35,649 bases of DNA. Source: Chloroflexota bacterium. Lineage in GTDB: Bacteria > Chloroflexota > Dehalococcoidia > Lucifugimonadales > UBA3495. Below the pieces are notes generated by a model. The model saw only the letters and a list, made by a program, of their open reading frames with translations, did no database searches and was not told where the DNA came from. Location: assembly GCA_002721995.1 (NCBI GenBank), contig PBMF01000008.1, positions 1 to 35,649 on the forward strand, read 5' to 3'. This document shows, one piece after another, positions 1-35,649 of this stretch. A program made the translations under genes and the position numbers. Within the stretch, counting starts at the first letter, position 1. Each line of letters opens with the position of its first letter.

Positions 1-13
1 GCCTAGAAAAGGG

Positions 14-97
14 TGGTGCCGAAGGTCAGAGTCGAACTGACACGGGTTGCCCCACTGGTTTTTGAGACCAGCGCGTCTACCATTCCGCCACTTCGGC
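14..97 (-). tRNA. tRNA-Leu (anticodon CAA)
   Basis: Read on the minus strand, the sequence folds as a class II tRNA. The acceptor arms GCCGAAG and CTTCGGC pair fully. The anticodon stem CTGGT/ACCAG encloses the loop CTCAAAA, giving anticodon CAA, which reads UUG leucine codons. A long variable arm (GGG-CAA-CCC) is diagnostic of tRNA-Leu. The T arm is GTCAG/CTGAC around TTCGACT. The 3' CCA is encoded (complement of bases 14-16). UUG is also a frequent start codon in this window. Confidence 0.96.
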
Positions 98-110
98 ACA
101 TCAGGTTGGT

Positions 111-116
111 ATTATA
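111..116 (-). promoter_or_regulatory. Likely -10 box of the tRNA-Leu promoter
   Basis: A perfect TATAAT on the minus strand ends 13 bases upstream of the tRNA 5' end, a normal place for a tRNA promoter -10 box. I see no convincing -35 hexamer 16-18 bases further upstream. Confidence 0.45.
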
Positions 117-160
117 CGATATGAACGCCGACCCGGTAGAGGTCTGGAGACGGTATTTTC

Positions 161-628
161 GTGGCAGCACGAGTCGGGGCCAAGACATACCCGATAACCC
201 TGGGCGATGGGCGCACCACCGAAGATCTGGTGGCTGCTGCCGATTACGGCTACTGCCATTCCCAGGTGATCTCGTTGAATTTCCCCGTCCGGTCCTTTGT
301 GGAGAAACCGGAGCGGGAGATCGTCCTGCTGAACTTTGACCACCCCGTATCAGCCGAAGAGGCCACCACCGAGGCCGCCAAGTTGGGCCTGGACCGGCCC
401 TACTACGAAGATGCCCTGTACTTCGGCATCGAATACCCGGATGTGCAGTTGGACGGGCCGGTGGGCTTTCTGCACGACCTCTGGTTGGGCAACCACGGCC
501 GGCTGGACGCCAGCTGCCTCTGGGCCAACGCCGGCAGGCGGGAATTGGGCCTTGAGGGGTTCGACGACCTATGGGCGCCCAACTACCGGCTGGCATTTGT
601 GCGGCGAGGTGCCGCAGACTCCAAATAG
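161..628 (+). CDS. Hypothetical protein, 155 aa
   Basis: An intact reading frame with a GTG start, preceded by GGAG about 11 bases upstream. The protein is soluble, with no signal peptide, membrane segment or cysteine cluster. I do not recognise the family. The middle has hydrophobic beta-like stretches (VISLNFPV, IVLLNFDHPV) and the C-terminal half is rich in Leu, Trp, Asp and Gly (FLHDLWLGNHGRL, GFDDLWAPNYRL). This looks like one compact domain rather than a fragment. It lies between the divergent tRNA-Leu and the rpmH promoter, so it is probably transcribed alone. Its codon use resembles that of the neighbouring genes, which supports it being real. Function unknown. Confidence 0.65.
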   Translation: MAARVGAKTYPITLGDGRTTEDLVAAADYGYCHSQVISLNFPVRSFVEKPEREIVLLNFDHPVSAEEATTEAAKLGLDRPYYEDALYFGIEYPDVQLDGPVGFLHDLWLGNHGRLDASCLWANAGRRELGLEGFDDLWAPNYRLAFVRRGAADSK

Positions 629-663
629 ACATCCGGATACTACAGGCCGGCCCCCGACTCTCC

Positions 664-692
664 TTGACGCCAATTTTGGGCACGCCTATAAT
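664..692 (+). promoter_or_regulatory. Strong sigma-70-type promoter of the rpmH-rnpA-yidD-yidC-jag cluster
   Basis: A -35 box TTGACG (664-669) and a perfect -10 box TATAAT (687-692) are separated by exactly 17 bases. Transcription would start near 699, just before the rpmH ribosome binding site TAAGGA (702-707). This is the best-matching promoter in the window, as expected for a ribosomal protein gene. Confidence 0.85.
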
Positions 693-716
693 TCCCCGGT
701 GTAAGGATGTATTTCT

Positions 717-854
717 GTGCCTAAACGTACCTATCAACCCAAGAAACGACGCAGGTTTCGCGTCCACGGCTTCCGCCATCGCTCCAGCACTTCAGACGGG
801 CGGGCGATTCTGAAACGGCGGCGCTTCAAAGGCCGTCATAAGCTGACCGTCTAA
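717..854 (+). CDS. rpmH: 50S ribosomal protein L34
   Basis: This small gene encodes 45 residues from a GTG start. The protein begins [19 protein letters not shown] and continues with basic Arg/Lys-rich sequence ending GRHKLTV, the classic L34 pattern; the family is usually 44-47 residues. L34 sits within 23S rRNA in the large subunit. The start is set by TAAGGA nine bases upstream and by the conserved MPKRTYQP. It is followed after 15 bases by rnpA, the order found in most bacteria. The promoter at 664-692 lies directly upstream. Confidence 0.97.
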
Positions 855-869
855 CACCGGCGTCCGGTA

Positions 870-1286
870 ATGCAGAGCAGGCACCGGCTGACAGGCAGCA
901 AACGGTTCTCCCAGATTCATGTTGAGGGCAGCAGCGCAGCCAACCGGCTATTGGTTATCCGGTATCTGGCCAACGGTTCGGACTGCAGCCGCTTCGGTTT
1001 CCTGGTTAGCAAGCGCATCGGAAACGCAGTCGTCAGAAACAGGGTGAAACGCCGTCTGCGTGAAGCGGTCCGGCTCAACCCCGTCAAAGAGGGCTGGGAC
1101 GCTCTTTTCATAGCCCGGCGGGGCGCTGAAACTGCCGGTTTCCAGGAACTAAAAGACGCAACAGACAACCTGCTACGGCGCGCGGATTTGGTGGACACCC
1201 GTCCACAGCCCACGGGTCCAGGGCAAACAGTGGACCAGCCTGCATCGCGCGATTCAACCGATGTACCGACTGACGGATTTGCATAG
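870..1286 (+). CDS. rnpA: Ribonuclease P protein component
   Basis: The RNase P protein assists the catalytic RNA in trimming the 5' leader of precursor tRNAs. The family core is visible: RFGFLVSKRIGNAVVRNRVK around residues 47-66 contains the RNR signature that contacts the RNA, followed by RRLREAVR. The first ~115 residues match the family's usual length. The last ~25 (TGPGQTVDQPASRDSTDVPT and on) form a polar, probably disordered tail. The ATG start follows the rpmH stop by 15 bases, and the stop touches the yidD start, so the genes are probably co-transcribed and translationally coupled. Confidence 0.96.
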   Translation: MQSRHRLTGSKRFSQIHVEGSSAANRLLVIRYLANGSDCSRFGFLVSKRIGNAVVRNRVKRRLREAVRLNPVKEGWDALFIARRGAETAGFQELKDATDNLLRRADLVDTRPQPTGPGQTVDQPASRDSTDVPTDGFA

Positions 1287-1496
1287 ATGAAGTTTGCCGT
1301 ACTGTCCTTGATTTGGGTCTACCAACGGACCCTTTCACCCCTGTTGCCAACATCATGCCGGTTCCACCCCAGCTGCTCCCACTATTCCCAGGAAGCCGTC
1401 GAGAAGTATGGGGTGATCAAGGGCTTCATGCTTGGAGTCAAAAGGCTGGGGCGGTGCCGCCCGTTGGGTGGTCAAGGATACGACCCAGTACCGTGA
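1287..1496 (+). CDS. yidD: Membrane protein insertion efficiency factor YidD
   Basis: YidD is a small membrane-associated protein that helps YidC and Sec insert membrane proteins. The 69 residues show the family signature: an N-terminal amphipathic helix, [20 protein letters not shown] with the conserved cysteines, Y-x-x-x-A-V-E-K-Y-G, and a C-terminal [17 protein letters not shown]. The ATG immediately follows the rnpA stop codon. The TGA stop overlaps the GTG start of the next gene, indicating coupled translation. Its position between rnpA and yidC is conserved across bacteria. Confidence 0.96.
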
Positions 1497-2704
1497 TAGC
1501 CGCAAAACCTATCTTGAGACAGATCATCACCCACTCGCCAAAAATAGGTCGGGGCAAGAAACAAAGCTGGCAGATGCTGGTCCTCTTTGCCCTGCTGCTG
1601 CTCCCCCTTGCCGCCGCCTGTCAAGGGGACATCGGAGGCCGCACCGACGGTTGGAACCCTCCAGCCAGCAAGGACGGCGTGGTCTACGTGGGCACCAAAG
1701 AAGGACAGGTCAAGGCATACGACGACGACGGGTTTGAAGGCGTCAAAGAGGTTTGGGCCTTCCCATCCGGCCAGACCCAACCGGACATCGAGGGCGTCTA
1801 TAGCACTCCCCTGATCGTGGGAGACCTCGTCTACGTGGCGGCCGAAGACGGTTTCCTTTACGCAATAGACAAGCAGACCGGCAATATTGGCGCCAAGGGC
1901 TGGAAGCGTCCCCTGGGACAGCCGCCCGAACTGCCGCCTTTGGTTGCGGGTCCGGCCTACGATTCAGTGAACCAGCAGGTCTTGTCAGCCACGGATGACG
2001 GGAAGTTGTACGCTTACAACGCCACATCCGGCGATGAAGCCTGGACGCGCCCCTTCCTGGCCGGCGCCTCCATCTGGTCGACTCCGACGGTGGCAAACGG
2101 CATCGGCTATTTCGGCTCCCATGACAAGAAGATTTACGCCGTTACCCTGAACGACGGAAAGGAACTGTGGCAGTACGAGACCGGCGGGGTGGTGGCCGGA
2201 AAGCCGCTGATCTTCGACGGCAAACTCATTGCCGGGTCATTTGACAAGAAACTCTACGCCCTATCCCTGGCGGATGGCACAGTGGAGTGGACCTTTGGTG
2301 GGGACCGCTGGTTCTGGGCCGGGGCCGTCACCGACGGACGCACCATTTTCGCGCCCAACATGGACGGCAACATCTACGCCCTGGACCGCAACGGCAACCT
2401 GCTCTGGAAGCACGACGTTGACGCCTCCATCGTATCCCAGCCAGTGGTCACGCCCCGGGGGCTGGTGGTGGCCGCCAAGGACGGCCGAATCATCCTTCTG
2501 GACACCAGCAACGAGGACCTGGGACTGCAACGGGAGTTGTCCAACCTGACACTGGCCGACACCGAGATCAAAGCGGCGCTGTTTTCCGATGGCGAGTCGG
2601 TCTACGTTGGCTCCCAGGATCACGAGGTCAGGCGTATCGAGATCAAGGGCGGCCAAGTGGTGATGTGGTGTCTCCACACCGAGGACACGCTTTGCAGAAA
2701 CTAG
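1493..2704 (+). CDS. PQQ-type beta-propeller lipoprotein (BamB-like fold)
   Basis: The 403-residue protein has a lipoprotein signal: a basic N-terminus (PKIGRGKKQ), hydrophobic [16 protein letters not shown], and a lipobox cysteine at about residue 43. The rest consists of about eight repeats of the form (V/I)YVG-x-x-D-G-x-(L/V)YA-(L/I)-D-x-x-(T/N)G, often ending in Trp. They resemble PQQ-binding-like blades and would form an eight-bladed propeller outside the membrane. The frame is open further upstream, but the GTG at 1493 overlaps the yidD TGA and gives a proper signal peptide, so I chose it. BamB and related propellers act as scaffolds in membrane protein assembly. A similar role beside YidD and YidC is an inference; cofactor binding is not shown. 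Confidence 0.88.
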
Positions 2705-2763
2705 CAATCAAAACCGATTACTCAGCCGGGCTTTCTGTTCGGCTGGCAGCGAGGTAGGGCTCT

Positions 2764-3705
2764 TTGGAGGCCATATCATTCCTCTGGACCGAACTAATCA
2801 TTCGGCCCATGCTCAACAGCCTGGTGGTGCTTTACACCATCTGTTTCAGTCAGATGGGTCTGGCAATCATCGTGTTGACCGCGATCATCCGCGCCATAAC
2901 ACTGCCGTTGACCCTCAAGCAATTGAAGCAGATGCGGGCCATGACCGCGCTGCAACCGCGCATAAAAGAGATACAGGACCGCTACGCCCGGGACCGCTCC
3001 CGCGTCTCCCAGGAGACGATGCGGCTCTACCGCGAGGCCGGGGTGAACCCCATAGGCTGTCTGGGACCCTTGGTCATCCAGATGCCCATCCTCATCGGCC
3101 TGTTCCGAGTGCTCATCCAAACGGTGTTCACCCGCCCCGACAACCTGGTCGGGTTTTCCGAGAAACTTTACACCTGGATTCCGGTGGCGCCCATATTCAC
3201 CGCGGCGCCGCTGGACTCGGGTTTCCTTTGGCTGGACCTGGCGGAACCGGACCCATCCAACCTAATCATTCCAATTTTGGTCTTCGTATCCACTTGGGTA
3301 CAACAGAAGATGACCATGACTCCGTCCAGCGATCCGAGGCAGGCGGGGAACCAGGCAATGATGCTCTGGTTGATGCCCTTGATGATCGCGTTTTTCTCGT
3401 ACACCCTGCCCAGTGGTCTCTCTTTGTACTGGATAACTTCCAACACTATAGGTATCGGTATCCAATATTTCGTGACCGGCGGCTGGGGGCCCCTCTTCCC
3501 ATTGTTCCCCAAGTCCGAGCCAGCAACAGCCCCCGCTGGAGGCGCGGCCCCGTCGGCCCAGTCATCCGAGGATGATTCACAGGAGGAGATGGAAGAAGAT
3601 GGACGAGATCGTAATGAGCGCCCGAACCGTCGACGAAGCGATCGAGCTCGCGCTGAAAGAGCTAGACGTAGACCGCGACGAGGCCGAGGTAGAAATACTA
3701 AGTAG
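2764..3705 (+). CDS. yidC: Membrane protein insertase YidC/Oxa1 family
   Basis: YidC inserts proteins into the cytoplasmic membrane with or without SecYEG. This is the short form without the large periplasmic domain of Gram-negative YidC. Membrane segments lie near residues 15-55, 95-118, 165-185 and 195-240. The conserved substrate-groove Arg is at about residue 43 (IIRAITLPL), and the cytoplasmic loop after it is basic and helical. The start is TTG with GAGG nine bases upstream. The tail after about residue 250 is first acidic (EDDSQEEMEED) and then strongly basic: residues 279-313 contain 16 Arg. These last 35 codons overlap jag in another frame. Basic YidC/Oxa1 tails are known to bind ribosomes, a plausible role here. 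Confidence 0.95.
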   Translation: MEAISFLWTELIIRPMLNSLVVLYTICFSQMGLAIIVLTAIIRAITLPLTLKQLKQMRAMTALQPRIKEIQDRYARDRSRVSQETMRLYREAGVNPIGCLGPLVIQMPILIGLFRVLIQTVFTRPDNLVGFSEKLYTWIPVAPIFTAAPLDSGFLWLDLAEPDPSNLIIPILVFVSTWVQQKMTMTPSSDPRQAGNQAMMLWLMPLMIAFFSYTLPSGLSLYWITSNTIGIGIQYFVTGGWGPLFPLFPKSEPATAPAGGAAPSAQSSEDDSQEEMEEDGRDRNERPNRRRSDRARAERARRRPRRGRGRNTK

Positions 3706-4324
3706 GGGCAAGACCGGTTTTCTGGGCATCGGCTCAGAGGTTGCCCGGGTCAGGGCCCGAAAACTGTCCGCCGGTGGAACGGCCACCAGCGCCCCCGCGG
3801 AAACCGGGGGAGAGACTCCCGCCGAAGCTCCGGTTCCTCCAGCAGGCGTGTCAGCAGCGGGAGACATCGCTGCCGCCGCAGCCCTGGCCGCCGTCAGCCA
3901 GATCCTGGAGAAGGCCGGCGTCAACGTGACCCGCACTCTGCGGGCGGCCAATGACCCGGAGTCCGGAGGGCCGATCATTGACCTTGCCGGCGACGACTCC
4001 GGTCTGCTGATCGGCCGGCGGGGGCAGACCCTGCAGGCCCTGCAGTTCCTGGTGAACCTGATCGTCCGTAGAGATTTTGAGGGCGTCCGGGTGACTTTGG
4101 ACGTAGAGAACTACCGGCAGCGGCGCGAGGCCTCACTGCGCGACATGGCCGCCAAGGTCGGCGCCAGGGTCGCCCAGACCAACCGCAGCATCACGCTAGA
4201 ACCCATGTCACCGGCGGACCGCCGCATCATTCACACCGCCCTTTCCGACCACCCTGGCGTGTCCACGGAGAGCACCGGCGAGGGTGAAGGCCGCAAGGTG
4301 ATGGTGATGCCGAAGCGGGACTAA
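3599..4324 (+). CDS. jag: RNA-binding protein Jag/KhpB
   Basis: Jag (KhpB) is an RNA-binding protein linked to cell elongation and division, usually encoded after yidC. Three domains are visible in 241 residues. A Jag-N domain spans about 1-50 (TVDEAIELALKEL, then SRGKTGFLGIG). An Ala/Pro/Thr-rich linker spans about 55-95. A KH domain with the GxxG-type loop LLIGRRGQTLQAL is followed by a C-terminal R3H domain with the expected R-x-x-x-H core (DRRIIHTAL). The ATG at 3599 is chosen because the protein then begins at the conserved Jag-N strand; AGGAGG (3581-3586) lies upstream. The first 107 bases overlap the yidC 3' end in a different frame. Confidence 0.94.
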   Translation: MDEIVMSARTVDEAIELALKELDVDRDEAEVEILSRGKTGFLGIGSEVARVRARKLSAGGTATSAPAETGGETPAEAPVPPAGVSAAGDIAAAAALAAVSQILEKAGVNVTRTLRAANDPESGGPIIDLAGDDSGLLIGRRGQTLQALQFLVNLIVRRDFEGVRVTLDVENYRQRREASLRDMAAKVGARVAQTNRSITLEPMSPADRRIIHTALSDHPGVSTESTGEGEGRKVMVMPKRD

Positions 4325-4462
4325 TAGGCCACTTTATTCGGTACTGCCGCGCCTGCCAAATCCCTTGGCGGCCCGGCATAATTAAAGAACAACCTTTTCC
4401 GCCAGCATCGCAGCAGAGCTGACATAACTGACGGAAAGGCGATTAAATGGCGTGTCTTCATG

Positions 4463-4490
4463 TTGACCAGCGCAAAATGGAGTACATAAA
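4463..4490 (+). promoter_or_regulatory. Possible purF promoter
   Basis: TTGACC (4463-4468) and CATAAA (4485-4490) are spaced by 16 bases. A start site would fall within a few bases of the purF GTG at 4499, implying a leaderless or nearly leaderless mRNA. The only Shine-Dalgarno-like GGAG (4479-4482) is 16 bases from the GTG, which is too far. The rest of 4325-4498 shows only a short hairpin (GCCAA-ATCCC-TTGGC) without a T-run. Confidence 0.4.
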
Positions 4491-4498
4491 ATAACGTC

Positions 4499-5944
4499 GT
4501 GAGCAGCCACCAGGAACGCCCCTTCGGTAGCGTCCCGTTCGACCACCCCAACGAAGAGTGTGGGGTAATAGCTGTATACACCCCGGAAGGAGAGGCCAGC
4601 CGCCTGGCTTTCTTCGGGCTCTTCGCCCTCCAGCACCGCGGTCAGGAAAGCGCCGGCATCGCGGCGGCCAACGGTGAACGGGTGGCGGTCCATGCCGATA
4701 TGGGCCTGGTCACCCAGATATTCAGAGAGCCCGACTTCTATCCCCTCTCCGGCGACATGGCCATCGGCCATACCAGGTACTCCACCTCCGGCAGCAGCGA
4801 ACTCTGCAACGCCCAGCCCCTTCTGGTTGACGGCCACTTCGGCCAACTGGCCCTGGCCAACAACGGCAACATCATCAACGCGGCCCAACTGCAAAAACAG
4901 CTCCAAGACGAATGGGGCTGCACCTTCGACTCCACCACAGACTCCGAAGTAATAGCCCAGATGCTGGCCCACACCAGCGAGCCCACCTGGGAAGAGCGCA
5001 TCTTCACCTGCATGCGGCAGCTGGAAGGGGCCTACTCCATAGTCGCCCAGACCAAAGACACCATGATTGCCGCCCGCGACCCTTTGGGCATCCGCCCCCT
5101 TTGTTTGGGCAAACTCAACGGGGGATGGATAGTGGCATCGGAGTCCTGCGCCCTGGACCACGTCGGGGCCGAGTATCTGCGTGAACTGGAACCGGGCGAG
5201 GTCGTGGTGGTGGACCAGGACGGCCTCCGGTCCTCCGTGTGGCCCGGCGGCACAGGGCGGCGTAACCTGTGCGTGTTTGAGCTCATCTATTTCGCCCGAC
5301 CCGACAGCGTCATGGACGGGCAGTTGGTCCACTCGGTAAGACAGCAATTGGGCGCCCAACTGGCCACCGAACACCCGGTGGAAGCAGACCTGGTGATAGG
5401 AGTCCCCGACTCCTCAACCGCCGCCGCCGTCGGCTACGCCCAGGAATCCGGCATTCCCTTCAGCGAAGGTCTGATCAAGAACAGATACGTCGGCCGCACT
5501 TTCATTGAGCCGGAACAACGGCTGCGGGAGCTTGGCGTCCGCCAGAAGTTCAACACGCTGGTGGAAGTCATCCAGGGAAAGCGGCTGGTCGTTGTTGATG
5601 ACAGCATCGTCCGGGGCACCACCACGCCCCACGTGGTCAACCTGCTGCGCAAGGGCGGCGCCAAAGAGGTACATATGAGGGTCTGTGCCCCACCCATCAA
5701 GCACCCCTGCTTCATGGGCGTGGACATGGCCACCCGGGCCGAGCTTCTGGCCGCCAACAAGGACCTGCGCGAGATAGAGGACTTCATCGGCGCGGACAGC
5801 CTTGGCTATCTCAGCATCAAGGGGCTTTTGAAGGTGGTAAACGGCTCCAGCGGCGGTTTCTGCGATGCCTGCTTTACCGGCAACTACCCGGTCCCGGTGC
5901 AGTTGGAGCTCTCCAAGTTTACCCTGGAGCACGGCGCAGATTAA
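4499..5944 (+). CDS. purF: Amidophosphoribosyltransferase
   Basis: PurF catalyses the committed step of purine synthesis: PRPP plus glutamine gives 5-phosphoribosylamine. The N-terminal half is a class II glutamine amidotransferase. Its nucleophile is Cys21 (NEECGVIAVY) after a short propeptide that must be removed, as in the Bacillus subtilis type. ALQHRGQESAGI and GHTRYST are the expected glutaminase motifs. The C-terminal half carries the PRPP loop VVVDDSIVRGTT. Cysteines in NLCVFELIYF, CAPPIKHPC and GFCDAC match the [4Fe-4S] ligands of the oxygen-sensitive PurF subclass. Length (481 aa) is normal. The GTG start is supported by alignment, not by a ribosome binding site. It heads the purF-purM-purH set. 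Confidence 0.96.
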   Translation: MSSHQERPFGSVPFDHPNEECGVIAVYTPEGEASRLAFFGLFALQHRGQESAGIAAANGERVAVHADMGLVTQIFREPDFYPLSGDMAIGHTRYSTSGSSELCNAQPLLVDGHFGQLALANNGNIINAAQLQKQLQDEWGCTFDSTTDSEVIAQMLAHTSEPTWEERIFTCMRQLEGAYSIVAQTKDTMIAARDPLGIRPLCLGKLNGGWIVASESCALDHVGAEYLRELEPGEVVVVDQDGLRSSVWPGGTGRRNLCVFELIYFARPDSVMDGQLVHSVRQQLGAQLATEHPVEADLVIGVPDSSTAAAVGYAQESGIPFSEGLIKNRYVGRTFIEPEQRLRELGVRQKFNTLVEVIQGKRLVVVDDSIVRGTTTPHVVNLLRKGGAKEVHMRVCAPPIKHPCFMGVDMATRAELLAANKDLREIEDFIGADSLGYLSIKGLLKVVNGSSGGFCDACFTGNYPVPVQLELSKFTLEHGAD

Positions 5945-6116
5945 CTCCCTCGCCACCTGCTGCCTTCCAACCATTATCTCCTCCGTCTATCGGCGATTCA
6001 GATTGTTCCCAAGCACTGGTTGCCCCTTGTCATCACAGACCCCGTGAATTAACCTTTTACCGCGGCTAAATACCCCGGCCCGCCGCCGGGTGGATGGGAA
6101 CGGGAGGACCCTCAAA

Positions 6117-7136
6117 TTGGCAAGTGACGCATACCGGGAGTCAGGCGTAGACCTGGACCGGATGGACGGCCTGAAAGAGCGGATCAAGGGATTCGCGGCC
6201 AGCACCCAAGGCCCGGAGGTCCTGGACAACGCCGGCAGCTTCGCCGGTGTGTACCACTTGGCGGGCTACCAGGAGCCGGTATTGGTCTCCAGCACCGACG
6301 GCGTGGGCACCAAGATCAAGATCGCCGCCCAGTTGGGCCACTTTGAATCCGTGGGCCAAGACCTGGTGGTCCTCAACGTCAACGACATCCTCACCCGGGG
6401 CGCCAAACCCCTGTTCTTTCTGGACTACGTGGCATTCAGCAACCTGGACACCCAGCGTCTGGACAACCTGATGCGGGGCATCGCCTGGGGCTGCCGTGAG
6501 GTGGGCTGTTCCCTGATCGGCGGCGAGACGGCCCAGATGCCCCAGGTGTACACCGGCGACGAGATGGACCTGGCCGGGTTTGTGGTCGGCGCCGTGGAGC
6601 GTGACCAGTTACTGGAGTCCAAGAACATCAAGGAAGGAGACGTGATCATCGGCGTCCCTTCCAGCGGACTCCACACCAACGGGTTTTCCCTGGTCCGCCG
6701 GGTTTTCAATACCGACGGCGACCCCAAAGTCTTGTACCACCGGTTTGAGGGCCTGAACCATCAATTGGGCGAGGAGCTGCTGGTCCCCCACCGTAGTTAC
6801 TATCCCATGATGGAGCCGGTGCTGGGTCTCATCAACGGACTGGCCCACATCACCGGAGGGGGACTGCCGGGCAAGCTCCCCGCTGTCCTCCCCGACGACC
6901 TGGCGGCGGAGATAGAGCCCGGTTCGTGGACCGTTCTGCCCATCTTCCAGTTGCTGCAGAAAGAGGGCAAGATCAGTGACGAAGAGATGTACCGGGTCTT
7001 CAACATGGGCCTGGGCATGGTGGCCGTGTGCCCAGATGAAAATGTTGCCAAGGTACTTGAATGCCTGCCCGACGCCACCGTTATCGGCAGGATGATAGCC
7101 AGGAGCCACGGCGAACAGGTGGTATTCGCCGGTTGA
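6117..7136 (+). CDS. purM: Phosphoribosylformylglycinamidine cyclo-ligase (AIR synthetase)
   Basis: PurM uses ATP to close the imidazole ring, making aminoimidazole ribotide. Visible family motifs are an N-terminal YRESGVDLDRMDGLKERIK, the glycine-rich SSTDGVGTK, NVNDILTRGAKPLFFLDYVA, and IGGETAQMP. The ATP-binding region carries PSSGLHTNGFSLVR, and HITGGGLPGKLP lies in the C-terminal half. The frame is open from a GTG at 6090. I prefer the TTG at 6117 because GGGAGGA lies nine bases upstream and the family N-terminus starts here, giving 339 residues. The 172-base gap after purF contains a hairpin (CCCGGC-CCGCC-GCCGGG, 6074-6090) but no obvious terminator T-run. purH follows after 40 bases. 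Confidence 0.95.
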   Translation: MASDAYRESGVDLDRMDGLKERIKGFAASTQGPEVLDNAGSFAGVYHLAGYQEPVLVSSTDGVGTKIKIAAQLGHFESVGQDLVVLNVNDILTRGAKPLFFLDYVAFSNLDTQRLDNLMRGIAWGCREVGCSLIGGETAQMPQVYTGDEMDLAGFVVGAVERDQLLESKNIKEGDVIIGVPSSGLHTNGFSLVRRVFNTDGDPKVLYHRFEGLNHQLGEELLVPHRSYYPMMEPVLGLINGLAHITGGGLPGKLPAVLPDDLAAEIEPGSWTVLPIFQLLQKEGKISDEEMYRVFNMGLGMVAVCPDENVAKVLECLPDATVIGRMIARSHGEQVVFAG

Positions 7137-7176
7137 CGGCGTCCCCAACCAAGAGAAAACAAGGACGGAGAGGAAG

Positions 7177-8703
7177 TTGAAAGCACTGCTCAGCGTCTAC
7201 GACAAGACCGGAATAGTTGAATTCTCACGCCAGGCGGCGGCAGCCGGTTACGAATTGATCAGCACCGGCGGCACCCACCGCACCCTGTCGGAAGAGGGCG
7301 GTCTGGCGGTAAAACAGGTGGCTGAGGTCACCGGCTCGCCGGAGATACTGGAAGGGCGGGTTAAGACCCTCCATCCGGTCATCCACGGCGGTTTGCTGGC
7401 CCGGCGCGACGCCCCGGAACACATGGCCGAGCTGAAGGAGCACGGCATCGATACCATCGACCTGGTGGTGGTGAACCTCTACCCATTCGTGGAGACCATC
7501 AGCAAACCGGACGTGACCCTGGCCGACGCGCTGGAGAACATCGACATCGGCGGGCCCACCATGCTCCGGGCCGCCGCCAAGAACTACCCTTCGGTGGCGG
7601 TGGTTGTGGACCCCGCCGACTACGGCTGGGTGGGCGAAAATCTGGCCAACGGTGGACTGAGCGAGGACGACCGCCGGGGGCTGGCCGCCAAGGCCTTCCA
7701 CCACGTCTCCACCTACGATGCGGCGGTCACCGAATACCTGATGGACGGCAAAGGCGATGAAGAACTGCCCGACGATCTGACCATCACACTGAAGAAGATC
7801 GCCAGCCTGCGTTACGGTGAGAACCCCCACCAGAACGGGGCGCTGTACGCCGAACCGGGGACTCCCACGGGGATGGCTGGGGCACGCCAACTCCACGGCA
7901 GGGAGCTCTCATACAACAACCTCATGGACGCGGACGCCGCCTGGCGCACGGCTTCGGACTTCGCCGACCCCACGGTGGCGGTTGTGAAGCACAACAACGC
8001 CTGCGGTCTGGCCAGCCGGGACGACATTGCCCAGGCGTATCTCCAAGCCTACGAAGGAGACACGGTGAGCGCCTTTGGCGGCATTGTGGCCGCCAACCGC
8101 CCCATCACCCAGGCCATGGCCGAGGCCATGGAGCCGGTCTTCTACGAAGTTGTCATCGCTCCCGATTACGAACCGGCAGCCCTTGAACTCCTCCAGAAGA
8201 AGCGCAACCTGCGGATCCTGGCCATCGAAAAGCAACCGGACTCCGCAGCCTACGACCTGCGTCCCATCAGCGGCGGCATCCTGGTTCAGGCCGCCGACGT
8301 CATAGACGAGGACCCGGCCACCTGGACCACCGCCACCAAACGGGCGCCCACCGATGCGGAGATGAAGGACCTGGCTTTTGCCTGGAAGGCGGCCAAGCAC
8401 ATCAAGTCCAATGCCATCGTTTTTGCCAAGGACCTGGCGCTGATGGGCATGGGCGCCGGACAGCCCAACCGGGTGGTCAGCGTACATCTCTCCCAGCGGA
8501 TATCCGGCGACAAGGCCGCGGGCTCAGTACTGGCCTCAGATGCCTTCTTCCCCTTCGCGGACAACATCGAACTGGCCGCCGAGGCCGGCATCACCGCCAT
8601 CGTTCAACCCGGCGGTTCCATACGCGACGATGAAGTCATCGCCGCCGCTGACAAAGCGGGACTGGCCATGGTCTTCACCGGAGTCCGCCATTTCAGGCAT
8701 TAG
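7177..8703 (+). CDS. purH: Bifunctional AICAR transformylase / IMP cyclohydrolase
   Basis: PurH performs the last two steps of IMP synthesis: formylation of AICAR and ring closure. The N-terminal IMP cyclohydrolase domain (about 1-200) shows LLSVYDKTGIVEF, ISTGGTHRTL, VKTLHPVIHGGLLARR and DIGGPTMLRAAAKN. The C-terminal transformylase domain shows SLRYGENPHQ, the catalytic Lys-His region VVKHNNACGLA, SAFGGIVAAN, and AFPFADNIELAAEAGITAI-like sequence near the end. Length (508 aa) is typical. The TTG start follows the purine-rich GGAGAGGAAG. It lies 40 bases after purM and is probably in the same transcript. Confidence 0.97.
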   Translation: MKALLSVYDKTGIVEFSRQAAAAGYELISTGGTHRTLSEEGGLAVKQVAEVTGSPEILEGRVKTLHPVIHGGLLARRDAPEHMAELKEHGIDTIDLVVVNLYPFVETISKPDVTLADALENIDIGGPTMLRAAAKNYPSVAVVVDPADYGWVGENLANGGLSEDDRRGLAAKAFHHVSTYDAAVTEYLMDGKGDEELPDDLTITLKKIASLRYGENPHQNGALYAEPGTPTGMAGARQLHGRELSYNNLMDADAAWRTASDFADPTVAVVKHNNACGLASRDDIAQAYLQAYEGDTVSAFGGIVAANRPITQAMAEAMEPVFYEVVIAPDYEPAALELLQKKRNLRILAIEKQPDSAAYDLRPISGGILVQAADVIDEDPATWTTATKRAPTDAEMKDLAFAWKAAKHIKSNAIVFAKDLALMGMGAGQPNRVVSVHLSQRISGDKAAGSVLASDAFFPFADNIELAAEAGITAIVQPGGSIRDDEVIAAADKAGLAMVFTGVRHFRH

Positions 8704-8722
8704 GCCTGAATAGGAACCAGGA

Positions 8723-9466
8723 ATGACGGCGACTGTTGACATAATCATCCCCGTTTACAACGAGGAAGAGGTGCTGCCGCGCACCATTGTCACACTGACC
8801 GAGTATCTGCGTGGAAACCTGTCCAACCCCTGGCGGATAGTCATAGCGGACAACGCCTCCACGGACAGCACCAGGGCCGTGTCGGAAATGTTGTGCGAAC
8901 GTCATTCCGGGGTCCATTATCTCCACCTGACACAGAAAGGCCGGGGACGGGCCCTGCGCACCGCCTGGCTGGACAGCCGCGCCGACATCGTCAGCTACAT
9001 GGACGCCGACCTCTCCACCGACCTCTCCCATTTTCCCCAGTTGATTCAAGCCATCGAGTCAGGAAATCACATCGCCGTGGGCAGCCGGCTGAGCAAGGCA
9101 TCCCAGGTACAGCGGGGATTCAAGCGGGAGTTCATTTCCCGCTCCTACAACCTATTGATAAATTCCATGTTCTTCACTGGCCTGCCCGACGCCCAGTGCG
9201 GCTTCAAGGCCCTGACACGGGCCGCCGCCGAGGCAATCGTGCCCAGCATCAAGAACAACAACTGGTTCTTCGACACTGAGATGCTGATAATCGCCGCCAA
9301 ACGCGGCTACAACATCGCTTCGGTGCCAGTGAAATGGGACGACGATCCGACCAGCACCGTCAACGTCATGATCACGGCCATGGAAGACATCAAGGGACTG
9401 CTGCGGCTCAGGTTCGGGGGAGTGCCAAGGGTGGAACGTCCGGCACCGCCCAGCAATACCCAATAA
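8723..9466 (+). CDS. Family 2 glycosyltransferase (polyprenyl-phosphate sugar transferase type)
   Basis: This GT-A fold enzyme of 247 residues transfers a sugar from a nucleotide donor. It carries VDIIIPVYNEEEVL at the N-terminus, ADNASTDST, the metal-binding DADLSTD at about residues 92-98, and FDTEMLIIAAKRGYN near the acceptor site. This layout resembles dolichyl- or undecaprenyl-phosphate glucosyltransferases (Alg5-like). The protein has no C-terminal membrane helices, so it probably works at the membrane surface. The ATG follows AGGAACC, 19 bases after purH, and may be co-transcribed with the purine genes without a functional link. The exact sugar and acceptor cannot be told from sequence. 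Confidence 0.85.
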   Translation: MTATVDIIIPVYNEEEVLPRTIVTLTEYLRGNLSNPWRIVIADNASTDSTRAVSEMLCERHSGVHYLHLTQKGRGRALRTAWLDSRADIVSYMDADLSTDLSHFPQLIQAIESGNHIAVGSRLSKASQVQRGFKREFISRSYNLLINSMFFTGLPDAQCGFKALTRAAAEAIVPSIKNNNWFFDTEMLIIAAKRGYNIASVPVKWDDDPTSTVNVMITAMEDIKGLLRLRFGGVPRVERPAPPSNTQ

Positions 9467-9538
9467 CCACCGGCAGACATCCACCCGTCACCTTGGGCTT
9501 TTTGCGCTTAATCAACCAACCAATCGGAGGCTGATCTC

Positions 9539-10333
9539 ATGGAACTGGGACTACGGGACAAGCACGTAATCGTAACCGGCGGCGGCACCAACATCGGCCG
9601 CGCCATCGTCCACGCCTTCGGCGCCGAGGGGTCGAAAATCTCCCTGGCTGAACTGGTGCCCAGCCAGGGTGAGATTGTGGCCGGCGAGGTGGCGGCCATG
9701 GACACCGGCGCCGTGGTGACAGTGATCCCCACCGACGTAACCGACCCGGCGAAGGTGGCCACTATGGTGGAAGCCGCCATCGCCGCCAACGGGCCGGTGG
9801 ACGTGCTGGTGAACAACGTGGGCTGGACGGTGGACCGGCTCTTCATGGAGAAGCCCAGGCACGAGTGGGAACGGGAGGTGCAGGTCAACCTGTGGGGGGC
9901 CATCAACTGCATACACGCCGTGCTGCCGGGGATGATTGAAAGACAATCCGGCGCCATAGTCTGCATCAGCTCCGACGCGGGACGCATGGGCGAATACCGG
10001 GAGGCGGTCTATTCGGCCTGCAAAGCGGGTGTCATAGCCCTGAGCAAGGCCGTGGCCAGGGAGACGGGCCGCTACGGTCTGCGGCTGAACGTGGTCTGCC
10101 CGGGGTTGGTTGTGCCATCCAACGAGGAGTCAATCAGTGAAGAGAGTATGTGGACCCAGATGCGGGACATCTTCACGGATGATGTGAAGGAAAAAGTGGA
10201 GCGGAATTACCTGTTCCGCCGCATGGGCACGGCCCAGGAAGTGGCCAACGCCGTGGTGTTTCTGGCCTCAGATGCAGCCAGCTTCATCACCGGCCAGACC
10301 TTGAGCGTGAGCGGCGGCTATACGATGATGTAA
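9539..10333 (+). CDS. SDR-family NAD(P)-dependent oxidoreductase
   Basis: A classical short-chain dehydrogenase/reductase of 264 residues. It shows the cofactor loop TGGGTNIGRA, the structural NNVG, catalytic Ser in CISSDAG and the YSACK motif holding the catalytic Tyr and Lys. It ends with the usual FITGQTLSVSGGYTM. The acidic residue after the second strand is part of AELVPSQGE, which favours NAD(H), though this is weak. The ATG is preceded by CGGAGG at eight bases. The gene ends at a strong terminator (10354-10390). Substrate unknown; such enzymes range from fatty-acid reductases to alcohol dehydrogenases. Confidence 0.9.
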   Translation: MELGLRDKHVIVTGGGTNIGRAIVHAFGAEGSKISLAELVPSQGEIVAGEVAAMDTGAVVTVIPTDVTDPAKVATMVEAAIAANGPVDVLVNNVGWTVDRLFMEKPRHEWEREVQVNLWGAINCIHAVLPGMIERQSGAIVCISSDAGRMGEYREAVYSACKAGVIALSKAVARETGRYGLRLNVVCPGLVVPSNEESISEESMWTQMRDIFTDDVKEKVERNYLFRRMGTAQEVANAVVFLASDAASFITGQTLSVSGGYTMM

Positions 10334-10353
10334 ACGCCCCAGATAAAGCCCAA

Positions 10354-10390
10354 AAGGAAGGCCCCGGTTTACACCGGGGCCTTCCTTCTT
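10354..10390. terminator. Bidirectional intrinsic terminator
   Basis: A perfect 15-bp stem (10354-10368 with 10373-10387) has a core rich in G and C and a TTAC loop. It is flanked by A residues on the left and T residues on the right, so it can end transcription from both the SDR gene and the convergent gene at 10409-11221. Confidence 0.95.
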
Positions 10391-10408
10391 GCCGTCTGTT
10401 TGTTGAGT

Positions 10409-11221
10409 TTAGGAGGCGTTTGCAGCGACCAACTCGAAGGCCCGCTTCTCGATGCGGGGCAGCTCCTGCTGGACCAGCCCTTCATCCACGGCGTTGGCGA
10501 TGGAGGGGTAACCGGCCCTGGTAATCATGTTGCGCAGGTTACCGGCCTTGAACTGGTCAAGGGTCCAGCGCAGGGTCTCGCCGGAGGTGGTCACGTCCCA
10601 GTAGATGCGGACGTCTTCGTTCCGGGGACCGTAGTGGAAGTGGGGCGCGACCTGGAAGCAGTCGAAGGCCAAGAGCTCGACCTCTTCACCGGCCACGTCG
10701 GACAGGACATGGATGGCCATGCCTTCGTCATTGATCTGGGGGAGCCTGCGGTATTCAAGACCGAAGCGGATGTTGCCGACCTCAATCTTGTCTCCTTCCA
10801 GCATGCTCTCCATCTTGTGATGGACGGTGCGGCGCTCTTCCCGGGCCATCTTGCGGGCAGTGGCTTCCAGTTCGTCCAGCTTGCCCTTAGCGACCTTCTT
10901 GGACTCCAGGGAGTCAGCCAGGTCGTCGTACCCGGCGCGGCGGACCATGGGGGCCAGGTTGTTGCGGATGTTCTTGATGGTCCATCCCAGCGGGCTGCCG
11001 GTGCTGGTCTTGTCCATGAACAAGCGGATGTTGTGGTTCTCGGGACCATAGTGATAGTGGGGGGCCTGATCAAAGCAGTCGAACCGAAGAATCTCGGTGT
11101 CCTTGCCGTCGATCTCGGAATAGACCTGAACACATAGGCCCTGGTCGTCCATTATCTCTTTCCGGTAGCTCATGGCGAATTCCACCGAACCGGCATCGAT
11201 TGTCGTTCCACCCTTTTCCAT
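10409..11221 (-). CDS. Unrecognised protein with two tandem copies of one domain
   Basis: The 270-residue protein is a clear internal duplication. Residues about 11-105 and 148-245 share the same pattern: (V/I)-x-F-x-x-x-YR, an acidic-to-Gly (L/M)-x-(V/I)-x-V strand, then FDCF-x-x-APH-x-HYGP (47-60 and 186-199), then (I/V)R-(L/I), G-x-x-L-x-WT, NLR/NLA-x-M-(V/I)-x-RAGY and an (L/I)A motif. A charged helical linker with several Arg/Lys/Glu runs between them. The repeated His-x-His preceded by Asp-Cys could bind a metal, but this is a guess. No signal peptide or membrane segment is seen. The start has TAGGAGG nearby and a strong promoter upstream. Function unknown to me. Confidence 0.85.
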   Translation of the reverse strand: MEKGGTTIDAGSVEFAMSYRKEIMDDQGLCVQVYSEIDGKDTEILRFDCFDQAPHYHYGPENHNIRLFMDKTSTGSPLGWTIKNIRNNLAPMVRRAGYDDLADSLESKKVAKGKLDELEATARKMAREERRTVHHKMESMLEGDKIEVGNIRFGLEYRRLPQINDEGMAIHVLSDVAGEEVELLAFDCFQVAPHFHYGPRNEDVRIYWDVTTSGETLRWTLDQFKAGNLRNMITRAGYPSIANAVDEGLVQQELPRIEKRAFELVAANAS

Positions 11222-11309
11222 GGTTGTCCTCCTAATCTATTCCCAATCTCGTTGAAATACTCGGGGTGTTTATGGTCTGCTGAGTGGGGCGTCCAGCACA
11301 GTTTGGGGG

Positions 11310-11337
11310 ATTATAGCACGCAGTTTGCGCTCGGCAA
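11310..11337 (-). promoter_or_regulatory. Promoter of the tandem-domain gene
   Basis: On the minus strand, a perfect TATAAT (11315-11310) carries an extended TG one base upstream. TTGCCG (11337-11332) lies 16 bases further on. The predicted leader to the ATG at 11221 is roughly 80 bases and ends with TAGGAGG. Confidence 0.7.
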
Positions 11338-11414
11338 ATCGTTACGATACCGTTGAAACAGGACGATTTCATTTGCGGCCATCCAACAGGGCCCCGCAGC
11401 CACGGAGTAACCCT

Positions 11415-11570
11415 TTGACAAAGTCCCGGAGATACCCCCTCGCCATAGTAATCGCGCTGTTGGCCGCCCTGGTCTCGGCATGTTCGGGTTCGGAAGACCC
11501 GGCCAACCGGATTTTCGTCAGCCAGACTCCGCCGGGCTGTACGACGCTGGCGGTAGTCTGGTGTTCTTGA
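11415..11570 (+). CDS. Possible very short lipoprotein, 51 aa
   Basis: From a TTG at 11415 the frame gives a basic N-terminus (TKSRRYP), a hydrophobic stretch (LAIVIALLAALVSAC) with a proper lipobox ending in Cys, and only about 28 further residues including two more cysteines. The signal peptide is convincing but the mature part is very short. It could be a genuine micro-lipoprotein or the surviving 5' end of a decayed lipoprotein gene. No good Shine-Dalgarno sequence precedes the TTG, and no promoter is obvious. The following bases 11571-11695 do not continue it in another frame in any recognisable way. Confidence 0.4.
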   Translation: MTKSRRYPLAIVIALLAALVSACSGSEDPANRIFVSQTPPGCTTLAVVWCS

Positions 11571-11631
11571 AGTCCTACCCGTCCGGCTGCTAGCTCCGAT
11601 AGGCAACCCTCCTCGCGTCGTGCCCTTCCCC

Positions 11632-11661
11632 TTGGCTCCGAGGCTGCCGCAGGTTTATACT
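11632..11661 (+). promoter_or_regulatory. Possible promoter of the LLM oxidoreductase gene
   Basis: TTGGCT (11632-11637) and TATACT (11656-11661) are 18 bases apart. A start near 11668 would leave a leader of about 28 bases containing the CGGAGG ribosome binding site (11685-11690). Confidence 0.5.
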
Positions 11662-11695
11662 CGCCTGCGCATCCCCATCACTACCGGAGGCCAAC

Positions 11696-12634
11696 TTGGA
11701 AATTGGAATCTCTATTCCCCGGCTGCCAGACGCCGCGGGTCTTAGGCGGTTCGTTGAAACTGCGGAGGAACTGGGCTTCGAATCGGTCTTGGCCGGTGAC
11801 CATATAGTCCTCCCCACCGAGGGCACCAACCAGTACCCCTATACCGCCGACGGGTCCTTCTCCCGTCCCATGGACGAACCCTTCCTGGAGACCATGACCC
11901 TGCTCGGCTATCTGGCCGCCTGCACCAGCCGGATCAAGCTGGGCAGCACGGTGGTCATCCTTCCTTACCGGAACCCGGTGGTACAGGCCAAGATGTTCGC
12001 TTCCCTGGACGTGCTGACGGGAGGACGGATGATCTGCGGCGTGGGCGTGGGTTGGCTGGAAAAGGAATTCGAGATTCTGGGCCTGGACTACCACCAGCGC
12101 GGGGCCATGACCGACGAGTGGCTGGGCATCATGCAGGCCCTGTGGAGTCAGCAGGCCCCCGAATACCAGGGTAAGTTCTACCAGATAGACGGCATCCAGT
12201 TCGAACCCAAACCCATCCAGCAGCCCAGCATCCCCATCTGGGTCGGTGGCCACACCAAGGCCGCGCTGCGCCGGACAGCCAAATACGGGCACTGCTGGCA
12301 CACCACCAGGCAGTCTCCCGAGTTTGTGGCTGAGAACCTGCCCTACCTGAGGGAGCGGGTCGAAAAAGAAGGCCGGGACCAGTCCGAGGTTACCGTCTCT
12401 CTAAAGCGGAGCCTGCACTTCAATGACATGGGCTTGGGCGAGGGCGGCCACGTGCGCAGCGGAGGCACTCTGGTGGCCAGCACCCAAGAAGTGATTGACG
12501 ACATGGGCGCCTGCCACGAGATAGGCATCGACCAGCTCACCTACGACTTCCGGGTGGAAGCAATCTCAGAATGCATCAAGGTGATGGAGCACCTGGCGGA
12601 CAAGGTGCTCCCCCTGGCCAAGCGGCTCAGTTAA
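11696..12634 (+). CDS. LLM-class oxidoreductase, F420-dependent type
   Basis: This 312-residue TIM-barrel protein belongs to the luciferase-like monooxygenase superfamily. The sequence GVGVGWLEKEFEILGLDY together with RIKLGSTVVILPYRNPVVQAK is typical of the F420-dependent subgroup. PSIPIWVGGHTKAALRRTAKYGHCW is the conserved C-terminal barrel segment. Members use reduced F420 or FMN to oxidise or reduce diverse organic compounds; the cofactor is inferred from the subgroup. The TTG start has CGGAGG five bases upstream, and the protein starts at the conserved first strand (EIGISIP). It converges with the carbonic-anhydrase-like gene, with only three bases between stops. Confidence 0.88.
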   Translation: MEIGISIPRLPDAAGLRRFVETAEELGFESVLAGDHIVLPTEGTNQYPYTADGSFSRPMDEPFLETMTLLGYLAACTSRIKLGSTVVILPYRNPVVQAKMFASLDVLTGGRMICGVGVGWLEKEFEILGLDYHQRGAMTDEWLGIMQALWSQQAPEYQGKFYQIDGIQFEPKPIQQPSIPIWVGGHTKAALRRTAKYGHCWHTTRQSPEFVAENLPYLRERVEKEGRDQSEVTVSLKRSLHFNDMGLGEGGHVRSGGTLVASTQEVIDDMGACHEIGIDQLTYDFRVEAISECIKVMEHLADKVLPLAKRLS

Positions 12635-12637
12635 AGT

Positions 12638-13144
12638 CTAAAGACCGCTGTCCTTGAAGGACTTGGCCCGCTTCACCAATTCCTCATTGGTGTGCTTCAT
12701 CTGGGCGATCTGTTTCTCGGTGACTTCGCGCTTGACCTGTCCCGGAGCGCCGGTTACGAAGGAGCGGGCGGGCACCTGGGTCCCGCCCAGGACCACCGAG
12801 TTGGCCGCCACGAGACAGTTTTCGCCCAGGGTCACCCGGTTCAGGATGGTGCAGTTGTTGCCCAGCAATGATCCGGTGCCCACGCGGTCGCAGTGGACCA
12901 CCACCGAATGTCCGACGGAGACGTGGTCTTCAATGGTGAGACCGTTACCGTGGATCACCGAGCCCTCCTGTATGTTCACGTAGTCGCCAATGACTATGGC
13001 GTCGGGGCTGTCGCCACGGACCGTGACGCCGGGCCAGATGCTGGCGTATTCGCCAATCTCCACGTTGCCGACAACGTAGGCGAATTCGCTGACCCAGGCG
13101 GTCTCCGCGATCTTCGGTGTAATACCCTCTAGGGTTCGAATCAA
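12638..13144 (-). CDS. Gamma-carbonic-anhydrase-like left-handed beta-helix protein
   Basis: A hexapeptide-repeat (left-handed beta-helix) protein of 168 residues. The three zinc-ligand histidines of the gamma class are present: His65 in GSVIH, then His79 and His84 in VGHSVVVH, spaced by five as in the Methanosarcina enzyme. The repeats run from about residue 20 to 130 and end with GAPGQVKREV and a C-terminal helix. The frame is open to 13174, but TTG at 13144 is preceded by GGAGGA at five bases and gives the usual MIRTLEG-type start. Activity cannot be assumed: many short homologues lack the catalytic acidic loop of the archaeal enzyme. Confidence 0.88.
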   Translation of the reverse strand: MIRTLEGITPKIAETAWVSEFAYVVGNVEIGEYASIWPGVTVRGDSPDAIVIGDYVNIQEGSVIHGNGLTIEDHVSVGHSVVVHCDRVGTGSLLGNNCTILNRVTLGENCLVAANSVVLGGTQVPARSFVTGAPGQVKREVTEKQIAQMKHTNEELVKRAKSFKDSGL

Positions 13145-13231
13145 GGTGTTCCTCCAAGTTTCCCGTGATTCCACGGCGCAAAAGTCGGGCCGTGGGCAAG
13201 GTCTAATTCAGGGGCAGAGTGCCAGGGGTAG

Positions 13232-13255
13232 ATTATAGCCCAGCCTAAGCTGGGC
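13232..13255 (-). promoter_or_regulatory. Hairpin abutting a -10 box, upstream of the carbonic-anhydrase-like gene
   Basis: On the minus strand a perfect 7-bp inverted repeat (GCCCAGC-TTAG-GCTGGGC, 13255-13238) is directly followed by TATAAT (13237-13232). The repeat fills the region where the -35/-10 spacer would lie, and no good -35 box is seen. It may be an operator, a weak smpB terminator lacking a T-run, or both. Confidence 0.5.
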
Positions 13256-13283
13256 GATGCGTGGGATCCGAGGCGAGACCTGC

Positions 13284-13811
13284 CTAGTCCCTGACGGCGC
13301 CAAGGGCGCGGCGGGCTTCCCGGTCCATGTCCCGGTCCATAATTGCCCGGCGCTTGTCGTATTGGCGTTTGCCCCGGGCCAGGCCCAGTTCCACCTTGGC
13401 CACATGGCGCTTGATGTAGACGCGCAGGGCCACAAGGGTAAGCCCCTTTTCGGCGGTGGTGCTAGCGATCTCCTGGATCTCCGAGCGGTGGAGGAGCAGC
13501 TTCCGGGAGCGTTTCGGGTCGTGGTTGTTCACGCTGGCGGCGTCATAGGGGGCGATGTAGGCGTTGTGCAGCCACATCTCGCCGTCCTGGGCCCGGGCGT
13601 AGCAGTCGCTGAGGTCAATCTTGCCGGCCCTGATGGACTTGATCTCGGTGCCGGTCAACAGCAGGCCGGCCTCATAGCGCTCCAGTATTTCGTAGTCGAA
13701 GAAGGCCTTGCGATTGGACGCAACCGGTTTGAAGTCGCTGGTGGCGGCTTTCTTGGTTGCCGTCTTTTTGGACGGCGCTGCGGTTGGGATCGCTGACTTC
13801 TTCTTAGCCAC
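13284..13811 (-). CDS. smpB: SsrA-binding protein SmpB
   Basis: SmpB binds tmRNA and brings it to stalled ribosomes. The OB-fold core is clear: ASNRKAFFDYEILERYEAGL, LTGTEIKSIRAGKIDLSDCYA, LHNAYIAPYD, KRSRKLLLHRSEI, and the C-terminal GKRQYDKRRAIMDRDMDRE that enters the decoding centre. An unusual Lys/Ala/Thr-rich extension of about 25 residues precedes the core, giving 175 residues instead of the usual ~155. The GTG start lies inside the end of the upstream protease gene (8-base overlap), so the two are translationally coupled. No tmRNA gene was recognised in the window. Confidence 0.96.
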   Translation of the reverse strand: MAKKKSAIPTAAPSKKTATKKAATSDFKPVASNRKAFFDYEILERYEAGLLLTGTEIKSIRAGKIDLSDCYARAQDGEMWLHNAYIAPYDAASVNNHDPKRSRKLLLHRSEIQEIASTTAEKGLTLVALRVYIKRHVAKVELGLARGKRQYDKRRAIMDRDMDREARRALGAVRD

Positions 13812-15015
13812 TGCTGTTTGACGCTACCGAATCGCCCTTGCTGATTTCCTCTTTGAGTATCTCGATGGCCCGGTCCAGGTGGATGTCATCGTCCTCGTCG
13901 TCGTTGGGTTCCAACACAATATCCGGGGTGATGCCCTCGCCCTCGATCAGCGACCCCCCTGGCGTATACCAACGGGCGATGGTGAATCCGACGCCTGAGC
14001 CGTCCTCCAACGGATAGAGCTGATTCACGCTGCCCTTACCGAAGGTCTTGGTCCCAATTATTGTAGCCCGGTCGTTGTCCACTATGGCGCCGGTGAACAC
14101 CTCGCTGGCGCTGGCGCTAAATTCATTTACCAAAACGACCATCGGCACGTCCAGGGCTTTGCCCCCCGACTTGACGCCCCAATTGCGTCGGTTCCCTTGG
14201 GCGTCCACCTGATAGAGCACCAGGCCGTCGCCGACGAACTGGCTGGTTGCGTCCACGACCGCGGACACCAGACCACCAGTGTTGTTCCTGACATCAACCA
14301 CCAGGCCCACTCCCTGGGAACGCTCGAACCGCTCCAGGGCCTTTTCCAGCTCCTCTCCGGTGGTGCCGGTGAAACCGGATAGTTTCAAATGACCGATTCG
14401 GCCCACCTGCATCAGCAGGTTCACGCTCTCCAGTTGGATGATGTCTCGCTCTATCTCTATGGACTCGGTGGTGGCGTTGCTCACATGGCGCAGCAACAGG
14501 GTGACCGTGGTACCCGCCTCGCCACGGATCAACCGTACCACCTCAAGCAGGCTCATTCCCTTGATGCTCTGCCCGTCCACTTCCAGGATGACGTCACCGG
14601 GGCGCACACCCGCGGCCTCGGCCGGCGTATCCGGCATGGGCGCCAGGATGGTGATGATTCCGTCCCGAATGCCAACTTCCGCGCCGATGCCACCGAAGAA
14701 GCCCTGGATGTCCTGGTTCTCCAGCGAATACTGTTCCTCGTTCAGGAAGACGGCATAGGGGTCATCCAGCGCCTCCAACATGCCGCGGATGGCACCTTCA
14801 CTGACAACATGGGGGTCCAGGTTTTCGTTCCCGAAGCTTTCGCGGTTGAGCAACTCCCATACTTCGCTGAGCCTCTGGAACTCGGCGGGAAGACCCTCGA
14901 TGGTGGTGGTCTCTTCGGTTGCGGATTCAGAACCACCGCAGGCCACAGCCAGCGCCAGCATTGCGGCCAATGCCGCAATTAGCAGAAATCGCAGGGGAAC
15001 TTGGGTGATGGTCAC
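13804..15015 (-). CDS. Carboxy-terminal processing protease, S41 family, lipoprotein form
   Basis: A 403-residue protease of the CtpA/Prc family that trims or degrades envelope proteins from their C-termini. An N-terminal hydrophobic segment ends in LALAVAC with lipobox Cys26. A helical N-domain includes LDDPYAVFLNEEQ. A PDZ domain spans about 105-175 (GIGAEVGIRDG, AAGVRPGDVILEVDG). The peptidase domain carries DVRNNTGG, NEFSASASEVFTGA with catalytic Ser302, and GTKTFGKGSVN with catalytic Lys327; the 25-residue spacing matches the known Ser-Lys dyad. The tail is acidic. The GTG start has AGGAG upstream. It is co-transcribed with smpB. Confidence 0.95.
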   Translation of the reverse strand: MTITQVPLRFLLIAALAAMLALAVACGGSESATEETTTIEGLPAEFQRLSEVWELLNRESFGNENLDPHVVSEGAIRGMLEALDDPYAVFLNEEQYSLENQDIQGFFGGIGAEVGIRDGIITILAPMPDTPAEAAGVRPGDVILEVDGQSIKGMSLLEVVRLIRGEAGTTVTLLLRHVSNATTESIEIERDIIQLESVNLLMQVGRIGHLKLSGFTGTTGEELEKALERFERSQGVGLVVDVRNNTGGLVSAVVDATSQFVGDGLVLYQVDAQGNRRNWGVKSGGKALDVPMVVLVNEFSASASEVFTGAIVDNDRATIIGTKTFGKGSVNQLYPLEDGSGVGFTIARWYTPGGSLIEGEGITPDIVLEPNDDEDDDIHLDRAIEILKEEISKGDSVASNSSG

Positions 15016-15102
15016 GGGTGTTATCTCCTGCCATGGAGCGGGGCAAAACAGTGAAAAAGCGCCCCTTTTGCAAGCTCCGTGGCGTTCACGTGGCAGACTT
15101 CG

Positions 15103-15130
15103 ATTGTAACATAGGGCCTTTTTTAGTCAG
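15103..15130 (-). promoter_or_regulatory. Possible promoter of the protease-smpB pair
   Basis: On the minus strand CTGACT (15130-15125) and TACAAT (15108-15103) are 16 bases apart, with an A-tract in the spacer. The leader to the GTG at 15015 would be about 80 bases. Confidence 0.4.
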
Positions 15131-15274
15131 GCACATGCCATGTGTGGTGCAGGCGCGTTGCGCCGGTATGGGCAAGCTGATAGCATTGCGGAAATCAACC
15201 TGCCTCAGGCTCATACTCCCATTTTATCCCCTTGCCCAGTGGGAGTCGGGCCGGGCGTATGGAGAGAAGATACT

Positions 15275-16684
15275 TTGGCCGGAATCTCGGGTTTTGGGGC
15301 CTACGTGCCCCGCTACCGGTTGGGCGCCGCGACCGACGGCTGGGACTCGCCCGGTGAACGCGCCATCGCCAATTTCGACGAGGACAGCGTCTCCATGGCG
15401 GTCGCCGCCGGCATCGACTGCCTGAAGGGGCACGACCGCCAGGAGATTGACGGCGTGCTCTTCGCCACCACCACACCGCCCTACGCTGAGAAGCAGTGCG
15501 CCTCCATCATCGCCACCGCCCTGGACCTGCGGCGGGACATCACCACCGCTGACATCACGGATGTACTTCGGGCCGGCACCACGGCCCTAAAGTCCGCTCT
15601 CGACTCGGTCACCGCCGGTTCGGCCAAGAAGCTACTGGTCATAGCCAGCGACAACCGCCAGGGCGCTCCCAAGGGTGACGCGGAGAAGAACTCGGGCGAC
15701 GGCGCGACGGCATTCATCGTATCCAACGAGGGCGTCATCGCCGAACAGGCCGGGTCCTACACCATCAGCGAGAACATGATGGACACCTGGCGGAGCGCCG
15801 GCGACCAATTCCTCCGCACATGGGAGGACCGGTTCGCCATCGAGGAAGGGCTGGAGCGCATCCTGGGCGAGGCAGTATCGGGCTATCTGGAGAAAGAGGG
15901 CGCTTCAGTAAAGGACGTTGCCAAGCTGGCCATCTACGCCCCCGACGGCCGGCGTCACGCCCAATTGGCGCGGCAGCTCGGCTTCCAGCCGGAACAGGTA
16001 CAGGAGCCGTTGTTCGGTCGCCTGGGCAACACCGGCGCCGCCTTCCCCCTCATGCTGTTGGCCGGTGCGCTGGAGGACGGAACACCCGGCCAGTTGGTCC
16101 TGACCGTGTCCTACGGCGACGGCAGCGACGTCTTGGGATTCCGCACGACCGAGGCCATCGGTGGTAAGACGCCGGCCCTGGGAGTCTCCGGGTACCTGGG
16201 CTCGGGCCAGGTTCTGGACAGCTATGAGACCTACGCCAAATGGCGGGACATCTGGGTTACCGACGCCTCTCGGCGTCCCCAGGCCCAGTCACCGTCGGTC
16301 ACCGCCATGTGGCGGGAGAGCGAGCAGAACATCCGCTTCCACGGTGCGGTCTGCAATAACTGCGGCTACGTGCAGTACCCGCCCCAGAGAGTCTGCGTTG
16401 AGTGCCAGACCAGGGACGCCTCATCTCCGGTGCGGCTCAGTGACCGACCAGGCACGGTATTCACCTACTCCCTGGACTACCTGGCGGGCACGGTGGACAC
16501 TCCGCTGGCCATCGCCGTGGTGGACTTTGAATCGGGCGGGCGGGTGCTGTGCATGATGACCGACCGGGAAACCTCTGAGCTAGAGGTTGGCCTTCCAGTC
16601 GAAATGAGTTTTCGCAAGCTGAGGGTGGTGAACGGCATTCATAACTACTATTGGAAGGCGGTGCCGCGCCGTCATGCGGGCTAA
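15275..16684 (+). CDS. HMG-CoA-synthase-like thiolase-fold protein fused to a zinc-ribbon/OB-fold (DUF35) domain
   Basis: The protein has 469 residues. The first ~300 follow archaeal-type HMG-CoA synthase: GISGFGAYVPRYR, ASDNRQGAPKGDAEKNSGDGA, and RLGNTGAAFPLMLLAGAL. By eye alignment, the three catalytic residues are replaced: Cys becomes Leu98 (VLRAGTTA where CKAGTA is expected), Glu becomes Thr66, His becomes Tyr221 (IYAPDG for HQPNG). The last ~120 residues form a DUF35 domain with a C-x2-C...C-x2-C zinc ribbon (Cys360, 363, 374, 377) and an OB fold. TTG at 15275 is chosen because GGAGAG lies upstream and the protein begins at the conserved first strand; the frame is open to 15140. A thiolase follows after 45 bases. 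In archaea, thiolase, HMG-CoA synthase and DUF35 form one channelling complex. Confidence 0.88.
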   Translation: MAGISGFGAYVPRYRLGAATDGWDSPGERAIANFDEDSVSMAVAAGIDCLKGHDRQEIDGVLFATTTPPYAEKQCASIIATALDLRRDITTADITDVLRAGTTALKSALDSVTAGSAKKLLVIASDNRQGAPKGDAEKNSGDGATAFIVSNEGVIAEQAGSYTISENMMDTWRSAGDQFLRTWEDRFAIEEGLERILGEAVSGYLEKEGASVKDVAKLAIYAPDGRRHAQLARQLGFQPEQVQEPLFGRLGNTGAAFPLMLLAGALEDGTPGQLVLTVSYGDGSDVLGFRTTEAIGGKTPALGVSGYLGSGQVLDSYETYAKWRDIWVTDASRRPQAQSPSVTAMWRESEQNIRFHGAVCNNCGYVQYPPQRVCVECQTRDASSPVRLSDRPGTVFTYSLDYLAGTVDTPLAIAVVDFESGGRVLCMMTDRETSELEVGLPVEMSFRKLRVVNGIHNYYWKAVPRRHAG

Positions 16685-16729
16685 ACAAGGACGTATACTG
16701 TCAAGAGGCGTTGGCATTAGGAGGACCCC

Positions 16730-17902
16730 ATGAGCGGGATCAAAGACCGAGTGGCCGTAATCGGCATGGGCTGCAGCAAGTTCGGAGAACGCTGGGATTC
16801 CAGCGCCGTGGACCTTATCGTCGAGGCCGCCTACGAGGCCTATGAAGACGCAGGGCTGGAGGGCAAGGATATCCAGGCCGCCTGGCTGGGGACCGCCGCG
16901 TCCTTCCGCACCGGGCAACCCCTGGCCGCAGCCCTTAAGCTGGATTACATACCCATCACCAGGGTTGAGAACGCCTGCGCCACCGGGACCGACGCCTTCC
17001 GCAACGCCTGCTACGCCGTGGCCGCCGGCATCTATGACATCGTGCTGGCCGTGGGCGTGGAAAAACTCAAGGACTCGGGGTTCTCGGGACTGGCCGTCCC
17101 CGAGGCCGTGGGCGCGGACGTTACGCCCCAGGTGCCGCCGCCCTCCCAATTCGCCCTGGCCGCCACCCGTTATTTCCACCAGTACGACATCCCCTACGAA
17201 GAGGGGAAGATGACCCTGGCCCAGATCGCGGCCAAGAACCACCACAACGGCACCATGAGCCCCAAGGCCCACTTCCAGCGGGAGGTAAACCCAGAGCAGG
17301 TGGCCAACGCCCCCATGGTCGCCTGGCCCCTGGGCCTCTTCGACTGCTGCGGCGTATCGGACGGCGCGGCCGCCGCGATAATCACCACCCCCGAGATCGC
17401 CAAGACCTTCCGGGACGACTACATACTGGTCAAGGGATTGGGCCTGTCTGTGGGCGCCTTCGGCGTCATGCGGAACGACTGGGACTTCACCCACTTCCCC
17501 GAGACTGTCCGGGCCAGCCAGTCGGCCTATCAGGAAGCTGGGGTGGACGACCCGCGCCAGGAGATCGACCTGGCCATGGTCCACGACTGTTTCACCATCA
17601 CCGAGCTGATCATCTACGAGGACCTGGGCTTCAGCCCCCGGGGCCAAGCCAGCCAGGACGTGGCGGCGGGGACGTTCAGCCTGGAAGGAGAACTTCCGGT
17701 GAACACCGACGGCGGCCTGAAGTGCTTCGGCCATCCCATCGGGGCCTCCGGCATCCGGATGATCTATGAGGTCTACAAGCAGCTCCAAGGCAAGGCCGGT
17801 GACCGGCAGCTGAAGGACCCGTCTTTGGGACTGACCCACAACCTAGGCGGCCGCCCCGGCTCCTTCACCTGCTCCGTGGCCCTGTTCGGCACCCGCGACT
17901 AA
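16730..17902 (+). CDS. Thiolase-family protein (SCP2/acetyl-CoA acetyltransferase type)
   Basis: A 390-residue thiolase. The nucleophilic cysteine is present (Cys83 in ENACATG), as are the His-containing segments VHDCFT (about 285), LKCFGHPIGASG (His335, Cys332) and HNLGG. It can therefore catalyse Claisen condensation or thiolysis of acyl-CoAs. The ATG is preceded by TAGGAGG. It lies 45 bases after the HMG-CoA-synthase-like/DUF35 fusion and is probably in the same operon and complex. The overall pattern (LPVNTDGGLKCFGHP) is that of the SCP2-thiolase branch used for acetoacetyl-CoA or sterol/branched acyl-CoA work; the substrate is unknown. Confidence 0.9.
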   Translation: MSGIKDRVAVIGMGCSKFGERWDSSAVDLIVEAAYEAYEDAGLEGKDIQAAWLGTAASFRTGQPLAAALKLDYIPITRVENACATGTDAFRNACYAVAAGIYDIVLAVGVEKLKDSGFSGLAVPEAVGADVTPQVPPPSQFALAATRYFHQYDIPYEEGKMTLAQIAAKNHHNGTMSPKAHFQREVNPEQVANAPMVAWPLGLFDCCGVSDGAAAAIITTPEIAKTFRDDYILVKGLGLSVGAFGVMRNDWDFTHFPETVRASQSAYQEAGVDDPRQEIDLAMVHDCFTITELIIYEDLGFSPRGQASQDVAAGTFSLEGELPVNTDGGLKCFGHPIGASGIRMIYEVYKQLQGKAGDRQLKDPSLGLTHNLGGRPGSFTCSVALFGTRD

Positions 17903-18083
17903 CCGCCGGACCGGCGTACCCGGGTTGAGTTGTTGGGAATGGCCAATAGCTTTCAACTACTCCCGGACGCTATTCCTCCTGTCATGGTGCGTCGTTTTTA
18001 AGAACATCTGAGGCCGGCCTCTCAGACCGGCGGCCAGGCAAGCCGGAATTCAGGAACATGGAAAGCCCAAAACCACCTCTGAA

Positions 18084-19322
18084 ATGGAGCAAGTCCGGGC
18101 CGGCACCCAGGAACGCCCGGTCTGGTCTTCCCAGACGATCTTCATCATCGCGACCATCGCCGGTGTGGTCGGTCTGGGGAATATCTGGCGGTTCCCGTAC
18201 ATGGTGGGGGAGAACGGCGGCGGGACCTTCATCCTGGCCTACGCCATCTGCATCCTTGGCATCGGCTTTCCGATCATGGTGTTGGAAACCAGCGGGGGGA
18301 ACCTGACCAGCCGAGGACCGGTGGGTACCTTCCGGTGTATCAGCGGGCTTTGGGGCCCGTGGGCCGGCTGGCTACTGGTCGCCTTATCCGTCGCAATCAT
18401 GAGTTACTACTTTGTGGTGACCGACTGGACCCTTGGCTACACCGTTGACGCCGTCCGAGGAAGCCTCGGGACATTTGAGAGTTTCACATCCGGTTTTGCC
18501 AGTCTGTGGTATTTCCTGGCGGTGGCCGCACTGGCCCTGGCCGTGATGTGGAACGGCATCAGCTACATAGAAAAGATCAGCCGCGCCATGCTGCCGCTGC
18601 TGGTGGTCGGGGTCGTTGGTCTGGCGGTCTACTCCCAGTCTTTGGACAGGGCAGGCCGGGCCAATGACTTCTATTTCAGCTTCGACCAAGACCTATTCTG
18701 GCAACTCAGCACATGACGGATGGCCGCAGGACAGGCCTTCTATTCCCTGAGCATCGGCCTCGCCCTTTTGATCACCTACGGCAGTTATACCCCCAAGGGG
18801 ATCAATATCATTTCCTCGTCCATCGCCGTGGTCGCCACCAACTCCTTCGTTTCCATAATGGCGGGGCTCATGGTGTTCCCCATCGTGTTCACCTTCGGCA
18901 TAGCTCCCGACACCGGCAGTCAGCTCTCCTTCACTGCCTTCCCCGCGGTTTTCGGAGAGCTTACCGGTGGGCGGGCCATCGGCATCGTCTTTTTCGCCCT
19001 GTTGTTCATGGCCGCGTTCACCTCCTGCACCGGAGGGCTGGCTGTGGTACTGGCGCCGATCAGGGATGAGTTCCAGCTGCCTAGATGGGCCGCCGCCACC
19101 GTCAGCGTCGCCATCGTGACGTTGATCGGCGTGCCATCAGCGCTGAGCTTTACCTCTGTCTCCCTCACGGTCGGGGATAGGCCATTCTTGGACATGATGG
19201 ACCAGGTCGCCGGGTCCGGAGTGGTGCTGGCCGCGGGCGTTGTGGGGGCGGCGTTGATAGCCTGGCTGATACCCAATGCAGAACTACTGGCGGCGATGAA
19301 CTCGCGGGTATCTCAGCCTTGA
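18084..19322 (+). pseudogene. Sodium:neurotransmitter symporter family transporter, interrupted by one in-frame TGA
   Basis: The reading frame encodes a LeuT-fold (SNF family) transporter. The TM1 signature is VGLGNIWRFPYMVGENGGGTF, and several more helices follow. TM6 reads MAAGQAFYSLSIGLALLITYGSY. A TGA at 18714-18716 stops the frame, which then continues without any shift to 19322. Placed against LeuT (VWIAAVGQIFF), the TGA falls where the conserved Trp of VW stands, so one TGG-to-TGA change explains it. The total would be about 412 residues, shorter than the ~450-510 usual. TGA is the normal stop of other genes here, so recoding is unlikely. Without read-through the gene is broken; a sequencing error is also possible. 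Confidence 0.85.
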
Positions 19323-19410
19323 ATCATCGTCGTTGGACGGCTTCTGCCCGCCGGTGCGGCGCTTCTCATACTTGCCACGTATGTCCTATAGGTTGGGCGG
19401 ACGATAGCCG

Positions 19411-20685
19411 TCAGTCCACGCTCCAGGCGGGGTTGCGGCTGGCTTCCGTCTGCAGGTGGTCCACGATCCAGTCCTTGACCGAATCCGCCACGTAGAACGC
19501 AGGCTGGAGCAGGTCACCATCGGCGAATACCTGCCCTTCCAACCTGGCCTGTTCCGCCGACTTGGCCCCGGGCAGCATGCGGATCCCCACCCTCAGATTG
19601 GCCACCGTGGGACTGATGTTCCTCAGAAAGTCCAGTTTGCGTTCGACCGTCTCGCGGGTCTCTCCTGGAGCGCCGAAGGTCTGGCCGACGGTGTAGGGGA
19701 GCCCTGCCTCCTCACACAGGAGGCAGACCTGCTGCATCTGGTCCAGACAGACAGACAAGTCAACGGGATCGTGGGCGTCCACAACCAGGTCATTCACTAT
19801 CACCAGCCCGCAGCCCGATTCCTTCATCAGGCCGATGAGCTCATCATCACAGTCGCGGGGAACCAGACCGGTGTTCCACTCAATCTTCAGGCCGGCGTCG
19901 ATCAGGGCCCGGCAAAAGGACTTGGCATGGTCCGCCGGTAAGTTGAAGCCGTTGGCGATGAAGAAGAACTTATTCAACCCCAGCCGCTGCCCCAGGTCGC
20001 GTATCTCGGAAATCACATCTGGGATGGGACGCAGGTTTTGACGGTGCGGATCGGCGCCAGGGGAAGTCTGGTTGCCGAACCATTTGGTGATGACTCCAAT
20101 ACCGAACCCCGCCTCGGCGTACCTGTCCAACTCCAGCTCCTCCAACCGTGGCGGCTTCATCACCCCGGAGGTTGGGGCCGGCTCAGTTGCGGTGATTCGG
20201 CCGCCGGACCGGTAGACCAGGCCCGGCAGGTCTTCATATGACTCACCCGCTTCCAACCGGTCAGCCAAGTCCGAGAAGGCATCGCCCCCGCTGCCGGTAA
20301 CACCCACATCTGGTCCGATCAGTTCAAAACACACCTCGGGGAGAATGCTGAATGCGGGGCCACCGCATACGATGGTGGCCTGGCTGATGGACCGGATAAG
20401 GTCCGTCACCTCCTTGGTGATGGGCAGCACAGACTGGGGGTAGAGATTGCTCCCGTTGTCCAAGTTCCTCATGGATAGCCCCACCAGGTTCGGCTGAAAC
20501 TCCTTCACCGCCCTTTCCACCTCGCCGGCGTAGTCATCGGCGAACATGAGGTCCAACATCTTCGTGGTGTGTTTCTGCGGGTCCAGATATCCGGCGATAT
20601 AGGCCAGGCCCAGGGGAAGGGGTTGGGCCTGGATGTTGTTCATGTACCGCCCGTGGCGGTTGGTCGCGATCAATAGGACTTTCAT
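19411..20685 (-). CDS. B12-binding-domain/radical-SAM-like protein lacking the iron-sulfur cysteines
   Basis: Residues 1-140 form a Rossmann-like cobalamin-binding-type domain: KVLLIATNRHGRYM, PLGLAYIAGYL, LVGLSMRN and IVCGGPAFSILPE. A TIM-barrel-like region follows with typical B12-radical-SAM landmarks such as FGIGVITK, FFIANGFNLPADHAK, IEWNTG and a late TFGAPGETRETVE. However, where the CxxxCxxC triad should follow GIGVITK, the sequence is WFGNQTSPGADPHR, with no cysteine in any frame there. The protein may no longer make a SAM radical. ATG 20685 is chosen over the longer frame (20823) because GGAG precedes it and MKVLLI starts the domain; length is 424 residues. Convergent to the broken transporter. 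Confidence 0.8.
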   Translation of the reverse strand: MKVLLIATNRHGRYMNNIQAQPLPLGLAYIAGYLDPQKHTTKMLDLMFADDYAGEVERAVKEFQPNLVGLSMRNLDNGSNLYPQSVLPITKEVTDLIRSISQATIVCGGPAFSILPEVCFELIGPDVGVTGSGGDAFSDLADRLEAGESYEDLPGLVYRSGGRITATEPAPTSGVMKPPRLEELELDRYAEAGFGIGVITKWFGNQTSPGADPHRQNLRPIPDVISEIRDLGQRLGLNKFFFIANGFNLPADHAKSFCRALIDAGLKIEWNTGLVPRDCDDELIGLMKESGCGLVIVNDLVVDAHDPVDLSVCLDQMQQVCLLCEEAGLPYTVGQTFGAPGETRETVERKLDFLRNISPTVANLRVGIRMLPGAKSAEQARLEGQVFADGDLLQPAFYVADSVKDWIVDHLQTEASRNPAWSVD

Positions 20686-20865
20686 AGCATTCTCCGGGCA
20701 TTCTCCGGTGGGAGCTTGATGTCTGAACGGGTGCATTATCGCCCATGATGGGGTGTTTGATACAGCACTTCGGGCAGTCACGGGCGTGCCCATTCCGAGA
20801 TGGCGGGAATTCTGTGGGGCCATGCGCCCCGGCCTCGTGACTGTGTAGGCTCAAAATTAGACATA

Positions 20866-20894
20866 ATATTAAATTCTGTTTAAAATTCGACCAA
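20866..20894 (-). promoter_or_regulatory. Possible distant promoter of the B12-domain gene
   Basis: On the minus strand TTGGTC (20894-20889) and TAATAT (20871-20866) are 17 bases apart in an AT-rich patch. The predicted leader to ATG 20685 is about 170 bases. Bases 20686-21004 hold no gene that I can support; they carry this element and the possible minC promoter. Confidence 0.4.
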
Positions 20895-20901
20895 GTTTTT
20901 G

Positions 20902-20931
20902 TTGTGGCGGCCACGCTCCGGCTGAAATAAT
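20902..20931 (+). promoter_or_regulatory. Possible promoter of minCDE
   Basis: TTGTGG (20902-20907) and AATAAT (20926-20931) are 18 bases apart; the -10 matches consensus at five of six places. A start near 20938 would leave about 67 bases before the minC GTG. It is back to back with the minus-strand element at 20866-20894. Confidence 0.35.
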
Positions 20932-21004
20932 TACCGTGACATAAAGTGAGTGTGAAGGTGGGCGGAATGTCGTTTCATAACTGTCGAATGGTCACAGAGG
21001 TCCC

Positions 21005-21850
21005 GTGTTAAAGACCGGTATCGTTCAGGTCGAAACCCGGGGGGCTGATGTGGCCTTTGTTATTGATGACGAGGCCCCCTTCGAAGCCGTGGCCGGTGAA
21101 CTACGGGAATACCTGGCCAACATGAACGGCCTCTTCTCCAAAGGCGATATCACCATGAAAGTGGGCCAACGAATGCTGGCCCGGGACGAGCTGTCCCGGA
21201 TGAAGTCCATCATAGAGACACACTCCGGCCTCACCGTTACACGATTCTGGTGTCCACCCGAGTCCCTGGACTCCGGCGACCTCAAGATCGAAGCCAAACC
21301 GGCTGCCAAGTCCGCCGTGCCCGCGGTCCCCAAACAGGAGTTGCCGGCCCACAACGAGGTGGTGATCCCTGAGCCGGAACCCGAGCCGGTGGAAGTGTCC
21401 TCGGTGGAGTCCGTGATAGCCGACCTCAGGAAGCGCCAGAACAAGAACGGCACCCGGAACCGCAACCGCACCGAGGCCCTTTTCATCAAGTCTACCTTCC
21501 GCTCCGGCGAGTCGGTCCACCATGACGGCGACGTGGTGGTGCTGGCCGACGTCAACCCGGGGGCAGAGATCGAGGCCGACGGCGACATTGTGGTACTGGG
21601 AGCCCTCAAGGGCATGGCCCACGCCGGAGCGGCCGGCGACACCAAGGCAGTGATAATCGCTCTGGAACTGCCCGCCACCAGGTTCCAGATAGCCAAGTAC
21701 CAAGGAATAGCGCCGGTCACAGCGCGGCGCAAGGGCAAATCGTCTGCCACCGGTCCCAAGATTGCCTACGTGCGGAGCCGCTCCATCCACGTTGCGCCAT
21801 TCGCGGGCCGGTTCGCCAGATACAGCAAAGGAGTACCTTATGACGGGTAG
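21005..21850 (+). CDS. minC: Septum site-determining protein MinC
   Basis: MinC blocks FtsZ ring formation away from midcell when recruited by MinD. The N-terminal domain (about 1-95) contains GDITMKVGQRMLARDEL and matches the FtsZ-binding half. A Pro/Glu-rich linker (PEPEPEPVEVSSVES) follows. The C-terminal beta-helix domain is unmistakable: STFRSGESVHHDGDVVVLADVNPGAEI is followed by ADGDIVVLGALKGMAHAG and later KIAYVRSRSIHVAP. The GTG start has CAGAGG four bases upstream, a tight spacing. The stop overlaps minD by 11 bases, so translation is coupled. Length 281 aa is slightly above average because of the linker. Confidence 0.94.
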   Translation: MLKTGIVQVETRGADVAFVIDDEAPFEAVAGELREYLANMNGLFSKGDITMKVGQRMLARDELSRMKSIIETHSGLTVTRFWCPPESLDSGDLKIEAKPAAKSAVPAVPKQELPAHNEVVIPEPEPEPVEVSSVESVIADLRKRQNKNGTRNRNRTEALFIKSTFRSGESVHHDGDVVVLADVNPGAEIEADGDIVVLGALKGMAHAGAAGDTKAVIIALELPATRFQIAKYQGIAPVTARRKGKSSATGPKIAYVRSRSIHVAPFAGRFARYSKGVPYDG

Positions 21851-22658
21851 GACCATCGTAATAACGTCGGGCAAGGGCGGCGTGGGGAAGACCACCACCA
21901 CCGCCAACATCGGCACCGGCCTGGCAATGCGCGGTCACAAAGTAGTGGTCATCGACACAGATATCGGACTGCGCAACCTGGATGTCATCATGGGCCTGGA
22001 GAACCGCATCGTCTACGACCTGGTGAATGTCATCGAAGGCAAGTGCAAGACCAACCAGGCCATGATCAAGGACAAGCACGACCACGAGCTTTACCTGATC
22101 CCCGCGGCCCAGACCCGCGACAAGAACAGCGTGGAGCCGGAACAGCTCCGCGAATTGTGCGCCGAGCTGGAAAACGATTTTGACTACGTCTTGATCGATT
22201 GTCCGGCCGGCATTGAGCAGGGCTTCAAGAACGCCACGGCGGCCGCCCATGAGGCAATCATAGTCACCACTCCCGAGGTCTCGGCCATCCGCGACGCGGA
22301 CCGGGTCATCGGGCTGCTGGAGTCGGCGGGGCTGCACCGTCCCAAGCTGATCATCAACCGCATCGCGCCGGACATGGTCAAGCGCGGCGACATGATGGAC
22401 CAAAAGGACGTTGAGAACCTGCTGGCCGTCGATGTGATCGGCCTGGTGCCGGCGGATGAGAACACTGTGGTCGCCGCCAACCGGGGCGTTCCGGTGGTCC
22501 ACGACCGCAAGTCCGGCGCAGGAGCCGCATTCATGCGCATAGCCGCCCGGGTGGACGGCGAAGATATACCCCTGGAAAACCTGGAACCCAAGACCGGCCT
22601 CTTCTCCCGCTTCAAGGAGTTGGTCGGTATGAACGGGAGGGCTTACTCTCATGCGTGA
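21840..22658 (+). CDS. minD: Septum site-determining ATPase MinD
   Basis: MinD is a membrane-bound ParA/MinD-type ATPase that recruits MinC and is released by MinE. The deviant Walker A GKGGVGKTT (signature Lys12) is at the N-terminus. VVIDTDIGLRNLDVIMGLENRIVYDL is the expected switch region (Asp in DTD), and the Walker B is VLIDCPAGIEQGF. The C-terminal amphipathic membrane anchor is visible in LFSRFKELVGM. The ATG at 21840 follows AAAGGAG by six bases; the longer open frame upstream lies inside minC and is not used. Length 272 aa is typical. It overlaps minC by 11 and minE by 8 bases. Confidence 0.97.
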   Translation: MTGRTIVITSGKGGVGKTTTTANIGTGLAMRGHKVVVIDTDIGLRNLDVIMGLENRIVYDLVNVIEGKCKTNQAMIKDKHDHELYLIPAAQTRDKNSVEPEQLRELCAELENDFDYVLIDCPAGIEQGFKNATAAAHEAIIVTTPEVSAIRDADRVIGLLESAGLHRPKLIINRIAPDMVKRGDMMDQKDVENLLAVDVIGLVPADENTVVAANRGVPVVHDRKSGAGAAFMRIAARVDGEDIPLENLEPKTGLFSRFKELVGMNGRAYSHA

Positions 22659-22968
22659 ACTACTGCGCCGGCTCTTCAACCTGACCGGCCGGGAGCTGGA
22701 TATGGCCACCGAGGCCATGTCCAAGGACACCGCCAAACAACGGCTCAAGCTGGTGCTGATCCAGGACCGGCTGGAGTTGGCCCCGGAAAAATTGGAGGAG
22801 ATGAAGAAGGAAATCTGGGACGTGGTCTCCAAGTACATGGTGGTTGACGACGACTTCATGGAGTTTGAGGTCCGCCGCCTGGACGAGGTCACCGTGCTAG
22901 TCTCCAACATCGAGGTCAAGGACCTGAGCGACCTGACTCCGAACTCGGAGCCCATTCCAGCCACCTAG
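22651..22968 (+). CDS. minE: Cell division topological specificity factor MinE
   Basis: MinE stimulates the MinD ATPase and drives Min oscillation. The N-terminal amphipathic segment (RELLRRLFNL) is the membrane-targeting sequence. SKDTAKQRLKLVLIQDR is the MinD-binding anti-MinCD stretch. EMKKEIWDVVSKYMVVDDDF, then VRRLDEVTVLVSNIEV, forms the dimerising topological domain. At 105 residues it is a little longer than the usual ~85-90, with about ten extra residues after the N-terminal helix and a short polar tail. It starts within the end of minD and is followed by a strong terminator. Confidence 0.95.
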   Translation: MRELLRRLFNLTGRELDMATEAMSKDTAKQRLKLVLIQDRLELAPEKLEEMKKEIWDVVSKYMVVDDDFMEFEVRRLDEVTVLVSNIEVKDLSDLTPNSEPIPAT

Positions 22969-22991
22969 CCTTCCAATCCCCAATGCGCGAA

Positions 22992-23030
22992 AAAGAGGCC
23001 TGTTGATTATTCAACGGGCCTCTTTCTTTT
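22992..23030 (+). terminator. Intrinsic terminator of minCDE
   Basis: A 15-bp stem (22992-23006 with 23011-23025) has one G-T pair, a TTAT loop, and is followed by CTTTT. It lies 23 bases after the minE stop. Confidence 0.95.
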
Positions 23031-23089
23031 CTCGTGTAGCCCCTCTATGATGGGCTGACTTTCAGATTACGTTTTAGAAGGTTCCCCCA

Positions 23090-24295
23090 TTGACCAGTCC
23101 CAATGAAGCGGATGTCCTAATCATCGGTGGCGGTATCTGCGGCGCCGCCTGCGCATTCCATCTGGCCCAGCACGGTAAACGGGTGGTGCTTCTGGAGCGG
23201 GGAGAACTCGCCAGCGAGGCCTCGGGCGTTAACGCCGGCGGGTTGGGTGGCCTGGGCTGGGGCAACAACCCGGACCTGCAATCATATCTGACCGCGGGCA
23301 GCTTCGAGATATTCAAGACCCTCCAGACCGACATGGGCTATGACATCGAGTTCCGTGCCTCGGGCGGGCTGCAGGCGGCCCACAACGCCGACCAGTGGGA
23401 CTATGTACGCAACCACGCTCTGCAATTGCAGGCCAATGGCTTCAACGTGGAGCTGCTCACCACCCGGGAAGCGCGGGGCATCGAACCCGAGGCGTCGGAG
23501 AAGCTGGCCGGTTTTCTCCTGATGATTAACCGAGGACGGGCCAATCCCACCAAGACTACCGTGGCCTTTGGCGAGGCTGCGGCGGCGCTGGGCGCGGTAA
23601 TCAACACGGGTTATGAGGTGCAGGGTCTGACCCAATCACCTGACGGTTCCTGGCAGGCACAAACGGGCCAGGGGGAGTTCAGAGGCGGGACCCTGGTGAT
23701 GGCGGCCGGCGCCTGGTCCAGACCCATGGGTGAGATGCTGGGTTTGAAGGTCCCCGTGGTGCCAATCCGGGGGCAGATGTGGGCCACCGACCCGGTGCCG
23801 CCCAGCATATTCCATGTCATCGGCTCGGCGGAGTCGCCCTTCGACTGGAACCCCCAACCCGCCCAGGACGACGGTTTTCCTCCCGAATTGACCCATCACG
23901 GCGATGTCCGGATCACCCGCCACCTCTACGGCGGCCAGACCAGAAACGGTGAGATCATATTCGGCGGCGACCGCCAACTCGTTGGTTACGACTACTCCCA
24001 GGACATGACGGGCATCGAGGTGAACCGAGGACACGCAGCCGAGGTCATACCAATGGTGTCCAAACTGCCCATCAGCCGCACCTGGGCCGGAATCATGCCC
24101 TTTTCCATGGATGGCAAGCCCATAATCGGCAGGGTGCCCCAGTTCGACAACCTGTTCATCCTCTCGGGCCTGGCCTCGTCCGGCTTCGGGCGCGGACCCA
24201 TGGCGGCCAAGTTATTGGCGGACTACATCCACACTGGAAACCCGCATCCGGTACTGGCCGACGCCGACCCTGCCCGGTGCATAACCACCACTTAG
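23090..24295 (+). CDS. FAD-dependent amine/amino-acid oxidoreductase (DAO family)
   Basis: A 401-residue DAO-fold flavoprotein related to D-amino-acid oxidases, glycine oxidase and sarcosine oxidase. The dinucleotide-binding motif is VLIIGGGICGAACAFHLAQ at the N-terminus with LLERGE closing the fold. SEASGVNAGGLGG is the typical second FAD contact. VVPIRGQMWATDP lies in the substrate domain, and DGKPIIGRVPQFDNLFILSG plus SSGFGRGPMAAKLLADYI form the C-terminal FAD site. TTG start with AGAAGG eight bases upstream. It is followed after 15 bases by an amidohydrolase, suggesting a joint route for an amine or amide compound. Substrate unknown. Confidence 0.9.
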   Translation: MTSPNEADVLIIGGGICGAACAFHLAQHGKRVVLLERGELASEASGVNAGGLGGLGWGNNPDLQSYLTAGSFEIFKTLQTDMGYDIEFRASGGLQAAHNADQWDYVRNHALQLQANGFNVELLTTREARGIEPEASEKLAGFLLMINRGRANPTKTTVAFGEAAAALGAVINTGYEVQGLTQSPDGSWQAQTGQGEFRGGTLVMAAGAWSRPMGEMLGLKVPVVPIRGQMWATDPVPPSIFHVIGSAESPFDWNPQPAQDDGFPPELTHHGDVRITRHLYGGQTRNGEIIFGGDRQLVGYDYSQDMTGIEVNRGHAAEVIPMVSKLPISRTWAGIMPFSMDGKPIIGRVPQFDNLFILSGLASSGFGRGPMAAKLLADYIHTGNPHPVLADADPARCITTT

Positions 24296-24310
24296 AACGG
24301 AGTCACTGCT

Positions 24311-25513
24311 TTGTCACTGATACTGACCAACTGCAATGTGTTAGACCTGGTTGACCCAACACCCAAGTCCGATGCCACGGTTGTGATAGAAGACGGCCGC
24401 ATCCGTGAGATCCGGGACGGCGCGCCCCAGACCACAGCCAGCGACCATGTGATCGACCTGGGCGACTCCTACCTGCTGCCAGGGCTTTGGGACGTGCACA
24501 TCCATCCGGAGCACCCCAACCCGGCGGGCACCACCGTGGCCCAGCTCACGGCAGCCTTCGGGCAGAACCTGCAACGCGGACTCATCGAGGCGGGAGTTAC
24601 CGCAGTGCGCAGCGGCGGCGCGGGCCATTTCATGGACGTGGCCTGGCGGCGGGCTTTCGAGGGGCCGGGACCGGCGGGACCCAGGGTCTTTGCCTGCGGT
24701 CACTTCCTGACAACCACCGGCGGCCATTTTCTGACCTCGGGTCACGCCCGGGAGTGCGACGGGCCCTACGGATACGCCGAGGCCATCCGCGACCAGATGA
24801 AGCACGACGTTGACCACATCAAGCTCAACCTGTCGGGCGGCATCATGGGGCCCCGGTGGGACCGGCACGTGGAGTCTTTCCTGCTGCCCGAGGAGATAGA
24901 AGCCGCCTTCGCTTTGTGCAAACAGCGTAACTTTCCGGTGATGGCCCACGCCACCAACCCCGACTCGGTGAAGGCGGCCATCAAGCTGGGAGCCCGCAGC
25001 GTGGAGCACGCCTACATCATGGACGAGGACTGCGTCACGGACTTTGTCTCCAGCGGCACCTGGTACGTGCCCACCCTCAGCATCAGCCAGCTATCGCCCA
25101 ACCTGGCCACCACCGATCACGAGAAGGCCTACGCCGCCAGGAAGCAGCTGGCACCCGACCTGGTCGTCCGCGCCGACGCCGCGGCAGAAGAGCACCGGAA
25201 TTCCTTCCAAAAAGCCCTCTCCGCCGGGGTCAATATGGCTCTGGGGTCGGACATCTCTCCCATGAAGGACTCGTGTCTGCTGGAGTTGGGGCTCTGGGTG
25301 AAATGCGGGGCTACTACTTTCCAGGCTCTGCAGGCCGCCACCAAGAACGCCGCCGAGTTGTGCGGAGTAGGTCCGGAATTGGGCACCGTCGAGCCGGGCA
25401 AACTGGCGGACCTGATAGTGGTCGCCGACAATCCTCTGGCCGACATCGAGAACCTGCGTAAGCTGCAACTGGTCATGAAAGAGGGCAAGATCGTCGCCGA
25501 CCACCGGGGATAA
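24311..25513 (+). CDS. Amidohydrolase (imidazolonepropionase/prolidase-like)
   Basis: A 400-residue metal-dependent hydrolase of the amidohydrolase superfamily. An N-terminal beta domain (LILTNCNVLDLVDPTPK) leads to the HxH metal motif DVHIHPE (His63, His65). Lys171 in DHIKLNLSGG is placed as the carboxylated bridging lysine. His in PVMAHA and SVEHAYI and Asp in GSDISP complete the metal and catalytic set. The C-terminus returns to the beta domain (GTVEPGKLADLIVV). All expected residues are present, so it should be active. TTG start with CGGAG eight bases upstream. The neighbouring FAD oxidoreductase and MBL hydrolase suggest a catabolic cassette. Confidence 0.9.
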   Translation: MSLILTNCNVLDLVDPTPKSDATVVIEDGRIREIRDGAPQTTASDHVIDLGDSYLLPGLWDVHIHPEHPNPAGTTVAQLTAAFGQNLQRGLIEAGVTAVRSGGAGHFMDVAWRRAFEGPGPAGPRVFACGHFLTTTGGHFLTSGHARECDGPYGYAEAIRDQMKHDVDHIKLNLSGGIMGPRWDRHVESFLLPEEIEAAFALCKQRNFPVMAHATNPDSVKAAIKLGARSVEHAYIMDEDCVTDFVSSGTWYVPTLSISQLSPNLATTDHEKAYAARKQLAPDLVVRADAAAEEHRNSFQKALSAGVNMALGSDISPMKDSCLLELGLWVKCGATTFQALQAATKNAAELCGVGPELGTVEPGKLADLIVVADNPLADIENLRKLQLVMKEGKIVADHRG

Positions 25514-25539
25514 CTAGACCATCAAAAGGGAGTGTTGAA

Positions 25540-26379
25540 ATGCCCAACAACAAGCTGCGTATCGGAAATGTTGACATAACATCATTGTCGGACGGCGTTT
25601 TAGCCTTTGACCTCTGCAATTTTTTCCCCGACATCCCCAAGGAAGGCTGGGTGGGGCAGGAGCACCACCTATCCGAGTCCCACGGGGTTAGTTTCAACCT
25701 GGCCTGTTTCCTCATTCAGTCCGACGGCCACACGATCGCCGTGGACACCGGCTTGGGCCCCAAGCAGGACGCCACCACACCCTGGGGTGAGCTGCTGGAC
25801 GACTTCAAGGCCCATGGGGTGAGGCCGGAGGACGTGGACATGGTGGTCATGACCCATGCCCACCGGGACCACGTGGGCTGGAACCTGCTTTCCCAGGATG
25901 GCAAATACACTCCAACGTTCCCCAACGCCGAGTACCTGGTCAGCTCCACGGACTGGGAGGCGTGCCACAACCCCGACCTGGTGGCCGACCGGTTCCCCAA
26001 CGCGCCGGAATGCGTCTGGCCCTTGGAAGAACTGGGAGTCCTGGAGTTGATGGAGGACGGTCACCAGATAACCAGCGAGATCAGTACTCTGGCCACACCC
26101 GGCCACACTCCGGGTCACATGAGCCTTCTGATCTCCTCCCAGGGGGAGGGCGGTCTAGTACTTGGTGACGTGCTGCACAACACGGCCCAGATTGAGAACA
26201 CAGATTGGGTATCCCGGGCGGACATCGATCCCGCTCAGACTCGGATTACGCGCAAAAACCTGATGGAGCGTCTGGAACGGGAGGGTATCCCCGTGGCCGC
26301 AGTGCATCTAGCCAAACCTGGGTTCGGCAGGATCGTGCGGGAGAATGGCCGGCGGTTCTGGCAGGCCATAGAACTCTAA
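25540..26379 (+). CDS. Metallo-beta-lactamase-fold hydrolase
   Basis: A 279-residue MBL-fold protein of the lactonase-like branch. The dinuclear zinc motif is THAHRDHVGW (His106, His108, Asp110, His111). Further ligands sit in TPGHTPGHMSL and LGDVLHN, and a late VAAVHL supplies the last His. LIQSDGHTIAVDTGLGP precedes the active site, as usual. The ATG has AAGGGAG upstream. It is third in a row after the FAD oxidoreductase and amidohydrolase (26-base gap), and its stop faces the convergent DUF1326 gene across 19 bases. It probably hydrolyses an ester, lactone or thioester; the substrate is unknown. Confidence 0.9.
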   Translation: MPNNKLRIGNVDITSLSDGVLAFDLCNFFPDIPKEGWVGQEHHLSESHGVSFNLACFLIQSDGHTIAVDTGLGPKQDATTPWGELLDDFKAHGVRPEDVDMVVMTHAHRDHVGWNLLSQDGKYTPTFPNAEYLVSSTDWEACHNPDLVADRFPNAPECVWPLEELGVLELMEDGHQITSEISTLATPGHTPGHMSLLISSQGEGGLVLGDVLHNTAQIENTDWVSRADIDPAQTRITRKNLMERLEREGIPVAAVHLAKPGFGRIVRENGRRFWQAIEL

Positions 26380-26398
26380 CCGCTGGGGGAGGCGAGTA

Positions 26399-27016
26399 TC
26401 AGGACCCGGCCCATTTGAACCAGCTGTACAGGCCGTGCTTGGCTTGGTAGTCCCAGTCCATGCCCTCGTCGTTCACATTGATGTTCGACCGGCCCAACAC
26501 ATGCTCCGGTCCGTGGATCACATTCCGCAGGTTGTTCAGTGTGACCACGCCTTCCTGGTCCGCACCCCTCAGAGCCTGAAATTCCATGAAGAGCCGGTCT
26601 GGCGCGTTCACCGTCTTGGTCCTCTCGTCGATAACCAGGTCCAACGGGGTACGGGTAACGGCCAGGTATTTGCCGTCCCGGTAGAACTGGGAGAGAATCT
26701 GCCAGGGCCCACCCGCTTCTCCGGAGAATATCATGCGCAGGGCCTCTTCCTGGTCAGCGTTCGCCCGGTCGTCCAGATACATGACCGGGGTCCAGTCGCC
26801 ATCGGCCATCGACTGGCCGGGACAATGGACGAATATGGCCACACCCAGTCCGGCCAGGTCCACGTCACCATAGCGGCCGGTCTGGAATTTCACGGCCCAG
26901 ACCGCGTCGCAGAAACCGTGGTTCGTGGGCTGACGGAAGGAAACGTGGCAGGGGCAAAGCAGATTGCAGTTGCAGCCTTCGAACAGGTCCCCTTCGGCAC
27001 TCCAATTTTCAGCCAT
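26399..27016 (-). CDS. DUF1326-type protein
   Basis: A 205-residue protein matching the DUF1326 pattern: it starts NWSAEGDLFEGCNCNLLCPC with Cys15, 17, 21 and 23. The middle carries GVAIFVHCPGQSMADGD and a later FSGEAGGPWQIL, and the C-terminus has a GRSNINVNDEGMDWDY segment. The cysteine cluster suggests metal or cluster binding, but no function is established to my knowledge. The ATG has AGGAGACC just upstream. It is separated from the dehalogenase-like gene by that gene's terminator, so it needs its own promoter, which I could not identify convincingly. Confidence 0.8.
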   Translation of the reverse strand: MAENWSAEGDLFEGCNCNLLCPCHVSFRQPTNHGFCDAVWAVKFQTGRYGDVDLAGLGVAIFVHCPGQSMADGDWTPVMYLDDRANADQEEALRMIFSGEAGGPWQILSQFYRDGKYLAVTRTPLDLVIDERTKTVNAPDRLFMEFQALRGADQEGVVTLNNLRNVIHGPEHVLGRSNINVNDEGMDWDYQAKHGLYSWFKWAGS

Positions 27017-27087
27017 ACCGGTCTCCTATCCCCCATCCCGTGGGCGGTGCAAGGATAAAATACTCTTCCCTGCGCTGTCCAGTGGGC

Positions 27088-27128
27088 AAAAAAAGAGGGG
27101 AGCAAGTTTGACCTTACTCCCCTCTTTT
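27088..27128 (-). terminator. Intrinsic terminator of the dehalogenase-like gene
   Basis: On the minus strand a 12-bp stem (27128-27117 with 27102-27091) ends in a run of T residues (complement of 27088-27094). It starts 28 bases after the stop codon. Confidence 0.92.
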
Positions 27129-27155
27129 GTTCCACATACGGACTGACCAAGCAGC

Positions 27156-28436
27156 CTAGAACATGGTGCTGTCGCTGACTTCACCGTGGAGGATATAGCG
27201 GAGCCGGTTCCGGAAGTTGAACAACGCCTCGTTGTCCTTCTCCGGGTCCAGACCGTCATTGTTGTTGGCCATGTGCTCCATGAGCTCTTCCAAGGCAGCG
27301 TTCTCCCTGGTCCCGTTGGGGATCTTAAAGAAGCTGGCATCGAAGGTCGGCAGCTCACCGGGGCCGAAGTAGCCGGTGACGTACTTGCCGGTGCTCTCTT
27401 CGTGCAGGGTGTAGCCCTCCAGATCATGGGTGCCTTTACCCAAGACCTGACCGGTCTCCACGTAGTGCTCCATGACAGCCTTGGCCCCGTACTTGTTGAT
27501 TGGGCAGACCTTCATGCAGATGGCGCAGCCTTCGTAGCGGGACATGACCGGGCGGCAGCGCTTGTAGATCAGCTTGTTCTTTTCAACACCCCGCCACCAG
27601 ATCTTCTCGCGCATCAGGGCACGGCCGGGGCAGCGGTTCACGCATACCTGGCAGACCTGGCAGAAGGCGTGCAGGCCGTAGTCAATGGGCTCGCCCATCG
27701 TTACCGGAGCGTCGGTTGTGATGATCTGCAGCCGGCACCGAGCGCCGGCGTGGGGGGTGAGCAGTTGGCCATTGGCGCCCAACTGACCCAACCCGGCGGC
27801 CACGAACATGGGGATGGTGGCGGCGGAATGGTTGCTGGGGCCATGCAGTTGGGCATGGTAGCCCAGGGAAAGGATGTAATCTACCATCCGCAGGCCCATC
27901 GGCGCCTGAATCTCATAGGTGCCGTAGTGCCCGTGCTCAGCAGCCATACTGGGCGCGGTCTGCGTCTCGGCGAAGTCCTGCTCCAATGCCAGACAGATGG
28001 CATTGGGATATTTGACGTGCTCCTTACGGTCCTGGTAGACGAAGCGGGCGTCGTGGTTGGTGAAACCAACGTCCAGATAACCCATCTCGACTGCCTTGGC
28101 CCGAATCAGTTCGGTGACATCTTCGCCCGTGGGTGTGCCGGTGGGCTCCAGATCTCCGGTGCGGTTCATGGCGGGATAGAACTCTTCCATCACGGCCTGG
28201 TGCTCGTGGTGGTATTTCTGCATGGCGGCGGTGCCGACGCTGGGCGCCCACTCGGTGTCCGCGCCGTGCTCTACCTGCTGGCGGAGCAGGGGGTACTCCC
28301 GGCTGTAGAAATCGATGTCTCCTTTATTCATTGGGATGCCGGGAACCGTTTCCAGCTCCTCAGGTACCGGAATCTCAACGGGATCCATACCGGCTTTTCT
28401 TCCGGGCCGGACCACGACATGGCCTACTTTCAACAT
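27156..28436 (-). CDS. Reductive-dehalogenase-like corrinoid/iron-sulfur protein without Tat signal
   Basis: A 426-residue protein of the RdhA/QueG-like superfamily. The pattern GLGQLGANGQLLTPHAGARC resembles the corrinoid-domain core of these enzymes. Two ferredoxin-like [4Fe-4S] motifs follow: C-x2-C-x2-C-x3-CP at 259-269, then Cys294 with C-x2-C-x3-CP at 304-311. Classical respiratory RdhA proteins have a Tat signal and a membrane partner RdhB; neither is seen here, so it should be cytosolic. Epoxyqueuosine reductase is an alternative, but the long N-terminus (~100 residues, rich in HHEH and EFYPAM-type sequence) fits RdhA better. Substrate unknown. ATG with AGGAG upstream; promoter and dyad lie at 28477-28537. 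Confidence 0.82.
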   Translation of the reverse strand: MLKVGHVVVRPGRKAGMDPVEIPVPEELETVPGIPMNKGDIDFYSREYPLLRQQVEHGADTEWAPSVGTAAMQKYHHEHQAVMEEFYPAMNRTGDLEPTGTPTGEDVTELIRAKAVEMGYLDVGFTNHDARFVYQDRKEHVKYPNAICLALEQDFAETQTAPSMAAEHGHYGTYEIQAPMGLRMVDYILSLGYHAQLHGPSNHSAATIPMFVAAGLGQLGANGQLLTPHAGARCRLQIITTDAPVTMGEPIDYGLHAFCQVCQVCVNRCPGRALMREKIWWRGVEKNKLIYKRCRPVMSRYEGCAICMKVCPINKYGAKAVMEHYVETGQVLGKGTHDLEGYTLHEESTGKYVTGYFGPGELPTFDASFFKIPNGTRENAALEELMEHMANNNDGLDPEKDNEALFNFRNRLRYILHGEVSDSTMF

Positions 28437-28476
28437 GGGTCTTACTCCTAATTGAACCAGCTAGAGGTTATCGGGG

Positions 28477-28505
28477 ATTTTGACCGACAGGGTAGCTGAT
28501 GTCAA
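28477..28505 (-). promoter_or_regulatory. Promoter of the dehalogenase-like gene
   Basis: On the minus strand a perfect TTGACA (28505-28500) is 17 bases from CAAAAT (28482-28477). The predicted start near 28470 leaves a leader of about 34 bases with AGGAG before the ATG. Confidence 0.65.
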
Positions 28506-28537
28506 CACGCCTGGCTACGGGTAACGAGGCGTGTGAC
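28501..28537. promoter_or_regulatory. Inverted repeat overlapping the -35 box (candidate operator)
   Basis: ACACGCCT (28505-28512) and AGGCGTGT (28527-28534) form a perfect 8-bp inverted repeat. Outside it GTCA and GAC pair with a one-base bulge. Half-site centres are 22 bases apart, two helical turns. The left arm overlaps the TTGACA box. There is no T-run on either side, which argues against a terminator for the upstream isomerase gene. Confidence 0.5.
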
Positions 28538-28566
28538 AGACGACCAAGGCAAGGGATGATGTGGGG

Positions 28567-29640
28567 TTACTGTGCCATTCGGGCTTTGGAAGCATTGATG
28601 ATGGGTGTTTCCGAGGGGTTGATGCCGTTCAACAGCCCCATGTAATAACTGATGTAATCGCCAAGAACAATCATGGGCAGCGATTGCTGAAGCAGGCCTC
28701 CCCCGGCGCCCACCAAGGTGTGGTGGGTGATCCCAGATTGGTCCAACATCTCGGCCAGGACGGTATAACGTAGGTCCAGCTCCGGGCCTGCCTGAGCGGG
28801 TTTTAACATCAGGGCGGTCGTCCGCCCGCGGATCTCCGGGCCGCCGGGAAAGCTCTCCACCGAATTGTGGAAGAGCTCGGGAAGTTTTTCAGCGTAGGCC
28901 CAGGACTTTCCATTCTCGTTCAGCTGCGACTTCCAGCGCAGGGCCATACCGGAGAAAGCCCCGCCGCCGTATACCAGAGTCAGGCCCCCGAATAACTCCG
29001 CCGCCAGGGACTTCGCATGGTTTACGTTCCCGGGTATATCAACATCCACCGAAGCCACCACTTCCGCTGCCGCTGTCACTGCCTGCGCGACGTCGTCATC
29101 TGAGATGCTGATGACACCAATCTGGTTCAGAAGCGCGGCAAGGAGCATCATGTTATAGCCGACGGCGCTCCTGGGTTCTCCGGGTGCGTTGACCTTCATC
29201 ACTGGAATGCCGGCGTCTTTGGCCTTCTGCTCCAATGTGCCGCCTCCGACGATGGCCGCCATGGGCAGCTGGGCAGATTGGGCCCGGTGGAACATGGAGA
29301 CCGTTTCCTCGGTTTCCCCCGAGTAACTGCAAACGATCACCAATGGTCCCGCTCCGGGACACCGCCCGGCGGAAAGACCGGGAATCGTAAAATCCCGGAC
29401 GACCCTGATCGGGGTCTTGCAATCGGGACCGGCCAGGTCTGCAACCAGGTCTCCGGCGATCGCCGAGCCGCCCATACCGGCGATGACGACTTCCGTGCAA
29501 CCGCGCCACTCAACGGGGAACCGGCTACCTTTGGCCTCTGACCACGCCAAGGTACACTGCTCTGGCAGGTCCCGAAGCCTGTCCCTGAGGCCTGACGAAT
29601 CAAGCTGGGTAATCACCGATTGGTCGTCTAATTCAACCAT
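28567..29640 (-). CDS. Bifunctional phosphoglucose/phosphomannose isomerase
   Basis: A 357-residue SIS-domain isomerase of the archaeal/bacterial bifunctional PGI/PMI family, which interconverts glucose 6-phosphate or mannose 6-phosphate with fructose 6-phosphate. The first SIS domain shows VVIAGMGGSAIAGDLVADL and VIVCSYSGETEETVSM (sugar-phosphate-binding Ser/Thr). The second shows LVYGGGAFSGMALRWKSQLNE, then YAEKLPELFHNSVESF with the conserved Glu and His of the active site. The C-terminal GDYISYYMGLLNGINP is typical. ATG is preceded by AAAGG at six bases. Supplies hexose phosphates for glycolysis and sugar nucleotides. Confidence 0.93.
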   Translation of the reverse strand: MVELDDQSVITQLDSSGLRDRLRDLPEQCTLAWSEAKGSRFPVEWRGCTEVVIAGMGGSAIAGDLVADLAGPDCKTPIRVVRDFTIPGLSAGRCPGAGPLVIVCSYSGETEETVSMFHRAQSAQLPMAAIVGGGTLEQKAKDAGIPVMKVNAPGEPRSAVGYNMMLLAALLNQIGVISISDDDVAQAVTAAAEVVASVDVDIPGNVNHAKSLAAELFGGLTLVYGGGAFSGMALRWKSQLNENGKSWAYAEKLPELFHNSVESFPGGPEIRGRTTALMLKPAQAGPELDLRYTVLAEMLDQSGITHHTLVGAGGGLLQQSLPMIVLGDYISYYMGLLNGINPSETPIINASKARMAQ

Positions 29641-30163
29641 TGGAGACCTTTGAAGCCAGATGACCTGTCAAATTCATTGAAATTCCCTGCCCAACACCGG
29701 TTATAACCATTGGAGTGTAAGGCCACAAAAATAGAACCACAACCGGAGGGCTTACGTTTACACACGAAAAAACCTACACTCGAAAACACACACAGAAATA
29801 TTGCGGGGCTATATCCGTTATTAACATCAAATTCATGGATTATGGGAGAGAACAAAAACAAGCCAACCCGAACCAACGGATTTGAGTTCTGGCTTACCGG
29901 CAGAATATGACAGCTTTACAATCCATAAAATCCGGAAGAAACGGGCGAGGGAAACCGGTAAATAAAATTACATAACATTTGGTTAGACTTACCGAAATAG
30001 TATCACCGCTAATTAACACGAATTTCTTATGAAGGGATGAAAATAGTATCAAATTTGGCTATCTTGACAACTCCAAATTCTTGCACTTACCAATCTGGGC
30101 ATGGGAGTACACCCAAACGTTTGCGACAATCTTCACCGAATACGCAAGAGAACAGGACCTAAA
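29641..30163. other. AT-rich intergenic region, no supported gene
   Basis: About 520 bases between the isomerase gene and the XRE regulator are visibly richer in A and T than the surrounding sequence. Short open frames exist on both strands but have no recognisable features. The region holds a GGTTATAACC palindrome (29699-29708), an AACCATTGGAG repeat (29635-29645 and 29705-29715), the direct repeat at 29995-30051 and a perfect TTGACA (30064-30069). Confidence 0.6.
29995..30051. repeat. Direct repeat upstream of the XRE gene
   Basis: AAATAGTATCA occurs at 29995-30005 and 30041-30051, 46 bases apart. The second copy runs into AATTTGG (30052-30058), which forms an inverted repeat with CCAAATT (30073-30079) around a perfect TTGACA. 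These could be operator sites, possibly for the adjacent XRE protein. Confidence 0.45.
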
Positions 30164-30568
30164 ATGAAAATTAGCATCCCGGGTCTCGGCGGACGTCTCC
30201 GCCGGGCCCGTAACGAGACCGGACTAAGCCAAGAGGCGGTCGCGGAACGCATCGGCGTTTCTTGGATGACCGTCCACCGTTGGGAGCGCTCCCAGCGAGC
30301 TGTTCCCGATGACCGATTGGACCGACTGTGTGCACTCTATAACAAGCCCATTAGGTGGTTTTTAACCCTGGAAGAAGGCGACTTGGAACAAGAGGGTGTG
30401 GCGCCCGGCAGGGAAGCCAAGTCCCAAGGCTCACCAGACAGTCAGGCCAGTTCCGACGCCGCAAGAAGGGTTTACAGAAAGATCGCAGACGCTCCGTCCG
30501 ACTACCTTCCGCTCATTGAAAAGGTCGTAGAGGATATTCTAGAGGGTCTTCGCCAGCCCCGAAGCTAA
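30164..30568 (+). CDS. XRE-family helix-turn-helix transcriptional regulator
   Basis: A 134-residue DNA-binding protein. The helix-turn-helix covers about residues 9-63: LGGRLRRARNETGLSQEAVA, then ERIGVSWMTVHRWERSQRAV, then LDRLCALYNKPIRWFLTLEEG. The second half is polar (Gly/Ser/Gln-rich) followed by a helical segment (YLPLIEKVVEDILEGL) that could dimerise. No ligand-binding domain is evident. The frame is open from 30101, but the ATG at 30164 follows AGGAC and gives the usual XRE start. It is preceded by an AT-rich region with repeats; autoregulation, or control of the neighbouring operons, is possible but unproven. Confidence 0.88.
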   Translation: MKISIPGLGGRLRRARNETGLSQEAVAERIGVSWMTVHRWERSQRAVPDDRLDRLCALYNKPIRWFLTLEEGDLEQEGVAPGREAKSQGSPDSQASSDAARRVYRKIADAPSDYLPLIEKVVEDILEGLRQPRS

Positions 30569-30767
30569 CCCCGCCCCACTGATTCCCGCAAGCTGCCGGC
30601 GGTCCCGGTCTTACCTGCATCCCTTCTCCCCAATTCCAACTGGCTTGCAGTTGCACCCTTCTCCGCATCCCTCTATCCGCACGTCGTGGCGCCCACCGCC
30701 GATCGGATCCGCTGGCCTTGGCGAATCACCCGCAACTGAATAGCGTGAGCAAAGGCTGAGATTAGCC

Positions 30768-31250
30768 CTACTCTGACCGCACAAACAGGGGCAGGACCAC
30801 GTTGGGATCATCAATGGTGGGCATGAACGTGACCTGCACCGGCATGTCGACGTGGATGTCCTCGGGTCCGATGTTCAGTATGTTGCTACAAACGCGAAGC
30901 CCCTCCTGCTCCTCCAACTCGATGAGGGAGATGTTGTAGGGCACCTGGTCCTTTTCCCGAATAGCGGGATGAACAGGATTTCGGACTATGACGAACGAGT
31001 AGACGACCCCTCTCCCGCTGACCTTGCTCCATGCGTATTCCAGTGAATGGCAGGAGGGGCACATGGGGGTCGGCAGGTGCCTGAACCTGTTGCACTCAGA
31101 GCATTGCTGGATTCGCAGTTCGCGTTTCTGTGAGCCCTCCCAGAATCCCCGTTCGTAATCTGGGAGGCGCTCCAAGTCCGGAAGGGGAATCCCTTCCAGG
31201 GGTCCGGCCATCGGACGGGACTTGATGTTCTGATCCTTCTTTTGCGTCAT
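30768..31250 (-). CDS. Zinc-ribbon OB-fold protein (DUF35/ChsH2-like)
   Basis: A 160-residue DUF35 protein. The N-terminal zinc ribbon has C-x2-C (Cys50, 53) and C-x2-C (Cys64, 67). An OB fold follows (GRGVVYSFVIVRNPVHPA, then YNISLIELEEQEGLRVCSNI). DUF35 proteins partner with thiolase-fold proteins; in steroid side-chain degradation the ChsH2 DUF35 domain pairs with the aldolase Ltp2. The start is four bases after the thiolase-like gene, so it is the last gene of a three-gene operon. Bases 30569-30767 between it and the XRE gene hold nothing else I can support. Confidence 0.9.
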   Translation of the reverse strand: MTQKKDQNIKSRPMAGPLEGIPLPDLERLPDYERGFWEGSQKRELRIQQCSECNRFRHLPTPMCPSCHSLEYAWSKVSGRGVVYSFVIVRNPVHPAIREKDQVPYNISLIELEEQEGLRVCSNILNIGPEDIHVDMPVQVTFMPTIDDPNVVLPLFVRSE

Positions 31251-31254
31251 GAAT

Positions 31255-32439
31255 CTATCCCCTCCGAATGATTACGGCGGCACTCAGTTGGGCAACGCTG
31301 CTACATGAAAGCACTCTGTTGATCGTCTTGTTGGGCGGCTGAGCAGTGGAGTCGCCCCGGATCAGCCGCACTGCTTCCTGGGTATGGGTGAGCCCATGGA
31401 TATAGGCCTCGGAGTGGTTGCCGCCATGGGTATTGACGGGCAAAGTCCCATCGAACCTGATGTTTTTACCGCCTTCCACAAAATCCTTACCCTCACCGAA
31501 GGGTACGAAGCCATAGGCCTCCAGATTGAGCAGACAGAAGGGGGTGAAGTGGTCATAGAACATCATGGCGTCTATGTCAGAGGGACCAAGCCTTGATCTG
31601 GCCCAAAGGTCTCGAGCTGTATTCGTTGATTCGGCCACTGAAATGTCTGGCCGATAGATAACGCCCTCGTTCTGAGGGCCGGATCCTTGTGCCGCTGCTT
31701 CCACCAGAGTCAGGGTATCGGCGTGCCGGAGGTCTTTGGCCCGGTCCGGCGATGTCATTACTATGGCGGCCGCGCCGTCGTTCTCCTGACAGATGTCCAG
31801 CAGATGCAGCGGGTCGACGACCATTCGAGAGTTCTGGTGGTCACTCAGGGTGATTGGGTCTCTGCGAAGGGCGCGGGGATTTCGAGAGGCATGCTCGCGC
31901 AACGTCACAGCCACCCACCCAAAATGCTCGCTCGTAGCCCCGTACATGTGCATGTAGCGACGAACAAACATGCTGAACTGGTGTGCGGGAGCCATGCTGC
32001 CAAAGGGCGCGGCAAAAGCCTGCTGACCGCCCGCGATTCGCTGAGGATTCCTGGCCTGCCCCAGCCTGAACTGGGAGCGGAGATTGGCGGCCCGGAAGCA
32101 GACGACATAATTGCAATAGCCAGCGGAGACCGCGGCCGCGGCGTGCCCCACCACCGCGTTGCCGGCGCCTCCGCCGTAAGAGACTGACTCCCAATGGCGA
32201 AGGTTCTCGATGCCCAGCGCTTGCACCACCATCGTTTCCTGGTTTGTGTCCATCTCGTAACGAATCAGGCCGTCGACCTGGTGGGGAGAGATTCCTGCGT
32301 CGTCGCAGGCTGCCTTGATTGCTTCACACGCGAGTTGGAGCTCGCTGCGCCCGGAATCGAATGAAAACTCGGTCTCGCCAATGCCAACGATGGCCGCCTT
32401 GTCCTTGATCTCGTTGATGTCCGCAGAGCTAGTCGTCAC
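31255..32439 (-). CDS. Thiolase-fold protein lacking the catalytic cysteine (Ltp2-like)
   Basis: A 394-residue lipid-transfer/thiolase-like protein. The N-terminal DKAAIVGIGETEFSFDSGRS and AGISPHQVDGLI are typical of the SCP2-thiolase branch. Where thiolases have Cys-Ala-(S/T)-Gly, this has SYGGGAGNAV at about 87-96, with no cysteine. At the C-terminus LPVNTHGGNHSEAYIHGLTH replaces the LKCFGHP segment. These replacements are those of Ltp2-type proteins, which act as retro-aldolases with a DUF35 partner rather than as thiolases. GTG start with AGGGAG upstream. The operon order is double CoA transferase, this gene, DUF35. An aldol cleavage role is inferred. Confidence 0.85.
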   Translation of the reverse strand: MTTSSADINEIKDKAAIVGIGETEFSFDSGRSELQLACEAIKAACDDAGISPHQVDGLIRYEMDTNQETMVVQALGIENLRHWESVSYGGGAGNAVVGHAAAAVSAGYCNYVVCFRAANLRSQFRLGQARNPQRIAGGQQAFAAPFGSMAPAHQFSMFVRRYMHMYGATSEHFGWVAVTLREHASRNPRALRRDPITLSDHQNSRMVVDPLHLLDICQENDGAAAIVMTSPDRAKDLRHADTLTLVEAAAQGSGPQNEGVIYRPDISVAESTNTARDLWARSRLGPSDIDAMMFYDHFTPFCLLNLEAYGFVPFGEGKDFVEGGKNIRFDGTLPVNTHGGNHSEAYIHGLTHTQEAVRLIRGDSTAQPPNKTINRVLSCSSVAQLSAAVIIRRG

Positions 32440-32452
32440 TGCTCGCCACTCC

Positions 32453-34882
32453 CTAAGCTTCTTCCCAGTCTATGATGCCCCGTTGTTTGTAGTCGTGAAT
32501 CTGCTCATCGGTATACCCCAATTCCCTCAACACCGGTCTCGTGTGTTCGCCTTTTAGGGGCGCGGTGCCCGCCTTGCCATCGGTTTCCGAGAATGAGACC
32601 ACTGGGGTGTATCGCCAGAACCCGCCATGGCGGGTGGCCTCCACCTGTTTCAGCAAGCCGTTCTCGCGCACGTGTTGGTCTTCGTTATAGAAATGGTACA
32701 TCCCCCGGTCCTCGGCCTTGACGCAGGCTACGTCGGATTCAGTCAGCAGCTTCTCCCAGTCCAGGGGCTCCCTGGAGGTGAACACTTGGGTTAACTCTTC
32801 AATGAGGGCGTCGTCGTGTTCCTCCCGCGCCATCCGAGTTGCGAACCGTGGATCCACCAGCAGGTCCTGCCGATCAATGGTTCGGCATAGGGCCTGCCAT
32901 TCCTCCTCGAAGGGGCAGGCGAGAAAGACCCAGCCGTTCTTTGCGCGGTACAACCGGTACAGAGCGTCAAGACCGTACCCGTCCTGGTCCGGGAGGCGTC
33001 GCGGAGGCTTTCCCTGGTGCCAGAAGAAGTCATTGGCATTTGCGTAGGCGTTGGCCGCAATCATGGTCGATTCAACGTATTGGGCCTTCCCGGTGCGCTC
33101 CCGGGCGTAGAGCCCAAGTATGAGTCCAACGGAGTTGACCATCGCGGTGGTGTGATCGGCAGTGCCGTCATTGGCCCGCTTGAGCTTCGTGGACACAGCG
33201 ACGATGTCATCGATTGTCATCGGCTGCTCCCGCGGCGGAAAGCCTTCGCGCCCCATCTGGGCCACGCCGCCGCCAGAAACGGCTCCGGCGATGGGAGCCA
33301 TGGACGGCCTGTGGGAGTATGGGCCGGTGGAGCCGTACCCTCCAGCGTAGAGGTACACCAGGTTTGGATTTATCTTGGTCAGTTGCTCGTAGCCGATGCC
33401 GGTACGCTCGGGAGCTCCGGGTCTCATGCTGTGAAGCAGCATGTCGGCCTTGGCTGCCAGTTTGTGCACTATCTCCTGTGCTTCGGGAGTCTTCAAGTTC
33501 AGGCAGACTCCCTCGGACCCTGCCATGGTCCGCTGCACGGATAGGCCTCCAATGCCTTGCCTGCCCCAATCACCGTCCGGGGCTTCGATGCGAATGATTC
33601 GGGCCCCCAACTCCGCCACCAACGCACAACCCAACGGCCCGTTGATCACAGTCCCCAAGTCCAACAGAGTGATGCCCTCCAGAGCAGGCTTGGGCATGGG
33701 TAAGAAGACGTCCTTGGCGGACGGTTTACCGCCGGATTTGAGTCGTTCTAGGACCTGTTCGGTATGCTGGCCGGGCTTTGGAGCGGGACCCATGGCCCTA
33801 CCGGGAGTCTCAGCCATGATTACCATGGGGCCAAGTTGACGCATCTCCCCCACCCCGGGATGATGCATGCTGCTCGAGTGGCCATTGTGCAACATTTGGG
33901 GATGGTCTAGCGCGGCTTCAGAAGTCATGTAGGGTTCTGCCGCTACATCGCTCGATTCCCCCGCGAACATGTCCATCCATTCTTCCAGGGTCTTTTCCTG
34001 GACCTTCTCCAGCATCATCTTTTCCAGGGATGCCACATGTTCTTCAGCCACGAATGGAGCTGTCTTGAACCGTGGGTCATCGTAAATGAAACCCAACTCC
34101 AGGGAATGAATCATGGACCGAAATAGCCGCTCCACAATGTTTCCCAATTGAATCCAACGCCCATCCTTTGTGCGCGCAGGCAGGTAACCGGTGGGGTTGG
34201 GACGGCCAATGCCTACCCTTGGGTCCGGCGGATAGGTCTCCGGGGCCTTGGCAATCATCTGGCCCTGAATCCAAGATATGTGGTCGTAGGTGGTGATGGT
34301 CTGTAGCATGCTGGTTTCAACCATCTGCCCCCGCCCGGTCTTCTCACGCAGGTACAAGGCGGTGGTGATACCCCGAATCAGGGCCGTCGCCGCCGAGTGG
34401 CAAACACCCTGTACCACCACATAGTTGGGTCCTTCCCTCGGGTTTTGCCCCGCAAACATCATCATCCTGCCGGTCTTGGCGGCGACCACGGCGTCATAAC
34501 CCTTGTAGTTGGAGTAGGGGCCCTCCGCGCCAAAGCCCGTCAGCGACGCGTAAACCAACTCTGGATGATCTGCGCTCAGACTGGCGTAATCGATACCCAG
34601 CCGGCGAGTCACTCCTGGTCGAAAGCTCTCAATCACGACATCAGAGATGCGCGCCAGCTTTTGGGCATTCTCACGCCCATGGGGGGTCTTCAGATCGAGA
34701 ATGACGCTCTTTTTGCCCCGGTTCCACTGGACTGCGCCGGGCGATTCCCTAAATTTGTCACCAGACGGGGAATCTACTTTGATCACTTCGGCCCCAAAGT
34801 CGGCCATCACCATGGTGGCAATACCTCCGGGCATACCTCTGGTGAAGTCGAGGACCGTGATCCCGTCGAAGACCTGCGCCAT
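32453..34882 (-). CDS. Fused double CaiB/BaiF family III CoA transferase
   Basis: An 809-residue protein with two complete family III CoA-transferase domains in tandem (about 1-380 and 400-800). Each begins with a TVLDF or TLLDLG strand and continues ADFGAEVIKVDSP or ELGARIIRIEAPDGD, then NRGKKSVILDLKTP or GVCLNLKTPEA, and FGAEGPYSN or YGSTGPYS. The position of the catalytic Asp (GQ-x-VD-x-S) is Glu in both: Glu189 (GQMVETSM) and Glu604 (QYVESTM). Family III enzymes move CoA between acids. ATG with GGGGGAG upstream. First gene of the operon with the Ltp2-like and DUF35 genes (gaps 13 and 4 bases), so probably activates the acid that the pair then cleaves. Confidence 0.9.
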   Translation of the reverse strand: MAQVFDGITVLDFTRGMPGGIATMVMADFGAEVIKVDSPSGDKFRESPGAVQWNRGKKSVILDLKTPHGRENAQKLARISDVVIESFRPGVTRRLGIDYASLSADHPELVYASLTGFGAEGPYSNYKGYDAVVAAKTGRMMMFAGQNPREGPNYVVVQGVCHSAATALIRGITTALYLREKTGRGQMVETSMLQTITTYDHISWIQGQMIAKAPETYPPDPRVGIGRPNPTGYLPARTKDGRWIQLGNIVERLFRSMIHSLELGFIYDDPRFKTAPFVAEEHVASLEKMMLEKVQEKTLEEWMDMFAGESSDVAAEPYMTSEAALDHPQMLHNGHSSSMHHPGVGEMRQLGPMVIMAETPGRAMGPAPKPGQHTEQVLERLKSGGKPSAKDVFLPMPKPALEGITLLDLGTVINGPLGCALVAELGARIIRIEAPDGDWGRQGIGGLSVQRTMAGSEGVCLNLKTPEAQEIVHKLAAKADMLLHSMRPGAPERTGIGYEQLTKINPNLVYLYAGGYGSTGPYSHRPSMAPIAGAVSGGGVAQMGREGFPPREQPMTIDDIVAVSTKLKRANDGTADHTTAMVNSVGLILGLYARERTGKAQYVESTMIAANAYANANDFFWHQGKPPRRLPDQDGYGLDALYRLYRAKNGWVFLACPFEEEWQALCRTIDRQDLLVDPRFATRMAREEHDDALIEELTQVFTSREPLDWEKLLTESDVACVKAEDRGMYHFYNEDQHVRENGLLKQVEATRHGGFWRYTPVVSFSETDGKAGTAPLKGEHTRPVLRELGYTDEQIHDYKQRGIIDWEEA

Positions 34883-34935
34883 TACTCCCCCCTGATACGG
34901 ATTCCAGACACTATGACATTAGGCTTGATGCGAAC

Positions 34936-34960
34936 ATTCTAATCCACAAAAGCATGCTTT
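34936..34960 (-). promoter_or_regulatory. Possible promoter with perfect palindrome, upstream of the CoA transferase operon
   Basis: On the minus strand TAGAAT (34941-34936) serves as a -10. The -35 is weak. The perfect 12-bp palindrome AAAGCATGCTTT (34949-34960) lies in the spacer and -35 region, where a repressor would block RNA polymerase. A separate 8-bp hairpin (GTGGTGGG/CCCACCAC, 34974-35010) lies further upstream. Confidence 0.45.
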
Positions 34961-35117
34961 GGGCATAAGACTTGTGGTGGGTGCCCTCGTAACCATGACC
35001 TTCCCACCACCAACCCGGGTTTCAGACCAAGTCCAACACTAGTCAGAATTTCCAGCGGTCCATTCAATTCGTAGACAGATGTTTGGTAATGACTAGGTAC
35101 TTGTTCGTCTTGAAATT

Positions 35118-35144
35118 AAAGAAGCCGCTATAACTAACGGCTTT
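35118..35144 (-). terminator. Likely tRNA-Val terminator
   Basis: On the minus strand, downstream of the tRNA, AAGCCG and CGGCTT (35143-35138 with 35127-35122) form a 6-bp stem with a 10-base loop, followed by CTTTAATTT. Confidence 0.5.
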
Positions 35145-35177
35145 CGAATCTGAGGTGCAGCTTTTTGGCGCCTGTAA

Positions 35178-35254
35178 TGGTGGGCGGTAGAGGACTCGAA
35201 CCTCTGACCCCCTGCGTGTAAAGCAGGTGCTCTAACCAACTGAGCTAACCACCC
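35178..35254 (-). tRNA. tRNA-Val (anticodon TAC)
   Basis: On the minus strand the cloverleaf has acceptor arms GGGTGGT and ACCGCCC (one G-T pair), a D arm with AGCTCAGTTGGTTAGAGC, an anticodon stem CCTGC/GCAGG around TTTACAC giving anticodon TAC (valine), and a T arm around TTCGAGT. The 3' CCA is encoded (complement of 35178-35180). Confidence 0.97.
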
Positions 35255-35272
35255 GATTATTTGCCTGATGAC

Positions 35273-35278
35273 AGTATA
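35273..35278 (-). promoter_or_regulatory. Possible -10 box of tRNA-Val
   Basis: TATACT on the minus strand lies 18 bases upstream of the tRNA 5' end. No matching -35 box was seen. Confidence 0.35.
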
Positions 35279-35416
35279 TAACTGTTTAGGAACTACATGG
35301 GCCTTTAGCTATGGCAGCCCAGCGCCAATAGTCATATACACAAATCACCAGGCGGACAGAAAGCCAGTCCCACCTGATACTGGGTGATGGCCCCTGGCCG
35401 CACGTCCACAAGGAGT

Positions 35417-35649
35417 CTAGATCGCATCGATGATGGCTTGCGCCAGCGCAATCAACGTATCAGCATCCTCGTCACTGATCTTCTTACCCCTTTGTGCCTC
35501 GACCTTATTTATGAATGCTTCCAGTTGATTGACGGCAGCTCCGTCGTCGCCTCTCTCAAGGGAACTAACTGCCGCATCCAATGAACTTGTCAAAGCGCCT
35601 AATGTCGGTAATAGCCGGATAGCCGGCTGGTTTATAGCTTGGCCTGCAT
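35417..35649 (-). CDS. C-terminal fragment of a larger protein, FIMAH-like tail (partial)
   Basis: A minus-strand frame runs open from the window edge to a TAG at 35417-35419, giving the last 76 residues of a protein whose start lies outside. The end, LEAFINKVEAQRGKKISDED followed by ADTLIALAQAIID, with an upstream LTSSLDAAVSSLERGDDGAA, is the helical pattern found at the C-terminus of many large secreted proteins (the FIMAH-type domain). It probably serves in surface attachment or sorting, but that is inference. The tRNA-Val gene lies 163 bases downstream. No clear terminator follows the stop. Confidence 0.75.
   Translation of the reverse strand, partial: AGQAINQPAIRLLPTLGALTSSLDAAVSSLERGDDGAAVNQLEAFINKVEAQRGKKISDEDADTLIALAQAIIDAI

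Follow-up and report, generated by a model that had tools for sequence, protein, structure and literature searches.

The window, by which we mean the whole 35,649-nucleotide stretch of Chloroflexota DNA that was analyzed, contains two adjacent plus-strand genes that together encode three modules. The first gene (15275-16684) encodes a fused protein of 469 aa, in which a pseudo-HMG-CoA-synthase domain comprising residues 1 to about 326 is followed by a DUF35 part. Residues 1-326 score 196 bits against the archaeal HMG-CoA synthase model NF003274, which is below the cut-off of 244. The DUF35 part, consisting of a zinc ribbon and an OB fold, spans residues ∼343 to 464, with a profile match to the ChsH2/DUF35 zinc ribbon and OB fold over residues 354-447. 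Its zinc-ribbon residues Cys360, Cys363, Cys374, and Cys377 (16352-16405, plus strand) are invariant in 53 homologs. A longer version of the fused ORF could begin at an in-frame ATG at 15140; the TTG at 15275 was taken as the start because homologs begin at the residue encoded there. After a gap of 45 bases, the second gene (16730-17902) encodes an SCP2/PhlC-type thiolase of 390 aa that belongs to the PRK06157 family based on the NF004810/PRK06157 profile (583 bits, passing the cut-off of 403). The nearest named relatives, found in a Chloroflexi bin, share 84% identity with the fused protein and 94% identity with the thiolase, which suggests that the window comes from Chloroflexota, probably Dehalococcoidia. 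Promoter and terminator scans returned nothing above chance.

Upstream of the pair, close relatives share the gene order, apparently through simple inheritance of synteny. No functional link was drawn from the SDR and luciferase-like monooxygenase genes located there, because the shared order continues into unrelated genes, among them purH and minC. A protein with two DUF7700 stretches is encoded at 10409-11221 on the minus strand, and its gene order with the upstream region is conserved in relatives. Downstream on the plus strand, a sodium:neurotransmitter symporter gene (18084-19322) contains an in-frame TGA near 18714, and its two halves match separate portions of one Pfam family. Farther along, a second DUF35/thiolase-fold pair is found at 30768-32439 on the minus strand and is adjoined by a double CaiB-type CoA-transferase (32453-34882, minus strand). 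The thiolase-like protein of this second pair contains Y295DHF and lacks the nucleophilic Cys, and the pair therefore looks like an Ltp2-ChsH2-type retro-aldolase.

The single-chain predicted structure of the fused protein (pLDDT 91.9, pTM 0.93) adopts the synthase fold of the thiolase superfamily and superposes on the archaeal synthase 6esq_I with a Z score of 46.5 and an rmsd of 1.6 Å over 324 residues. Alignment to 6esq_I places Thr66 (codon 15470-15472), Leu98 (15566-15568), and Tyr221 (15935-15937), all on the plus strand, at the positions of the catalytic Glu, the nucleophilic Cys, and the His of the synthase, respectively. Since the model is confident and superposes closely, it is unlikely that these positions are misaligned. 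The original prediction, made from the sequence alone, had described a synthase/DUF35 fusion followed by a thiolase, with these same three replacements, and had concluded that the synthase fold is kept while its known chemistry is impossible. The NF003274, ChsH2/DUF35, and NF004810 profiles confirm the arrangement, the alignment and superposition confirm the replacements, and the conclusion holds across the homologs described below.

The three positions were compared in 94 fused homologs, a set that includes the window and was drawn from eight plasmids, named genomes, and same-phylum genomes. Cys is absent from position 98 in all 94 proteins, 69 of which have Leu, and Glu is likewise absent from position 66 (0/94), where Thr66 is 91% conserved. 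At position 221, Tyr is found in 55/94 and His is kept in 3/94. Within the fused clade the old Cys site varies (Leu, Thr, Val, Gln), as does the old His site (Tyr, Pro, Ala, Ser). No alignment placed a Cys at the active site, and none of the 94 fused homologs has the classical triad in the same gene context. Loss of the triad is a family-wide trait of the fused clade and not chance, and HMG-CoA synthase chemistry cannot run in the fused protein. As a control, 400 genomes of the same phylum were searched with the synthase model, which revealed a second, distinct group of unfused proteins scoring mostly at about 490 to 560 bits. All 31 unfused synthases examined from this phylum keep Glu, Cys, and His, and most of these true synthases are located in an operon with a separate thiolase gene and, if the flank extends far enough, a separate DUF35 gene. 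Since the triad is lost in all 94 fused proteins and kept in all 31 unfused synthases, fusion and triad loss coincide without exception in this one-phylum sample.

The catalytic residues of the partner thiolase are intact. The thiolase nucleophile Cys83 (16976-16978, plus strand), which had been noted in the window copy, is kept in 69/69 aligned partner thiolases. In the same set, Asp286, Cys287, and Phe288 of the His285-Asp-Cys-Phe288 (HDCF) motif (17582-17593, plus strand) and Gly334 and Pro336 of the Gly334-His335-Pro336 (GHP) motif (17729-17737, plus strand) are present in 69/69, and His285 and His335 are each at least 98% conserved; both motifs are invariant in a 38-sequence alignment. 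SCP2 thiolases are characterized by HDCF, and the related aldolases carry YDHF or YDCY and lack the nucleophilic Cys (PMC12329534). A retro-aldolase of the Ltp2/Sal type was ruled out for the window thiolase by the presence of Cys83 and HDCF. The single-chain model of the thiolase (pLDDT 90.7) is closest in fold to BbsB (7pyt, Z 56.1, 1.8 Å) and to the archaeal acetoacetyl-CoA thiolase (6esq_A, Z 56.0). Pairing with the fused protein is near-obligate. In 71 of the 77 loci with room for it, the thiolase gene immediately follows the fused gene on the same strand, and the remaining six loci still contain a copy, separated in three of them by one inserted gene.

One way to read this combination is as a CoA-independent or otherwise atypical acyltransferase resembling PhlACB, in which Cys83 would transfer acyl groups from one non-CoA acceptor to another, as in the C-acylation of phenols. 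The three modules are those of PhlACB, the synthase-like subunit lacks Cys and Glu as PhlA does, and PhlA-type structures rank second among the structural matches of the fused protein. However, PhlC aligns as YDLL at the site where the aligned partner thiolases have HDCF, the window thiolase matches BbsB and the archaeal thiolase (Z 56) better than it matches PhlC (Z 51), and the gene contexts are those of beta-oxidation, not of polyketides. The fused clade also stands apart in phylogeny: a tree of 49 sequences resolves fused proteins, PhlA-type proteins, and true synthases into three separate branches, all with strong support. We therefore consider an acyltransferase of this kind very improbable. 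When the tree is rooted on the true synthases, the PhlA-type and fused proteins are sisters, a placement that depends on an assumed root, in a tree with an unsettled bootstrap and one very long PhlA-type row (9vbo_A). Under this assumed root, catalysis could have been lost just once.

A non-catalytic synthase part is expected to be freer to change than its partner thiolase, and the identities at each locus were compared on this premise. The locus pairs are related and not independent, so the following percentages are descriptive and do not constitute a test. Among fused loci, the two thiolases are more similar to each other than the two synthase parts in 95% of 2346 pairs, versus only 3% of 231 pairs for the operons of true synthases. 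At 45 to 55% thiolase identity, the synthase part averages 45% identity in fused loci versus 64% in true synthases. Constraint is reversed: the thiolase is the better conserved partner in fused pairs and the synthase is the better conserved partner in true synthase operons, and constraint on the pseudo-synthase is relaxed. The fused clade has lost 43 of the 111 sites that are invariant in true synthases; those kept include Asp-Glu-Asp at 35-37, several glycines, Arg173, and Arg186. Conversely, in the fused clade Arg128, Asp142, and Glu184 each reach at least 97% conservation, which they do not in true synthases or PhlA. The pattern fits a retained scaffold with a lost active site; the clade-specific residues may have acquired a new role.

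Because Arg128, Asp142, and Glu184 are nearly invariant in the fused clade only, the synthase part may do more than hold the complex. It could have an activity of its own that relies on other residues, such as decarboxylation or the binding and hand-over of the second substrate, with the pair running two steps. Conservation of Thr66 points in the same direction, as does the Gln found at the Cys position in 4/94 fused homologs; decarboxylating ketosynthases carry Gln at this position. On the other hand, the synthase part changes more quickly than the thiolase does, the variable Cys and His positions do not resemble a remodeled active site, and Asp142 may be structural, as it sits within a GDGA motif that we take to resemble the one in FabH. 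We accordingly give little credence to a new activity in this domain. A related proposal, which we regard as unlikely, is that the old synthase pocket was rebuilt for a second function, in which it would bind or modify a bulky substrate with the help of the clade-specific Arg128 and Glu184 and hand it to the thiolase. The pair would then be a two-site enzyme, with paralogs in Chloroflexota tuned to different substrates.

The gene contexts of relatives point to acyl-CoA degradation. In a Desulfobacteraceae bin (locus L091), the fused gene and the thiolase are found with acyl-CoA dehydrogenases, an SDR, an enoyl-CoA hydratase, a 3-hydroxyacyl-CoA dehydrogenase, and an acyl-CoA ligase, which together look like a full operon for beta-oxidation. 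In Variovorax, Sphingomonas, Novosphingobium, Azoarcus, and Rhodococcus, plasmid-borne copies of the pair adjoin genes for SDR, MaoC hydratase, acyl-CoA dehydrogenase, CoA-transferase, or ring-hydroxylating dioxygenase. Across 80 named-genome loci, the commonest recognized neighbors besides the thiolase are SDR, acyl-CoA dehydrogenase, and enoyl-CoA hydratase, as judged from raw counts with no background rate. In the window itself no beta-oxidation genes are next to the pair, and the pathway link comes from relatives. The fused clade was found in Chloroflexota, Thermodesulfobacteriota, Acidobacteriota, Spirochaetota, Latescibacterota, Binatota, Bacillota, Actinomycetota, and Pseudomonadota, as well as in one archaeal bin. 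Several genomes of the class (e.g., G109, G218, and G094) contain at least six or seven copies of the fused/thiolase module, and these copy numbers are lower bounds as six candidates were scored per genome. No mention of this paralog expansion came up in the searched passages of the SAR202 papers.

The host genome was also surveyed for isoprenoid pathways. The assembly is 2.57 Mb and 88% complete, so the absences that follow are soft. IspG of the MEP pathway is present, and neither HMG-CoA reductase nor a true HMG-CoA synthase gave a match in the 88% complete genome; a mevalonate role for the pair was ruled out on these grounds. IspH was also not found, probably due to the incomplete assembly. 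These results bear on the possibility that the pair works in the biosynthetic (Claisen) direction, forming acetoacetyl-CoA or a longer 3-ketoacyl-CoA while CoA is bound by the fused protein in the manner of the archaeal complex. For both chains, the archaeal acetoacetyl-CoA thiolase/synthase complex indeed ranks first or joint first among the structural matches. However, the true synthase and reductase that would use acetoacetyl-CoA were not detected and a MEP enzyme is present, and the many paralogs per genome in the class, together with the degradative neighbors, suit catabolism better. Synthesis in the Claisen direction thus seems to us quite improbable.

Taken together, we think it probable that the products of the two genes make up a single DUF35-dependent 3-ketoacyl-CoA thiolase, similar in type to BbsAB and the archaeal acetoacetyl-CoA thiolase, that functions in the degradative beta-oxidation of some acyl-CoA, with all of the chemistry in the thiolase and with the fused subunit serving as a pseudoenzyme scaffold and cavity wall. 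The degradative neighbors in relatives, the presence of IspG, and the lack of a match to HMG-CoA reductase or a true synthase make this the simplest reading. In such an enzyme, Cys83 would attack the 3-ketoacyl-CoA to form an acyl-enzyme, the HDCF and GHP residues would provide the acid/base and oxyanion groups as in SCP2 thiolases, and CoA would accept the remaining acyl chain. The synthase-fold domain would dimerize and, with the DUF35 domain, would hold the thiolase dimers. In known relatives, DUF35 acts as a bridge between subunits and lies at the edge of the CoA site. By analogy with PhlA and PhlB in PhlACB, the pseudo-synthase and DUF35 may form one wall of the CoA/substrate cavity, and we propose that the fused protein contacts the thiolase and shares its CoA site. 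We infer the complex itself, the direction of the reaction, the substrate, and the lining of the cavity by the pseudo-synthase from these comparisons.

The original prediction had offered two functions for the pair, a different acyl-CoA reaction or a scaffold role for the synthase part. The latter is, in our judgment, the better reading. The former is only partly needed: since the thiolase keeps the full SCP2/archaeal residue set and the pair belongs to beta-oxidation operons in relatives, the simplest account is ordinary thiolysis of a 3-ketoacyl-CoA. The case is also not singular, as triad loss is a trait of a widespread clade and has a published precedent in PhlA (PMC6392133).

The fused clade is nonetheless a separate and widespread lineage that appears to be uncharacterized. 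A search of the open full-text literature, with subscription papers mostly outside its reach, found no biochemical or experimental study of it. Within this large clade, loss of catalysis in a subunit with the HMG-CoA-synthase fold is the rule and not a quirk of one antibiotic pathway. Databases name the fused proteins 'OB-fold domain-containing', '3-oxoacyl-ACP synthase III', or 'hydroxymethylglutaryl-CoA synthase', the last of which is misleading and could prompt a false inference of a mevalonate pathway. The clade also provides a directly testable system for the role of a dead synthase beside a live thiolase.

Four known systems resemble the pair. The archaeal thiolase/HMG-CoA synthase/DUF35 complex (6esq) has the same three modules and a thiolase with the Cys, HDCF, and GH motifs; its synthase, however, is active with Glu, Cys, and His, its DUF35 is unfused, and it serves the mevalonate pathway, whereas the triad is absent in the window. 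The benzoylsuccinyl-CoA thiolase BbsAB (PDB 7PXP, 7PYT) combines DUF35 with an SCP2-like thiolase, and BbsB is the joint best match of the window thiolase, but BbsAB has no synthase-like domain and BbsB has HDAF in place of HDCF. In the steroid aldolases Ltp2-ChsH2 and Sal-Shy (PDB 6OK1, 9MYR) a thiolase fold is also bound to DUF35; unlike the window thiolase with its Cys83 and HDCF, these aldolases carry YDHF or YDCY and are devoid of a nucleophilic Cys (PMC12329534).

The closest precedent for the dead synthase is PhlACB (PpATase, PDB 5M3K; also CsATase, 9SKH, and MucABC, 9VBO), in which a synthase-fold subunit without Cys and Glu is combined with DUF35 and a thiolase-fold subunit that has the sole nucleophilic Cys of the system. 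In PhlA the synthase Cys is replaced by Gly115 and the Glu by Cys83. The corresponding subunits and the thiolase subunit line one large cavity, where the substrate is contacted by residues of PhlC alone, and PhlA and PhlB are considered necessary only for proper folding of the complex (PMC6392133). A locus in the same phylum (L172; G309 contig 5, 160500-166000) encodes an unfused synthase-like protein with Gly, Asp, and Pro at the triad positions; it adjoins a thiolase and DUF35 and groups with PhlA, and the thiolase matches PhlC best. From these similarities, L172 is possibly a PhlACB-type acyltransferase in Chloroflexota. The window pair differs from PhlACB in that synthase and DUF35 are fused, where PhlACB is encoded by three separate genes, and in that PhlACB transfers acyl groups to phenols independently of CoA, has no HDCF in PhlC, carries Gly, Cys, and Gln at the lost sites, and occupies a separate clade of the tree. 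What is new relative to PhlA is the fusion, the residues of its own at the lost sites, the CoA-type thiolase partner, and the catabolic surroundings.
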